Made by a program: the position numbers and the translations under genes. A stretch of 59,625 bases of DNA from Gammaproteobacteria bacterium AqS3 (GTDB taxonomy: Bacteria > Pseudomonadota > Gammaproteobacteria > MEIF01 > AqS3), in NCBI GenBank assembly GCA_001750645.1, contig MEIF01000008.1, positions 1 to 59,625 of the forward strand, given 5' to 3'. This document shows positions 1 through 59,625 of the stretch, in pieces. Under the pieces are notes generated by a model. That model was not told the DNA's origin and did not search any database. It saw only the letters and a program-made list of their open reading frames with translations. Numbering within the stretch: position 1 is the first letter of the stretch; each line of letters starts with the position of its first letter.

Positions 1-658
1 GGCGGACTTCGAGGTCGGAGCGCCCGCCGAGCAGCGCCGGCAGCGCCTGGTTGAGCTGCTCGGCGCCGCTGCTGCCGCCGAGCACCAGCAGCCGCAGCGG
101 GGCCGTCCCGCGCTCGGCGTAGCGCCGCCCGGGTTCGGGCAGGGCGGCGATGTCCGGGCGCACCGGGTTGCCGCTCGGATGCGTCTCGACCAGCCCGGAG
201 AAGCCGCCGGGGATGCCCTCGAAGCCGATGCGCGCCCAGCGCGCGCACAGGCGGTTGGCGCGCCCGGGGACGGCGTTCTGCTCGTGCAGGATCAGCGGGA
301 TGCGGCACAGGTGCGCCGCCAGGCCGCCGCTGACGCATATATAGCCGCCGAAGCCGAATACGATGTCGGGGCGGCGGCGCTGCATCCAGACGATGGCGCG
401 CAGCAGCGCGAGGCCGTTGAGCAGCAGCGAGCTCAGCTGACCCAGCGCGCCCCTGCCGACAAAGCCGATGGCGCCGATGTCGGTGTAGGGGAAGCCGGCC
501 GCGTCCACCAGGCGGCGCTCGAGGTCGCGGCCGGCGCCGAGCCACTCGATGTGCGCCCCCTCGGCCCTGAGCCCCTGTGCGACCTCGAGCGCCGGCAGGA
601 CGTGCCCGCCGGTGCCGGCGGCGAGGATGGCGATGCGGCAGCGCGGCGTGTCGCTCAC
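1..658 (-). CDS. murG: MurG, lipid II synthase (3' end cut by window)
   Basis: UDP-GlcNAc:undecaprenyl-pyrophosphoryl-MurNAc-pentapeptide GlcNAc transferase. It makes lipid II at the inner face of the cytoplasmic membrane. The N-terminal half is visible (about 219 codons of a family usually near 355). It shows the glycine-rich GTGGH loop close to the start (ILAAGTGGHVLPAL), the FGGY segment, HEQN (LILHEQNAVPGRANR) and the second-domain start GGSSGAEQLN. The start is GTG at 658, overlapping the ftsW stop by 4 bp (GTGA), so translation is probably coupled. It is the last dcw gene in the window; the C-terminal UDP-GlcNAc-binding part lies outside. Confidence 0.96.
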   Translation of the reverse strand, partial: MSDTPRCRIAILAAGTGGHVLPALEVAQGLRAEGAHIEWLGAGRDLERRLVDAAGFPYTDIGAIGFVGRGALGQLSSLLLNGLALLRAIVWMQRRRPDIVFGFGGYICVSGGLAAHLCRIPLILHEQNAVPGRANRLCARWARIGFEGIPGGFSGLVETHPSGNPVRPDIAALPEPGRRYAERGTAPLRLLVLGGSSGAEQLNQALPALLGGRSDLEVR

Positions 659-1854
659 CGGTTCTGCACCCGGTGCAGCTTGACGATCTGATGATGCACC
701 CAGAAGACCCCGGCGAGACCGGCGACGTTGGCCGCCAGCGAGCTGCCGCCGTGGCTGATCAGCGGCAGGATGGTGCCGTTGACCGGGAACAGCGCCAGGT
801 TGGAGCCGATGTTGAGCACCACCTGGGCCAGGAACAGCAGCCCGAAGCCGTAGCACAGATAGGCGTTGAAGTTGGCGCCGTGCTCCTCGGCCCTGCGGCC
901 GATGCGCAGGATCAGCCAGCTCATGATCAGCAGGGCCGCGAGCACCAGGCAGGCGCCGAGGGCGCCGAGCTCCTCGCTGATGACCGAGAACATGAAGTCG
1001 CTGGTGGCGTCGGGGATGTAGTACTTCTGCACGCCGTTGCCGATGCCGGTGCCGAACCAGCCCGAATAGGCGGTCATCAGAGCCTGGTCGATCTGATAGC
1101 CGCTGACCTCGCCGGTCAGGCCGCTGTACCAGTCCCTCAGGCGCTGGTCGATGTAGCCCGGCGTGTAGGCCAGCAGGGTCGCCAGCGCCGCCGGCACCAC
1201 CGAGGCGCTGAGGAACAGGATGCGCTTGCCGGTCAGACCGGCCAGCATCAGCTGCCCCAGCACAGTGCCCAGCAGGATCAGGACGATGCCGATGGACTGC
1301 TTCAGAAACGCCAGGATGACCAGGGCGATCAGGCCTATGCGCCCGAACAGCAGCAGCATCTCGCCGTTTTTGGCAATGCCGGTGCGGGCGATCGTGGGCT
1401 GCATCCAGGTGCAGTAGAACGCCATCAGGAACACCACCATCAGCTTGATGAACTCGGACGGCTGCAGCGACTGGCCGCCCCAGTTGACCCAGCGGGGTGC
1501 GCCCTTGCCGTAGTCGTCGCCGTAGATGCCGACGGCGAGCGCCGTCAGCCCGGCGAGCACGACAGCGCCGTCGATCAGCGGCGGCTTCTTGATGCGGCTG
1601 AGCCAGGGCATGACGGCGTAGACCGCCAGCCCGAGTGCGAAGGCCGCGGCGATCTTCACGCCCTGGCGGTCAAAGCCCTGGGCGAAGCCCTGGACGTCGG
1701 GGTCGTAGCCGGTCAGCAGCAGCCAGCCCAGCAGGATCAGCACGGCGGCGACGCCGATCAGCAGCTGTCCCTGCCAGATATCCAGCCACGCGCGGGCGCC
1801 GATGCGCCCGGGGGCGAGCGGGACCCAGCCGGCCGAGGACCCCGGCGCGCTCAC
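655..1854 (-). CDS. ftsW: FtsW, SEDS peptidoglycan glycosyltransferase of the divisome
   Basis: Polytopic SEDS-family protein that polymerises septal glycan from lipid II together with FtsI. Its 399 residues contain about ten hydrophobic segments. Family motifs visible are the loop GAPRWVNWGGQSLQPSEF (residues ~130-147), the extracytoplasmic loop with the conserved Asp near PDATSDFMFSVISEELG, and the C-terminal LPLISHGGSS. Starts at GTG, overlapping the murD stop by 4 bp (GTGA), and overlaps murG likewise. It lies between murD and murG as in most proteobacterial dcw clusters, and forms a pair with ftsI encoded upstream in the same operon. Confidence 0.96.
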   Translation of the reverse strand: MSAPGSSAGWVPLAPGRIGARAWLDIWQGQLLIGVAAVLILLGWLLLTGYDPDVQGFAQGFDRQGVKIAAAFALGLAVYAVMPWLSRIKKPPLIDGAVVLAGLTALAVGIYGDDYGKGAPRWVNWGGQSLQPSEFIKLMVVFLMAFYCTWMQPTIARTGIAKNGEMLLLFGRIGLIALVILAFLKQSIGIVLILLGTVLGQLMLAGLTGKRILFLSASVVPAALATLLAYTPGYIDQRLRDWYSGLTGEVSGYQIDQALMTAYSGWFGTGIGNGVQKYYIPDATSDFMFSVISEELGALGACLVLAALLIMSWLILRIGRRAEEHGANFNAYLCYGFGLLFLAQVVLNIGSNLALFPVNGTILPLISHGGSSLAANVAGLAGVFWVHHQIVKLHRVQNR

Positions 1855-3200
1855 CGGGCCTGCTCCCCCGCCAGCGCCTTCACGGCTGCGTCAAAGGCGG
1901 CGCCCCGCTCGGCGTAGCCGGCGTACTGGTCAAAGCTCGAGCAGGCCGGCGAGAGCAGCACCGTGTCCCCCGGCGCAGCAGATGCGGCGGCGGTGCGCAC
2001 AGCCTGGTGCATGTCGGTGCAGCGCTGCACCGGGATCCCGGTGCCCTCGAGCAGCCCCATCAGCGCTGCGGCCTGCTCGCCGAGGGCGAGCATCTGCGCC
2101 AGCTTGGCGCTCAGCAGCGGCCGCAGCATCCGATAGTCCAGCCCCTTGCCGGCGCCGCCGCAGATCAGCCGGACGCGCCCGTCGGGCAGAGCGCCGAGAG
2201 CCATCTGCGTCGCCGCCGGATTGGTCGCCTTGGAGTCGTTGATGAAGTCGATCCCCCCGATGCGGGCGGTGCGGGCGAAGCGGTAGGGCAGCGGCTCGAA
2301 GCTGCCGAGCACGCGCAGCACGGCGCCCCGGTCGAGGCCGAGGGCGTCGGCCAGCGCCAGCACCGCCATGGCGTTGGCACAGCCGATCGGGCTGTCCTGC
2401 TTCAGGTCGGTGCGCGCCAGGATGGGTTCAAATCCCAGGCAGATGTGCTCGTCCTCGAGATCCAGCCCCCAGTGCCCCGGGTCGGGGATGCCCCGGCCGA
2501 AGGTGACCTGCCGCACCGAGAGCGGCAGCAGCGGCTGGGTCAGGATGTCGTCCCGGTTCGAGACCGCACAGCCGGCGTTTTGATAGATGCGGTGCTTGGC
2601 GTTGCGGTAGCGCTCCAGACTGCCGTGGCGGTCGAGGTGGTCGGCGGTGACGTTGAGCACGCAGGCGACCTGGGGCCGGAGCGAGTGGACGTGCTGCAGC
2701 TGAAAGCTCGACAGCTCGAGGATGTAGAGGTCTGCGGGACGCTCGAGCAGCTCGACGGCGGCGGTTTCAAGGTTGCCGCCCAGGGCGCTGCGCTGCCCGG
2801 ACTCGGCCGTGCAGCGGTGCAGCATCTCGGTGACCGTGCTCTTGCCGTTGGTGCCGGTGACGGCGGCAACCCGGGCGCCCTCGGGCAGGCTGCGGGCGAA
2901 CAGATCGACCTCGCTGATCAGCCGCACGCCCCGATCCCGCAGCTCCCTGAAAACCGGCCGCTCGGTGTCCACGCCGGGGCTGACGACGAGCTCGCCGATG
3001 CCGGCAAGGGTGTCGACCGAGAGCTCGCTGCCGCAGGTGATCTCCGGGTGGCTGCGGGCGATGGCCTCCAGCGCCTCGGGGTTTTCGTCGACCACCAGCG
3101 GCGCCCGGCCCCGGGCGCACAGGTGGCGCACCGCCGCCGACCCGCTGACGCCGGCGCCCAGCACGGCACAGCCGACGTCCCTGGCGAGCACCTCCCTCAT
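1851..3200 (-). CDS. murD: MurD, UDP-MurNAc-L-Ala:D-Glu ligase
   Basis: Cytoplasmic Mur ligase that adds D-glutamate to UDP-MurNAc-L-alanine using ATP. It has 449 residues: an N-terminal nucleotide-binding fold (GAGVSGSAAV, residues 15-24), the ATP loop GTNGKST (116-122), ELSSFQL, TADHLDRHG and NDSKATN (321-327), and the C-terminal domain with LLSPACSSFD. Two usually conserved spots differ. The LPHR motif reads LPYR (Tyr306), and the GxHNxxN segment before the helix LALADALG reads SPIGCAN. The rest of the architecture is normal, so I expect it to be functional. ATG start, overlapping the mraY stop by 4 bp (ATGA). Confidence 0.95.
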   Translation of the reverse strand: MREVLARDVGCAVLGAGVSGSAAVRHLCARGRAPLVVDENPEALEAIARSHPEITCGSELSVDTLAGIGELVVSPGVDTERPVFRELRDRGVRLISEVDLFARSLPEGARVAAVTGTNGKSTVTEMLHRCTAESGQRSALGGNLETAAVELLERPADLYILELSSFQLQHVHSLRPQVACVLNVTADHLDRHGSLERYRNAKHRIYQNAGCAVSNRDDILTQPLLPLSVRQVTFGRGIPDPGHWGLDLEDEHICLGFEPILARTDLKQDSPIGCANAMAVLALADALGLDRGAVLRVLGSFEPLPYRFARTARIGGIDFINDSKATNPAATQMALGALPDGRVRLICGGAGKGLDYRMLRPLLSAKLAQMLALGEQAAALMGLLEGTGIPVQRCTDMHQAVRTAAASAAPGDTVLLSPACSSFDQYAGYAERGAAFDAAVKALAGEQAR

Positions 3201-4282
3201 CTCAGCAGCAGCGTGCCCAGGCCGATGAGCACGCAGAGGATCGTCAGGATCCAGGCGCGCACGACGATGTGCGTCTCGGGCATGCCCTTCTGCTCGAAGT
3301 GGTGGTGGATCGGGGCCATGCGGAAGATGCGCTTTCCGGTCAGCCTGAAGGAGGCGACCTGCAGCATCACCGAGACGGTCTCGACCACGAACAGCGCCCC
3401 CATCAGGGCGAACAGAACCTCCTGGCGCAGCATGACCGCCATGCTGCCGAGCACCCCGCCCAGCGCCAGCGAGCCGACGTCGCCCATGAAGATCCTGGCC
3501 GGGTAGGCGTTGAAGCAGAGGAAGCCCAGCAGCGCCCCGATCAGGGCGGCGGCGAATACGGCGATCTCGCCGGCGCCCTCGATGTGGGGCGAGCGGATGT
3601 AGTCGGCGCCGGCGGCGCTGCTGACGATGCAGGCGATGACGCCCAGTCCCAGGGCGACCAGGGCCGAGGACATCGAGGCCAGCCCGTCAAGCCCGTCGGT
3701 CAGGTTGACGGCGTTGCTGCTGCCGACGATGACCAGCCAGGTGACGAAGATGAAGCCGAGGCCGAGGTCGAGGCTGAACCCGCTGAACAGCGGCAGCAGG
3801 TAGCGGGTCTCGCCGGGGGTCTCGGCGCCCAGGTAGAGCGCCGCTGCAATGATCAGCGCCAGCAGCGTCTGGCCGAGCATCTTGCCGCGCGCCGACAGCC
3901 CGCCCCGCTTGGCGATCGACTTGAGCCAGTCGTCGTAGAAGCCGATGGCGCCGAAGCCCAGCGCCGCCAGCACCAGCAGCCAGACATGGCGGCTGCCCAG
4001 ATCAACCCACAGCCCGATGGCGATCAGCAGCCCCAGCAGGATGCTGAGGCCGCCCATCGTCGGCGTGCCCCGCTTGCTGAAATGCTGCTGCGGGCCGAGC
4101 TCGTAGATCTCCTCGCCGATCTGCAGGCGGCGCATGACGCGCAGGGTGATGCGGCCGATGATGAGGGCGACAATCACGGCGGTGAGCAGCCCCAGCAGGG
4201 CGCGCAGCAGCAGGGCGCCGAGGGGGTCGTCCCCGCCGCCCTGGACGGCCCAGCCCAGCTGCTCGGCGAGCCAGATCAGCAT
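3197..4282 (-). CDS. mraY: MraY, phospho-MurNAc-pentapeptide translocase
   Basis: Integral membrane enzyme that transfers phospho-MurNAc-pentapeptide to undecaprenyl phosphate, giving lipid I. 361 residues, as expected for the family, with about ten hydrophobic segments. Diagnostic motifs are all present: GTPTMGG, the Mg-binding FYDDWLK, NAVNLTDGLDGLA, the catalytic-loop motif FMGDVGSLALGG, and the histidine motif PIHHHFEQKG near the C terminus. The start is ATG at 4282, overlapping the last 7 bp of murF (ATGCTGA). A much longer upstream reading frame runs through murF in another frame and is not coding. Confidence 0.96.
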   Translation of the reverse strand: MLIWLAEQLGWAVQGGGDDPLGALLLRALLGLLTAVIVALIIGRITLRVMRRLQIGEEIYELGPQQHFSKRGTPTMGGLSILLGLLIAIGLWVDLGSRHVWLLVLAALGFGAIGFYDDWLKSIAKRGGLSARGKMLGQTLLALIIAAALYLGAETPGETRYLLPLFSGFSLDLGLGFIFVTWLVIVGSSNAVNLTDGLDGLASMSSALVALGLGVIACIVSSAAGADYIRSPHIEGAGEIAVFAAALIGALLGFLCFNAYPARIFMGDVGSLALGGVLGSMAVMLRQEVLFALMGALFVVETVSVMLQVASFRLTGKRIFRMAPIHHHFEQKGMPETHIVVRAWILTILCVLIGLGTLLLR

Positions 4283-5718
4283 CGCTCGCCGCCTCCCCTC
4301 GAGCGCAGGAAGTCCTGGGCGACCCAGTCCAGCCCGATCGCCCGGGAGCCCTTGATCAGCACGGCAGCGCCGGGCGGGGTGTTGCGGTCGAGCCAGATCG
4401 CCGCGCTGGAGAGATCCGGCATCAGCAGGCCCCGCTTCGGGTCGCCGAAACCCCGCAGAAAGTCGGGGGCGTATTCGCCCAGCGCCAGCACTGCGTAGAA
4501 ATTCAGTCGGGCGGCGTACTCGCCGACCTCCCGGTGCAGTTCGGCTGCGCGCTCGCCCAGCTCGCCCATCGAGCCGAACACCAGGATGTTGTCTGACGCC
4601 GCCTGCTCGGCCAGCAGGTGCAGGGCGGCCTTGAGCGCCTCGGGGTTGGCGTTGTAGGAGTCGTCGATGACGAGCGTCCCGTCCTTTTTGCAGCGGAACA
4701 GCTCGCCCCGGTGCCGCTCGGCCCCGACGCCTTCGAGGCCGCGGATGATCTGTTCTGGTGCTAGGCCTGCGGCCCATCCCGCCGCCGCCGCCGCCAGGAC
4801 GTTGGCGCGGTTGTGCTCACCGTGCAGGCCGGGGCGGACCGTCAGCGGCTCGGGATGACCCCTGAAATGAATATCCAAGTTCATGCCCCCTGTTCCGCCC
4901 GTGGCCATTCCGCCCTGCACATCCGCCCTTGACTGCGGCGAAGTATCCGCACTGTAAATGCTGTCCAGTTTGGCGCTGAAGGTGACGATGCGCCTCTGTC
5001 CGGCGCGCCGCCTCCACCGGTCGCAGGCCGAATCGTCGGCGTTGAGCACCACGGCGCCGTCCCCGGACACGGCGTCGATCAGCTCGCCCTTGCCCCGCAC
5101 CACGCCGTCGACGCTGCCAAAGCCCTCGAGATGCACCGGCAGGGCGTTGAGCAGGACGCCGATGTGCGGGCGCGCCAGTCCCGCCAGGTCGGCGATCTCG
5201 CCCGGGCTGTTGGCGCCGATTTCAAGCACCAGGTATCGGGTGTCGGAATCGGCGCGCAGCAGGCTCAGCGGGACGCCGATGTGGTTGTTGTAGCTCCTGG
5301 TCGAGGCCGCAGTCCCGTTGGGGGCGACGCTTCTGAAGAGCGCCTCGCAGCAGCGCCGGGTGGTGGTCTTGCCGGCGCTGCCGGTGATGCCGATGACGAC
5401 GGCGGATTCTTTGAGTTTGCCCCGCTGCCAGGCGGCCAGGCGGTGCAGCGCCTTGAGGACGCTGTCGACGCGGATTGAAGTCGCCCCGTCGGGCAGGCTG
5501 CCGAGATCCCGCTCGATCAGCACGACCGCCCCGGCCTGGGCAGCCTCGACTGCATAGTCATGCCCGTCTCCGGCGCCCTCGCTGAGCGCCGCAAACAGCC
5601 GGCCGGGGGCGGCCTCGCCGCTGTGCATGACGACCTCGCTGACCTGTCGATCATCCTGGGTTCCGATGCGTTTTCCGTTGACTATTTCCCCCAACTCCCT
5701 ACTTGAAATCTGATCCAT
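4276..5718 (-). CDS. murF: MurF, UDP-MurNAc-tripeptide:D-Ala-D-Ala ligase
   Basis: Adds D-Ala-D-Ala to UDP-MurNAc-tripeptide, completing the cytoplasmic precursor used by MraY next door. 480 residues. The ATP loop is GITGSAGKTTT (110-120), followed by SYNNHIGVPL, LEIGANSPGEI, DDSYNANPEA (substrate-binding region) and the C-terminal VLIKGSRAIGLDWV. The middle domain carries a glycine/methionine-rich stretch (QGGMATGGTGGM) that looks like a small insertion. ATG start at 5718, 3 bp after the murE stop; its end overlaps mraY by 7 bp. Confidence 0.95.
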   Translation of the reverse strand: MDQISSRELGEIVNGKRIGTQDDRQVSEVVMHSGEAAPGRLFAALSEGAGDGHDYAVEAAQAGAVVLIERDLGSLPDGATSIRVDSVLKALHRLAAWQRGKLKESAVVIGITGSAGKTTTRRCCEALFRSVAPNGTAASTRSYNNHIGVPLSLLRADSDTRYLVLEIGANSPGEIADLAGLARPHIGVLLNALPVHLEGFGSVDGVVRGKGELIDAVSGDGAVVLNADDSACDRWRRRAGQRRIVTFSAKLDSIYSADTSPQSRADVQGGMATGGTGGMNLDIHFRGHPEPLTVRPGLHGEHNRANVLAAAAAGWAAGLAPEQIIRGLEGVGAERHRGELFRCKKDGTLVIDDSYNANPEALKAALHLLAEQAASDNILVFGSMGELGERAAELHREVGEYAARLNFYAVLALGEYAPDFLRGFGDPKRGLLMPDLSSAAIWLDRNTPPGAAVLIKGSRAIGLDWVAQDFLRSRGGGERC

Positions 5719-5721
5719 CCC

Positions 5722-7194
5722 CTATCCCCCCAGTGCGCTGCGCGCCAGCTGGATGTCGTCGCAGGCCATGCGCGCACCGGCGACCTCCTGCCAGGCCTCG
5801 TGCCCCCTGCCGGCGATGAGCAGCGCCGAGCCGGTCGAGACGGCGCGCTCAACCGCGGCGCCGATGGCCTCGGCGCGCCCGTGGCAGACCGTCACGTCGG
5901 CGTCCGGCGGCAGCCCCGAGCGGATGTCGGCGACGATGCCGGCCGGATCCTCGCCGCGCGGGTTGTCGTCGGTCAGGACGATCCAGTCGGCCAGCTTGCC
6001 GGCAATCCGGCCCATTTCGGCGCGCTTGCCGACGTCGCGCTCGCCGCCGCAGCCGAACACGCAGCCGAACGGCCCGGCCGCGTGCTCGTGCAGGCTGCAC
6101 AGCGCCGAGTGCAGCGCATCGGGCGTGTGGGCGTAGTCGACCAGCACCAGCGGGGCGCCGGCGCCGATGCGCTGCATGCGCCCGGGCAGGTCGGTCAGGG
6201 CGGCGCTGCACTCCAGCACCTCCTCAAAGCCGCGCCCGGTGGTGGCCAGCACCGCGGCCATGGCGGCCATCAGGTTGTCGACGTTGAAGCGGCCGTAGCT
6301 GGCAAGCCGCACCGCCCCGATGCGCCCCCGCCAGATCAGCCCCAGGTCGTAGCCGCCGTCGGGGGAGATGGCGATGCGCTCCAGCCGCAGGTCGGCGCCG
6401 CACCCGCGCCCGAACCGGATGCGCTCGGCCGAGGCATCGAGGGCGCGCAGCATCTGCGGGGCGTAGTCGTCGTCGGCGTTGACCACGCCGATGCGAACGC
6501 CCGGGCTGCTGAACAGCCGCGCCTTGGCGCCGCTGTAGTCGAGCATGTCGCAGTGGTAGTCGAGGTGGTCGCGCGAGAGGTTGATGAAGACGGCACAGTC
6601 AAAGCGCACCGCCTGGATCCGGTTCTGGTCGAGGGCGTGCGAGCTGACCTCCAGCGCCGCCGCGCGGCAGCCGGCGCCGTGCAGCCGGGCCAGGGTGCGC
6701 TGCAGCACCGTGACCGGCGGCGTGGTGTGGCCGGCGAAGTCGTCCGAGAACCCGCTGTCCCCGGGCAGGCGCACGCCCAGGGTTCCGCCGAAGGCGGTCG
6801 GTATCCCCAGGGCGCTGCACAGCTCGGCGATGTAGTGAACCGTCGTGCTCTTGCCGTTGGTGCCGGTGACCCCGTAGAGGGTCAGCTCGGCGCTGGGGTC
6901 GCCCCACAGCCGGCCGGCGAGGTCGCCGATGCGGTGGCGCAGGTGCTGCACCGGGACGGTCGGGACGCCGCAGTCGCCCGGGACGCCGCCGAGCGCCTCC
7001 GCCGGGTCGTAGAGCACGGCGGCAGCGCCGCACTCGGCGGCGCGGCGGATGTGCCGGTGCAGCTGCGGCGGGTGCGCCAGTGCGACAAAGACGTCACCCG
7101 GGCGCACCTGGGCGGTGTGAATCGCCAGGTCCGGCACGCTGACTGAAGCCCAGGGCTGGTCGGGGCGCCGCAGCAGCTCGCCCAGCGTGGTCAA
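5722..7194 (-). CDS. murE: MurE, UDP-MurNAc-L-Ala-D-Glu:meso-DAP ligase
   Basis: Adds the third stem-peptide residue. 490 residues with the ATP loop GTNGKST (111-117), HTTPP, LEVSSHALDQNR, NLSRDHLDYH and VDYAHTPDAL. The specificity motif DNPR (410-413) marks a meso-diaminopimelate-adding enzyme, so the wall is the usual Gram-negative A1-gamma type. The start codon is TTG, overlapping the ftsI stop by 4 bp (TTGA); this is the only clear TTG start in the dcw cluster and may reduce initiation relative to neighbours. Followed 3 bp later by murF. Confidence 0.96.
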   Translation of the reverse strand: MTTLGELLRRPDQPWASVSVPDLAIHTAQVRPGDVFVALAHPPQLHRHIRRAAECGAAAVLYDPAEALGGVPGDCGVPTVPVQHLRHRIGDLAGRLWGDPSAELTLYGVTGTNGKSTTVHYIAELCSALGIPTAFGGTLGVRLPGDSGFSDDFAGHTTPPVTVLQRTLARLHGAGCRAAALEVSSHALDQNRIQAVRFDCAVFINLSRDHLDYHCDMLDYSGAKARLFSSPGVRIGVVNADDDYAPQMLRALDASAERIRFGRGCGADLRLERIAISPDGGYDLGLIWRGRIGAVRLASYGRFNVDNLMAAMAAVLATTGRGFEEVLECSAALTDLPGRMQRIGAGAPLVLVDYAHTPDALHSALCSLHEHAAGPFGCVFGCGGERDVGKRAEMGRIAGKLADWIVLTDDNPRGEDPAGIVADIRSGLPPDADVTVCHGRAEAIGAAVERAVSTGSALLIAGRGHEAWQEVAGARMACDDIQLARSALGG

Positions 7195-8927
7195 CGCGAC
7201 CGGCCCGCCGCGTGGTGCGCCAGCTGCACCGAGTCCCTGAGCGTGTCCTGGGGCAGCAGCCCCTGGGTGTTGATGATGCTCTTGAACACGTCGCGCGCCA
7301 GCGGCGCCGCCACGTTGCTGGCGTAGTGCCTCTCGGGGCCGACGTCGAGCAGCCAGACGCCGACCACCAGCGCCGGGTCGGAGTCGATGAAGCCGATGAA
7401 GTTGGTGTTGTAGCGGCTGCCGTCGTAGCGGGTCGCATAGCTCTGCGCGGTTCCGGTCTTGCCGCCGATGCGGTAGCCCTCGACGCCCGCCCGGCGCCCG
7501 GTGCCGTTGGGATCCTCGACCACGGCGTAGAGGATCTCGCGCAGCGCCGAGGCCACCTCGCCGCTGAGCACGCGCTCCCGCCGGGTCGGCTCATCGGTGC
7601 GCTCGAGCATCAGCCGGACGCGGTAGCCGCCGTTGACGAAGACCGCATAGGCGCGCAGCAGCTGCAGCAGGTTGGTGTTCATGCCGTAGCCGTAGCCGAG
7701 CTGCGGCGAGGGCTCGGCGATCGCCCCCCGCGCGGCGCCGAGGTTGAGCTCCAGCGGGTGGGTGAACCCCATGCTGCGCAGAAAGTCGACGGCCTTCCGC
7801 TCGGGCAGCTGCGAGAACACGTCGACCGCACCCACCTGGCTCGAGCGCACCAGCGCCTGGCTGCGGGTGATCACCCCCAGCGGGCGGGGGTCGCGGAACA
7901 GCTCGCCGTTGATCCGGATCTCCGGCCGGGTCAGGTCGATGGTCTCCTCCGGGGTGAGCAGGCCGAACTCCATCCCGGCGGCCAGGAAGAAGGGCTTGAG
8001 CGTGGAGCCCGGCTCGATGACGTGGTGCAGGGCGATGTTGGGCGTCAGTGCATCGGCGCCGGGCACCTTGTTGGGGGTGAATGAGGGGTAGTTGGCCAGC
8101 GCCAGCACCTCGCCGGTCTCGGCGTTGAGCACCGCGACGCTGCCGCGCTTGGCCGCAGTGGCCTTGACGTGATCGACCAGCCGGCGATAGGTCTGCACCT
8201 GCAGGTTGCCGTCCAGGCTGCTGTGCAGCGTGCGCCCGTCCCGGGCGGGCTCGACGATGCGCACCGCAATGTCCCGCTGCAGGTGATGGCAGGGCTTGCC
8301 GCGGTCCGGCACCCGGGTCACCTCGGCGCGCCCCCACTGCGGCCGCAGCTGCCGGGAAAAGGCCCGCTCCAGCCCCGCCTGGCCCTGACCCCTGTGGTTG
8401 ATGTAGCCCGTGATCAATGCCCCGGCCTCGGCAATGGGGTAGTAGCGCCCGCGCCGGTTCTGCTCAAAGTGCAGCCCCCTGAGCTCGCAGCTGCGATGCA
8501 TCGCCTCGAGCTTTCGCTTGGTGCGCAGGCTGATGCCCCTGGCCAACGTGACCTCTCCGTCACTCTCTCTACTCAACTGGGAGCGCACCCGGCCGGGAAC
8601 CGTTTCATAGGGTTCGAGCAGTTCGATCAGTTCCTCGATTCCGGTGGAGTTGCGCATGTCGCCGAGCTGTGCGGTGACGTCGTACTCGGGGACGCTGATG
8701 GCCAGCGGCAGGCCGTTGCGGTCGTAGATGTTGCCCCTCAGCGCCGGCAGGTCGATGCCCCTGCGGTGCTGGCGCTCGACCCGCTCGCTCTGTGCAGCCC
8801 CGCTGACGGAGACCTGGCGGTAGACGACGGCGCCCGAGAAGAGCAGCCCGAACAGCACCGGAACCGCGAGAATCGTGTAGTAGCGCATCGGCGGAAAACA
8901 GGCCGACTCGCGGTAGCCGATGCTCAT
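7191..8927 (-). CDS. ftsI: FtsI (PBP3), septal peptidoglycan transpeptidase
   Basis: Class B penicillin-binding protein of the divisome, partner of FtsW. 578 residues: a short cytoplasmic tail, one membrane segment (~18-36), the dimerisation/pedestal domain containing RGNIYDRNGLPLA, and a transpeptidase domain. Active-site motif 1 is S308-T-L-K (EPGSTLKPF), and motif 3 is K490-T-G-T (GGKTGTAQ). Motif 2, usually SxN, reads S362-S-Q364 (RSSQVGAV); the codon is clearly CAG. This Asn-to-Gln change in a binding-site motif is unusual. ATG start overlaps the ftsL stop (ATGA). The downstream end overlaps murE. Confidence 0.96.
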   Translation of the reverse strand: MSIGYRESACFPPMRYYTILAVPVLFGLLFSGAVVYRQVSVSGAAQSERVERQHRRGIDLPALRGNIYDRNGLPLAISVPEYDVTAQLGDMRNSTGIEELIELLEPYETVPGRVRSQLSRESDGEVTLARGISLRTKRKLEAMHRSCELRGLHFEQNRRGRYYPIAEAGALITGYINHRGQGQAGLERAFSRQLRPQWGRAEVTRVPDRGKPCHHLQRDIAVRIVEPARDGRTLHSSLDGNLQVQTYRRLVDHVKATAAKRGSVAVLNAETGEVLALANYPSFTPNKVPGADALTPNIALHHVIEPGSTLKPFFLAAGMEFGLLTPEETIDLTRPEIRINGELFRDPRPLGVITRSQALVRSSQVGAVDVFSQLPERKAVDFLRSMGFTHPLELNLGAARGAIAEPSPQLGYGYGMNTNLLQLLRAYAVFVNGGYRVRLMLERTDEPTRRERVLSGEVASALREILYAVVEDPNGTGRRAGVEGYRIGGKTGTAQSYATRYDGSRYNTNFIGFIDSDPALVVGVWLLDVGPERHYASNVAAPLARDVFKSIINTQGLLPQDTLRDSVQLAHHAAGRSR

Positions 8928-9218
8928 CGCTCGCTCCGCACCACCAGCAGGCGCTCGCCCCGCCGGCTGACGGCCTCCTGCAGGCTCACCATGCCGAGCT
9001 GCCGGCGCGCCAGGGCCTCGAGCTGGATCGGATGGGTGTGGAAGCGCTCCTCCAATCTCAGCAGCCGGTACTCGCCCTGCAGGGCGCGGTTGAGCTCCTG
9101 GTTCTGCCGCAGCTCAACCTGCAGCCGGCGCAGGTCGTCGCGCAGGGTCAGCTGCCAGAACTGATGCGCCAGCACCGCCGCCCAGAGCAGCGCCCCCAGC
9201 CAGATCCAGCGGCGCGCC

Positions 9219-9226
<8 letters not shown>
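8924..9226 (-). CDS. ftsL: FtsL, divisome bitopic protein
   Basis: Small bitopic division protein that links FtsQ/FtsB with FtsWI. 100 residues: a basic N terminus, one membrane helix (~8-26), then a leucine/glutamine heptad pattern (LRRLQVELRQNQELNRALQ) typical of the FtsL coiled coil. Family assignment rests on size, topology and position between rsmH and ftsI, since FtsL sequences are poorly conserved. The start is GTG at 9226, overlapping the rsmH end by 8 bp; the stop overlaps the ftsI ATG. Confidence 0.9.
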
Positions 9227-10165
<939 letters not shown>

Positions 10166-10166
<1 letters not shown>

Positions 10167-10603
10167 TACCCGATCCCCTGGGGCAGCGGGTCTCCGCCTT
10201 CAATGTCGCTGTTGATGTAGGCCTGGAAGCGCTCCTCGCTCCAGATCTCCAGATAGTCCGAGCCGATGCCGACCACGGTGACCGGCTTGCCCGAGGCCAC
10301 CCCGATCAGATTGCGCAGCGTCGCCGGCAGCGGCACCAGCATGCGCTTGGCCGGATCCATCTGGATTTTTGTGAGGTTGCCGTAGCGGCGGTGCTTCTGG
10401 CGTTCGTCGGGGTCCGAGGCCTTGAATGCCGCCTCGAGATCGGGCCAGAGCCGATCGGGGATGAGCACTGCGCAGAACAGCTTGGCCGAGAGCGTCAGCA
10501 CGACACCCTCCTCGCAGTGCTCGATGAAACTCTCGCGGTAGGCGGCGGGGAGAACCAGCCGGCCGCTGCTGTCCAACTTGACCGTGTGAGAGCCGGTAAA
10601 CAT
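10166..10603 (-). CDS. mraZ: MraZ, dcw-cluster transcriptional regulator
   Basis: AbrB-fold (SpoVT/MraZ) DNA-binding protein encoded first in the dcw operon and known in E. coli to repress it. Starting at ATG 10603 gives 145 residues (MFTGSHTVKLDSSGRL...), matching the family length of about 145-150. An in-frame extension upstream to 10657 is not supported. The two AbrB-like halves carry the paired D-x-x-G/K-R motifs: LDSSGRLVLPAAYRE and MDPAKRMLVPLPATLR. The three boxes just upstream are its likely binding site. Confidence 0.95.
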
Positions 10604-10653
10604 CTCAATAACACGCAAAAAACGCGCAATGAAGCCCGCAATACTAACAACCT

Positions 10654-10688
10654 TCACAGATTTTCACAACACTACACACATTTTTATA
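10654..10688 (-). promoter_or_regulatory. mraZ promoter -10 and three MraZ-type boxes
   Basis: Reading the minus strand, a TATAAA element (10688-10683) is followed by three TGTG(A/T) elements at 10678-10674, 10668-10664 and 10658-10654, spaced exactly 10 bp apart. MraZ binds triplicated TGGG-like boxes with a 10-bp period in E. coli, so this is a good candidate autoregulatory operator, with TGTG in place of TGGG. The boxes would lie at or just after the transcription start. Inference from spacing and position only. Confidence 0.6.
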
Positions 10689-10881
10689 GCCCGATGTGCC
10701 CTGACCCCCTCCCGCACAGGGCTGGTTCGCCCAGTGCGCACCTGGCGACGGGGGCTTTTTCAGGGGTGGCGGGTGGCTGTGAATTCCGGTGAGGCGGGCG
10801 TGATGCGCCCTGGATTGCCCGACCTGCCGCCGGTGATAAGATCGGTGCGGCCCTGCTTGGTTATCAGTGCGAATCTGATAG

Positions 10882-10955
10882 CCCCCGGTAGCTCAAACGA
10901 ATAGAGCATCGCATTGACTAGGCGAGGGTTGCGGGTTTGAATCCCGCCCGGGGGA
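10882..10955 (+). tRNA. tRNA-like element, GAC anticodon position, no CCA (element 1)
   Basis: A full cloverleaf can be drawn. Acceptor CCCCCGG/CCGGGGG is a perfect 7 bp. The D arm is GCTC/GAGC, with a loop that lacks the normal GG. The anticodon stem TCGCA/GGCGA has one mismatch, the loop is TTGACTA, and the T arm is GCGGG/CCCGC with loop TTTGAAT instead of TTCGAAT. If functional, positions 34-36 read GAC (Val). No CCA is encoded (ACT follows), although the tRNA-Ile and tmRNA genes in this window do encode CCA. Together with the missing D-loop GG and T54-T-T56, this points to a degenerate tRNA or tRNA-derived element. A relative lies at 54406. Confidence 0.55.
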
Positions 10956-11050
10956 CTATCGCCGAGATTATAGACCGAGGTGCCGCCCGAGACAGACGAA
11001 CTCGGCTTCCAGCGACGGCATCCGACATGTATGCGCCGATGGAACAGGGT

Positions 11051-11082
11051 GAAAAGCTCCTCCGGTCCAGTGACGACCGGAG
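11051..11082 (-). terminator. Rho-independent terminator after the ATPase/TOPRIM-like pair
   Basis: On the minus strand an 8-bp stem (CTCCGGTC/GACCGGAG) with a 7-nt loop is followed by a short T run. It lies about 11 bp downstream of the stop of the DUF4276-type gene, at the right place to end that two-gene transcript. Confidence 0.7.
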
Positions 11083-11092
11083 CCGTGCCGTC

Positions 11093-11755
11093 TCAGCCGG
11101 CGCCGGTCAGCTGCCGCAGCTCGTCGCAGAAGCACTGGAAACTCGGGGATCGGTTGCCGTCGATGTTGATGTGCGGGGCGATGTTTTGCGCCCAGTGGGA
11201 CTTTTCCCTGCCAATTACCCACCACTTCTGCTTGGACAGGGCGACCGAGCCGCCCGGGTAAATCGCATTGGCCAGACGCTCCCAAGTCCCGCATATCGAG
11301 TCGTTTTGATAGCTGTTCAGGACGCTGCTCCTGGCTTGGGGATAGGCCTTCCTGACTGCGTCCAGATCGCCCAGCAGCCAGGCCTCGCCCTCCTCAATCG
11401 CCAGGCAGAACCGGGTGACGGGCCGGGGGTTGCAGGCGTTCAGCACGTCCTGCAGCTGCCGCAGAAAGTCATCCCGATTTCTGCCGTCCAAATCGCAGAC
11501 CACGATGACGGCGGCCGGGTAGTTTGGCGGATAGCCTGCGTGAGTTTGGCCATGCCCCTGAAGCAGATAAGGCAGTTTATTCAGCAACTGGCTTTCGCCA
11601 GACTGAGTGGCCTTGGGATTCACATTTTTGGGCAAGTAGCCAAGACCTTGGTAGCTTGTGAGTTTGAAGGTGTGTCCCTCGCCGACGATTTTGGGCACGA
11701 GCACCTCAAGTGCTCGCTCACCTGACTGATCCTCGACCAAAATATCAAGGTGCAA
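11093..11755 (-). CDS. TOPRIM-like DUF4276-type protein, partner of ATPase
   Basis: 220 residues. The N-terminal ILVEDQSGERALEVLVPKI (an acidic residue after a beta strand) and the later VIVVCDLDGRNRDD with paired Asp residues give a TOPRIM-like pattern, matching what I recall of DUF4276 proteins. The C-terminal half has the typical FCLAIEEGEAWLLGD segment. Such proteins usually follow an AAA/ABC-type ATPase, as here, and similar pairs are found among anti-phage or overcoming-lysogenization-defect-like modules. The start codon is TTG at 11755, overlapping the ATPase end by 11 bp, so translation is presumably coupled. A nuclease or nucleotide-handling role is inference; no function has been shown. 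Confidence 0.75.
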   Translation of the reverse strand: MHLDILVEDQSGERALEVLVPKIVGEGHTFKLTSYQGLGYLPKNVNPKATQSGESQLLNKLPYLLQGHGQTHAGYPPNYPAAVIVVCDLDGRNRDDFLRQLQDVLNACNPRPVTRFCLAIEEGEAWLLGDLDAVRKAYPQARSSVLNSYQNDSICGTWERLANAIYPGGSVALSKQKWWVIGREKSHWAQNIAPHINIDGNRSPSFQCFCDELRQLTGAG

Positions 11756-13046
11756 CGGGCGATTTCTTGTCTAGGTAATCGCTGTACCAAAGCCCTCCCA
11801 AGGGCAGTTCTTGTTCCACCAGAGCACAGACCAAGGGATCCTCGCCTATCCAGCGCGCGCTTGAAAGACCGTCGTCGTCCTTTTCGAGCATCCAGACTTC
11901 CTCCGGATCGACGGCATCCAAGAAATACGGCTGGTGGGTGGTGAAAAACATCTGCGAACCGTCTTGAGGTCTGCACAGATGATCCCGGAATTCATACATC
12001 AGCGGCAGGAACAATTTGTGGTACAGGCCGCTTTCGGGATTTTCGATGCAGAAAAACAGCGGCGGATCGGGATCTTCGATCAGCAGCATGTAGGCGAACA
12101 GCTTCAGCGTCCCGTCCGAGACCTGATTGGCGCAGAGCGGTTCTTTGAAGCCCTTGCCATAGAACTTCAGCAGCAGCCGGCCGTCCTGGGTTTTCTCGGT
12201 GCTGATCTGATCGATCCCAGGAATCTTCTCGGCGGTTCGTTCAATTACTCTCTTGAAACTCTCGCCGTGCTCCCGGCTCATGAACTGAACCACGTTGGCC
12301 AGGTTGTCGCCCCGGGCGTTGAGCCGCCTCTGCGGGCCGGCCAGCGGCCGGCTGCGGGCCGCATCGGGCGTGAAGCAGCTGAGGTACCAGCCCTCGATGA
12401 ACCTGCGCAGCTGCGCAATGCGGGGGTGCTGCCTCAGCGCCCCCAGCGTGACAATGCCCAGCCTGCGGATGTCGTCCAGCTCGACCTGTTCGGTCTCGCC
12501 AACCTCTCCCGCCTCGGTGCGAATCTTCTCCAGCAGCTGGGGCAGGTCGAGGGACTCATCCGCTTCGCAGAGCTTGACCCCGTCCAGGTCACCGGTCCAG
12601 GCAACTCCCCTGCCCCGATTCAGGATCAGAAAGGAGAACGGCCGGCCGTTGCTCTGCCCCTTGCGGCGCTGCCTGAGGCGCTCCCTCAGAACGTAGGGAC
12701 GACCGCCGGCATCGACGTCAATAGACAGCTCGTAGGTGATCGGGCGCGACTTGGCGCTCTCCCGGTAGTGGATCTCAAACTCAATCGGGCCGCCCTGCCC
12801 CTTCGAGCGAATGCTCGAAAAGCCGCCCCGCCCTCGGGCGTCGCAGGCGTCCTCAACCCCCAGCTTCAGGCAGTCGGCGAGAAAGCCGAAGGCGTCGAAC
12901 AGGGCGCTCTTGCCGGTGCCGTTGTGCCCGATCACGACGGTGACCTCGGTCAGCGGCGGGCGGTTGTGCCGGCTCGACAGGCGCCCGAGTGCGACCTCCC
13001 TGAGCACTTTGAAGTTCTTGATCCGGAGTCCCTCAATCCTGGCCAT
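11745..13046 (-). CDS. AAA/ABC-type ATPase (AAA_15/21-like), putative defence ATPase
   Basis: 433 residues starting at ATG 13046 (MARIEGLRIKNFKVLREV, the standard opening of SMC/RecF/OLD-like ATPases). Walker A is GHNGTGKS (40-47). A signature-like SDGTLKL (~325), Walker B FFCIENPESGL (~345) and the switch motif FFTTHQPYFLDA (~385) complete one ABC ATPase head. Residues between about 190 and 290 are a variable arm. The upstream frame continues into the tmRNA gene, so a longer start is rejected. It overlaps the TOPRIM-like gene by 11 bp, forming a two-gene operon that resembles RloA-, PARIS- or OLD-type defence pairs. Exact type unassigned. Confidence 0.85.
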   Translation of the reverse strand: MARIEGLRIKNFKVLREVALGRLSSRHNRPPLTEVTVVIGHNGTGKSALFDAFGFLADCLKLGVEDACDARGRGGFSSIRSKGQGGPIEFEIHYRESAKSRPITYELSIDVDAGGRPYVLRERLRQRRKGQSNGRPFSFLILNRGRGVAWTGDLDGVKLCEADESLDLPQLLEKIRTEAGEVGETEQVELDDIRRLGIVTLGALRQHPRIAQLRRFIEGWYLSCFTPDAARSRPLAGPQRRLNARGDNLANVVQFMSREHGESFKRVIERTAEKIPGIDQISTEKTQDGRLLLKFYGKGFKEPLCANQVSDGTLKLFAYMLLIEDPDPPLFFCIENPESGLYHKLFLPLMYEFRDHLCRPQDGSQMFFTTHQPYFLDAVDPEEVWMLEKDDDGLSSARWIGEDPLVCALVEQELPLGGLWYSDYLDKKSPVAP

Positions 13047-13157
13047 CAGTTCTGCCGTGCAGGTTGCAACGCCGGCGGATGATAGCAATGCCCCGCTGCA
13101 CAAAATGTGATCGAGGTCCTCAGGGGTTGGGATGCGCTCATCGCCGCCGTTCGGCCA

Positions 13158-13194
13158 TAAAAAAGCCCGCCCCCGGGATGAATCGGGGACGGGC
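13158..13194 (-). terminator. tmRNA Rho-independent terminator
   Basis: On the minus strand, 6 nt after the encoded CCA of tmRNA, GCCCGTCCCCG and CGGGGGCGGGC pair around a short loop and are followed by six T residues. A strong intrinsic terminator. Confidence 0.9.
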
Positions 13195-13200
13195 TGCACC

Positions 13201-13558
13201 TGGTGGAGGTGGCGGGATTCGAACCCGCGTCCATCTGGCTTCTGACTTTGGCTCTACATGCTTAGATTCGTTTTTGCTTTGACCGCTGACGACCCAACGA
13301 TCAGGGTTCCAGCGGCGAGCCTGAGGTTTGATTTGACACGCCGGATACAGGCACCCCCGGTGTGCGAGCCTGCTGAACGACCTGAAAGCCGGACCCGCAG
13401 GCTGGTCTGGTTTCAGGATGACCGAGATTTAGGCGGCCATTTGTAACTGGTGTGAGTTGCCAATTATCTTTTCACAGTCGATTTTTAACGAGAACTAACT
13501 GCGATCTCTCGGCATGCACCTCCGTGTTCGGTCCCGATGTCAATGCCGGAACACCCCC
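13201..13558 (-). ncRNA. ssrA: tmRNA (transfer-messenger RNA)
   Basis: Rescues stalled ribosomes and tags the unfinished peptide. The 5' end GGGGGTG (13558-13552) pairs with the 3' CACCTCC before the encoded CCA (13203-13201). The T arm GCGGG TTCGAAT CCCGC is intact, and the 5' domain contains the conserved GGTGCATGCCGAG. In the mRNA-like part the frame ending at TAA reads GNSHQLQMAA. This would be the proteolysis tag: Gly resume codon and an MAA end instead of the common LAA. About 358 nt, a normal length. A -10-like TATAAAAT lies just upstream (13578-13571). Confidence 0.93.
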
Positions 13559-13570
13559 GTGAGCGGGGGC

Positions 13571-13578
13571 ATTTTATA
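13571..13578 (-). promoter_or_regulatory. Probable ssrA -10 element
   Basis: Minus-strand TATAAAAT sits 12-20 bp upstream of the mature tmRNA 5' end, consistent with a slightly longer primary transcript trimmed by RNase P. No convincing -35 is visible. Confidence 0.45.
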
Positions 13579-13615
13579 GCAATTTCGGCCCCGGTTTGAC
13601 GGCCTGATTCGCGCC

Positions 13616-15148
13616 CTAAATGCTGCGCTCCTGACCCTCCCAGTAGGGCTCCCTCAGCTTGCGCTTGAAGATCTTGCCGGAGTCCTCGCGCGGCAGTTCG
13701 CCGAGGAATTCGATGACCTTGGGGACCTTGTAGCCGGCCAGATGGCTGCGCAGGTACTCGCTGACCTCGGTCTGCTCAAGGCTGGCGCCGTCCCGCAGCT
13801 GGATGCAGGCGCACAGCGCCTCGCCGAACTGCTCGTCGGGGATGCCGAATACCGCACAGTCGGCGATCGCCGGGTGCTCGATCAGGCAGTTCTCGATCTC
13901 GGCCGGGTAGATGTTGGTGCCCCCGGAGATGACCATGTCGTTGCGGCGGTCGCAGATAAACAGGAAGCCCTCCTGGTTGAGGTAGCCGATGTCGCCCACC
14001 GAGATCAGTCCCTGGCGCTCGACGCCCTGGCGCTTGGCGTCGTCGCCGTGGTAGGTGAAGTCGGTGCTGCCCCGCAGCCGGCAGTAGATCTCGCCGACCT
14101 CGCCGACGGGCAGCTCGTTGTCGTCGTCGTCGAGGATCTTCAGCTCGGCCTCCTCGACCGGCCGGCCGACGGTGCCCGGATGCGCCAGCGCCTCCTCGGA
14201 GTTGCAGACCACGACGGCGCCGATCTCGGTGGCCCCGTAGTACTCGTTGATCACCGGACCCCACCACTCGATCATCTGCCGCTTGACCTCGGGCGGGCAC
14301 GGGGCGGCCGCGTGGACGACGAACTTCAGGCTCGACAGGTCGTACTTGCCGCGCACTTCCTCGGGCAGCTTCAGCAGCCGCACAAACATGGTCGGGACGG
14401 TCTGGATGTGCGTGGTGCGGTGGACTTCGATCAGCCGCAGCAGCTCCTCGGGCTCGAAGCGGGGCATCAGCACGATGCGCTCGGCCCCGATCACGGTCGA
14501 CAGCCCGGCGTAGGCATTGGGTGCGGAGTGGTACATCGGGGCGGGGATGATGGTCGACATGCCGGGCTCAATGCCGAAGGCGCGCGCGGCGATGCTGAAC
14601 AGCTCGGCGATCTGGCCGGGGCTGGCCGGGGTGCGGCGCACCCCCTTGGGGCGCCCCGTGGTGCCCGAGGTGTAGATCATCGCCCCGGGCGACTCGACCG
14701 GCTCGGGGACTGTGGGCTCGTAGCCGCCCAGCCATTCATACCAGTCCTGTGCGCCGGCGGGAACCTGCCCCTGCTCCCGGGTGATGCCGTAGGCCTCGGC
14801 GATTTCGGGCGGCGTCGGAACCGCCAGAACCTTGACGCCCTCGGGGATGGCCGAGGCAATGCCGGGCAGCAGGTCGGCGTGCACCACCAGTACCTTGGAG
14901 CCGCTGTCCTGCATGATGTAGCCGGCCTCCTCGGCCCCGTAGTGCCAGTTGATCGGCACCAGGTAGGCGCCCAGCATGGCGGCTGCGTCCGAGGCCTCGT
15001 AGAAGGCGAAGTCATTGCGCAGGAACAGCGAGACCGTGTCGCCCGCCCCGATGCCGCACTCGGCGATGAACCCCTGTGCCGCCCGGGCGGCATTGCCCCG
15101 CAGCACCTCGTAGTCGGCCTCCCTGGCCCCGCTGATGATCTTGGTCAT
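13616..15148 (-). CDS. AMP-forming acyl-CoA ligase (class I adenylate-forming)
   Basis: Activates a carboxylic acid through an acyl-AMP to acyl-CoA. 510 residues from ATG 15148, preceded by a GGGGAGA ribosome-binding site. Motifs: the P-loop-like YTSGTTGRPKG, the A5 motif YYGATEIG, the hinge region GDIGYLNQEGFLFICDRRNDM and the C-terminal catalytic-lysine region SGKIFKRKL. The overall form resembles bile-acid, crotonobetaine or long-chain fatty acyl ligases. Substrate cannot be set from sequence. It stands alone downstream of tmRNA; a paralogue lies at 55091. Confidence 0.9.
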   Translation of the reverse strand: MTKIISGAREADYEVLRGNAARAAQGFIAECGIGAGDTVSLFLRNDFAFYEASDAAAMLGAYLVPINWHYGAEEAGYIMQDSGSKVLVVHADLLPGIASAIPEGVKVLAVPTPPEIAEAYGITREQGQVPAGAQDWYEWLGGYEPTVPEPVESPGAMIYTSGTTGRPKGVRRTPASPGQIAELFSIAARAFGIEPGMSTIIPAPMYHSAPNAYAGLSTVIGAERIVLMPRFEPEELLRLIEVHRTTHIQTVPTMFVRLLKLPEEVRGKYDLSSLKFVVHAAAPCPPEVKRQMIEWWGPVINEYYGATEIGAVVVCNSEEALAHPGTVGRPVEEAELKILDDDDNELPVGEVGEIYCRLRGSTDFTYHGDDAKRQGVERQGLISVGDIGYLNQEGFLFICDRRNDMVISGGTNIYPAEIENCLIEHPAIADCAVFGIPDEQFGEALCACIQLRDGASLEQTEVSEYLRSHLAGYKVPKVIEFLGELPREDSGKIFKRKLREPYWEGQERSI

Positions 15149-15358
15149 GTTCTCCCCCCGCTCTCGCTCCCGCCCCTGTTTTGTTCGCATTCGGGCGGCC
15201 GGCTGAGGCGGGATTATAGTCAGGGGTTTTCAGGGGCAGGGCTGCATTCGGCGGCGGGCACCGCCCGAAGAGAGGGCCGGCTCGCAAGGCGGAAACGGGA
15301 CTGCACCGGCAGACCCGGCAGAACCCCAGGCAGCCCCCAACAAGCGGGCCGCTTTGGA

Positions 15359-16183
15359 TCAGTTTCTGTGACGCTGGGTCTTGTGCTGGACGGTAATGAC
15401 GCGAAATCGATCATTCGGCAGAGACTCGCAGATCACCATGACGCCGTTGAGCCTCTCAGCGTCAGGCTTTGAAAGTTTCCTCTGCTTCTGCAGATTCTCC
15501 AGCTTGGGCCTCTTGACCATCCATCCCCGCCGTATGTGACCGCTTTTTTCGCCCTTGCCCCTGGGCTTGTCAAAGTCCTTGTGCTCAAAGATCTGCTCGA
15601 CGTTTTCCCGGCTGATGCCCCGCCGGTTCATGCGCTCCAGGGCGTGGTCGGTGAATTCCAGAATCGCCCCGCCCTCATGTGCGTCCGCAGCCTGGGGTGA
15701 ACCGGAATGCTCCCTCTCGACGTAGACCACCCGCTTTTGGAATTCATCCAGCCAGACCCGGACATTTCTGATTTTTTCCAGGTTGGCCTCGGCGTCCAGC
15801 CGAAACCCCTCCCAGACCCGCCTGTTCAGACTGGCCAGCCTGCGCTCTGAAATCCTGAGCACGGTGAAGTGGGTCAGCGCGGTTTCAATTCGACCCGCAA
15901 AGTAACCGTCCCGCAGCAGCTTGGGCACTTCGCTGTCGGGGATCTGCCCCGCCGGCTTGAACTCGCTCTCCGGCAGGGTGCGTCCCTCCTGATCGGCGCA
16001 CTCGCAGATCAGATTGACGTGCCTCTCATCGATGCCCAGCTCTGCGAACTGCTCGCGGGCATCCTTCTCGATGGCCGGCAGAGTGAAGCGCTTCTCCCGG
16101 ATCCTCTTCTCCCACTGCTCATGGCTGTAAGTCCTCTTGTACTCGTTGCCGTTGAGGGGCTGGTTGTTGTCGTCGTCGCTCAC
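15359..16183 (-). CDS. Unknown protein with C-terminal DUF4258-like domain
   Basis: 274 residues, very charged and soluble. The N-terminal 150 residues match nothing I recognise (helical, rich in Glu/Arg). The last ~100 residues carry FTDHALERMNRRGIS and later VMVICESLPNDRFRVITVQHK, the beta-strand/helix pattern of DUF4258 (a small fold related to RelE/BrnT-type toxins). No antitoxin-like partner gene is adjacent. A TATAAT on the minus strand at 16254-16249 gives it its own promoter. The 168-bp gap towards the acyl-CoA ligase holds nothing I can name. Confidence 0.7.
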   Translation of the reverse strand: MSDDDNNQPLNGNEYKRTYSHEQWEKRIREKRFTLPAIEKDAREQFAELGIDERHVNLICECADQEGRTLPESEFKPAGQIPDSEVPKLLRDGYFAGRIETALTHFTVLRISERRLASLNRRVWEGFRLDAEANLEKIRNVRVWLDEFQKRVVYVEREHSGSPQAADAHEGGAILEFTDHALERMNRRGISRENVEQIFEHKDFDKPRGKGEKSGHIRRGWMVKRPKLENLQKQRKLSKPDAERLNGVMVICESLPNDRFRVITVQHKTQRHRN

Positions 16184-16248
16184 GCTTCTGCTCCGCTGTT
16201 AGTCAAACCTCACGGATTGATGGAATGCCGCCGGAGTGCGGCGGCCAA

Positions 16249-16254
16249 ATTATA
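16249..16254 (-). promoter_or_regulatory. -10 element (TATAAT) for the DUF4258-type gene
   Basis: A perfect TATAAT on the minus strand 66 bp upstream of the ATG, in the divergent region shared with dsbD. No clear -35. Confidence 0.45.
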
Positions 16255-16318
16255 AGAACCCGCGGCGAGCACCCAGCGTCTAGAATCACCGGCCACACGA
16301 GCGCGCACCGGATCCGTG

Positions 16319-18202
16319 ATGCCGCACCGAGCCATTCGCGCGCTTCTGATCCCGGCGCTGGCGCTCGCCGCGGCGCTGCCCGGTGCGCAGAATTCGGCGG
16401 CGGCGGCGCTGGCCGACAGGACCCGATCCGGCGCCCCGGGGGAGATTCTCAGGGTCGAGCAGGCCTTCGTCCCCTCCACAGTCTGGACCGGCGAGCGCAG
16501 CCTGACGGTTCGCTGGGACATCGCCGAGGGGTATTACCTCTACAGGGATCAGCTCGAGATCACCGGCCCCGGCGTGCAGAGCGCACCGACCCCGGCAGGT
16601 GTGGTCAAGCAGGATCCCTACTTTGACGGACCCCTGGAGGTCTACTACGGCAGCGTCGGGGTGCCGGTGCGGCTGGCCGAAAACGCCGGCGGCGATGCGC
16701 CCCTGATGCTGCGCTGGCAGGGCTGCGCCGAGGACGTGCTGTGCTATCCGCCGCAGAGCGCAGCACTGCGATGGGCCGCCCCGCAGCAGCCGGTCGAGAT
16801 TGAGCTGCTGGGGATTCCCAGCGCCCCCCGCACCGCCGCCGCCGCCGGCCCCGCCCCAAGCGTCGCCGAGGACCAGCAGCTGGCGCAGCAGCTCGGCAGC
16901 GGCGGGCTGCTCTGGAATCTAATCGTGTTCTTCGGCCTCGGGCTGCTGCTGGCGCTGACGCCGTGCGTGCTGCCCATGGTGCCCATCCTCTCCAGCCTGA
17001 TCGTCGGCGCCGGGGAGATTTCGCGCGCGCGCAGCCTGGCGCTGTCGCTGACCTACGTCCTGCCGATGGCGCTGACCTACGCCCTGGCCGGGGTCGCCGC
17101 GGCCTACTTCGGCACCAACCTGCAGGCGGTGCTGCAGACCCCCTGGGTGCTGTGGAGCTTCAGCGCGCTGTTCGTGCTGCTGGGGCTGTCGATGTTCGGG
17201 CTCTACGAGATTCAGGTGCCCCAGCGCCTGCAGACCTGGCTGTCGTACCAGAGTGATCGCGCCCAGGGCGGCAGCCTGGTCGGAGCGGCCGGGATGGGGC
17301 TGCTCTCGGCGCTGATCGTCGGCCCCTGCGTCGCTCCGCCGCTGGTGGGCGCCCTGATCTACATCACCCAGAGCGGCGACATGGCGCTGGGCGGGCTGGC
17401 TCTGCTGGCGCTGGGGCTGGGCATGGGCGCCCCGCTGGTGCTGGTGGGCGCGCTGCTCGGCAGCGTGCTGCCGCGCGTCGGCGCCTGGATGGAGCAGATC
17501 AAGTGGCTGTTCGGCTTTGTGCTGTTCGGCCTGGCGCTGTGGTTCATCGAGCGCGTCGTCGACGCCGACACCGCCGCCCTGCTCTGGGGCGCCCTGCTGT
17601 GCCTGGCGGCGGCCTGGCTGCTGATGGGCGAGCGCGCGGATTCCGCCGGCGCCGGGGAGGCAGGGGAGGCAGGCCCGGCGGGAATCTTCCGGAACAGCGC
17701 CGGCCCCCGCACCGCCGCCGCCATGCGCCTGCTGGGGCTGGTGCGACCGGCGGCGGGGCTGGCGGCGCTGGTCTGGGCGCTGCTGTTCTTTGCCCAGTCT
17801 GCGGGCGGCGCCGGTCTGGGCCTCGCCGCATCGGCGAGCGCCGGCGGCGGGCTGATCACCGTGCGCTCGGCCGCCGAGCTGGATGCCGTGCTGGAGCGCC
17901 AGGACGATCCCGTGGTGCTGGATTTCTACGCCGACTGGTGCATCGAATGCCGCGCGATGGAGGCTGAGATCCTGCCGCGTCCCGATGTCCGGGCGGCGCT
18001 TTCAGGCTGGGTGTTCGTCAAGGCCGACGTCACCGAGAACAGCCCGGCCAACCAGACGCTGCTGGATCGCTACGGCGTGCTCGGTCCGCCGACGGTGCTG
18101 TTCTTCAACGGCGCCGACGCCGAACTGCGCGCGCTGCGCATTACCGGGGCGCCGAGCGCCGAGCAGCTGATCCAGATCCTTGAGCGGGCGCGCTCGCCCT
18201 AG
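16319..18202 (+). CDS. dsbD: DsbD, thiol:disulfide interchange protein
   Basis: Carries electrons from cytoplasmic thioredoxin to periplasmic DsbC/DsbG and cytochrome-c maturation. 627 residues from ATG 16319 (a GTG directly before it is an alternative). Order: signal peptide (~1-29); periplasmic alpha domain with Cys136/Cys142 (GCAEDVLC); eight-segment membrane beta domain with the two active cysteines in TPCVLPMVP (~216) and VGPCVAPP; then a periplasmic thioredoxin domain with C541-I-E-C544 (ADWCIECRAM). The canonical CxxC usually has Val-Ala in the middle. An Ala/Gly-rich linker precedes the last domain. Ends 19 bp from the convergent enoyl-CoA hydratase. Confidence 0.95.
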   Translation: MPHRAIRALLIPALALAAALPGAQNSAAAALADRTRSGAPGEILRVEQAFVPSTVWTGERSLTVRWDIAEGYYLYRDQLEITGPGVQSAPTPAGVVKQDPYFDGPLEVYYGSVGVPVRLAENAGGDAPLMLRWQGCAEDVLCYPPQSAALRWAAPQQPVEIELLGIPSAPRTAAAAGPAPSVAEDQQLAQQLGSGGLLWNLIVFFGLGLLLALTPCVLPMVPILSSLIVGAGEISRARSLALSLTYVLPMALTYALAGVAAAYFGTNLQAVLQTPWVLWSFSALFVLLGLSMFGLYEIQVPQRLQTWLSYQSDRAQGGSLVGAAGMGLLSALIVGPCVAPPLVGALIYITQSGDMALGGLALLALGLGMGAPLVLVGALLGSVLPRVGAWMEQIKWLFGFVLFGLALWFIERVVDADTAALLWGALLCLAAAWLLMGERADSAGAGEAGEAGPAGIFRNSAGPRTAAAMRLLGLVRPAAGLAALVWALLFFAQSAGGAGLGLAASASAGGGLITVRSAAELDAVLERQDDPVVLDFYADWCIECRAMEAEILPRPDVRAALSGWVFVKADVTENSPANQTLLDRYGVLGPPTVLFFNGADAELRALRITGAPSAEQLIQILERARSP

Positions 18203-18221
18203 CAGAGACTCCGGCGGCGTC

Positions 18222-19046
18222 TCAGTCGCGGGTGAATTCGGGTTTGCGCTTTTCCTGGAAGGCCCTGACCCCCTCGGCGAAATTGGGGCTGTTGGCGCGG
18301 ATTCTCTGGGCGTCGGCCTCGGCCTGGAGCTGCTCGGCCAGGGTGTTTTCCGAGGCCGAGTCGATCAGCCTGCGGGTTGCGCGGAAGGCTCCGGTCGGGC
18401 TGGCGCCGCAGTGCCGGGCCAGCTCGACGGCCCTGTCCATCAGCTTGTCGTCGGCGACGCAGTCCCAGATCAGCCCCCAATCCAGCGCCTGGCGGGCGCC
18501 GAGCCGGCTGCCCAGCATCGCCAGCCCCAGGGCGCGCGAGCGTCCCAGCCGGCGGGGCAGGTTCCAGGTGCTGCTGACGTCGGGCACCAGCCCCAGGTTG
18601 GGGACAAACACCTGGATGAACTGCGCCGATTCGCCGGCGATGATGAGATCGCCCACCATGGCCAGCCCGGCTCCGCCGCCGGCGGCAATCCCGTTGACGG
18701 CGGTGATGACCGGCATGTCGAGATCGTAGAGGGCCAGCACCGCCGGGTTGAAGACCCGCATCATCGAGCTGCGGGTCCTGTCGCCGGGGGTGTCGCCCTC
18801 GCCCGGCACGCCGTCGACCAGATCGGCCCCGGCGCAGAAGCCCCGTCCGCTGCCGGTGAGGATCAGGGCGCGCGCCTCCCGATCCGCCGCCACCTCGGCG
18901 ACGGCCTCGATCAGGCCGTTCATCAGGGCGGGGTTCATGGCGTTGAGCTGCCCGGGGCGGTTGAGCCGGATGATGCGCACTGCATCAACCGCCTCCAGGA
19001 TGACCGCCGGCTCACCGGCGTCGTTGAGATGGGCGTTTGCGGTCAT
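18222..19046 (-). CDS. Enoyl-CoA hydratase/isomerase family protein
   Basis: Crotonase-fold enzyme, probably hydrating or isomerising enoyl-CoA in fatty- or aromatic-acid oxidation. 274 residues from ATG 19046, just after a GGAA element; the longer frame upstream is rejected because it runs across the divergent promoter. Oxyanion-hole segments are FCAGADL and AVNGIAAGGGAGLAM. The catalytic-Asp style segment NLGLVPDVSSTWNLPRRLG resembles PaaG-type enzymes more than classical hydratases with two Glu. Divergent from the fused hydratase/dehydrogenase at 19286. Confidence 0.88.
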   Translation of the reverse strand: MTANAHLNDAGEPAVILEAVDAVRIIRLNRPGQLNAMNPALMNGLIEAVAEVAADREARALILTGSGRGFCAGADLVDGVPGEGDTPGDRTRSSMMRVFNPAVLALYDLDMPVITAVNGIAAGGGAGLAMVGDLIIAGESAQFIQVFVPNLGLVPDVSSTWNLPRRLGRSRALGLAMLGSRLGARQALDWGLIWDCVADDKLMDRAVELARHCGASPTGAFRATRRLIDSASENTLAEQLQAEADAQRIRANSPNFAEGVRAFQEKRKPEFTRD

Positions 19047-19211
19047 TTCCGGAACCTCTGTGTCGGTGCAGAGCGGCGGCAGTTTAACCCACCGCCCGGC
19101 GCCGACATCCCCGGCGCCGAGGCCGCCCGACCGGCTTTCCGCCGTGCGGGAGTCCCGATTGAAACCCCAAAAACCGACGCAATGCGTCAGTCCGGCATTT
19201 TGGGGCGGGCG

Positions 19212-19217
19212 TATAAT
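19212..19217 (+). promoter_or_regulatory. -10 element (TATAAT) for the fused beta-oxidation gene
   Basis: A perfect TATAAT lies 69 bp upstream of the ATG at 19286, in the divergent intergenic region. The -35 region is not recognisable in this GC-rich stretch. Confidence 0.5.
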
Positions 19218-19285
19218 GCCGGCCGTCTGAGGGATCGCAGACCGTCCCAAGCACCACCAACAGCCAGCCGGCAGGGGGAACCGTT

Positions 19286-21391
19286 ATGTCCGAACTGAAA
19301 GGAACCGTCCACTATAAAACCGAGGGTGATGTCGCCGTTTTGGTGATAGACAACCCGCCAGTCAATCCACTCTCCTCCGGCGTTCGCCAGGGGCTTTACG
19401 ACCACATCAACACCGCCCTGGCGGACGATGCCGTCAGGGCCGTGCTGATCTACGGCGGCGGCGGGCGCGCCTTCATCGCCGGCGCTGACATCTCCGAATT
19501 CGGCGGGCCGTCCAAGGGGCCGAACCTGCTTGAGGTGCTCAACAAGATGGAGATGTGCGACAAGCCGGTGATCGCCGGCATCAACGGCACGGCCTTCGGC
19601 GGCGGGCTCGAGGTCGCCCTGTGCTGCCACTACCGCATCGCCCTGCCCAAGGCGCAAGTCGGGCTGCCCGAGGTCAAGCTGGGGCTGCTGCCGGGCGCCG
19701 GCGGGACGCAGCGGCTGCCGCGACTGGTCGGCGCCGAGGCCGCCCTGCAGTTCATCCTGACCGGCAATCCGATCCCGGCCGCCCAGGCGGTGCAGCTCGG
19801 CATCGTCGACGAACTCATCGACGGCGATGACATCGAGGCCGCCGGCCTGGCCTACGCGCGCCAGATCATCGACGCCGGCTCGAAGGTGCGCCGCATCCGC
19901 GACCTCACCGACAAGGTCAAGGCCGACGCCAACCGGCCCGAGATCTTCGAGCAGGCCGAGGCGCTGATCGCCAAGCGCATGGCCGGGCAGTTCGCCCCGA
20001 CGATGATCATCGAGTGCGTGCGCGCCGCCGTTGACAACGCCGACAACTTTGACGCCGGTGCCGAGGTCGAGGCCGCCAACTTCAGGCGCTGCCTCGAGCA
20101 CCCCCAGCGCGAGGCGCTGATCCACGTCTTCTTCGGCGACCGCGCCGTCGCCAAGATCCCCGGGCTGTCGAAGGACGCCGCGCCCAAGAAAGTCGCCAAG
20201 GCGGCGGTCATCGGCTGCGGGACCATGGGCGGCGGCATCAGCATGTGCTTTGCCAATGCGGGCATTCCGGTGACCGTGGTCGAGATGTCGCAGGAGAACC
20301 TCGAGCGCGGCATGAAGGTGATCGAGGGCAACTACGCCAGCCAGGTCAAGCGCGGCCGCATCAGCCAGGAGCAGATGGACCAGCGCATGGGGCTGATCAA
20401 CCCGAGCATCGACTGGGACCAGATCGCCGATGTCGACATGGTCATCGAGGCCGTCTACGAAAACCTCGACCTGAAGAAGGAGATCTTCGAGCGGCTCGAC
20501 GGGATCATCCGGGACGGCGCCACGCTGGCCTCCAACACCTCGGCGCTGGACATCGACTCCATCGCCTCGGCCACCAAGCGCCCGGGCGACGTCATCGGCA
20601 TGCACTTCTTCAGCCCGGCCAACGTGATGCGCCTGCTGGAGGTGGTGCGGGGCGGAGCCTCGAGCGATGTGACCATCAACACCGCCATGACCATGGGCAA
20701 GGTGCTGGGCAAGGTCGCCGTGCTGGCCGGCAACTGCCCCGGCTTCATCGGCAACCGCATGATTGCGCGCTACTCCAGGCAGAGCCAGGAACTCATCCTC
20801 GAGGGGGCGACGCCGTCGCAGATCGACCGCGTGATCCGCGATTTCGGCCTGCCGATGGGGCCCTTCCAGATGGCCGACCTGGTCGGGCTGGATCTGGGCT
20901 GGCGCGCCCGCAAGATGGCCGGCGGCTCCAACGACCCGATCCACCGCATCGGCGACGCCCTCTGCGATGACGGGCGCTACGGGCAGAAAAACCTCAAGGG
21001 CTACTACCTCTACAGGGAGGGCGACCGAACACCGCAGCGGGACGAGGAGGTCGAGCAGCTGATCCGCAAGATCTCGGCGGAGCTGGGCTATGAGCCGCGC
21101 GAGATCAGCGACGAGGAGATCCTCGAGCGCTGCATCTACGCACTGGTCAACGAGGGGGCGAAGATCCTCGAGGACGGCATGGCGCTGCGCTCGGTGGACA
21201 TCGACGTCGTCTACATCAACGGCTACGGCTTCCCGGCCTATCGGGGCGGGCCGATGTTCTACGCCAACCAGCAGGGGCTCGATCAGGTCCTGGCCGCGCT
21301 CGAGAAATACCACGCCGCCACCGGCAGCGATGCCTTCGCCCCGTCGGAGCGACTGAGGAAGCTGGTTGCAGAGGGCGGTCGGTTCGAATAG
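19286..21391 (+). CDS. Fused enoyl-CoA hydratase/3-hydroxyacyl-CoA dehydrogenase (FadJ/FadB-like)
   Basis: Bifunctional beta-oxidation enzyme. 701 residues: an N-terminal crotonase domain (1-~190) with both catalytic glutamates visible in GGGLEVAL and LPEVKLGLLPGAGGTQRLPR; a central NAD-binding fold starting KAAVIGCGTMGGGISMCFANAG (~304); the dehydrogenase catalytic segments MHFFSPANVMRLLEVV and NCPGFIGNR; and a C-terminal 3HCDH domain ending GYGFPAYRGGPMFY. The start ATG has GGGGGAA upstream. FadB/FadJ and peroxisomal-type MFPs share this layout, so I do not assign a symbol. No thiolase follows in the window. Confidence 0.93.
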   Translation: MSELKGTVHYKTEGDVAVLVIDNPPVNPLSSGVRQGLYDHINTALADDAVRAVLIYGGGGRAFIAGADISEFGGPSKGPNLLEVLNKMEMCDKPVIAGINGTAFGGGLEVALCCHYRIALPKAQVGLPEVKLGLLPGAGGTQRLPRLVGAEAALQFILTGNPIPAAQAVQLGIVDELIDGDDIEAAGLAYARQIIDAGSKVRRIRDLTDKVKADANRPEIFEQAEALIAKRMAGQFAPTMIIECVRAAVDNADNFDAGAEVEAANFRRCLEHPQREALIHVFFGDRAVAKIPGLSKDAAPKKVAKAAVIGCGTMGGGISMCFANAGIPVTVVEMSQENLERGMKVIEGNYASQVKRGRISQEQMDQRMGLINPSIDWDQIADVDMVIEAVYENLDLKKEIFERLDGIIRDGATLASNTSALDIDSIASATKRPGDVIGMHFFSPANVMRLLEVVRGGASSDVTINTAMTMGKVLGKVAVLAGNCPGFIGNRMIARYSRQSQELILEGATPSQIDRVIRDFGLPMGPFQMADLVGLDLGWRARKMAGGSNDPIHRIGDALCDDGRYGQKNLKGYYLYREGDRTPQRDEEVEQLIRKISAELGYEPREISDEEILERCIYALVNEGAKILEDGMALRSVDIDVVYINGYGFPAYRGGPMFYANQQGLDQVLAALEKYHAATGSDAFAPSERLRKLVAEGGRFE

Positions 21392-21464
21392 TTCGGCTGG
21401 TGCTCCGTGCCCCGAAAAGGGCCGCACCGGTCGCCTTCAACCATCATCAAAACACATCAAAACA

Positions 21465-23195
21465 ATGTCCGGCAAGCGATTAATCTTTAACCTGACCCCT
21501 GAGCGACAGGCCGCCCTCGTGGTGGACGGGCACTACCGCGTCCTCGATTCGCTGGAGATACACCACGACAGGGACACGGTGCTCAACCACATCTACCACG
21601 CCGAGGTGGTGCATTCGAGCCCCGGCAAGATCGACGTCGATCTGGGGGAGCAGGGCCGGGCACGGCTGATCAACCACAGCAGCATCACCCCGACGCCGAA
21701 GCCCGGCGAGCGCATTCTGGTGATGGGGCATCGGGACGCCCTGCGCCACAAGCTGCCCCTGGTCACGTCCCGCATCAAACTGCAGGGCTACTTCTTCCAC
21801 CTGCTGCACGACGGGGGCAGTCCGCCCTGCCGGTTCAACCTGCCGGAGCAGGTCGACGAAAAGGACTTTCAGCAGCTGCAAGACCTGATGCAGTCGCTCT
21901 ACGCCGCACACCCCATTCCGAACTACTCGCTGGTGGCCGACCCGCTGGCGCTCAGCCGTCTGCACGACGGCGACACGCTGGAACAGGACATCCTCCAGCT
22001 GAGGGAGCTCTGGGCCGAGATCGACAGCCGGTGCAGGGGCTCCGCTTCGAACGGGGACTCTGACGCCAGGGTATACGCCCACACCGACGCCGAGCGGCTG
22101 CGCGACTGGATGGCGCCGCATATCTCGGACATCAAGTCCGCCTCGTCCAGCGATGCGCGCCTGAAGGAAACCGCCTTCAAAATCTACAGGAAGCAGGTTC
22201 CCAGCGGAACCGAAAAAATCTCCGAGTGGGACGCCCCCTTCAGCGAAACCGACCGGCGGCTGTTCGACAGAAACCGCAGGACGGGCAACCGGTTTGATCT
22301 GGGGGATGACATCTATCTGTGCTGGCGGCTGACCGAGGCGTTCGTGGTGATCAACGTCGAGTACGAAGGCCCGGAAAATCCGAAGGACCTGCCCGCCAAA
22401 AAGCTGCTGGCGATCAACATCAAGGCCTGCGAGTCCCTTGTGCATCTGCTGCGCAGCGAAAACCTCGGCGGCATCGTGGTCCTGTGCTTCCTGCCGATGG
22501 ACGGCAAGAACGTCCACGACCGCCTCGAAAAAAAGATCAAGCGGGAACTCCAGCTGCAGCCGGCCGGCAACAAGCACACAGAGGAGTACTACTCAAAGAG
22601 CATCAAGGGCATTCGCACCGACGGGCGCGCCGATCCCAGGTTCAGCCTGTTCATGATGACCTACCCCAAGCACGGACGCTCAAACCTTGAGAAGAGCGGG
22701 ATGCGCTGCAAGGACTGCCTCGGCACCGGCTTTGTCGAGACCCCGCTGCGCCGCCTGAATCACGCCCTCGGTGACGGGATATCGGTCACCGTCAATCAGG
22801 TGGACTACCTGACCGCAGTCGATGTCAACGCCGGGCTGGGCCGCCGCAAGGAGGACAACGCCCACATCGCGATGCGCGCCAACCGGGCGGTGGTCAAGGG
22901 CATCCGGGACGGAATGGTGGGGGAGCTGAAGCTGTCCGGGGTCATCATCGTCGACTTCATCAACCTGGAGGAGGAGAGCCAGCGCTATCTGCTGCAGCAG
23001 GAGATGGCGCAGGCTCTGCAGCTGGGCAAGGATCCCGACGAGATGGGCTACTACTCCGGCCCCAATGAAGCCTGCACCGACGGCATCGTCAACCCCGTCA
23101 CCGGCACCTATACCTTCGCCTACGGCGAGGACGGCGAATACCCGGACAAGCCCAGGGACTGCCCGGCCTGCAACGGCAGCGGCTGGACGCGCTAG
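21465..23195 (+). CDS. RNase E/G-family protein with duplicated catalytic half
   Basis: 576 residues from ATG 21465. The N-terminal part follows RNase E/G: RQAALVVDG, an S1-like strand set with HIYHAEVVHSSPGKIDVDLGE, and LPLVTSRIKLQGYF. At the usual catalytic place the motifs are decayed: RLTEAFVVINVEY (Asn297 for the metal-binding Asp) and LGGIVVLCFLPM (Cys341 for the second Asp), then a Zn-link-like CKDC (415-418). After this a second DNase-I-like half follows with intact motifs, YLTAVDVNAG (Asp453) and SGVIIVDFIN (Asp497), and a second CPAC (566-569). RNA cleavage is therefore plausible through the second half. Not canonical rne or rng; a paralogue is expected elsewhere. Spaced 73 bp after the beta-oxidation gene. 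Confidence 0.8.
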   Translation: MSGKRLIFNLTPERQAALVVDGHYRVLDSLEIHHDRDTVLNHIYHAEVVHSSPGKIDVDLGEQGRARLINHSSITPTPKPGERILVMGHRDALRHKLPLVTSRIKLQGYFFHLLHDGGSPPCRFNLPEQVDEKDFQQLQDLMQSLYAAHPIPNYSLVADPLALSRLHDGDTLEQDILQLRELWAEIDSRCRGSASNGDSDARVYAHTDAERLRDWMAPHISDIKSASSSDARLKETAFKIYRKQVPSGTEKISEWDAPFSETDRRLFDRNRRTGNRFDLGDDIYLCWRLTEAFVVINVEYEGPENPKDLPAKKLLAINIKACESLVHLLRSENLGGIVVLCFLPMDGKNVHDRLEKKIKRELQLQPAGNKHTEEYYSKSIKGIRTDGRADPRFSLFMMTYPKHGRSNLEKSGMRCKDCLGTGFVETPLRRLNHALGDGISVTVNQVDYLTAVDVNAGLGRRKEDNAHIAMRANRAVVKGIRDGMVGELKLSGVIIVDFINLEEESQRYLLQQEMAQALQLGKDPDEMGYYSGPNEACTDGIVNPVTGTYTFAYGEDGEYPDKPRDCPACNGSGWTR

Positions 23196-23289
23196 CGGCG
23201 CTCAGGGGACGCCTCCCCGACACCCCCGACACCCCCGCCGCTGAGTGCGCCGGTGCGCCAGGCTCCCGGGGCGCCGCAGACCCCCTACC

Positions 23290-23295
23290 TATAAT
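23290..23295 (+). promoter_or_regulatory. -10 element (TATAAT) upstream of mrcA
   Basis: A perfect TATAAT in an otherwise C/G-rich gap, 37 bp upstream of the mrcA ATG. No recognisable -35. Confidence 0.45.
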
Positions 23296-23331
23296 GCGAC
23301 CCCTCCCGGGCGGCGGCTGCACTCCGGAGAC

Positions 23332-25956
23332 ATGTTCCGCAAGCTGTTCAAGTGGTTTCTGGCGCTGGGATTCATGGGCGGCGGCCTGGCGGGCGTGCTG
23401 CTGTCGGGCGCCGCGCTCTACTTCCACCCCGGACTGCCCTCGGTCGACGTGCTGCGCACCGCGCAGCTGCAGATTCCGCTGCGGATCTACACCCGGGACG
23501 GGCTGCTGATCGGCAGCTTCGGCGAGAAGCGCCGGCGCGAGCTGACCTACAGGGAAATCCCGCCGCAGTTCGTCGAGGCGCTGCTGTCCGCCGAGGACGA
23601 CCGCTTTCTGCAGCACTTCGGGGTCGATCTCCTCGGGCTGATGCGCGCCTCCTACGAGCTGGCCCGCTTCGGGCGCATCCGCAGCGGCGGCAGCACCATC
23701 ACCATGCAGGTGGCGCGCAATTACCTGCTGACGCGCGAGCGCTCATTCGCCCGCAAGTTCCGCGAGATTCTGCTGTCGCTGAAGATCGAGACCGAGTTGA
23801 CCAAGGAGCAGATCCTGGAGCTCTACGTCAACCAGATCTTTCTGGGGCACAGGGCCTACGGCATCGCCTCCGGAGCCGAGGTCTACTACGGCAGGGACAT
23901 CTCCGAGCTGCCGCTCGAGCAGCTGGCCATGCTGGCGGGGCTGCCCAAGGCGCCCTCGGCGGTCAACCCGATCACCAACCCCGAGCGCGCCAAGATCCGG
24001 CGCGACTGGATCCTCAAACGCATGCACCTGCTGGGCTTCATCAGCGAGCGGCAGATGCGCCGGGCGCGCAACACCTCCGTGGTGGCGCGCTACCACCGAC
24101 CGCGCACCGAGGTGGAGGCCTCCCACACCGCCGAGCAGGTGCGCCAGCAGGTTCTCGGCCTGATCAGCACCAGCGCCTACACCGACGGCTATGCGGTCTA
24201 CACGACGCTCGACAGCCGGATGCAGGAGGCCGCCGTCGAAGCCGTGGCGAGCGGCCTGAACGACTACGACCGCCGGCACGGCCTGCGCGAGCTGCCCAAC
24301 CACCTGGATCAGCTCTCGCCCGAGATCATCGAATATCTGCTGCCCGGGGACGTCCTCCAGACCCTGGCGCCGGTCGAGTGGCCCGGGGGCGAGGACGAGG
24401 CGGCTGAGGTCGAGGCGGCCGAAATCCTCCCCTTCCTGGCGGGGCCGAGGCCGCTCGATGAGGAGCTTGACGAGGAGCTCGATGATGACGCCCCCGAGGG
24501 TCTGAACGCCCTGGTCGATCTGCTCTATTCCCAGCCCGTGCCCCGGGATGTCGAGCCCGCCCTGCTGCTGGGGATTGACGTCCAGGGTCAGCTGGTGCAC
24601 CTGATGCTGCCCGACAGGAGCACGGCGCTGCTGAAATGGGATGCGGAGCGCTATGCCTGGGCCAAGCCCGCACAGGACATCAACACGCTGGGGCCGCAGC
24701 CGCAGCACTTCGCCGACATGCTCAGGGTCGGCGACCTGATCGAAGTGCAGCGGGGCGGCGACGGCGAGTGGTCGCTGGTGCAGACCCCCGAGGCGCAGGC
24801 GGCGCTGGTCTCGCTGGACTCCCGCAACGGCGCCATCCGGGCGCTGGTCGGCGGCCTGGACTACAGCCGCAGCAGCTACAACCGCGTCTACCAGGCCCGC
24901 CCCCAGATGGGCTCGAACATCAAGCCCTTCATCTACTCGGCCGCCCTGGCGCGGGGCTTCACCGCCGCCAGCGTCATCAACGACGCCCCGGTGGTGTTCA
25001 AGGACGACGCCCTTGAGAAGCTCTGGCGCCCGGTGAATTCCAGCGGCGTGTTCCACGGCCCGACGCGCCTGCGGGAGGCGCTGCTGAACTCGCGCAACCT
25101 GGTCTCGGTGCGCCTGCTGCGCGAGATCGGCATTCCCTACGCGGTCAAGTTTCTCGACAATTTCGGCATCGACACCCGCGACATCCCGCGCAACCTGTCC
25201 GTGGCGCTGGGCTCATCGGGAGCCAGCCCGCTGGAAATGGCGCGCGGCTATGCGGTGTTTGCCAATGGCGGGCACCTGGTCAACCCGCACCTGATCGAGC
25301 GCATCGAGGATCTCAGCGGGCGCATCGTCTGGCAGCCGCTGCCGGTGACGGCCTGTGCGGATGACTGTCCGGACGAGGAGGCCGGGCAGCCCGACTTTGC
25401 CGGCGCCCCGGGCATCGACGGCGAGCCCCTGCCGCTGCCCGGGCAGCAGCCGCCGCCCGCCCCGCGCGTGCTGGACGGGCGCATCGCCTACATCCTCTGG
25501 GATTTCCTCCACGACGCCGTGCAGCGGGGCACGGCGCGCCGGGCGCGCTCGCTCGAGCGCCAGGACATCGCCGGCAAGACGGCGACCACCAACGACGCCA
25601 CCGACACCTGGTTCACCGGCTTCAACCCCAAGCTGGTCACGACCGTGTGGATGGGGCACGACACCCCGCGCACCCTGGGCAGCAATGAGTGGGGCAACAC
25701 CACCTCGCTGCCGATCTGGATGGACTACACCGCCAAGGCCCTCGAGAACATGCCCGACGAGCCCCCCGATCAGCCCCCCGACCTGGTGCGCCTGCGCATC
25801 GACGCCGCCACCGGAAAGCGCGCCGTCGCCGGAGACAGGAACGTGCGCCTGGAGTGGTTCCGCTCCGAATACGCCCCCGCCGCCGAGGAGCCGGGCCGCG
25901 AGTTTGCGGGCGGGCGGCGCATGACCCTGGAGGACCTGTTCGAGTCGCTGGAATAG
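23332..25956 (+). CDS. mrcA: PBP1A, bifunctional peptidoglycan synthase
   Basis: Class A penicillin-binding protein that polymerises and cross-links glycan in the periplasm. 874 residues from ATG 23332 (CGGAG just upstream). One membrane helix (~8-32). The GT51 domain has SAEDDRFLQHFGVD, GGSTITMQVARN and EILELYVNQIFLGHRAYGI. An OB-like/ODD insertion rich in acidic residues (~355-420) follows, then the transpeptidase domain with S528-N-I-K (MGSNIKPF) and SRN. The third motif, normally KTG(T), reads K749-T-A751-T (AGKTATTND), an unusual Gly-to-Ala change. Residues ~680-720 are proline-rich. The stop is 45 bp from the convergent cysQ. Confidence 0.94.
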   Translation: MFRKLFKWFLALGFMGGGLAGVLLSGAALYFHPGLPSVDVLRTAQLQIPLRIYTRDGLLIGSFGEKRRRELTYREIPPQFVEALLSAEDDRFLQHFGVDLLGLMRASYELARFGRIRSGGSTITMQVARNYLLTRERSFARKFREILLSLKIETELTKEQILELYVNQIFLGHRAYGIASGAEVYYGRDISELPLEQLAMLAGLPKAPSAVNPITNPERAKIRRDWILKRMHLLGFISERQMRRARNTSVVARYHRPRTEVEASHTAEQVRQQVLGLISTSAYTDGYAVYTTLDSRMQEAAVEAVASGLNDYDRRHGLRELPNHLDQLSPEIIEYLLPGDVLQTLAPVEWPGGEDEAAEVEAAEILPFLAGPRPLDEELDEELDDDAPEGLNALVDLLYSQPVPRDVEPALLLGIDVQGQLVHLMLPDRSTALLKWDAERYAWAKPAQDINTLGPQPQHFADMLRVGDLIEVQRGGDGEWSLVQTPEAQAALVSLDSRNGAIRALVGGLDYSRSSYNRVYQARPQMGSNIKPFIYSAALARGFTAASVINDAPVVFKDDALEKLWRPVNSSGVFHGPTRLREALLNSRNLVSVRLLREIGIPYAVKFLDNFGIDTRDIPRNLSVALGSSGASPLEMARGYAVFANGGHLVNPHLIERIEDLSGRIVWQPLPVTACADDCPDEEAGQPDFAGAPGIDGEPLPLPGQQPPPAPRVLDGRIAYILWDFLHDAVQRGTARRARSLERQDIAGKTATTNDATDTWFTGFNPKLVTTVWMGHDTPRTLGSNEWGNTTSLPIWMDYTAKALENMPDEPPDQPPDLVRLRIDAATGKRAVAGDRNVRLEWFRSEYAPAAEEPGREFAGGRRMTLEDLFESLE

Positions 25957-26001
25957 CGCTCGCCCGGGCGGACGATGCACCGGGCGGATCGACCGCGGTG
26001 T

Positions 26002-26808
26002 TCAGCCCTCGGCGTTCAGCAGCCGAATCCAGGGCGCCGGATCGCCGCTGAAGGCCGCAAAGGAGTCGTTCAGCGTGGCGTCCGAGTAGCGCACGGGTTC
26101 GCCGTCGGCGCCGATGAGACCGCCGCCGATGCCCTCGACGATGGCGTGACCGGCGGCGATGTCCCAGGTGTGCGTCGGTCCGAGGCGGGGATAGGCGTCG
26201 GCCCGGCCGCAGCCGATCAGGGCGAACTTGAGGGCGCTGCTGCGAGGCTCAAGGTCAAAGCCGGCGCCGTCCAGGCAGCTCTCCAGGGCGCCCGCAATCC
26301 GGTCCTGCTCGGTCTGCTGGCGGCTGGTCAGCACCCGCAGACGGTCCCGGGGAGGCGGCGCCTGCACCGGAGCGACGCCGCCGTCCGGGGAAAAAGTGAA
26401 TGCACCGAAGCCGGCGCCGCCCTCGACGCCAAAGCCCAGATGCGGCGACAGCAGCCAGCCGTAGACCGGGGCGCCGCCGTCGATCAGGGCAATGTTGATG
26501 CAGTATTCATCGGAGCGCTCGAGAAATGCGCTGGTGCCGTCGAGCGGGTCAACGAGCCAGCAGGTGTCGCCCACCGCCGCCCCCGGATCGCCCTCCTCGG
26601 ACAGCACCGGGGCCACGCCGAGACCGTCCAGCCGCCCCGAGATCAGCTCGTGCGAGGCGCGATCGGCGCGCGTCACCGGCGAGCCGTCGGATTTGCGCTC
26701 GGCATCGGGTGCCGCCGCCAGCGCCTCGATCTGCCCCAGGGCCTCAAACAGCAGCGCGCGCACTTCAGCGCCGATGCGCCCGAGCGCCTCGCCCCATGCG
26801 CGGCTCAC
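26002..26808 (-). CDS. cysQ: CysQ-like 3'(2'),5'-bisphosphate nucleotidase
   Basis: Inositol-monophosphatase-fold enzyme that removes the 3' phosphate of PAP(S), a by-product of sulfate assimilation. 268 residues from GTG 26808, overlapping the glycosylase stop by 4 bp (GTGA). Metal-binding motifs are LSEEGDP, WLVDPLDGTSAF and HTWDIAAGHAIV. The ERSDEYCINIALIDGGAPVYG stretch is typical of CysQ rather than SuhB. A role in PAP turnover is inferred from family resemblance. Confidence 0.87.
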   Translation of the reverse strand: MSRAWGEALGRIGAEVRALLFEALGQIEALAAAPDAERKSDGSPVTRADRASHELISGRLDGLGVAPVLSEEGDPGAAVGDTCWLVDPLDGTSAFLERSDEYCINIALIDGGAPVYGWLLSPHLGFGVEGGAGFGAFTFSPDGGVAPVQAPPPRDRLRVLTSRQQTEQDRIAGALESCLDGAGFDLEPRSSALKFALIGCGRADAYPRLGPTHTWDIAAGHAIVEGIGGGLIGADGEPVRYSDATLNDSFAAFSGDPAPWIRLLNAEG

Positions 26809-27455
26809 GCCGTGCCCCTGAGGTTGCGGTAGTGCTGCCAGAGCAGGCGCGCGGCGACCGAGCGCCAGGGGGACCATGCCAGTGCGATCTCGTCCAGCTG
26901 GCGGGCGTCGGGCCTGTCGGGCAGGTTCTTGATGTCCTGGACGGCCGCCTGCAGGGCGAGGTCGCCCGAGGCCATGACATCGCAGCGGCGCAGGTGCCCC
27001 AGCAGGTAGATGTCGGCGCTCCAGCGGCCGATGCCCTTGATGCCGCAGAGCCGCTCGCGCACGGCGTCGTCCTCCAGCCCGGGCAGCGCATCGAGGTCCA
27101 GGACATCTGCGGCGACCGCCTCGGCGAGGCCATGGCAGTAGCCGGCCTTCTGCCCGCTCAGCGAAAACCGGCGCAGCTGCTCGGGACTGAAGCGCAGAAA
27201 GTTCTCGGGCGTGAACTCGCCGACCCCCTCCCGCAGGCTCCTGATCATGCTCTGGCCGGCGGCGACCGAGACCTGCTGCTCGACGATGATGTGGATCAGG
27301 CCGGCAAAGCCGTCCGGGCGCGAGCGGGGCGGCGGCAGCTCGACCTCGAGCCGGGTCAGCTCGCGCAGGTCGGGGTCCGCGCGCGCCAAATCCGCCAGGG
27401 CCTCGGGCAGCTTGGCGCGCGTCAGCCTCGGTATCCTGCGTCGGCTCTGTGCCAC
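26805..27455 (-). CDS. DNA-3-methyladenine glycosylase II-like (HhH-GPD)
   Basis: Base-excision repair glycosylase for alkylated purines. 216 residues, start GTG one base after the upstream stop. The helix-hairpin-helix LCGIKGIGRWSADIYLL (~140-156) is followed by the glycine/aspartate region with the catalytic Asp in VMASGDLALQ. It lacks the N-terminal AlkA extension and the regulatory Ada part, so it is a short AlkA/MAG-type enzyme. Encoded between cysQ and a cytochrome-oxidase-associated membrane protein with tight spacing, hence probably one transcript. Confidence 0.88.
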   Translation of the reverse strand: MAQSRRRIPRLTRAKLPEALADLARADPDLRELTRLEVELPPPRSRPDGFAGLIHIIVEQQVSVAAGQSMIRSLREGVGEFTPENFLRFSPEQLRRFSLSGQKAGYCHGLAEAVAADVLDLDALPGLEDDAVRERLCGIKGIGRWSADIYLLGHLRRCDVMASGDLALQAAVQDIKNLPDRPDARQLDEIALAWSPWRSVAARLLWQHYRNLRGTA

Positions 27456-27456
27456 C

Positions 27457-28044
27457 TCAGCCGATCTGCGACAGGCGCAGCAGCTTGATCAGATCGTCAA
27501 ACAGATCCCGGCCGAACTGCCCGGCCTGGTGCAGCATGACGATGTTGCCGAGCGGGTCGATGGTCAGGGAGTAGACCCCGTCCGGCGCCAGCTCGCGCGC
27601 CAGAAAATCGCTGCCGCCCCGCAGCACAAAGGCGTCGGGGGAGTCGCCGAGCAGCACGCTGCGGGCATCGCCGCCCTCGGGCAGCAGCAGGTAGCGGTGC
27701 ACGCGCGGGCGCTCCTTGTGCAGGCGCTGATGCACGCGCCCGGCGGCGTCCCAGGCCTCCCTGCACTGCACCGCCTGGGTGCCGCAGCCGGCCGGGCTGA
27801 ACACCACCAGCGCCCAGCGCCCCTGCAGGTCGAGCGCCTCGACGGCGCTGCCGCCCAGGGTCCAGCCGGTGTCGGCGACCTGCTGCGGCGGCAGCAGCAG
27901 CTCGCCCCGGTTGGTCGAGCCGTCGGGGCGGTAGCCGCCGTAGTAGGCCAGCGTCGAGGCCAGGATGATCAGCAGCGGGGTGCAGAGGATGGCGCCGGCA
28001 ATCCAGCGGGGCGGGATCCTCGGGAATTGCAGCTGCCGCTTCAC
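27457..28044 (-). CDS. Membrane-anchored protein of the heme/cytochrome oxidase cluster
   Basis: 195 residues with one N-terminal membrane segment (~15-35) and a periplasmic domain of thioredoxin/SCO-like character: a redox-looking Cys pair spaced CGTQAVQC and the final strand YSLTIDPLGNIVMLHQAG before a helix ending LLRLSQIG. Proteins of this size and ending are typical neighbours of coxABC, ctaA and cyoE in gammaproteobacteria. I infer an accessory role in oxidase assembly; no specific function is known to me. The start GTG overlaps the cyoE stop (GTGA). Confidence 0.75.
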   Translation of the reverse strand: MKRQLQFPRIPPRWIAGAILCTPLLIILASTLAYYGGYRPDGSTNRGELLLPPQQVADTGWTLGGSAVEALDLQGRWALVVFSPAGCGTQAVQCREAWDAAGRVHQRLHKERPRVHRYLLLPEGGDARSVLLGDSPDAFVLRGGSDFLARELAPDGVYSLTIDPLGNIVMLHQAGQFGRDLFDDLIKLLRLSQIG

Positions 28045-28901
28045 AGCCAGTGATCCGCCAGCATCGCCGCAAACAGCAGCAGGATGTAGACGATGGAGTA
28101 GTTGAAGGTCGCCAGGGCGTGGGATTCATCCCGGTAGAGCCGCAGTGCGCAGTGCAGAAAAATCACCCCCAGCGCCAGCGCCGAACCCAGGTAGATCCAG
28201 CCGAACATGCCGACCAGCCACGGCAGCACGCTCGAGATCAGCAGCAGCACCGTGTAGAGCAGGATGTGCAGCTGCGTCAGATGGTTCGAGTAGACCACCG
28301 GCAGGACGGGGATCGAGGCCTGCTGATACTCCTCGCGCCGGTGCAGCGCCAGCGCCCAGAAATGCGGCGGGGTCCAGACGAAGACGATCAGAACCAGCAG
28401 CCAGGGCTGGTGCCCCAGCTCGCCGGTGATCGCCGCCCAGCCCAGCAGCGGGGGCATCGCCCCGGCCAGCCCGCCGATGACGATGTTCTGTGCGGTGGCG
28501 TGCTTCAGCCACAGGGTGTAGACGAAGGCGTAGCCGATCAGCGAGGCGGCGGTCAGCCAGGCGGTCAGCGGGTTGACCCAGACGTAGAGCAGCACGAAGC
28601 CGCCCGCCCCCATCAGCGCCGCAAAGGCGGCCACCCCGCGCGGGGTGACGCGCTGCTGCACCAGCGGGCGATCCAGGGTGCGCTGCATCTGCCGGTCGAT
28701 GTCGGTGTCGAGGAGGTGGTTGATCGCGGCCGCCGAGCCCGCACACAGGGCAATGCCGGTCAGCCCCAGGACGACCTGATCGATGGGGGGCAGCTCGACC
28801 GTGGCCAGCAGCATGCCGACTGCCGCAGTGACCAGCATGACGGCCACCACCGCCGGCTTGGTCAGCTCGAAGTAGTCGCGCAGCGTCCGCACCCAGCTCA
28901 T
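28041..28901 (-). CDS. cyoE: Protoheme IX farnesyltransferase (heme O synthase)
   Basis: UbiA-family membrane prenyltransferase that adds a farnesyl group to heme B, giving heme O, the substrate of the heme A synthase encoded at 30372. 286 residues and about nine membrane helices. Motif 1 is NHLLDTDIDRQMQRTLDRPL (polyprenyl-Mg binding), followed by YVWVNPLTAWLT, PPLLGWAAITG and WTPPHFWALALHRREEY, all standard for CyoE/CtaB. ATG start; the end overlaps the next gene by 4 bp. Confidence 0.95.
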   Translation of the reverse strand: MSWVRTLRDYFELTKPAVVAVMLVTAAVGMLLATVELPPIDQVVLGLTGIALCAGSAAAINHLLDTDIDRQMQRTLDRPLVQQRVTPRGVAAFAALMGAGGFVLLYVWVNPLTAWLTAASLIGYAFVYTLWLKHATAQNIVIGGLAGAMPPLLGWAAITGELGHQPWLLVLIVFVWTPPHFWALALHRREEYQQASIPVLPVVYSNHLTQLHILLYTVLLLISSVLPWLVGMFGWIYLGSALALGVIFLHCALRLYRDESHALATFNYSIVYILLLFAAMLADHWL

Positions 28902-29075
28902 GCGGCGCCCCGTCTCGGGGCATTCACATTCATTCCGGTCGGCGGCCGCACAGGGCGGGGTTTCAGCGCCGCCCCCGGCAGGCTCAGCAGAAGACCGGGG
29001 ACGGTTGGGGTGCGGATCCGGACCTTCATCTGAGGCAGCCCCTGGCGGCGGGCAATAGTGTAGCCGAGCCGATGT

Positions 29076-30365
29076 TCACTGCTCCTCGCCGGCGGCGTCA
29101 GCATCGGCGTCAGCGTCAGCGGGCGGCGATATGCGCATCCTCAGGACGGTCTGATTCCGGATGCTCTTGGTCTCGATGCGGTGGCCTGCAATGACCGTGC
29201 ACAGGTTGCCTTCGGGCAGCTGCTCCAGATGCTCGATGACCAGGCCGTAGAGCGTCACCGACCCCCTCATCGGCAGCTTCCAGCCCATGCGGCGGTTGAC
29301 CTCGCGCACGGCGGCGTCGCCGTCGGCGTAGCAGGAACCGTCCCGCTGCGGGGCGATGCGCCCGGCGGGCTGCAGGCCATCGTTGAACTCGCCGACGATC
29401 TCCTCGAGGATGTCCTCGCGCGTCACCAGCCCCTGGACATCGCCATACTCGTCCACCACCAGCGCCTGCGAGCGCCCCCTTTGCCTGAACTGGCTGAGCT
29501 GCTGATGCAGCGCCGCCACCTCGGGGACGTAGTAGGGCCGCTCGCAGAGCTCCCGCAGCGCGCCCATGCTGGGCTTCGGCCGGCTCAGCAGCCGGCCGAT
29601 TCTGCGGCTGCTGAGCATCCCGTAGGTTCTGCTTAAATTCTCCCAGTAGACCGGAAATGCATTGAAGGGCTGGCTGGTCAGCGTCTTGACAGCCGACTCG
29701 ATGTCGCCGTTGAGGTCGATGCCGACCACCTTGCTGCGCGGGGTCATGACATCCCGGACCATCATGCGCTCCAGATCGATGATGTTCAGCAGCATGCTGC
29801 GGCGCTGCTCGGGAATGAGCTCGCCGCTGTCCTTCACCAGCGTGCGCAGCTCATTCAGGCTGAGCAGGTCATTGGCGCGCCGGTCCTGATCCGGGAACAG
29901 CCGCAGCAGCAGGCTGCTGACCTGGTTGATGCCCCAGACCGCCGGCGCCAGAACCCAGAGCAGCCCCTTGAGCGGCAGCGCCATCGGCCGGGCGATGAAG
30001 TCGGGGTTCTGCGCCCCCAGCGTCTTGGGGATGATCTCGGCGAAGATCAGCACCACTGCGGCCAGCCCCAGCATGGCCCAGCCCACCACCTCCCTGCCCC
30101 AGAGATCCGCGACCGCCAGCGTCACCAGCGCCGTGGCCAGCTGCAGCATCAGGTTGTTGCTGATCAGGATGACGCCGATGACGCGCTCGGGCTGCCGGAT
30201 GAGCTCGTAGACCCAGCGCCCGGTGCGGCTGCCCGACTTGGCCCAGTGGCGCACGCGGTAGCGGTTCAGCGCCGTCATGGCGATCTCCGACCCGGCAAAG
30301 ACGGCGGAGAGCGCCAGCAGGAAACTGGCGATGGCAAGTGCCTCAAACGGTGTGATGGATTCCAT
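29076..30365 (-). CDS. CNNM/CorC family membrane protein (paralogue 1)
   Basis: 429 residues: an N-terminal CNNM (DUF21) membrane domain with about four hydrophobic segments and the FAEIIPKTLGAQNPDF motif; a CBS pair starting VRDVMTPRSKVVGIDL (~197) and containing QALVVDEYGDVQGLVTREDILEEIVGEF; then a CorC/HlyC domain. Family members are linked to Mg/Co efflux or resistance. The tail is an Ala-Asp repeat (DADADADAAG). Located between ctaA (6-bp gap) and cyoE. A second, clearly similar copy lies at 33359. Confidence 0.9.
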   Translation of the reverse strand: MESITPFEALAIASFLLALSAVFAGSEIAMTALNRYRVRHWAKSGSRTGRWVYELIRQPERVIGVILISNNLMLQLATALVTLAVADLWGREVVGWAMLGLAAVVLIFAEIIPKTLGAQNPDFIARPMALPLKGLLWVLAPAVWGINQVSSLLLRLFPDQDRRANDLLSLNELRTLVKDSGELIPEQRRSMLLNIIDLERMMVRDVMTPRSKVVGIDLNGDIESAVKTLTSQPFNAFPVYWENLSRTYGMLSSRRIGRLLSRPKPSMGALRELCERPYYVPEVAALHQQLSQFRQRGRSQALVVDEYGDVQGLVTREDILEEIVGEFNDGLQPAGRIAPQRDGSCYADGDAAVREVNRRMGWKLPMRGSVTLYGLVIEHLEQLPEGNLCTVIAGHRIETKSIRNQTVLRMRISPPADADADADAAGEEQ

Positions 30366-30371
30366 TGGCTG

Positions 30372-31400
30372 CTAGGCGGGGGATGCTTCCATCGTCGAAC
30401 TTCGGTGCAGGGCGTAGACCCCCGCCAGCAGCAGCAGCGCCGCCCCCAGGTTGTGCGCCACGGCAATGCCCAGGGGCAGCTGCAGAACAATGTTGAGCAG
30501 CCCCAGGCTGAACTGCATCCCGACCAGGAGCAGCAGCCACGCCGCCGGCGAGGCGTCGGCGCCGCCAGGGGCGAGCAGCCTCCAGCCGAAGCTGCGCAGC
30601 TGCCAGGCCCAGGTGATCACCAGTGCACAGACGACGAGCGCCCAAAGGCGATGAACGATGTGGATCGCGGTGCGGGACTCCTGGCTGAGGGCGCCGCCGA
30701 GGTAGTTGACGCCGATGTCCAGACCGAACAGGTTGAACCCTGAGGCGAAATCCATCGGCGGCCAGAACGCCCCCTGGCGGCAGCCCGGCAGCTCGGTGCA
30801 GGCCAGCGCCGCGTAGTTGGCGCTGAGCCAGCCGCCCAGGGCGATCTGCAGGACGACGGCGATCAGCGCACCCCAGGCCAGAATTCTCGGCGCCCCGGCG
30901 GGGCCGCTGCGGGGGGCGGGGCCGGTCTCCAGCCACAGCCAAAACAGCAGCGCCAGCACCGAAAACCCGCCCAGCAGGTGGGTGACGACGATGTGCGGCC
31001 AGAGCTTCAGCGAGACCGTCAGATAGCCGAAGGTCGCCTGGGCGACGATCAGTCCGGCCAGCACGGAGGTGATGGTGAGGGCGCGCCTGGTGAGGCCCGT
31101 CCTGTGCCGCAGCGCCAGAATCAGAAGCCCCAGCACCAGCAGCCCGAGGGCGCCGGCGACGATGCGGTGGATCATTTCGGGGATGGCCAGGGCGACGCTG
31201 TAGGGGGCGTCATCGGCGTAGAGCGCATCGGCCCGGGCGATCTCATCGGGGCTCGTCGGCCAGGTCAGGTGGCCGTAGCAGGTCGGCCAGTCGGGGCAGC
31301 TCAGGCCGGCGTCCGCCAGCCTGGTCCACGCCCCCAAGCCCACAACAAAGAATCCCAGCAGAAGCCCGGCGGCGGCCAAGGTGCGTATCTGGATCTTCAT
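30372..31400 (-). CDS. ctaA: CtaA/Cox15, heme A synthase
   Basis: Converts heme O to heme A in the inner membrane for aa3-type oxidases. 342 residues with about eight membrane helices in two four-helix repeats. Motifs: GLSCPDWPTCYG, PEMIHRIVAG and VVTHLLGGF in the first half, and IVHRLWALVVCA and AVAHNLGAALLLL in the second half, supplying the heme-ligand histidines. A further Cys-containing loop is LACTELPGC. With cyoE it supplies heme A, so an aa3-type oxidase should exist elsewhere in the genome. Confidence 0.95.
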   Translation of the reverse strand: MKIQIRTLAAAGLLLGFFVVGLGAWTRLADAGLSCPDWPTCYGHLTWPTSPDEIARADALYADDAPYSVALAIPEMIHRIVAGALGLLVLGLLILALRHRTGLTRRALTITSVLAGLIVAQATFGYLTVSLKLWPHIVVTHLLGGFSVLALLFWLWLETGPAPRSGPAGAPRILAWGALIAVVLQIALGGWLSANYAALACTELPGCRQGAFWPPMDFASGFNLFGLDIGVNYLGGALSQESRTAIHIVHRLWALVVCALVITWAWQLRSFGWRLLAPGGADASPAAWLLLLVGMQFSLGLLNIVLQLPLGIAVAHNLGAALLLLAGVYALHRSSTMEASPA

Positions 31401-31481
31401 CTAGGGCGGGCTTTGGCGGCGGGCGCATTTTAGCCGAGCGGTCTGCCGCACCGGTCTGGACGGGCGCCCCCGGCAGCCCGG

Positions 31482-32069
31482 TCAGGCGGCCGGTTCGCTG
31501 TGCAGGCGCTGGATGGCGCGCTGGGGGTCGCCGCAGCAGAACTCGTCGAATACGTCGAGGGTGCGCTCGATGCACTCCAGGATCGCCTGGCGCGCGGCGC
31601 CGCCGGGATGTCCCAGAACGTAGTCGGTGTAGCCCCTCTGCTGCGGGCGGTCAATGCCGATGCGCAGCCGCCAGAAGTCCGGCGTTCCGAGCGCCTTGAT
31701 GATGTCGGTGAGCCCGTTGTGCCCGCCCGGCCCGCCGCCCCGCTTGAAGCGCGCCCGACCGGCCGGCAGGTCCATCTCGTCGTGGATCACCAGCAGCTGC
31801 CCGGGGTCAATGTCGTAGTACTGCACCAGCGCTGCGGCCGCCCCGCCGCTGGCGTTCATGTAGGTGCCCGAGGCCAGCACCCGCACGCTGCCGCCGCCCG
31901 CCGCCCCGGGGAACCACTGGGCGCTGCGCCCGGGCAGCTTTTTGCCGGCCTGCAGGGTTTCGCCGGTGCGCTCGGCCCAGCGCTCGATCAGCCATATACC
32001 GACGTTGTGCCGCGTGGCCTCGTACTTTGCACCGGGGTTGCCCAGCGCCAGGATGCCGGCGATGTTCAT
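31482..32069 (-). CDS. pth: Peptidyl-tRNA hydrolase
   Basis: Recycles tRNA from drop-off peptidyl-tRNA. 195 residues. The active site shows LGNPGAKYEATRHNVG (Asn and catalytic His), IHDEMDLPAG (Asp), and the substrate-binding GGGPGGHNGL, all at normal spacing. Here no rpl25/ychF gene adjoins it, and the gene downstream on the strand is ctaA. Confidence 0.95.
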   Translation of the reverse strand: MNIAGILALGNPGAKYEATRHNVGIWLIERWAERTGETLQAGKKLPGRSAQWFPGAAGGGSVRVLASGTYMNASGGAAAALVQYYDIDPGQLLVIHDEMDLPAGRARFKRGGGPGGHNGLTDIIKALGTPDFWRLRIGIDRPQQRGYTDYVLGHPGGAARQAILECIERTLDVFDEFCCGDPQRAIQRLHSEPAA

Positions 32070-32131
32070 CTGCGCAGTGCGCCTCCTGCCTGCGGGGTGT
32101 CGAAGTTCAGGCGGTCCGAAGGCGTCCCGTC

Positions 32132-33268
32132 CTATAGCAGCTGGGCGAACAGCTGCTCGTACTCCTCGCGCGTGGGCTGCCTGGGGGTGGTGAAGTTGCA
32201 GATGTCCTCGAGCGAGTGATCCACCAGGAACTCGACGTGATCCTCGGTGACCCCCATCGACTTGAGGTCGGGCGGCAGGCCGATCTCGGCGTTCGATTTT
32301 TCGATGAAGTCGGCGAGGTCGACCGACTCGTCCAGACCCATGGCCCGGGCGATGCGCGCGTACTTGGCCTCGATGCCGTCGACCTGGGCGTTGAAGCGCA
32401 GGATGCTCGGCAGGATCACGCCGTTGAGCGTGCCGTGGTGCAGCCCCAGATCGCGCAGGGCGCCGCAGGCGTGGCTCATGCAGTGCACCGCCCCCAGTCC
32501 CTTGGTGAAGGCCATGGCGCCCTCGGTCGAGGCCATCATCATGTTCCAGCGCGCATCCGGATCGGAGCCGTCGGCCACCGCGCGCCTGAGGTGCCCGTTG
32601 CGAAAGCCCCGCTCCAGGCCGTCGAGGCCGACCGCCTCGGCGGGGGGGTTGATCACCGGGGTCAGCACCGCCTCGATGCAGTGCGTCATGGCGTCCATTC
32701 CGGCCCCGGCGGTCAGGGCGGGGGGCAGTCCCAGGGTCAGGTCGGGGTCGCAGATCGCCGCACTCGGGACGATGTGCGGGCTGCCGAGGATGAGCTTGCG
32801 CCCGCTCTTCATGATGATGACCGAGCCGTTGGAGACCTCGCTGCCGGTGCCCGATGTGGTCGGTATGGCCACCAGCGGAACGATGGCGCCGAAGCCGGCC
32901 TTCTCGGCGGTGACCGAGTACTCGTCGATGCTGCCGCCGTGGGTCGCCAGCACCCCGACGGCCTTGCCCAGGTCCATGCTCGAGCCGCCGCCGAAGCCGA
33001 TGATGCCGTCGCAGCCCTCGCTGCGGTAGAGCTCGATGGCCTCCTCTACCGCCTCCTGCGTCGGGTTGGGCGGGGTCCTGTCAAACAGCGCATACTGGAT
33101 CGAGTTGGGAATGGCGCCCCGCACCTTGTCGAGCAGTCCGACCTTGGCCAGCCCCGGGTCGGTGCAGATCAGCGGTCGCCTGATGCCCTGCTGCTCCAGG
33201 ACTTCGCCGAGCTGGCTGATCGCCCCGTGGTCAAAGATCGCGCTGTTGATGTAAGTCAGATTGGCCAT
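32132..33268 (-). CDS. Iron-containing (group III) alcohol dehydrogenase
   Basis: NAD(P)-dependent Fe-ADH. 378 residues from ATG 33268 (GGGGGAAAG upstream). The nucleotide-binding GFGGGSSMDLGKAVG (~85-100), TSGTGSE, and the metal-binding stretch DAMTHCIEAVLTP plus CMSHACGALRDLGLHHG supply the Asp/His ligands. The natural substrate could be a short alcohol, lactaldehyde or a hydroxy acid; the sequence does not decide. It stands between pth and the second CNNM gene with its own upstream gap. Confidence 0.9.
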   Translation of the reverse strand: MANLTYINSAIFDHGAISQLGEVLEQQGIRRPLICTDPGLAKVGLLDKVRGAIPNSIQYALFDRTPPNPTQEAVEEAIELYRSEGCDGIIGFGGGSSMDLGKAVGVLATHGGSIDEYSVTAEKAGFGAIVPLVAIPTTSGTGSEVSNGSVIIMKSGRKLILGSPHIVPSAAICDPDLTLGLPPALTAGAGMDAMTHCIEAVLTPVINPPAEAVGLDGLERGFRNGHLRRAVADGSDPDARWNMMMASTEGAMAFTKGLGAVHCMSHACGALRDLGLHHGTLNGVILPSILRFNAQVDGIEAKYARIARAMGLDESVDLADFIEKSNAEIGLPPDLKSMGVTEDHVEFLVDHSLEDICNFTTPRQPTREEYEQLFAQLL

Positions 33269-33358
33269 GGTTCTTTCCCCCTTGGATCGCGGCGGCTTCC
33301 GCACCGCAAGAAGTGTGCGATTGTATAGCGGTCTGGCCCGGCAATTCGGTTCTCCTGA

Positions 33359-34624
33359 TCATTGCCGGTCGGCCTCCGGGTCGGGCCAGATGCGCATCCG
33401 CAGGATGGCCTTCTCGCTGACGCTCATGGTCTCGATGCGGTAGCCCTCGATGACGGTGCACAGATTGCCGCCGGGGAGCACCTCGAGATGGTCGGTCAGC
33501 AGCCCCGACATGGTCACCGCCCTCCGGGTCGGCAGCTCCCAGTCCATCAGGCGGTTGACCTCGCGCACCGAGGCGTCGCCGTCGGCAAAGCACGAGCCGT
33601 CCCGCTGCGGGGCGATGCGGCCGTCGGGCTTTTTGTCGACATCGAACTCGCCGACGATCTCCTCGAGGATGTCCTCGCGCGTCACCAGCCCCTGGACGTC
33701 GCCGTGCTCATCGACCACCAGCGCCAGCGAGTGACCCTTCTCCCTGAACTCGGCCAGCTGCTGGTGCAGGGGAACCGTGTCGGGGACGTAGTAGGGAGCG
33801 GTGCAGGCCTCGCGCACGGCGTCCTTGGTGATCTCGGGCAGGCTCATCAGCCGGCCGATGTCCCTGCTGCTGAGCACGCCGTGGAGCTCGTTCAGGTTCT
33901 CCCGATAGACCGGAAACTCGTAGAAGGGCTGCTCGACCAAAACCTTGGTGACCTTCTCGATGTCCTGGGCGAGGTCGATTCCGACGATCTTGTTGCGCGG
34001 GACCATGACATCGTGCACCGCCAGGTGCTCGAGATTGATGATGTTCAGCAGCATGCTCTGATGCTGCTCGGGGATCAGGTCGCCGGTGTCGCGCACCAGC
34101 GTGCGCAGCTCGTCGAGGCTGAGCAGCTCGTTGGCGCGCTTGTCGCCGGCCGGAAACAGCCGCAGCACCGCATTGCTGATCAGGCCGATGCCCCAGACCA
34201 CCGGCGTGAGCACCCACAGAAGCACCTTGAGCGGCAGCGACATCGGCTGGGCGATGAAGTCGGGGTTCTGCGCCGCCAGCGTCTTGGGCAGGACCTCGGC
34301 GAAGATCAGCACCACCAGCGTCAGCGCCAGCGTCGCCCAGGTGACGGCGTCCTTGCCCCAGATCTCGACCACCGCCAGCGTGACCAGCGCCGTCGCCAGC
34401 AGGTTGACCAGGTTGTTGCCGATCAGGATCACGCTGATCAGCTTGTCGGGGCGCGAGATCAGCTCGTAAACCCAGCGCGCGGTGCGGCCGCCCGACTGGG
34501 CGCGGTGCCGCACGCGATAGCGGTTCAGCGACATCATCGCGGTCTCCGAGCTGGAGAACACGGCGGAGAGCACCAGCAGGCCGGCCGCGATGCTCAGCGC
34601 CTCGGTCGGGGTGATTGCGTTCAT
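33359..34624 (-). CDS. corB: CorB-like CNNM/CBS/CorC protein (paralogue 2)
   Basis: 421 residues with the same order as the copy at 29076: CNNM membrane domain (FAEVLPKTLAAQNPDF), CBS pair (VHDVMVPRNKIVGIDL ... LALVVDEHGDVQGLVTREDILEEIVGEF) and CorC_HlyC domain. The two proteins align almost without gaps, so they are paralogues. This copy follows a ypjD-like gene by 6 bp, the arrangement of ypjD-yfjD (corE-corB) in E. coli, so this one is the probable orthologue. Inferred role: Mg/Co efflux or resistance. Confidence 0.87.
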   Translation of the reverse strand: MNAITPTEALSIAAGLLVLSAVFSSSETAMMSLNRYRVRHRAQSGGRTARWVYELISRPDKLISVILIGNNLVNLLATALVTLAVVEIWGKDAVTWATLALTLVVLIFAEVLPKTLAAQNPDFIAQPMSLPLKVLLWVLTPVVWGIGLISNAVLRLFPAGDKRANELLSLDELRTLVRDTGDLIPEQHQSMLLNIINLEHLAVHDVMVPRNKIVGIDLAQDIEKVTKVLVEQPFYEFPVYRENLNELHGVLSSRDIGRLMSLPEITKDAVREACTAPYYVPDTVPLHQQLAEFREKGHSLALVVDEHGDVQGLVTREDILEEIVGEFDVDKKPDGRIAPQRDGSCFADGDASVREVNRLMDWELPTRRAVTMSGLLTDHLEVLPGGNLCTVIEGYRIETMSVSEKAILRMRIWPDPEADRQ

Positions 34625-34630
34625 CGCCGG

Positions 34631-35056
34631 TCAGACCGCATCGGAGCCGAGGCTGCTGCTGGCATAGGCCAGACCCATCAGCAGGGCGCCCAGCAGCGCC
34701 CAGCCGGTGGCCGTGCCGCTGCGCCAGCCGCGCATCCAGTGGCCGGCGAGCAGGGCGGCGAGGCTGAGCCACGCCGCCAGAGCAAAGGTCGTCTTGATCT
34801 GCTGCTCCGGACTCCACCACGCCGCAAAGCTCGGCAGCATCGCCAGGATGGCCCCGCTGAGCATGGCGAAGGCCAGGTAGAGCATCCGGAACACGCCCCG
34901 CTCGAGCACCGGCAGCGGGGGCAGGCGCTGCCACAGCCCCAGCAGGACGCTGCGCTTGAGCGCCAGATGCTCGGCGCTGGCCAGCAGCGACAGACCCGAT
35001 GCCGCCAGCAGCACCGCCCAGGCGGTGACCGAAAAAAACACGTGCGCGCTACTCAT
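34631..35056 (-). CDS. Half-length YpjD-like inner membrane protein
   Basis: 141 residues with four hydrophobic segments, matching only the C-terminal half of YpjD/CcsA-type proteins (cytochrome-c-assembly fold, normally about 260-270 residues): PPLPVLERGVFRMLYLAFAML, then FALAAWLSLAALLAGHWMRGWRSG. The start ATG 35056 is the only reasonable one; upstream in frame there is no hydrophobic sequence, just the antisense of the RND gene end. Either a natural short form or an N-terminally truncated gene. Its place directly before corB supports the YpjD assignment. Confidence 0.7.
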   Translation of the reverse strand: MSSAHVFFSVTAWAVLLAASGLSLLASAEHLALKRSVLLGLWQRLPPLPVLERGVFRMLYLAFAMLSGAILAMLPSFAAWWSPEQQIKTTFALAAWLSLAALLAGHWMRGWRSGTATGWALLGALLMGLAYASSSLGSDAV

Positions 35057-35124
35057 CCGCAGCCCCGCACACCCCGCGCGTCTCCTGAGCGAGCCTGGGC
35101 GATCCGGCAGAGGCCACGGCCAAT

Positions 35125-38100
35125 CTACGCCCCCGGCGAGGCTTCTGCCGACTTGGATGCCCTGCCCGGGGCGACACTGCGACTGCGGAAGATGCTGCGG
35201 GCGCGCCAGGCGGTCTTGATCGCCGCCGGCAGGTGCAGCGCCGCCGGCGTCATCACCAGCGTCAGCAGCGTCGAGAAGCCCAGCCCCCAGACGATGGCAT
35301 TGGCCATCTGCACCCACCAGGCCGTGGTCTCCCCGCCGTAGACGATGCTGCCCGATATGAAGTCAAACGACAGGTGCAGCGAGATCGGCAGCAGCCCGAG
35401 GATCGTCGTGGTGGTGGTCAGCAGCACCGGGCGCAGGCGCAGCACGCTGGTGCGCACCACCAGCTCGTCGTGCGGGACGTTGGGATACTGCCTGCGCAGG
35501 TGGTTGTAGGTGTCGATCAGCACGATGTTGTTGTTGACGACGATGCCCGCCAGGGCGACGATGCCGACGCCGGTCATGATGATGCTGAACGGGCGCCCGC
35601 TGACCAGCAGCCCGATGAGCACCCCGGCGGTCGACATCACGATGGCGGAGAGGATCAGGATCGCCTGGTAGACGCGGTTGAACTGGATCACCAGCATCAC
35701 CAGCATCAGGCAGAGCGCCAGCAGGCCGGCTCCGGCGAGGAACAGCCCAGCCTCGCTCTCCTTCTCGTCCGATCCGCGCAGCTTGATCTTGACGCGCGGG
35801 TCGATGTCGCTGGCGGGGTCGGCCAGCCAGCTGCGGATGGCCTCCATCTTCGACGCCGGCAGCACGCCGGGGGCCAGGTCGGCGTTGACCACGTGCCGGC
35901 CGACGCCGTCGACGTGGTAGATGGTGCTGACCCCCTGAACCGGCTTCAGCTGGGCGATGCTGCTCAGCGGCACCGGCCCGTTGCGGGAGGCCAGCCGCAG
36001 GCTGTCGATCTGGGTCAGGCTGCGCTCGGCGTCGTCGTAGCGCACCCGGATGTCGACCTCGTCGTCATGGCCGTCGGGGCGGTACTTGTCGACCAGGATG
36101 CCGTTGGTGACCAGCTGCAGCATGGCGCCGGCCTCGGCGAGGTTGACCCCCAGGGCGTCGGCGCGCGGCTTGTCGAGCTGCAGCTTCCACTCGATCTGCG
36201 GCAGCGGCAGGGTCGAGTCGACCTCGGTGATGTCCGGGATCTGCCGCAGCATCTCCATGACCTTTCGGGCCTCGACCTCCAGCGCCTCGGAGTAGTCGCT
36301 GAGCAGCTCGATCTGGATCGGCCGCCCCACCGGCGGGCCCTGCTCCATCTCCCGGGTGCTGACGATGACGCCCGGAATGTCGCTGGTGCGCTCGTTGATG
36401 TCCCTGAGCGCCTCCTTGCCGGGGCGGGTGCGCTGATCGTAGTCCTTCAGGGCGATGTAGATCAGCCCGATGGTGTCCGGCGGGCTGCCCCGCCAGCGCG
36501 CCCCGACGGCGGTGTAGGCGGTCTCGATCTCGTCGAGCTGGGTGATCTCGCGCTCGGCCTGGATGATCAGGTCGCGCTTCTCCTCGGTCGAGATGTTGCC
36601 GCGCGCGCGCACCTCGGTGATCAGGTACTTGGGCTCGGTCTCGGTGAAGAACTTGACCCCGTGATTGTGGTGGCCGTAGATCTGATAGATCAGCATCAGC
36701 AGGAAGATCCCGGTCATCAGGGTCAGCACCGGGTGGCGCATCAGCTTGAACAGCCCCCTGGCGTAGAGCCCCGTGGCGCCGGAGAGCTCGCTCGGGTGGG
36801 CGTACTCCAGGCGGCTGACCTGGTCAATGTCGACGTGCCTGTTGGGCCTGGCGAAATAGGCCCCCAGCACCGGCAGAAAGATCAGGGCGTACATCAGCGA
36901 GGCCAGCAGCACGCCGAACACCGTCACCGGCAGGTAGCGCATGAACTTGCCCGAGATGTCGGGCCACAGCACCAGCGGCAGAAACGCGGCCAGCGTGGTG
37001 AACACCGAGGCCGTGACCGGCCAGAACATGCGCTTGGCGGCGGTGCGGTAGGCGGTCGCCGGGTCGGCGCCCTCGGCCATCTTTCGATCGGCGTACTCGA
37101 CGACCACCACCGAGCCGTCGATGAGCATGCCCATGGCGAGCAGCATCCCGAACATCACCATGAAGTTGAATGAGTAGCCGATCTGGTAGAGAAAGATGAA
37201 CGAGACCATGAAGCTGAACGGCACGCCGATGCCGACCAGCAGCGAGGAGCGCAGCCCCAGCGCCATGACGACGACGGTCATCACCAGCAGGACGGCGGTC
37301 AGAATGTTGCCCTGCAGGGCGCTGACCAGCCCCTTGGCCCAGGGTGCGCTGTCCTGGGAGTAGATGATCTCGATGGCCTCGTTGGCCTCCTCCTGCCAGC
37401 CCTCGACGTAGGTGCGCACCTCGTCGACCAGCTCGATCAGAAAGGCGCCGTCCCGGCGGATGACCTCGAGCGACACGGTTGGGCGGCCGTTGATGCGGGT
37501 GTAGGTGGCGGCGTCCTTGAAGGTGTCGCGCACCTCGGCGACGTCGCCGAGCACCAGCGTGCCGCCGTCCCGATCCGACTTCAGCGGCAGGTTGTAGACG
37601 TCGACCGCATTCTCGATGACGCTGGGCACCGAGACGCTGAACGCCCCGGTTTCGCTGTTGAGCCGGCCGGCGGTGATCAGGCGGTTGTTGTTGCGGATCA
37701 CCTGGTAGAGCTCGGTCGCCGTCAGCCCGACGCTCTCGAGCCGCTCGGGCGAGATCACCACCTCCATGACGCGCTCCCGCTCGCCGCGGATGTCGACCCG
37801 CAGCACGTCGGGCAGGTTCTCCAGATCGCGCTTGAGGTTGCGCGCCTCCCGGTAGATCTGGCGCAGCGGGACGGTGTGGCTGGCCAGGCTGACCACGATG
37901 GCCGGCTCCTCGTTGACCGCCAGCGCCTCGATCATCGGCTGGTCGGCCTCGGACGGCAGCCGGGCGCGGACGTTGTCCATGGCGGCGCGCGTCCGGTCGA
38001 GGGCGACCTCCGAATCCAGGTTGACGTCGAACTCGAGGATCAGCCGCATCGAGCCGAGCCTGGAGTAGGAGGTCATCTCGGTCAGGTCCTTGAGCGAGTT

Positions 38101-38316
38101 CAGCTCCTGCTCGATCGGGCGCGTGATCAGGCGCTCGACATCGCGCGGATCGGCGCCGTCCAGCCGCACAAAGACGCTGACGAAGGGCACGTCGATCTCG
38201 GGCTCGGCCGCCACCGGCAGATAGGAGTAGGAGACGATGCCGGTGAGCAGGATGCCGATCATCAGGACGAACATCGCCCTGGCGCGCCGCATGACCATGT
38301 CGATGACGCCCAGCAT
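35125..38316 (-). CDS. RND-family efflux pump, inner membrane component
   Basis: Proton-driven tripartite transporter of the AcrB/HAE-type or MdtBC-like class. 1063 residues with the typical 12-helix plan: helix 1 at residues ~12-32, a large periplasmic loop, helices 2-6 at ~335-500, a second loop, helices 8-12 near the end. The proton-relay helix shows GMLLAMGMLIDGSVVVVEYADRKMAEG; a second signature is AGIVVNNNIVLIDTYNHLRR. The start ATG shares one base with the stop of its adaptor (TGATG). No outer-membrane channel gene is present, so a TolC-like partner must be elsewhere. Substrate unknown. Confidence 0.92.
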   Translation of the reverse strand: MLGVIDMVMRRARAMFVLMIGILLTGIVSYSYLPVAAEPEIDVPFVSVFVRLDGADPRDVERLITRPIEQELNSLKDLTEMTSYSRLGSMRLILEFDVNLDSEVALDRTRAAMDNVRARLPSEADQPMIEALAVNEEPAIVVSLASHTVPLRQIYREARNLKRDLENLPDVLRVDIRGERERVMEVVISPERLESVGLTATELYQVIRNNNRLITAGRLNSETGAFSVSVPSVIENAVDVYNLPLKSDRDGGTLVLGDVAEVRDTFKDAATYTRINGRPTVSLEVIRRDGAFLIELVDEVRTYVEGWQEEANEAIEIIYSQDSAPWAKGLVSALQGNILTAVLLVMTVVVMALGLRSSLLVGIGVPFSFMVSFIFLYQIGYSFNFMVMFGMLLAMGMLIDGSVVVVEYADRKMAEGADPATAYRTAAKRMFWPVTASVFTTLAAFLPLVLWPDISGKFMRYLPVTVFGVLLASLMYALIFLPVLGAYFARPNRHVDIDQVSRLEYAHPSELSGATGLYARGLFKLMRHPVLTLMTGIFLLMLIYQIYGHHNHGVKFFTETEPKYLITEVRARGNISTEEKRDLIIQAEREITQLDEIETAYTAVGARWRGSPPDTIGLIYIALKDYDQRTRPGKEALRDINERTSDIPGVIVSTREMEQGPPVGRPIQIELLSDYSEALEVEARKVMEMLRQIPDITEVDSTLPLPQIEWKLQLDKPRADALGVNLAEAGAMLQLVTNGILVDKYRPDGHDDEVDIRVRYDDAERSLTQIDSLRLASRNGPVPLSSIAQLKPVQGVSTIYHVDGVGRHVVNADLAPGVLPASKMEAIRSWLADPASDIDPRVKIKLRGSDEKESEAGLFLAGAGLLALCLMLVMLVIQFNRVYQAILILSAIVMSTAGVLIGLLVSGRPFSIIMTGVGIVALAGIVVNNNIVLIDTYNHLRRQYPNVPHDELVVRTSVLRLRPVLLTTTTTILGLLPISLHLSFDFISGSIVYGGETTAWWVQMANAIVWGLGFSTLLTLVMTPAALHLPAAIKTAWRARSIFRSRSVAPGRASKSAEASPGA

Positions 38317-39512
38317 CAGGGTCTCGAGCTGCCGGCGTTGAGGCCGGTCTCGGTTTCGGAGACTCTGCCGTAGCGCACCCGCTCGCCGTCGGCGACGAAG
38401 TCGGTGCCGACCGAGATCAGCAGGCCGTCCCTCGGGCCGGCCAGCCAGATGCCGTTCCTGTCGGAATTGAGCACCCTGACCGGAACAAAGCGCACGCGCC
38501 CGTGGTTCGGATCGGGATCGGCCTGCGGATCCACCATGCGAATGCCGAGCCGCCCCTCGGTGCTGAAGGTCAGCACCGAGTCATCGGAGCCCAGGGTCAG
38601 CGCCGAGCTCTTGACGTAATAGGCCGGCAGCGGATCCGCATAGACGTGCATCTTGGCGGTCATGCCGTTGCGGATGCGCCCGTCGGGGTTGCCGATCTCG
38701 GCCTCGATGCGATACGAGCGGCTCTGCTCGTTGCCGCTGCGCGCCACGAAGGTCACCCGCCCGGGAATGCGCTCGCCGGTGAGCGAGTCGATGACCACGT
38801 CGACATCGGCGCCCTGGGAGATCAGGCCGACGTCGCGCTCGGCGACGTGCCCGATCAGCAGCATCTTGTCGGGGACGATGAAGCCGGCGCAGACCCCGTC
38901 GGGGCGGATGACGTCGCCGGGGTCGACATAGATGCGGTCGACGATGCCGCCGGTCGGAGCCGTGATGCGGGTGTATTCAATGGTCTCGAGGGCGCGCGCC
39001 ATATTGGCCTTGGCCATCTCCAGGGCATTGGTCACCTGGCGCAGCGCCAGCGGCGAGGCCATGCCCTTCTCGAACAGCTTGCGCGTGCCCTCGTACTCGA
39101 GCGTGGCGCGCTGCAGGTCGGTGCGGGACTGCCGCAGCGCCGCATCGGCGGCGTGGGACTGCAGCCGGCAGACCAGCTGGCCCTTGCGCACCCGCTGCCC
39201 CTGCCTCACCGGAATCTCGATGACGGTGGCGCGTATCTTCGAGTTCAGGTTCATGCTGAAGCTGGCCTCGGTGGTGGCGCGCAGCTCGACAGAGGGGCGG
39301 TACTCCTGCGCCTGGATGGGGGTGACGCCGACGTAGGGCACCCGCAGCGGCTGGATCTTCTCGGGCTCCGGAGGCGGCGCCATCGAGTAGGAGATCTGCC
39401 AGAACGTGAACCAGCCCACCACCAGCAGCAGGATGAACAGCGCCTGAAAGCGGTTGACCCCGACGCGGCGGACGATCTGATCGCTTCGATTGCTCCCCCT
39501 GTCCCCTTTCAT
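38316..39512 (-). CDS. RND periplasmic adaptor (membrane fusion protein)
   Basis: 398 residues from ATG 39512, overlapping the ispH stop (ATGA). One N-terminal anchor helix (~23-43), then a lipoyl-type half-motif (IRATVIEIPVRQGQRVRKGQLVCRL), an alpha-hairpin (ATLEYEGTRKLFEKGMASPLALRQ), the second lipoyl half (YTRITAPTGGIVDRIYVDPGDVI) and a beta-barrel domain (GRVTFVARSGNEQSRSYRIEAEI). This is the standard HlyD/AcrA-type order. Partner of the pump encoded downstream; together they overlap into the lspA-ispH operon. Confidence 0.9.
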   Translation of the reverse strand: MKGDRGSNRSDQIVRRVGVNRFQALFILLLVVGWFTFWQISYSMAPPPEPEKIQPLRVPYVGVTPIQAQEYRPSVELRATTEASFSMNLNSKIRATVIEIPVRQGQRVRKGQLVCRLQSHAADAALRQSRTDLQRATLEYEGTRKLFEKGMASPLALRQVTNALEMAKANMARALETIEYTRITAPTGGIVDRIYVDPGDVIRPDGVCAGFIVPDKMLLIGHVAERDVGLISQGADVDVVIDSLTGERIPGRVTFVARSGNEQSRSYRIEAEIGNPDGRIRNGMTAKMHVYADPLPAYYVKSSALTLGSDDSVLTFSTEGRLGIRMVDPQADPDPNHGRVRFVPVRVLNSDRNGIWLAGPRDGLLISVGTDFVADGERVRYGRVSETETGLNAGSSRP

Positions 39513-40441
39513 GCGCACAGCTCCTTGGGCATGGCGAAGCGCACCCGCTCGGGCGCCCCGGGCATTTCGACGATGCGCTCGGCCCCCAGATGCCGCAGGC
39601 GCTCGAGCACCTCCTGCACCAGGGTCTCGGGCGCCGACGCCCCGGCCGTGACCCCCAGATAGCGCACATCGCTGAGCCACTCGGGCTGGATCGCATCGAC
39701 CGCGTCGATCAGGTGTGCGGGCACCCCCTCGGCCTCGGCCAGCTCGCACAGGCGGTTGGAGTTCGAGCTGTGCGGGCTGCCGACCACCAGCAGGCGCTCG
39801 ACGCGCCCGGCCAGCTCCAGCACGGCGTTCTGGCGGTTCTGGGTGGCGTAGCAGATGTCGCCCCGGCGCGGCACGGCGATCTCGGGGAAGCGGCGCCTGA
39901 GAACAGTCACAATCTCTTCGGTGTCGCGCACGGACAGCGTTGTCTGTGATACCAGACCGACGCGCTCGGGGTTACCGACGCAGACCGCCCCGGCCTGTTC
40001 GACGTCCTCGACCAGGTAGACCTGGCCGGGGCCGTCGTAGCGCCCGCGGGTTCCCTCTATCTCCGGATGGCCGGAGTGACCGACGATGATGCAGTCCATC
40101 CCCGCCTGGGCGTAGCGGGCGACCTCGATGTGGACTTTGGTGACCAGCGGACAGGTGGCGTCAAACACCTTAAGGCCGCGCGCCTCGGCGCTCTCGACCA
40201 CGCGGCGGGCGACTCCGTGGGCGCTGAAGATGCAGACCGCACCGTCGGGGATCTCGCTGAGGTCGCGCACGAAGGTCACGCCGCGCGCACGAAGGTCGCC
40301 GACCACGCGGCGGTTGTGGACGATGTGGTTGTGGACGTATATCGGAGCGCCGAAATTGTTCAGCACCTGCTCAACAATGGCGATGGCGCGCTCTACACCA
40401 GCACAAAAACCGCGCGGATTGGCCAACAGGACGTGGGTCAT
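39509..40441 (-). CDS. ispH: IspH, HMBPP reductase (4Fe-4S)
   Basis: Last step of the MEP isoprenoid pathway, producing IPP and DMAPP. 310 residues from ATG 40441. The three cluster cysteines are in NPRGFCAGV, DATCPLVTK and DICYATQNRQ. Active-site segments are SAHGV, GHSGHPEIEGTRG, LVSQTTLSV and SPHSSNSNRL. Upstream is lspA at 67 bp, the usual gammaproteobacterial pairing. Confidence 0.96.
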   Translation of the reverse strand: MTHVLLANPRGFCAGVERAIAIVEQVLNNFGAPIYVHNHIVHNRRVVGDLRARGVTFVRDLSEIPDGAVCIFSAHGVARRVVESAEARGLKVFDATCPLVTKVHIEVARYAQAGMDCIIVGHSGHPEIEGTRGRYDGPGQVYLVEDVEQAGAVCVGNPERVGLVSQTTLSVRDTEEIVTVLRRRFPEIAVPRRGDICYATQNRQNAVLELAGRVERLLVVGSPHSSNSNRLCELAEAEGVPAHLIDAVDAIQPEWLSDVRYLGVTAGASAPETLVQEVLERLRHLGAERIVEMPGAPERVRFAMPKELCA

Positions 40442-40508
40442 GGGGGACTGGCAACGCACAGGCGCAACGCTCAGGCGGTAAGTGTAAAGGCAAAAGCGAT
40501 GTCTGTCG

Positions 40509-41015
40509 TCAATCCGCCGCCTCCGAGGTCTGACGCATCCCCAGATACTGGAGCAGCAGCACGATGCCGACGCCGACGCTGAGCAGCGCATCGGCGAGGT
40601 TGAAGACGAACATTGAGGAGTCGGCCAGGTGCAGGTGCAGGTAGTCGATGACGTGCCCGTGCACGATGCGGTCGTAGAGGTTGCCGAGCGCCCCGCCCAG
40701 CAGCATGGCAAAGGCGACGAGGGTCCAGGTGCGCTGCCGGGAGGCGTCCATCTGCGCGCTGTGCCAGATGAAATACCCGAACAGCAGCGAGGCCAGCAGC
40801 GAGACGCCGATCAGAAACGGGGCGGCCCCGCCGACCCCGGCCATCCATCCAAAGGCGGCGCCGGTGTTGTGGACCAGAAACAGCTCGAGCACCCCGGGGA
40901 TCAGCGCCCCGCCGGACTCGCCCAGGCTCAGATGCGCCTCGGCAAGGCTCTTGAGCCACAGATCGACTCCGGCAATCGCCGCAGCGCCCGCCCAGGCGAT
41001 GAGGGCGCCGCGCAT
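40509..41015 (-). CDS. lspA: LspA, signal peptidase II
   Basis: Aspartic protease of the inner membrane that cleaves prolipoproteins. 168 residues with four membrane helices. The catalytic-site motifs are GGALGNLYDRIVHGHVIDY and FVFNLADALLSVG, each supplying one Asp; NTGAAFGW lies in the middle. The start ATG 41015 is one base after the ileS stop; an in-frame ATG at 41024 inside ileS is an alternative. The order ribF-ileS-lspA-ispH is conserved in gammaproteobacteria. Confidence 0.95.
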   Translation of the reverse strand: MRGALIAWAGAAAIAGVDLWLKSLAEAHLSLGESGGALIPGVLELFLVHNTGAAFGWMAGVGGAAPFLIGVSLLASLLFGYFIWHSAQMDASRQRTWTLVAFAMLLGGALGNLYDRIVHGHVIDYLHLHLADSSMFVFNLADALLSVGVGIVLLLQYLGMRQTSEAAD

Positions 41016-41016
41016 T

Positions 41017-43839
41017 TCAGGCATGCAGTCGCTCTTCGCCGTCCCCGAGGTTTTCGACGCAGCGCTGGCAGACCCCCTGGCCGCGAACCAGCTCGGGGAC
41101 GATGTGCCAGCAGCGCGGGCACTTCTCGCCCGGACATTTCTCAACGGCAACGGCAATGCCCATGTCGTCCAGCTCGAGGCCGGCGGGCAGGTCCCCGGCG
41201 CTGTGCATCTGGATGGCGGAGCTCAGCATCACAAAGCGCAGCTCATCGCCCAGCTCGGCGAGGCGCCTCTCGGCGCCGGCGCTGGCGTAGAGATGCACGC
41301 GCGCCTCGAGCGCCGAGCCGATCATCCCGGCTCTGCGCTCCCGCTCGATGACGCGGTTGACCTCATCGCGCGCGCGCGCCATCCAGTCCCAGTACTGCAG
41401 CTCCCTCTCGTCTCCGGCGTCGGCGTCGAGCTGCGACTTCCACTGCCCGGCGTGGACCGACTTGAACTCGGCGCCCTCGCCGCGATAGTGCTGCCAGACC
41501 TCCTCGGCCGTGAACACCAGAACCGGGGCCATCCACATCGTCAGCGACTCCAGAATGTGGTGCAGCGCGGCCTGCGCGCTGCGGCGGGCGCGCCCCTCGC
41601 GCGAGCAAGTGTAGAGCCGGTCCTTGATGATGTCGAGGTAGAAGCTGCCCAGATCCACCGCGCAGAAATGGTGCATGCGCTGGCAGGCGAGGTGGAACTG
41701 GTAGTCGTTGTAGGCCGTGACGATCTCCTGCTGGACCTGGGCGCAGCGCTTCACGGCCCAGCGGTCGATGCGCACCCAGTCGTCCGGCTTGGGCGCATCC
41801 TGCGGGGGGTCGAAATCGCTGAGGTTGCCCAGCAGGAAGCGCGCGGTGTTGCGGATGCGGCGATAGCTGTCGACGACGTGGCGCAGCACCTCGTCCGACA
41901 GCACCATCTCGTTGCGGTAGTCGGTCGAGGCGATCCAGAGCCGCAGGACATCGGCTCCGTACTTGTCGATGATCTCCTGGGGTGCGATGCTGTTGCCCAG
42001 CGACTTGGACATCTTGTGCCCCTGGGCGTCGACCACAAAGCCGTGCGTCAGCACCTGCCGATACGGTGCATCGCCCCGCAGGGCGACGCCGGTCAGCAGC
42101 GAGGACTGGAACCAGCCCCGGTGCTGGTCGCTGCCCTCCAGGTAGAGATCGGCCACCTTGACGTCGTGCCTCGGCAGCACGGTCTCGTGCGTGGTGCCCG
42201 AGTCAAACCAGACGTCCAGCACGTGGCCGAGCGGGCGGTAGTCCCCGGCGTCGTCCCCCAGCAGCGCCAGCGTCTCGGGCTGGTAGAAGGCGTCGACGCC
42301 GCCGCACCGCTCGATGCGCTCGGCGATCTGCGGGATCAGCTCGCCGGTGCGGGGATGCACCTCGCCGGTGCGCCTGTGCACGAAGAGCGGCAGCGGAACG
42401 CCCCAGGTGCGCTGGCGCGAAATGCACCAGTCCGGCCGCTCCGCCACCATGCCGTTGAGGCGGCCCCGGCCCCAGGCCGGGATCCACTGCACCGTGCCGA
42501 TCTGCTCGAGCGCCTTGGTGCGCAGCTCCTCGTGCTCCATCGAGATGAACCACTGCGTCGTCGCCCGGTAGATCACCGGCTCCCGGTGGCGCCAGCAGTA
42601 GGGATAGCTGTGCCCGTGCCGGACATTGGCCAGCAGCGCCCCGGCGCCCTCGGTCAGAGCGATGATCGGTTCGTTGGCGGCGAGCACGTCGAGGCCGTCG
42701 TAGACCATGCCCTCGGCGGAGAACACACCGTCCTCGCCGACCACCGTGTCGACCGGCAGGTCGTGCCGGCGCCCCATTTCGAAGTCGTCCAGGCCGTGCG
42801 CCGGGGCGGAGTGCACCAGGCCGGTGCCGACCTCGGTCGTGACGTGCTCGCCGGTGAGCACTGGAACCTCGCGGTCGAGGAAGGGGTGCGAGACCTTGAG
42901 CCGCACCAGCCGCTCGCCCGGGACGCTGCCCAGCACCTGCTCCGCCCTGCGCCCGTAGCGCGCCAGGGCGCTCTCGGCGAGGGCCTCGGCCAGCACCAGC
43001 AGGTCGCCGCGGTCATCGCGTATCAGCTGGTAGGTCAGCTCGGGGTGAACCGCGATCGCCCGGTTGGACGGCAGCGTCCACGGCGTGGTGGTCCAGATCA
43101 CCAGCCCGGCGCGCTCGGCGCCATCCAGGGCATCCGCAGCGACGCCGAAGCGCTCGGCGATCTCGGCGGCGCCGGCAAAGAAGGCGACGTCGATCGCCGG
43201 CGAGGTGTGGTTGTGGTACTCGATCTCGGCCTCGGCCAGGGTCGAGCGGCAGTGGGTACACCAGTAGACCGGCTTGAGACCCGGGACGATGTAGCCGCGG
43301 TTCCAGAGCGCCCCGAAGGTGCGGACGATGCCGGCCTCGACGCGCGGCTCCATGGTGGCGTAGGGATGCTCCCAGTCGGCATTGACCCCGAGGCGGATGA
43401 AGTCGTCCATCTGCAGCTGCATCTGCTCGGCGGCGTACTCGCGGCAGCTGCGGCGGAAGGCCTCCGGAGTGACCCCCTCGCCGACCTTGCCGATGCGCTC
43501 CTCGACCTTCAGTTCGATCGGCAGGCCGTGGCAGTCCCAGCCCGGGATGAAGTGCGCGTCAAACCCGCTCAGGCTGCGGCTGCGCACGGCCATGTCCTTG
43601 AGCGACTTGTTGATGGCGTGCCCCAGATGGATCGCCCCGTTGGCGTAGGGCGGCCCGTCGTGGAAGATGAATTTGGGGAAGTGGCGGCGCTGGGCGCGCA
43701 GGCTGCCGTAGAGATTGTGCCGCTTCCAGAGGGCGAGAATGTCGGGCTCTCGCACCGGCAGCTGCGCCTTCATCGGAAAGGCGGTGCGCGGCAGGTTGAG
43801 AGTGGCCTTGTGCTGGCCGGCCTGGGGCTTGTCGCTCAT
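41017..43839 (-). CDS. ileS: Isoleucyl-tRNA synthetase
   Basis: Class I aminoacyl-tRNA synthetase. 940 residues from ATG 43839, which shares a base with the ribF stop (TGATG). HIGH motif in PPYANGAIHLGHA (~50), the CP1 editing domain (TTPWTLPSNRAI), KMSKS as GHKMSKSLGN (~605), the C-terminal tRNA-binding domain and a zinc finger (CPRCWHIVPE ... CQRCVENLG). It must charge the CAU-anticodon tRNA whose interrupted gene lies about 2.6 kb upstream, if that tRNA is isoleucine-specific after lysidine modification. Confidence 0.96.
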   Translation of the reverse strand: MSDKPQAGQHKATLNLPRTAFPMKAQLPVREPDILALWKRHNLYGSLRAQRRHFPKFIFHDGPPYANGAIHLGHAINKSLKDMAVRSRSLSGFDAHFIPGWDCHGLPIELKVEERIGKVGEGVTPEAFRRSCREYAAEQMQLQMDDFIRLGVNADWEHPYATMEPRVEAGIVRTFGALWNRGYIVPGLKPVYWCTHCRSTLAEAEIEYHNHTSPAIDVAFFAGAAEIAERFGVAADALDGAERAGLVIWTTTPWTLPSNRAIAVHPELTYQLIRDDRGDLLVLAEALAESALARYGRRAEQVLGSVPGERLVRLKVSHPFLDREVPVLTGEHVTTEVGTGLVHSAPAHGLDDFEMGRRHDLPVDTVVGEDGVFSAEGMVYDGLDVLAANEPIIALTEGAGALLANVRHGHSYPYCWRHREPVIYRATTQWFISMEHEELRTKALEQIGTVQWIPAWGRGRLNGMVAERPDWCISRQRTWGVPLPLFVHRRTGEVHPRTGELIPQIAERIERCGGVDAFYQPETLALLGDDAGDYRPLGHVLDVWFDSGTTHETVLPRHDVKVADLYLEGSDQHRGWFQSSLLTGVALRGDAPYRQVLTHGFVVDAQGHKMSKSLGNSIAPQEIIDKYGADVLRLWIASTDYRNEMVLSDEVLRHVVDSYRRIRNTARFLLGNLSDFDPPQDAPKPDDWVRIDRWAVKRCAQVQQEIVTAYNDYQFHLACQRMHHFCAVDLGSFYLDIIKDRLYTCSREGRARRSAQAALHHILESLTMWMAPVLVFTAEEVWQHYRGEGAEFKSVHAGQWKSQLDADAGDERELQYWDWMARARDEVNRVIERERRAGMIGSALEARVHLYASAGAERRLAELGDELRFVMLSSAIQMHSAGDLPAGLELDDMGIAVAVEKCPGEKCPRCWHIVPELVRGQGVCQRCVENLGDGEERLHA

Positions 43840-44771
43840 CAGCCGAGCACCCCGCGCGCCAGGATGCAATCGCGTTCAATTTGTTGGCGCAATTGCTCCA
43901 CCGAGTCAAACCGCTGTTCCGGGCGCAATTTTTGCACAAATTCCAGCGTCAAATATTCGCCGTACAGATCGCCCGCAAAATCGAACAGATGCGCCTCAAG
44001 GCTGCGCCCGGCCGCCAGGGTCGGACGCTCGCCGACATTGGCGACGGCGGCGTGAACCGCACCCGAGGCAAGGTGCGCCCGAACCGCATAGACCCCCGAC
44101 AGGCACAGGCGACGCGCGCGGCCGAGGCGCAGGTTGGCGGTCGGAAAGCCGATTTCGCGCCCCCTGCGCTGCCCGGCGATGATGCGCCCCGAGATGGCGT
44201 AGGGGCGCCCCAGAAGCCGCTCGGCCCGGGCCAGATCCCCGGCCAGCAGCAGCTCCCTCAGCCAGGTGCTGCTGATGCGGCGCCCCGCCTCGATGACGTT
44301 GTCGACGACCTCCACCGCAATGCCCCGGGGGCTGCCGATGCGGTGCAGCAGCCCGACGTCCCCGCTGCGCCCGGCGCCGAATTTGAAGTCGGCGCCGATC
44401 ACGGCGGCGCACAGGCAGCGCTCGCCGAACAGCGTCGAGGCGAATTCCTCGGCGCTCCAGCGGCGGATCTGATGAAAGGGCAGCACCACGGCGGCGTCGA
44501 TTCCGCTCTCGGCCATGCGGCGCACCTTGGCGGCGAAGGGCAGCACGCGCGGCGGGCGCTCGGACGGCGGGGCGAGCACCTCCCTGGCGTGCGGCTCGAT
44601 GAACAGAATGGCCGAGGGCGCCCCCCGCTCCCGCCCCAGCTCCCGCGCCCGGCGGATCAGCTGCTGGTGGCCCAGGTGCAGGCCGTCAAAATTGCCGATG
44701 GCGGCGGCCGGGCCGCCGGCGTGATCAGTTCCCAATCGGCGCAGGCCGGCAATGCCCCTGAACAGCTTCAC
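43839..44771 (-). CDS. ribF: RibF, riboflavin kinase/FAD synthetase
   Basis: Bifunctional enzyme making FMN and FAD. 310 residues, GTG start. The N-terminal nucleotidyltransferase domain has AIGNFDGLHLGHQQLI (HIGH-like) and IGADFKFGAGRSGD; SSTWLRELLLAGDLARAERLLGRPY links to the C-terminal kinase domain with GREIGFPTANL and ANVGERPT. It heads the ribF-ileS-lspA-ispH-adaptor-pump run, in which neighbours overlap or are tightly spaced. Confidence 0.95.
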   Translation of the reverse strand: MKLFRGIAGLRRLGTDHAGGPAAAIGNFDGLHLGHQQLIRRARELGRERGAPSAILFIEPHAREVLAPPSERPPRVLPFAAKVRRMAESGIDAAVVLPFHQIRRWSAEEFASTLFGERCLCAAVIGADFKFGAGRSGDVGLLHRIGSPRGIAVEVVDNVIEAGRRISSTWLRELLLAGDLARAERLLGRPYAISGRIIAGQRRGREIGFPTANLRLGRARRLCLSGVYAVRAHLASGAVHAAVANVGERPTLAAGRSLEAHLFDFAGDLYGEYLTLEFVQKLRPEQRFDSVEQLRQQIERDCILARGVLG

Positions 44772-44852
44772 TGCACCCGACCCGCCGCCGACTCTGCGGT
44801 CTCGTTCACGGACATACGGGGCAAGACAACGGCCCGATTTCAGGCGGCGGCA

Positions 44853-46454
44853 TTATAAGTCCGCCCCCTGGACGCCCAGGTGCAGCCGCCAGCCCAGCAG
44901 AAACAGGCCGGCCAGATACACCGAAACCCCCGCCGTGACCTGCAGGGCGACCGTCCAGAACACCCCGTCCAGGCCGGCCAGCCCGAGCAGTCCGGGAACC
45001 GCAAACAGCAGCACGAGCGCCATGACAACCGTTGCCAGCGCCGCCCGCAGGGTGTCGAGCGGCCAGCCCCGGAACCCGCACCAGCCGGAGTGCAGCAGCA
45101 CGCCCAGCATGATCAGACTCTGAACCCACGCCGCGATCGAGCCGGCGGCGGCGATGCCGACGTGCCCCCAGTCCCAGTGCATCGCCAGCAGCAGCGCCAG
45201 CGAGAAGTTGACCGCCAGCGAGATCAGGCTGAACAGCAGCGGGCCGCCGGGCTTCTGGCGCGCAAAGTAGCCCGGCAGCAGCACCGCCGCCAGCATGTAG
45301 GCGGGCGCACCGAGGGCGTAGATGCGCAGGCTGGCGGCAGTCGCCTGGGTGTCGGCCGGTGTGAAGGCGCCGCGCTCGAACAGCAGGCCGATCAGCGGCT
45401 CGGCGATCAGCCAGAGCCCCGCCGCCGCCGGCAGGGAGAGCACCATCAGCCAGCTCAGCCCCCAGTGCATGCGCGCCGAGAATCCCCCGGCGTCGCCCTC
45501 GGCGTAGGTGCGCGACAGCGCCGGCAGCAGCACCGAGGACAGGGTCACGGCAAACAGCCCGACCGGCAGCTGCACCAGGCGGTCGGACAGATACAGCCAG
45601 GTCGGGCTGCCGGCGACCAGGAACGAGGCCAGCACCGTCCCGACAATCTGGTTGAGCTGGATCACCGAGCCGCTCAGCACGCCGGGCGCCATCAGGCGGC
45701 CCACCTTGCGCACCCCGGGGGAGACCGGGTTGAAGGCGCCGAGGCGGATGTAGCCCGAGGCCAGCGCCGGGATCATCACGATCGCCAGGTGCGAAACCCC
45801 GGCGGCGACCACGCCCCAGGCCAGCGTCGTCAGCGGGCTGTCCGACGCCAGCAGCACGGCGATGATCAGTCCCAGATTGAAGGTCAGCGGGGCATAGGCA
45901 CCCCAGCCGAAGCGGCTGTGCTGCACCAGGCGGGCGATGGCGACGCTGCCGAGCGAGACGCAGGCCAGGTAGACCGCAACGATGCGCAGCATCTCAACGG
46001 TTCCGTCAAAGCGCACCGGATCGTCGGCAAACCCCGGGGCGATCAGCCCGACCACTGTCGGGGCGGCGAAGGTCAATACCGCGGTCAGCGCCGCCAGCGC
46101 CAGCAGCAGCATCCAGAACACCTCGCCGGCCAGGTGCGAGGCCGCCGCCTCGCCGCTCTCATGGCGCGCCTCGGCCAGCACCGGATTCAGCGCCTGGCTG
46201 AAGGCGCCCTCGGCCAGCAGCCGGCGGAACAGGTTGGGGATGCGCAGGGCGACCACGAAGATGTCGTGCAGAACGCCGGCGCCGAGCAGGTGGGTGACGG
46301 CAATGTCGCGGATCAGGCCGAGCACCCGGGAGAGCGCCGTGCCCGAGGTCACGACGGCGCTGGAGTGCAGCAGCGAGGGTGTCAGCTGCCGGCGCTCGGA
46401 GGCGCTCTGGGAGTGATCATCGGGCGCACCGTGCGGAGCTTGGGATGTCGGCAA
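44853..46454 (-). CDS. murJ: MurJ, lipid II flippase
   Basis: MOP-family flippase that moves lipid II across the inner membrane, completing the pathway encoded by the dcw cluster. About 533 residues and fourteen hydrophobic segments. Hallmarks are GTALSRVLGLIRDIAVTHLLG, NLFRRLLAEGAFSQALNPVL and DRLVQLPVGLFAVTLSSVLLP. No ATG exists near the beginning. I chose TTG 46454, directly after the tRNA gene; the frame also stays open into the tRNA (TTG 46469), and CTG or GTG codons lie further down. The true start is uncertain. 82 bp upstream of ribF. Confidence 0.9.
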   Translation of the reverse strand: MPTSQAPHGAPDDHSQSASERRQLTPSLLHSSAVVTSGTALSRVLGLIRDIAVTHLLGAGVLHDIFVVALRIPNLFRRLLAEGAFSQALNPVLAEARHESGEAAASHLAGEVFWMLLLALAALTAVLTFAAPTVVGLIAPGFADDPVRFDGTVEMLRIVAVYLACVSLGSVAIARLVQHSRFGWGAYAPLTFNLGLIIAVLLASDSPLTTLAWGVVAAGVSHLAIVMIPALASGYIRLGAFNPVSPGVRKVGRLMAPGVLSGSVIQLNQIVGTVLASFLVAGSPTWLYLSDRLVQLPVGLFAVTLSSVLLPALSRTYAEGDAGGFSARMHWGLSWLMVLSLPAAAGLWLIAEPLIGLLFERGAFTPADTQATAASLRIYALGAPAYMLAAVLLPGYFARQKPGGPLLFSLISLAVNFSLALLLAMHWDWGHVGIAAAGSIAAWVQSLIMLGVLLHSGWCGFRGWPLDTLRAALATVVMALVLLFAVPGLLGLAGLDGVFWTVALQVTAGVSVYLAGLFLLGWRLHLGVQGADL

Positions 46455-46455
46455 G

Positions 46456-46767
46456 TGGTGGGCCCGCAAGGATTCGAACCTTGAACCAACGGATTATGCT
46501 ACACACTTCGGCTTTCGCCGCCGCCCCCTTGATGATCGCCGGGGGCGTTCGTGGTCTGGACTATCCCTTCACCGTATCGGCACTGAGGCCGACTTAGGTG
46601 CGCCCCGTCTAGTCTCTACACCTGCCCGCCGAGGCGGGATTGGCTCGGGATTGCCATCGGCATGATCCGTTAAGGGTTCCCCGAATTTGAGGCGAATTGC
46701 CCGCTGCGTTTCCACAGCGGCGACCCACTCCTGAGTCCGCTGCTCTAACCAATTGAGCTACAGGCCC
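46456..46767 (-). tRNA. tRNA(CAU), probably Ile2, interrupted by a group I intron
   Basis: 5' exon 46767-46734 and 3' exon 46498-46456, including the encoded CCA. The spliced molecule has a perfect 7-bp acceptor (GGGCCTG/CGGGCCC with one G-G-side variation), D arm GCTC/GAGC, anticodon stem GCGGA/TCCGT with loop CTCATAA, and T arm CAAGG TTCGAAT CCTTG. Anticodon CAU means Ile2 (lysidine-modified) or Met. The overall look and the known habit of IC3 introns to sit in tRNA-Ile(CAU) favour Ile2. Encoded directly upstream of murJ. Confidence 0.88.
46499..46733 (-). ncRNA. Group I (IC3-like) self-splicing intron, 235 nt
   Basis: Between the tRNA halves lies a small group I ribozyme with no ORF. Hallmarks closely resemble the Azoarcus tRNA-Ile intron: CAAATTCGGGGAA, GTGTAGAGACTAGACG, CACCTAAG and GGATAGTCCA in the right order. 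The two-base repeat CA at both junctions leaves the edges ambiguous. The group I rules (5' exon ending in U, intron ending in G) place the 5' splice site after U33 and the intron end at 46499. The start of the intron offers GGUC to pair with exon GACU, with the expected U-G wobble at the splice site. Confidence 0.92.
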
Positions 46768-46861
46768 TTACTCGGGGCGGATGATAGCCGACAGAATCAC
46801 CGGCGGGGCATCCGGGCGGCTTATGATGCCCGCCGTGCGGCGACGGCCAGAGGCCCGACGA

Positions 46862-47665
46862 ATGACCCGACTCCTGCCCTGGATTTTCTGCGGCGCCCTG
46901 ATATCCGGTGCGCTCACGGCCTCTGCCATGGAAGCCGAAATGCCGTCCGATGCACCAACCGGCGACGCCGAGCGCACCCAGACCTTCATCGGCTACGCCT
47001 GCGGCGCCGAGACCGGCGAGCTGGCCTACATAGAAGTGCACAACATGACCTGGGCCGGCGAGCGACTGCTGGAGGATCGGCTCAGCTATCTGCGCCCGGA
47101 TGGCCGCAAGTTTGCCGAAAAGAAGGTCGATTACAGGGGCAGCAGCACCGCCCCGGAATTCGCCCTGGTCAATTCGGACTCCAACCACCGGGAATCGCTC
47201 GAGCACGGCGGGGAGGTCATGACCGTGCGCTTCCAGGGGCCCGAAGATGACGCCGGGGACTCGGCTGAGCTGCCGCCCTCCGACCCCCCGATGATCGCCG
47301 ACGCCGGGTTTGACCGCTTCATCGTCGAGCAGTGGGAAGAGCTGACCTCGGGCAGGGAACTGGTGCGCCCGTTTCTGGTCCCCTTTCGCCTTGACTCGCT
47401 GAAGATGCTGATACGGCGCACCACCGAGCCCGCCGCCGAACCCGGCATCGTCGCCTTTGAGATGGTGGCCAAGTCCAGGTTTCTGCGGCTGCTGGCGCCG
47501 ACCATCCGGGTGTTCTACGCCACCGACAGCCGCAGGCTGCGGCGCTTTGAGGGGATCTCCAACCTGTTCGCCGACGGCGGCGGCAAGCTCAATATCACCA
47601 TTCACTTCCCGCCCGATCCCCCCGAACCGCCCGAGGCGCCCCCCAACATCTGCACCGGGGGCTGA
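46862..47665 (+). CDS. Unknown exported protein
   Basis: 267 residues from ATG 46862, with a Sec signal peptide (~1-21, AFT-type end TASA before MEAEM). The mature part begins acidic, contains YACGAETGELAYIEVHNMTWAGERL and two blocks of beta-rich sequence, and ends in a proline/glutamate-rich tail with a final Cys (PPNICTGG). I recognise no family. Position 93 bp after the interrupted tRNA in the opposite direction suggests its own promoter; a TATGAT-like element lies about 35 bp upstream. Convergent with the next gene (6-bp gap). Confidence 0.7.
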   Translation: MTRLLPWIFCGALISGALTASAMEAEMPSDAPTGDAERTQTFIGYACGAETGELAYIEVHNMTWAGERLLEDRLSYLRPDGRKFAEKKVDYRGSSTAPEFALVNSDSNHRESLEHGGEVMTVRFQGPEDDAGDSAELPPSDPPMIADAGFDRFIVEQWEELTSGRELVRPFLVPFRLDSLKMLIRRTTEPAAEPGIVAFEMVAKSRFLRLLAPTIRVFYATDSRRLRRFEGISNLFADGGGKLNITIHFPPDPPEPPEAPPNICTGG

Positions 47666-47671
47666 GCGGCG

Positions 47672-48136
47672 TCAGTCGTCGCCTGTGTCCTGCTCCCGGC
47701 GGGCGATGCGCAGGTAGATCAGCCCGGCCAGAGCCCCGCCGGTTGAGATCCAGAACATCCCGGCAGCGCTGCGCGCACCGGCGATGGGAATGATGCCGAA
47801 CGCGGCCTCCATAATGATCAAAGTCGCCAGCACGGCGGTGAACCCGGCGGCAGCGTGAATCGCACCCCAGGGGTTGGGAATGAAGCGCTCGGCCAGCGCC
47901 GCCCCGAGCAGACCGAGCAGCAAACCAACACCGAAGACAAGCGTGAACGGCAGCAGCGTTCCCAGGATGTCCTCAAAAATCATCTGCATCGACAGCCCCA
48001 TCGGAACCGGGGCATCCATGGCATCCAGCTGACCCAGCACCGACTGCGTGCTGACGAAGCTGGCCAGGACGCACAGCACCAGCAGCGCCGGTGCAAAGCT
48101 GATGAGGTGGCGGAGAAATGCCTGCAGAAATGTCAT
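47672..48136 (-). CDS. Unknown small integral membrane protein
   Basis: 154 residues from ATG 48136 with a strong AGGAGG-type site 7 bp upstream. Four hydrophobic segments (~8-30, ~55-85, ~95-120, ~122-145), a short loop ERFIPNPWG after the second, and a charged C terminus. No family is recognised. It shares a divergent, partly AT-rich region (including the ATTATGTTAAATAAT palindrome around 48179) with the sugar dehydrogenase gene. Confidence 0.7.
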   Translation of the reverse strand: MTFLQAFLRHLISFAPALLVLCVLASFVSTQSVLGQLDAMDAPVPMGLSMQMIFEDILGTLLPFTLVFGVGLLLGLLGAALAERFIPNPWGAIHAAAGFTAVLATLIIMEAAFGIIPIAGARSAAGMFWISTGGALAGLIYLRIARREQDTGDD

Positions 48137-48240
48137 GTTGTCCTCCTTCGAGATGCGGGGCATTCAATCCCGGCGGGCATTATGTTAAATAATGAAGGCC
48201 GAAAAGCGCACCGCCGCATCTGCGCAACCGGAGAATCCCC

Positions 48241-49356
48241 ATGATCAAACGCTGCATCATCCTGCTGACAGCACTGCTGCTGCCGCTGGCTGCCCAAGCC
48301 CAGGACTACCAACTTGAAACCGTCGCCGAGGGCTTTGACCTGCCCTGGGGCGTCGCCTTCCTTCCCGAGGGCGACATGCTGGTGACCGAGCTGTCCGGGA
48401 CGCTGCACCTGGTGCGGGACGGCGAGCGCATCGAGGAGCCGATCGACGGGGTGCCGGTGGCCTACTTCAATAGACAGGGAGGGCTGATGGACATAGTGCT
48501 GCACCCCGACTACGCCGAGAACCGGCTGGTCTACCTGTCGCTCGCCGAGGGCAACCGCCGCAGCAATCGAACCCGAGTGGTGCGGGGAACGCTCGACCTC
48601 GACGGCAGGAAGCTTGAGAATATCGAGACCGTATTTGAAGCGTCGCCCGAGAAAAACACGGCGGTGCACTACGGGGCGCGCATGGCCTTCCTCGGCGACG
48701 GCACCCTGCTGATCGCCGTCGGCGACGGGTTCAACTTCAGGGAGGAGGCGCAGAATCTCGGCAACCACTTCGGTGCGATGGTGCGCGTCACCGACACCGG
48801 CGAGGTGCCGGAAGACAACCCGTTCCGCAACCGTGAGGGGGCGCTGCCGGAGATCTACAGCTACGGCCACCGCAACCCGCAGAGCGTCATCTACGACGCC
48901 GAGTCCGGCCTGATCTTCCAGACCGAGCACGGCGCCCAGGGCGGCGACGAGCTCAACCTGATCGAACCCGGCGTCAACTACGGCTGGCCGGTCATCAGCT
49001 GGGGCATCGACTACTCCGGGGCGCGCATCTCGCCCTACACCGAATACCCCGGCATGGCCCAGCCGCTGCACTACTGGACACCCTCGATCGCCCCGGCCGG
49101 GATGACGCTCTACCGGGGCGAGGCCTTTCCCGACTGGGTCGGCGACATCTTTGTCACCAGCCTGGTGTTCCGCAAGGTCGTCCGGCTCGACATGGACGGC
49201 GCCAAGGTGCTGGACACCGAGGATGTCTTCGAAGAGATCGACGCGCGCATCAGGGACATCCGCACCGGACCGGACGGGCTGATCTACATCCTGTCCGAAC
49301 CCAGCGGCGACGAGAGCGGCAAAGTCTGGCGCGTCCGCCCCGCCGGCGCCCAGTAA
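48241..49356 (+). CDS. PQQ-dependent aldose (soluble glucose-type) dehydrogenase
   Basis: Periplasmic beta-propeller of the GDH-B/YliI (Asd) family, oxidising aldose sugars with PQQ. 371 residues including a signal peptide (~1-21, ending AQAQ). Visible family features are GFDLPWGVAFLPEGDMLVTE, GGLMDIVLHPDY, YGHRNPQS (catalytic-His region), QTEHGAQGGDELN and GVNYGWPVISWG. No pqq genes are nearby, so the cofactor must come from elsewhere in the genome or the environment. Last gene before the less GC-rich island. Confidence 0.9.
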   Translation: MIKRCIILLTALLLPLAAQAQDYQLETVAEGFDLPWGVAFLPEGDMLVTELSGTLHLVRDGERIEEPIDGVPVAYFNRQGGLMDIVLHPDYAENRLVYLSLAEGNRRSNRTRVVRGTLDLDGRKLENIETVFEASPEKNTAVHYGARMAFLGDGTLLIAVGDGFNFREEAQNLGNHFGAMVRVTDTGEVPEDNPFRNREGALPEIYSYGHRNPQSVIYDAESGLIFQTEHGAQGGDELNLIEPGVNYGWPVISWGIDYSGARISPYTEYPGMAQPLHYWTPSIAPAGMTLYRGEAFPDWVGDIFVTSLVFRKVVRLDMDGAKVLDTEDVFEEIDARIRDIRTGPDGLIYILSEPSGDESGKVWRVRPAGAQ

Positions 49357-49768
49357 CCACCAGCTCAGACTCTTAAACGAAGGTCGAAAAGCATGCTATC
49401 ACTGAAAGCATGAATCGTACGAAGTAACAAGAGCCGATGGGAATAAATCCGAAATTTTGACCGTTTGCCTAATGCATCCGAAATTTTTCTCAGCTTTGAA
49501 ACGCTAGCAGAAGAACCAACAATTGTGAAAACTAGCTAGACGTTCCGCCATCGACATCAGGCGGATTGTCAGGTTGTCTTCAATCCACTTAATTTTCGGC
49601 GACGTATCCAGCTTTTGGACCTGCCGACATACCGCCTGACACTGCCGCCGAAACCGCAGAAAAACAGGGCTGAAAGCCTCCTAAATGAGACGGCTTGACA
49701 ACCCCCCCCTCTCTGATACCTTGACAAGGTCAAGTTGATTTTGTTCACACCCAGGGAGGGTAGACATC
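49357..49768 (+). other. AT-richer intergenic region with candidate operator
   Basis: About 410 bp without a convincing gene and clearly less GC-rich than the surroundings. A perfect inverted repeat CTTGAC-AAG-GTCAAG (49720-49734) includes a TTGACA that could serve as a -35, about 35 bp before the start of the exported-protein gene; this is a candidate regulated promoter. On the minus strand ~49500-49660 there is a stop-free stretch of about 50 codons with protein-like composition but no usable start, perhaps a gene remnant. A GGGAGGG ribosome-binding site lies just before 49769. Confidence 0.5.
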
Positions 49769-50218
49769 ATGAAAAAACTAACTGCTGCTTTAATCGCCGT
49801 GTTCCTGTTTCCGGCATCGTTTGCGTTGGGAGGGGAACACCCCGCGTCGTTTCCACTCGGGGACATCACGCCCGACCCCAGTGAATTGGAGTTCGCTTTT
49901 CACACCACTCCCGAATCTGCTCGTCCCTTGGATGAATATCAGATGGAAGAGACCGAGGGTGAAAGGATAACTAGAATGGATGTCATTGTAGTTATTGCCC
50001 GACCGATAGTAGTAGAGTTTCTCTACCATTATTTCGTGTATAACTCACACGGAGGTTCAGATCTTTGGGAGATGGGGTACAACTCTTCAAGAGGAGGTTT
50101 GGGCGGTCTCCCTTGGCCACACGACAGCTCCATTCGTACTTCTATCAATTCGGTTGATCGTTTTCTACACGAACTCGGCGGCACGGATGAAATTCCCCCC
50201 AACGGCATCATTCGTTAA
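49769..50218 (+). CDS. Small exported protein with leader-like motif (putative C39 substrate)
   Basis: 149 residues: a Sec signal peptide (1-~22), a hydrophilic region, the segment LDEYQMEETEGE (~55-66) that looks like a bacteriocin-type leader end (spaced hydrophobic residues before a Gly-x site), then a very hydrophobic stretch (MDVIVVIARPIVVEFLYHYF), and a Gly/Ser-rich end with NSHGG and RGGLGG. Strong GGGAGGG site upstream. It is followed by a C39 peptidase and an outer-membrane barrel, so it is the best candidate for their substrate. No homologue is recognised; the role is inference. Confidence 0.65.
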   Translation: MKKLTAALIAVFLFPASFALGGEHPASFPLGDITPDPSELEFAFHTTPESARPLDEYQMEETEGERITRMDVIVVIARPIVVEFLYHYFVYNSHGGSDLWEMGYNSSRGGLGGLPWPHDSSIRTSINSVDRFLHELGGTDEIPPNGIIR

Positions 50219-50234
50219 AAGCCCGACCTGAATT

Positions 50235-50274
50235 CTGAGCCTCCCAGTGTTTAACCCAAAACTGGGAGGCTCAG
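50235..50274 (+). promoter_or_regulatory. 14-bp hairpin covering the C39 gene's ribosome-binding site
   Basis: Perfect inverted repeat: the arm at 50235-50248 pairs with 50261-50274 around a 12-nt loop. There is no T run, so it is not a standard terminator. The 3' arm contains GGGAGG (50264-50269), which sits 7 nt before the TTG start of the C39 gene. The hairpin would therefore hide that site and could also stabilise the upstream mRNA, giving much substrate and little processing enzyme. Confidence 0.7.
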
Positions 50275-50276
50275 TC

Positions 50277-50924
50277 TTGCGGCGGGTTTTGCTTTTTTCT
50301 CTTGGGACGCTGTTTTTATCCATGCCGATCACCGGCCAAGAATTGAGGCAGACAACTCAGCCCCAGTGGTTGCCGAGCAAACCTCAGACTTGGCGGGAAC
50401 TGAAAAGGCAGCGGGTGGAGATGCAGGACTTGGACTATTCCTGCGGCGCGGCAGCTCTGGCGACACTTCTAAGGGAGTTCTACGGCGTAGAGACGAGCGA
50501 GGTGAGAGTGCTTCAGCGCATGCAAAAGCAGACCGCCGCATCACTTGCTGACTTGGCCAAGGTTGCGGATATCTATGGGTTCAGAGCTGTCGGCTACTGG
50601 CTTCCACTGTCCGATCTGTTGAAGCTGAAAATTCCCGCTCTGGTGCATCTGGTCTACCGTAGCGAGGGACACTTTTCTGTCGTTCAAGGAATTCGCACCG
50701 ATGGTCTTGTCGCTCTGGCCGATCCGTCTTGGGGCAATCAGAAACTATTGCCTCATCAATTTGAGGAGCTTTGGGACACAGATGGTACCGGCGGCGGCAA
50801 GGTATTGCTGATTATTCCCAAGCACAGAGGCCGCACCATGCGAGGCGACTTTTTCAGCCCGCCCAGCGGTGCAGTCTCTGCTTATGAGGGCTTGCGATTT
50901 ATTCGTCCGTCTAACGACCCATGA
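50277..50924 (+). CDS. C39-family cysteine peptidase, stand-alone, exported
   Basis: 215 residues from TTG 50277, chosen because GGGAGG lies 7 nt upstream and the protein then begins with a clean signal peptide (MRRVLLFSLGTLFLSMPITG). A GTG at 50247 would start inside the hairpin loop and is less likely. The catalytic Cys is in LDYSCGAAALATLL, the His in GHFSVVQGI and the Asp in LADPSWGNQ, the C39 triad. Unlike bacteriocin exporters, it has no ABC transporter part, and it would act in the periplasm as FapD does in Pseudomonas. The stop overlaps the ATG of the barrel gene by 4 bp. Confidence 0.85.
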   Translation: MRRVLLFSLGTLFLSMPITGQELRQTTQPQWLPSKPQTWRELKRQRVEMQDLDYSCGAAALATLLREFYGVETSEVRVLQRMQKQTAASLADLAKVADIYGFRAVGYWLPLSDLLKLKIPALVHLVYRSEGHFSVVQGIRTDGLVALADPSWGNQKLLPHQFEELWDTDGTGGGKVLLIIPKHRGRTMRGDFFSPPSGAVSAYEGLRFIRPSNDP

Positions 50925-51841
50925 AGGCAATTGGAACTTTTGCAGTTCTGCTCTGCGTTGCGGGCTTTCCATCGTCGACATTCGCCCTGAGCGATGAAGG
51001 TCTGCCGCTGAGAATTGAAAACCTGCTCGCACCCACTGGGGGTTCTGAGATCAGCCTCGGCATCAGCCACACGGCGAGCGACGCATTTCCACGCCGGTTT
51101 GACCTTCTGAGTGCATCAATGGGTTACAGCTATGGATTGAATAAAAATGCTGAATTGGCCCTCAATCTGCGCGGCGTCTATGTTGACGAGCGCGCCAGTT
51201 TTGGTCGGTTCAGCTATGCCGATACACAGACACGCATCAGCACCCTAGATGCAGAGTTGGGTCATCGTTTTTCGCCGGAGAACGAGACACCCGGGATCTA
51301 CGGACGTTTCGGAATCACCCTCCTTGAAAACAGAGCACAGGAGGGCGAGGATTTTGAGGCGTTGAGCGGAGACTTCTCCGCAAGCCTTGCGCTGTATCGA
51401 ACCTATGACCCGATTGTTCTCCGCCTCTCCATCGCCTATCGCAACACCGTCGGGCGGCAGACAACTGACGGTGATTACTACGACAGCGGCGACACCGTGA
51501 CCATCAGTCCGACTGTCTCTTTTGCCGTCAACCATCTCATCAGCATCTCCGCTATAGGCGACGTGCAGGTCATCCAGAAAAACGAGATCAACAGCCGGAA
51601 CATCGCGGGGGACTACCGCAGAACCATCGTCCGGGCGGGGTTGGGATTGAGCCTGTCCATCAGCGACCGGACGACTCTCTACGCAAGCGGCTCGCTAGTC
51701 GCCAGCGGTCAGGATGAGGCGAGCGTTGGCCTGTTTATCAGGCACAGGCTGAGGCGGCAGTCAGTGGCCGGCAAGATACCCAAGCCCGATATGGGGGAAA
51801 TATTCAACGAACCGCAGCCCTCACAGCTGCCTAAAAATTGA
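50921..51841 (+). CDS. Outer-membrane beta-barrel protein (transporter-like)
   Basis: 306 residues with a signal peptide (~1-22). The rest is alternating amphipathic strands with Gly/Ser/Tyr turns (SASMGYSYGLNKNAELALNLRGVYV, ... TISPTVSFAVNHLISISAIGDV ..., VRAGLGLSLSISDRTTLYASGS), about twelve candidate strands. This resembles the meta-pathway phenol degradation/FapF-like barrels that often accompany C39 peptidases. ATG overlaps the C39 stop (ATGA), so both are translated together. The C-terminal ~25 residues are a periplasmic-looking proline-containing tail. Export of the neighbouring small protein is inferred. Confidence 0.7.
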   Translation: MKAIGTFAVLLCVAGFPSSTFALSDEGLPLRIENLLAPTGGSEISLGISHTASDAFPRRFDLLSASMGYSYGLNKNAELALNLRGVYVDERASFGRFSYADTQTRISTLDAELGHRFSPENETPGIYGRFGITLLENRAQEGEDFEALSGDFSASLALYRTYDPIVLRLSIAYRNTVGRQTTDGDYYDSGDTVTISPTVSFAVNHLISISAIGDVQVIQKNEINSRNIAGDYRRTIVRAGLGLSLSISDRTTLYASGSLVASGQDEASVGLFIRHRLRRQSVAGKIPKPDMGEIFNEPQPSQLPKN

Positions 51842-51894
51842 GAGCACGTGATGACATTTCCGCTGGCCTGAGGAGGCCGCCCGAGGGGCTGTTT

Positions 51895-51900
51895 CTATAA
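51895..51900 (+). promoter_or_regulatory. -10 element (TATAAT) for parC
   Basis: Perfect TATAAT 29 bp upstream of the parC ATG; no clear -35. Comparable isolated TATAAT boxes precede several genes in this window. Confidence 0.45.
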
Positions 51901-51928
51901 TCCGCCGCGCGCGGGCATCCAGGTAGTC

Positions 51929-54235
<2,307 letters not shown>

Positions 54236-54295
54236 GTGCCTTTGTGCTGCCCGGGGTGCAGCCCGGTCGTCCGAATGAATGCCTGAGGTGCGGGT

Positions 54296-54328
54296 GTGAA
54301 AATCTACGTCGACCTGAACTCGGGCTGA
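54296..54328 (+). pseudogene. 5' fragment copy of the GST gene
   Basis: GTG AAA ATC TAC GTC GAC CTG AAC... encodes MKIYVDLNSG and stops. The first eleven codons of the GST gene at 54597 encode MKIYGDLNSGN with nearly the same DNA. Similarity breaks off directly after the shared GGC codon. The two copies lie 300 bp apart with the second tRNA-like element between them. A broken duplicate or a paralogue remnant. Confidence 0.65.
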
Positions 54329-54405
54329 TTTGCACGACGGGTGTTCAGGGAATAATATTGCCGCCAGAAGGTCAGCCTTCTCTCTAAGAGTCTTGGGATG
54401 ATAAT

Positions 54406-54482
54406 GCCCCGGTAGCTCAATCTTTGGATAGAGCACCCCAATGACGACGGGAAGGTTACAGGTTCGAATCCTGTCCGGGGCA
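54406..54482 (+). tRNA. tRNA-like element, GAC anticodon position, no CCA (element 2)
   Basis: Cloverleaf: acceptor GCCCCGG/CCGGGGC (perfect), D arm GCTC/GAGC with a normal GG-containing loop, weak anticodon stem CCCCA/CGGGA (mismatches at both ends), loop ATGACGA with GAC in the anticodon position (Val if real), and T arm ACAGG TTCGAAT CCTGT (perfect). The D- and T-arm sequences resemble tRNA-Arg genes. No CCA follows; the next bases ACTATC match those after element 1 at 10955 (ACTATC). It is better formed than element 1, but its identity and function are doubtful. Confidence 0.6.
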
Positions 54483-54596
54483 CTATCCTCAAAAGTCTAG
54501 CACACTCGGCAGCTGCAATGGCCGATCATTTGCCGCATGCCTCAGCATGACCGGCTGTGATGCCGGCGGATCGATTCACTCATGGGAAATGCGGCA

Positions 54597-54989
54597 ATGA
54601 AAATCTACGGCGACCTCAACTCGGGCAATTGCCTGAAACTGAAATACGCCGCCGACCACCTGCGGCTCGACTACCAGTGGATTGCCGTCGACATCTCCCG
54701 GGGAGAGACCCGGAGCAGCGAATATCTTCGGATCAACCCCTTCGGGCAGGTCCCCGCCGTCAAATTTGAGGACGGTCGCTGCCTGGGGCAGTCCAACGCC
54801 ATCCTGCGCCACCTGGTCGCCGAGCGCTTCAGCATCGCCGACATCTGCCTGCTGCCGTATACCCGTCTCGCCGCCGAGGGCGGGTTCAGTCTGGACGCCC
54901 GCCCCAGGGTGCGGGAGTGGATCAAACGATGCGAACAGCAGCTCGGCCTGCCCTCGGCAGTGGACCCCGCCGGCGGTGATGCCGGCTGA
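54597..54989 (+). CDS. Glutathione S-transferase-like protein with internal deletion
   Basis: 130 residues from ATG 54597 (an in-frame ATG at 54582 is also possible). Residues 1-~72 form the thioredoxin-like GST domain, including INPFGQVPAVKFEDG and QSNAILRHL (glutathione-binding cis-Pro and Gln-Ser). The sequence then jumps directly to the end of the helical domain, ERFSIADICLLPYTRLAAEGGF...RVREWI. About 90 residues of the usual ~200-residue protein are missing in frame. Either a non-functional relic or a mini-GST. Its start is duplicated 300 bp upstream. Confidence 0.7.
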   Translation: MKIYGDLNSGNCLKLKYAADHLRLDYQWIAVDISRGETRSSEYLRINPFGQVPAVKFEDGRCLGQSNAILRHLVAERFSIADICLLPYTRLAAEGGFSLDARPRVREWIKRCEQQLGLPSAVDPAGGDAG

Positions 54990-55090
54990 TTCCGACCCGG
55001 CATCCATCCGGCCTGCGGGCAAAAAATTTGAATACAGGGTAGATTAGACACCGGCGAGCCGCATCAACGGACACCCCGCAGGGAGGAAAT

Positions 55091-56794
55091 ATGTTTTTAG
55101 AAAATTTGCGCGAAATGCTGCAACCGCTGACCGGCGAACCCGGCGGCACTTACGAATTGACCGAGGAGGACGTCGACGGGCAGGTCTACCGGGTCTTCAA
55201 AAACGTCCCTCCCAACCTCGCCGGCGTCTACAAAAGCGCCGCCGAGCAGTTCCCCGACAAGGTGTTTCTGGTCTACGGCGATGAGCGCCTGACCTTCTCC
55301 GAAACCTACTCCCGCACCTGTGCCCTGGCGCACGAATTGATGCACACCTGGGGCGTCGAAAAGGGCGACCGCATCGCCCTGTCGATGCGCAACTATCCCG
55401 AATGGGCGCTGACCTATATGGCTGTCACCTCCATCGGAGCGGTCATCGTGCCGATGAATGCCTGGTGGACCGCCCCTGAGATGAAATACGGCCTCGAGGA
55501 TTCCGGCGCCTCGCTGGCCGTGATGGACACGCAGCGCCACCAGCAGCTGCTCAGCCTGGCCGACGACATTTCGCTGCCGACCCTGGTGGCCCGTCCCGAG
55601 GCGCCGCTGCAGGGCGCCACCGACATCGCCGATGTGATCGCAGCCGGGGCCGGCAAGCCCATGCCCGTCGTTGCCGTCAGCGGCGATGACGACGCCAGCA
55701 TCATGTACACCTCGGGCACCACCGGCTTTCCCAAAGGCGCCCTGGCCTCGCAGCGCAGCATCGTCCAGTCGATCTACACGCTGGAGTTTTCGCTCGCCGC
55801 TGCGCGCACGCTGACCCCCGACGTGTTCACCGAGTTTGAGCAGTACGAACCCTGCATCCTACTGACCGTCCCGCTGTTCCACGTGACCGGCTCGATGGCC
55901 ATTTTTCTGTGCAGCTTCCCCATCGGGCGGCGCATCGTGATGATGCGCAAATGGGATGCGGGCGATGCGCTTCGGCTGATTGAAGAGGAGCAGGTGACCT
56001 TCTTTACCGGCGTGCCCACCATGACCTGGGAAATGCTGCGCCACCCCGAGTTCGACCGCTTCAACACCGACTCGCTGATGACCATCGGCGGCGGCGGCGC
56101 CCCGGCCCCGCCCGAACAGGCCCGGCAGGTCAACGAGAAGTTCAAGGGCAACCCCGGGCTGGGCTACGGCCTGACCGAGACCAACGCCATGGGGGCGACC
56201 AACACCGGAGCGCTGTATCTGGATCGGCCGCAAAGCACCGGGGTTCCGGCGATTTTGGTGGATGTCAGCATTCGCGGCGACGACGACTCGGAGCTGCCGC
56301 CGAACACGCCAGGTGAGATCTGCCTGCGCGGCGCTGTCGTCGTCAAGGGCTACTGGGGCAAGCCCGAGGCCACCGAGAAGGCCTTCCGCGATGGATGGTT
56401 TTACACCGGCGACATTGGCTATGTCGACGAGGACGGCTTTCTGTACATCTCCGACCGTGCCAAGGACATGGTTCTGCGCGGCGGCGAAAACGTCTACTGC
56501 GCCGAGGTCGAAGCCGCCATCTATGAATTTGACGGCGTCTATGAATGCACTGTCTTCGGCGTCCCCGACGAGCGCCTCGGCGAGATTGTCGGAGCGGCCG
56601 TGATGCCCGATCCCGGACGGAGCCTTGACCAGGACGCCCTGCGCGCCCACCTGCTCGAAAAAATAGCCAAGTTCAAGGTGCCCGAACATATCTGGTTTAT
56701 TGACGAGCAGCTGCCGCGCAATGCCTCGGGCAAGATCCTCAAGCGCGAAGTGCGCGATAAATATGTCGCCGAGTTGGGGCTGAAGGCAGACTGA
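55091..56794 (+). CDS. AMP-forming acyl-CoA ligase (class I adenylate-forming)
   Basis: 567 residues; ATG preceded by GGGAGGAAAT. Motifs: MYTSGTTGFPKGAL, LTVPLFHVTGS, GYGLTETNAMG, the GEICLRGAVVVKGYWG strand, the hinge GDIGYVDEDGFLYISDRAKDM and the catalytic-Lys region RNASGKILKREVR. Resembles fatty-acid or steroid-side-chain acyl-CoA ligases (FadD3-like); exact substrate unknown. Distinct in length and motifs from the ligase at 13616. Followed after 55 bp by a DUF1330 gene, which may be co-transcribed. Confidence 0.9.
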   Translation: MFLENLREMLQPLTGEPGGTYELTEEDVDGQVYRVFKNVPPNLAGVYKSAAEQFPDKVFLVYGDERLTFSETYSRTCALAHELMHTWGVEKGDRIALSMRNYPEWALTYMAVTSIGAVIVPMNAWWTAPEMKYGLEDSGASLAVMDTQRHQQLLSLADDISLPTLVARPEAPLQGATDIADVIAAGAGKPMPVVAVSGDDDASIMYTSGTTGFPKGALASQRSIVQSIYTLEFSLAAARTLTPDVFTEFEQYEPCILLTVPLFHVTGSMAIFLCSFPIGRRIVMMRKWDAGDALRLIEEEQVTFFTGVPTMTWEMLRHPEFDRFNTDSLMTIGGGGAPAPPEQARQVNEKFKGNPGLGYGLTETNAMGATNTGALYLDRPQSTGVPAILVDVSIRGDDDSELPPNTPGEICLRGAVVVKGYWGKPEATEKAFRDGWFYTGDIGYVDEDGFLYISDRAKDMVLRGGENVYCAEVEAAIYEFDGVYECTVFGVPDERLGEIVGAAVMPDPGRSLDQDALRAHLLEKIAKFKVPEHIWFIDEQLPRNASGKILKREVRDKYVAELGLKAD

Positions 56795-56800
56795 CCTGAC

Positions 56801-56820
56801 CCTGGCCTGGCCTGGCCTGG
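56801..56820 (+). repeat. (CCTGG)4 short tandem repeat
   Basis: Four perfect copies of CCTGG in the 55-bp gap between the acyl-CoA ligase and the DUF1330 gene. Pentamer repeats can vary in number, but here it lies outside coding sequence and 29 bp before the next start, so it could at most change spacing. Confidence 0.9.
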
Positions 56821-56849
56821 CACGAGAGGAGAATAGGAGAACCCATCGC

Positions 56850-57281
56850 ATGAAAGTCAAAAACGCGCTCTATCCCGAGGCCGAATATTTGCGGGGCATG
56901 ATGGCCGATGAGTCCGGCAGGCCGGTGGCCATGGTCAACCTGCTTAGATTTCGCAAAAAGCCCAGGTTTGAGGGCGGGGAGATTCCCCCCGAATGCGAGG
57001 GGCTTTCGGGGCAGGAGGTTTACATGCAGCTGTACGGCGCGCCCATGCGGCAGATCGTCGAGCGAGAGGGCGGGAGGTTTCTGTTCCACGGCGAGGTCGA
57101 GGGCCTGGCCATCGGCACCGCCGGCAAACTGTGGGACGCCGTCGCCATCGTGCAGTATCCCTCCGCCGCCGACTTTGCCCGCATCGTCTCACTGCCCGAA
57201 GTGCTGGAAATCACCCGCTACCGGGCGGCGGGACTGTCGGGGCAGCTGCTGATTCAGACGGATGCGGTGGTTTCGCCGTAA
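56850..57281 (+). CDS. DUF1330-like protein
   Basis: 143 residues with an AGGAG-type site upstream. The core, VAMVNLLRFRKK ... YGAPMRQIVEREGGRFLFHGEVEG ... DAVAIVQYPSAADFARIVSLPEV, is the ferredoxin-like dimeric alpha/beta barrel pattern of DUF1330. Such proteins are commonly found beside acyl-CoA and terpene/steroid catabolic genes in this kind of bacterium. No catalytic residue can be assigned; function unknown. Confidence 0.8.
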   Translation: MKVKNALYPEAEYLRGMMADESGRPVAMVNLLRFRKKPRFEGGEIPPECEGLSGQEVYMQLYGAPMRQIVEREGGRFLFHGEVEGLAIGTAGKLWDAVAIVQYPSAADFARIVSLPEVLEITRYRAAGLSGQLLIQTDAVVSP

Positions 57282-57347
57282 GCGGGTTTGGGAGCCGGCA
57301 AAAATTATTCCGGCTGGCGAGCGCCTGGTGCGAGGCAGATGATTGAT

Positions 57348-57949
57348 TTATTCGCTGCCCGTTCCGTTATTTAACAACTGATCGTGCCAGTCCTTCCGAG
57401 CTGGTAAATCTTGGCGGCTGTCAAGCTCTTTGCCGATATTTTCCAAAAAACGGATTCTGCAATTTTCGTTCAATATCGTAAATATCGCGTGAATGATTTC
57501 ATCCAGACCAATAATGTAGATATTAAAGCCGGACGCCCATTCCTGTTTTGTGATCGCTTCAATTTTTTCTCTGTCGCCCGGCTTGATGCCTGCACATGAG
57601 CCAGCGTCAGATTCATGTCCTTAACTTCCACCACCAGACATACCTCGTCATTTGATAGGTAATATTTTGTTCGTCAAGTCTGGCTGGCGGCCAACGATTT
57701 AAGCACCAACTTAAATGCGTCCCGCAAATCTTGACTAGAGCCTGCCTCTAAATTTTCAAAAAATTTTACAAGCCGATTCCACCAACCTGATGGTTATCAG
57801 TAACCCAGGGAACCACAACAGCTGTTGAAAAACTTCTGGCATCCCAAATTAACCAAGGCATCGATTTCAGGATCAATTTTCCTATCACTGTCATTGAGGA
57901 TATGGAGCCACTGTTTGTCCAGCCACTCACAAACCTCATCGTTATTCAT
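57348..57949 (-). pseudogene. Decayed restriction endonuclease gene (SacI-family-like)
   Basis: The methylase stop overlaps an ATG (TAATG, 57949), and the frame starts well: MNNDEVCEWLDKQWLHILND. It then needs a shift to continue as DARSFSTAVVVPWVTDNHQ, returns to the first frame (GWWNRLVKFFENL), crosses an in-frame TGA, and continues DEVCLVVEVKDMNLTLAHVQAS, then another shift to EKIEAITKQEWASGFNIYII...LPARKDWHDQLLN before a stop at 57348. The pieces follow the order of SacI-like endonucleases (DARS.., then VEVKD, then ASG-N-IY). It is also shorter than such enzymes, so there are deletions too. Inactive. Confidence 0.75.
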
Positions 57950-58806
57950 TAATAATTCATCCAGAGTGATTCCTGCCTCAACGTTCGGACGGAATGGCAA
58001 TTACGAGGAGGTGCGTCAACCCGCCTCCAATCACCAAACAGGTGATCATATAGGGCAGTTCGATAGCCGGAAACTGCTGCTTTGCCCTTAATCAATTTGA
58101 GCGCAGCCGCCAGCAACTCATGATCGTTGTCACTCATCTCATAAGCATAAGCAGAACTGTCACTGCGGGAAGAATGCACATAAGGAGGGTCGATGTAGAA
58201 AAAAGTTTCTGGGCTGTCGTATCTGGATATCACTTCAAGACCGGATGCGTTCTCGATTTGAACCCTCTGAAACCGCTGGGCAACCTCAGCCAAATCTTCC
58301 ACCGATCCCAGCCACCAGGACACCGCGCCCGCCATTCCCGAGCGAGAAGTCAGCACGCAATGCGCCCATCGACCTTTGCTGCTCGTCTGTGCCAGCCCTG
58401 TTCGAGTTTGGCGGGCTCTCACATAGAAGCGTCTCGCCCGCTCAAGATCAGAAAGACCCTCTTCTTGATTGCAGGCTATGGCCAGCTCTTCACGAGAAAA
58501 CGGGGTCAGGCCGATCAATCTGATCAGTTCATCATATTGATCGCGCAAAGTGCGAAAGAAATTAACCAGTTCAGAGTCAATATCGTTATAGGTTTCCACC
58601 GGATAGGGATTGACATTCATTAATACGACCGCAGAACCTCCGAACACGTCACAAAAATGACCTGCTTCGGGCGGAAAGTTTAGTATCAAGAAGCCAAGGT
58701 GAGAGTACTTCCCTCCATACCATCCAAAAGCAATCTTTCGCCCGCCTTTTCTGCGGGAGGATTTAAGGCCATTCTCAGGCCTTCTCTTTTTGACAGAAAA
58801 AATCAT
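57949..58806 (-). CDS. DNA adenine methyltransferase (D12/Dam class)
   Basis: N6-adenine methyltransferase of a former restriction-modification pair. 285 residues. SAM-binding motif FGWYGGKYSHLG plus FCDVFGGSAVVLMN (27-64), the ETYNDIDSELVNFFRTL stretch, and catalytic D206-P-P-Y209 (FFYIDPPYVHSS) in the order I of Dam-like enzymes; the C terminus ends RQESLWMNY as in this class. No frameshift or stop is seen, so it may still methylate. Its stop overlaps the start of the decayed endonuclease gene. Base composition is markedly lower in GC than the housekeeping genes, consistent with acquisition by transfer. Confidence 0.9.
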   Translation of the reverse strand: MIFSVKKRRPENGLKSSRRKGGRKIAFGWYGGKYSHLGFLILNFPPEAGHFCDVFGGSAVVLMNVNPYPVETYNDIDSELVNFFRTLRDQYDELIRLIGLTPFSREELAIACNQEEGLSDLERARRFYVRARQTRTGLAQTSSKGRWAHCVLTSRSGMAGAVSWWLGSVEDLAEVAQRFQRVQIENASGLEVISRYDSPETFFYIDPPYVHSSRSDSSAYAYEMSDNDHELLAAALKLIKGKAAVSGYRTALYDHLFGDWRRVDAPPRNCHSVRTLRQESLWMNY

Positions 58807-59133
58807 TCAACCGCCCCCATTCGCAAGCATGGCGGCAGACCCGCCAGCTCAGCGAACTTGAATGCCGGCCAATGATACCCAATTCTGCAAACATGCGGCT
58901 TCTGTCGGCTACTTCTCAGGTGCGGGCTGATGAATGTGCCGTTTGGCTCTCTCTATGAATCTCATCGCCCGACAAATATGGGACTTGATTTAGACTTGAT
59001 GAGGCGCTTTATGAAATAGATTGTTCAAACAAAAAGGCGGCCAAGAATGCGACGGAGGAAGTGAAACTAATATGATTTGTTGAGAATGGATTGAAAAAAC
59101 ATCTCAAGAAGATGATTATGTGTTATGCTTGGC
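58807..59133 (+). other. AT-rich gap between methylase and tracrRNA; promoter near its end
   Basis: About 330 bp with no gene I can support. Near the right end an extended -10 (TGTTATGCT, 59121-59129) lies about 7 bp before the likely tracrRNA start; a TTGAAA (59091) is too far upstream to be its -35, so the extended -10 may suffice. Confidence 0.5.
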
Positions 59134-59253
59134 GGGTCATTGTGGTGATGACAAAATAAGTTTCAAGGGAAACCTTGTGACGACAACTAAGGGGTCTTGC
59201 ATCCCGACTAACCCGGCCAGATCATTGATGATTTGGTCGGGTTCTTTATTTTT
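59134..59253 (+). ncRNA. Type II CRISPR tracrRNA
   Basis: The anti-repeat 59140-59157 (TTGTGGTGATGACAAAAT) is complementary to repeat positions 1-18 with 16 Watson-Crick pairs, one wobble and one mismatch. It is followed by AAG and a compact nexus-like hairpin CAAGG-GAAA-CCTTG, a second weak GGG/CCC hairpin, and a very strong terminator. It is encoded just left of the array and on the same strand. This is the standard design of a Cas9-type tracrRNA. Start position approximate. Confidence 0.85.
59210..59253 (+). terminator. tracrRNA Rho-independent terminator
   Basis: Sixteen-pair stem (59210-59225 with 59228-59243, two of the pairs G-U) followed by CTTTATTTTT. Ends the tracrRNA before the first CRISPR repeat. 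Confidence 0.92.
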
Positions 59254-59279
59254 ACGGACGGCCATATGAACCGGTTGAC

Positions 59280-59625
59280 GCTTTGCTATCGCCACAAATT
59301 TATTTTTTATAATCCCGTGATGGCGCCGGTCTGCTGCGCTGCAAGTTGTGTCATCACCACAAATTTGTTTTTTATAATCCGGCAGCGCGACGGCCATCAC
59401 CCAGGCTGAGTTTTGCCATCACCACAAATTTGTTTTTTATAATCGAGGGCCGGTCAAATTACGATGGTCTATAAGTTTTGCCATCACCACAAATTTGTTT
59501 TTTATAATCCTGCGGAGTAAAGAATTGCAACCTCACGGTGTTTTGCCATCACCACAAATTTGTTTTTTATAATCTTGAAGTCCCTGTATGGCTCGATCTT
59601 TTCGGTTTTGCCATCACCACAAATT
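59280..59625 (+). CRISPR. CRISPR array (type II), truncated by window end
   Basis: Repeats begin at 59280, 59345, 59410, 59475, 59540 and 59605 with an exact 65-bp period: a 35-nt repeat (starts GTTTTGCCATCACC, ends TTTTTTATAATC) and five unrelated 30-nt spacers; the sixth repeat is cut off. The first repeat has four changes and the second two, the others are identical, so the left side looks like the old end. Each repeat contains TTGCCA and TATAAT 19 bp apart. No cas gene lies within the window. Confidence 0.97.

What the first reader, a model, noticed from the sequence alone, without database searches (positions are those of the whole stretch)
49769..51841. Compact three-gene unit: exported small protein, stand-alone C39 peptidase, outer-membrane barrel
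The genes are tightly arranged (28-bp gap with a hairpin, then a 4-bp overlap) in an island less GC-rich than its surroundings. The first gene product has a Sec signal, a leader-like LDEYQMEETEGE, a strongly hydrophobic core and a Gly-rich tail. C39 peptidases normally cut at such leaders. The layout parallels Fap (FapD peptidase and FapF barrel) reduced to a minimum, without FapA/B/C/E homologues. It may be a small processing and export pathway for an amyloid-like or antimicrobial peptide.
Basis: partly seen in the sequence, partly recalled or inferred. Interest (0 to 1): 0.75.

Follow-up and report, generated by a model that had tools for sequence, protein, structure and literature searches.

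The report
Haemocin-type bacteriocin secretion operon, multi-copy family
The three genes look like one copy of a family of small operons that send a protein across the inner membrane, trim it in the periplasm and pass it out through an outer-membrane barrel, probably to attack competing bacteria; the same genome holds many copies whose delivery parts are alike but whose payloads differ.

Summary
The unit is not a one-off. The same genome has 7 C39 paralogues, at least 6 barrels and 11 leader-bearing ORFs, arranged as promoter, precursor, C39, barrel. The precursors share a Sec signal plus a C39-type leader (LSxxEMxxxxG) and then carry unrelated cargo of 18-312 residues. Seven copies share a promoter with a C7/C8 tract in the -35/-10 spacer. 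Most paralogous units have a small multi-TM gene beside them, sometimes in arrays with barrel-tail remnants, as expected of immunity genes; the window copy has none. The barrel folds like FapF. In other genomes 26 of 27 barrel relatives have the C39 within about 3 kb. Both trees separate the window family from Fap and group it with Gly-zipper bacteriocin-like operons. The haemocin operon (HmcD barrel, HmcC C39, HmcA leader, HmcI immunity) and probably the Neisseria nap island are of the same kind. Best reading: a Sec, periplasmic-C39, FapF-like-barrel exporter for a bacteriocin-like product, present as a polymorphic and possibly phase-variable family. Export is inferred from homology. Toxicity, immunity function and phase variation are untested.

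The parts
49695..49722 (+). Promoter-like block TTGACA-A-C8-TCTCTGA-TACCTT (16-bp spacer containing a run of 8 C); nearly identical in seven units of the genome, tract C7 or C8
   Evidence: function inferred. The generic sigma-70 scan did not list it
49720..49734 (+). Inverted repeat CTTGAC-AAG-GTCAAG beside the -10 (operator-like), perfect in some copies
49769..49960 (+). Precursor, conserved part: Sec signal peptide (about residues 1-22) plus C39-type leader ending LDEYQMEETEG (G64)
   Evidence: 56-66% identical to the long-cargo paralogues and 39-48% to the others; dN<dS
49961..50218 (+). Precursor, cargo of 85 residues after G64 (ERITRMDVIVVIARPIVVEFLYHYF...): hydrophobic start, Gly-rich tail, no detectable homologue
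50218..50290 (+). Strong hairpin followed by a T-rich run; possible leaky terminator/attenuator. Its 3' arm holds the GGGAGG ribosome-binding site of the C39 gene
   Evidence: z=-6.8; a related stem occurs in paralogue C125
50277..50924 (+). Stand-alone exported C39 peptidase; Q50, C56, H132, D149 (numbered from TTG 50277) invariant in 11 relatives
50921..51841 (+). FapF-like outer-membrane barrel, 12 predicted strands (residues 42-276), signal peptide, no coiled-coil domain

Best explanation
The unit is a dedicated secretion operon for a bacteriocin-like product, of the same kind as the haemocin (hmc) operon. Step 1 (inferred from sequence): the precursor crosses the inner membrane by Sec and signal peptidase removes the first signal. 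Step 2 (inferred from conservation and homology): the periplasmic C39 peptidase recognises the second, LSxxEMxxxxG-type leader and cuts next to G64. Step 3 (inferred from fold and linkage): the freed cargo leaves through the FapF-like barrel. Step 4 (inferred from other loci): the cargo acts against neighbouring bacteria, and the multi-TM proteins beside most paralogous units protect the producer. The genome holds many such cassettes with conserved promoter, leader, C39 and barrel and swapped cargo; the poly-C promoter may switch them on and off.
For: Barrel: AlphaFold model with 12 strands; the 18 best PDB matches are all FapF, E to 4.5e-14; sequence profile also finds FapF first, though weakly, E=0.011. 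Linkage: 26 of 27 barrel relatives in other genomes have the C39 within about 3 kb, as do G771, G913, an Acinetobacter plasmid and haemocin plasmid p250. Leader: the same motif is next to C39 and barrel in G127, G272, G169, G605, G771, G913, two Acinetobacter plasmids and HmcA. Bacteriocin nature: operon relatives encode Gly-zipper cargo (weak hit of G127 to the class IIb lactobin A/cerein 7B model, E=0.0044, below its cut-off) plus small TM genes; p250 annotates the C39/barrel operon as haemocin with an immunity protein, and HmcD and HmcC match the profiles at E=1e-27 and 4e-38. Trees put the window with this group, support 100/98 (C39) and 100/100 (barrel). Cassette behaviour: leaders 56-88% identical among the long-cargo units while cargo is unalignable apart from a shared C-terminal region in three; purifying selection on leader, C39 and barrel; immunity-like genes tail-to-tail with barrels and in tandem arrays with barrel-tail remnants.
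Against: The window copy itself has no immunity-like neighbour. Its cargo has no homologue and is not an obvious Gly-zipper peptide. Several paralogous cargos are 209-312 residues, larger than classical microcins. The Neisseria Nap peptides, a likely relative system, showed no killing of competitors (PMC11798529). The multi-TM genes match no known immunity family. Nothing here is experimental.
Confidence: 0.6

Rival explanations
1. Polymorphic surface or host-interaction system: the same export route, but the cargo are displayed or released proteins that vary for adhesion, antigenic change or symbiosis, and the TM genes are not immunity proteins.
For: Long cargo with shared C-terminal part in three copies, shared poly-C promoters as in phase-variable surface proteins, many copies in one genome.
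Against: Short hydrophobic cargo in C183/C154 and bacteriocin-like relatives elsewhere; TM genes in tandem arrays next to barrel tails.
Confidence: 0.18
2. Minimal Fap-like system exporting an amyloid subunit for biofilm.
For: FapF fold of the barrel and C39 whose best NCBIfam model is FapD, though far below its cut-off.
Against: Falls outside the Fap clade in both trees; no FapA/B/C/E partner, no amyloid repeat family in cargo; barrel lacks room for the FapF coiled coil.
Confidence: 0.1
3. Self-directed lysis peptides, like the Neisseria Nap peptides, released at stationary phase.
For: The nap island combines GG peptides, a C39 peptidase and a FapF homologue, with phase-variable tracts (PMC11798529); named plasmid-collection hits with highest identity to the window C39 include N. 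gonorrhoeae, 44%.
Against: Immunity-like arrays argue for inter-strain conflict; window cargo is not cationic (charge -3).
Confidence: 0.08

Closest known systems
Haemocin operon (hmcD, C39, hmcB, hmcA, hmcI), Avibacterium paragallinarum plasmid p250 and Haemophilus influenzae
   Same: HmcD matches the barrel profile (E=1e-27), HmcC the C39 profile (4e-38), HmcA has Sec signal plus LSQKEMSEVKGG leader
   Different: Haemocin has a separate AAA ATPase (HmcB) and an immunity gene; cargo is a small 4-Cys peptide; single operon rather than a family with swapped cargo
nap island of Neisseria gonorrhoeae (NapP, NapF, NapABC)
   Same: C39 peptidase, FapF homologue, GG-leader peptides, possible immunity gene, homopolymer tracts (PMC11798529)
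   Different: Several short cationic peptides per island; tracts lie inside genes rather than in the promoter; one island per genome; NapP/NapF were not aligned here
Fap functional amyloid system (FapD, FapF)
   Same: Periplasmic C39 plus 12-stranded FapF barrel (PMC5557850)
   Different: Separate clade; window lacks FapA/B/C/E, amyloid repeats and the coiled-coil domain
Class II microcins exported by C39-ABC transporters
   Same: Double-glycine-type leader removed by a C39 peptidase
   Different: No ABC transporter; peptidase and precursor each carry a Sec signal, so processing would be periplasmic

Membership tests
Haemocin-type C39/barrel bacteriocin operon | Stand-alone C39 peptidase with signal peptide and intact catalytic residues | tested here: met
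   signal peptide judged by eye, not with a predictor
Haemocin-type C39/barrel bacteriocin operon | HmcD/FapF-like outer-membrane barrel | tested here: met
Haemocin-type C39/barrel bacteriocin operon | Precursor with Sec signal followed by C39-type leader | tested here: met
   window motif is a slightly degenerate LDEYQMEETEG
Haemocin-type C39/barrel bacteriocin operon | Adjacent immunity-like gene | tested here: not met
   absent at the window copy, present beside most paralogous units
Haemocin-type C39/barrel bacteriocin operon | Antibacterial activity | not testable with these tools
   needs experiment
Fap amyloid system | FapD and FapF equivalogs by NCBIfam cut-offs | tested here: not met
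   C39 66 bits against cut-off 330; barrel no match
Fap amyloid system | FapA, FapB, FapC, FapE partners or amyloid repeats | tested here: not met
   no hits in the unit
Class II microcin type I secretion | C39 domain fused to an ABC transporter | tested here: not met
   215-aa stand-alone protein; all 7 C39 matches in the genome lie in frames of 218-236 codons
Phase-variable promoter | Homopolymer tract in the -35/-10 spacer | tested here: met
   C7 or C8 in seven copies
Phase-variable promoter | Tract length varies within a population and changes expression | not testable with these tools
   no reads or expression data

The most novel reading that the evidence does not exclude
One bacterium carries a polymorphic, phase-variable arsenal of two-membrane bacteriocins: a constant promoter, two-stage leader, periplasmic C39 and FapF-like barrel deliver interchangeable payloads of about 20 to 310 residues, while arrays of orphan immunity genes record past payloads.
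Probability: 0.4. Interest if true: 0.8.

Novelty: new variant of a known kind. Interest (0 to 1): 0.66.

Why it matters
It links haemocin, probably the Neisseria Nap peptides, and Fap by one export route that bypasses type I secretion: Sec, then a periplasmic C39, then a FapF-like barrel. It offers a leader motif for finding such products in Gram-negative genomes. It also suggests a target for FapD, reported as unclear in PMC5557850: FapE homologues carry the same kind of motif right after the signal peptide. The payload-swapping family with immunity-like arrays would extend the polymorphic-toxin principle to this route.

Tried and rejected
Two genome-contig scans (precursor, C39 alignment) found nothing. 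The precursor has no phage relative and none in 93 class relatives. The structure of the precursor is low confidence, pTM 0.22. A minimal-Fap membership was rejected on trees and missing partners. A plain C39-ABC microcin system was rejected because there is no ABC transporter. Polymorphic-toxin processing by Tox-PLC39 domains (PMC3482391) was considered and set aside: there the peptidase is the toxin domain. I did not fetch the Neisseria nap locus; its description rests on the paper.

Full report
What is there. The three genes, the 4-bp overlap, the low-GC island and the hairpin are confirmed. The C39 gene probably starts at TTG 50277, not GTG 50247. The hairpin lies between precursor and exporter genes and is followed by a T-rich run, so it may reduce expression of the peptidase and barrel relative to the precursor (inference).

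The same genome has many copies. Searching the window's own assembly with the C39 protein gives seven loci, the six others 52-68% identical. The precursor's first ~64 residues recur in ten further ORFs. Complete precursor-C39-barrel units occur at C213 (window), C111 (two), C125, C17 and C183; a third C111 unit has a frameshifted barrel, and C148 and C154 give precursors whose contigs end or whose neighbours are broken. Additional barrels without a nearby C39 occur on C143 and at the end of C111. Several units sit at contig ends, so the count is a lower bound and some arrays could be affected by assembly; the window unit is inside a 59-kb contig between unrelated genes.

Constant and variable parts. 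Leaders of the long-cargo units are 77-88% identical to each other and 56-66% to the window, with a common end LSxxEMxxxxG. After that G the sequences diverge: cargo lengths range from 18 to 312 residues and the pairwise identities are at noise level, except for a C-terminal region shared by C111a, C111c and C148. Leader, C39 and barrel evolve under purifying selection. The register equals the classical LSxxELxxIxGG leader (established knowledge of C39 substrates), with the last position relaxed (E, R, K, D, N, Y, A, G, S), so whether the cut is after G64 or residue 65 is open.

Promoter. In seven copies the ~75 bp before the start codon are nearly identical and include TTGACA-A-C(7 or 8)-[T/A]CTCTG-A/C-TACCTT and a GGGAGGG ribosome site; in C17 the similarity stops just upstream of it. 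A C-tract in the spacer is the classic arrangement for phase variation, but only between-copy differences are seen here.

Immunity-like genes. Three families of small multi-TM proteins accompany the units. Families A and B (about 125-190 aa) lie tail-to-tail with the barrel at C111b, C111c, C125, C17, C143 and the end of C111; family C lies just before the short precursors of C183 and C154. Family A has ten copies genome-wide plus a fragment, including a tandem triple on C111 separated by remnants of barrel 3' ends. That is what repeated replacement of toxin units, leaving orphan immunity genes, would leave behind. They match no known immunity family, so the role is inferred. The window unit has none.

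Other genomes. Barrel profile searches of 369 class, 399 phylum and 11 family genomes gave 27 distinct loci outside the window's genome; 26 have a C39 of this family within about 3 kb. G127, G272, G605 and G913 encode leader-bearing precursors with Gly-zipper-like cargo, some with small TM genes; G169 has a true GG leader with a short Cys-containing cargo; G771 has a haemocin-like cargo. C39 and barrel trees agree: the window family plus G127, G272, G169 and G605 (and G202 in the C39 tree) form one side, the Fap-type loci the other, support 100/98 and 100/100. G605 is on a long branch and its exact place is unsure.

Fold and named relatives. The barrel model (mean pLDDT 72.5, pTM 0.68, 12 strands) matches FapF in its 18 best PDB hits. 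In the plasmid collection the C39 finds N. gonorrhoeae, Acinetobacter plasmids and others. The annotated haemocin operon of plasmid p250 has exactly these components: HmcD barrel, C39, HmcA with Sec signal and LSQKEMSEVKGG, HmcI immunity, plus an ATPase. An Acinetobacter plasmid carries two precursors with nearly the same leader and different cargo, each followed by its own small gene. The nap island (PMC11798529) is described with the same components, and its peptides promote autolysis rather than killing of competitors. Haemocin is described as a bacteriocin in the title of LiPuma 1990, seen as a reference in PMC10986600.

Conclusion. The route Sec, periplasmic C39, FapF-like barrel is well supported by homology and linkage (about 0.8). 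A bacteriocin role for the family is the best reading (about 0.6), less certain for the window copy, which lacks an immunity-like neighbour. The amyloid reading is unlikely.

Shown: gene anatomy, paralogy, leader conservation with cargo divergence, co-occurrence, barrel fold match, tree placement. Inferred: signal peptide use, cleavage, export, toxicity, immunity, phase variation.

Noticed in passing
L096:3967-4767(-), L101:3615-4385(+): FapE homologues (NCBIfam NF058559, below its equivalog cut-off) carry LSDSELGQQRG / LDDTELNAMRG right after the signal peptide, making FapE a good candidate for the unidentified FapD target.
   Followed up: partly
L131:1514-4563: A 2.2-Mb genome (G771) carries a haemocin-like operon: barrel, 4-Cys precursor, HmcI-like and ATPase genes, C39.
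   Followed up: partly
L160:2385-5543: Acinetobacter plasmid with two precursors of nearly identical leader but different cargo, each followed by its own small gene.
   Followed up: partly
L036:7111-9353: Tandem triple of multi-TM genes interleaved with remnants of barrel 3' ends.
   Followed up: yes
L156:7318-8232(-): Barrel paralogue with a tail-to-tail multi-TM gene but no C39 or precursor detected upstream.
   Followed up: no
window 57949-58806(-): Dam-like DNA adenine methylase gene (by eye) near a low-GC patch at the end of the contig, possibly a mobile element.
   Followed up: no
window 13201-13558(-): tmRNA gene predicted (tag GNSHQLQMAA), with a second overlapping doubtful call.
   Followed up: no
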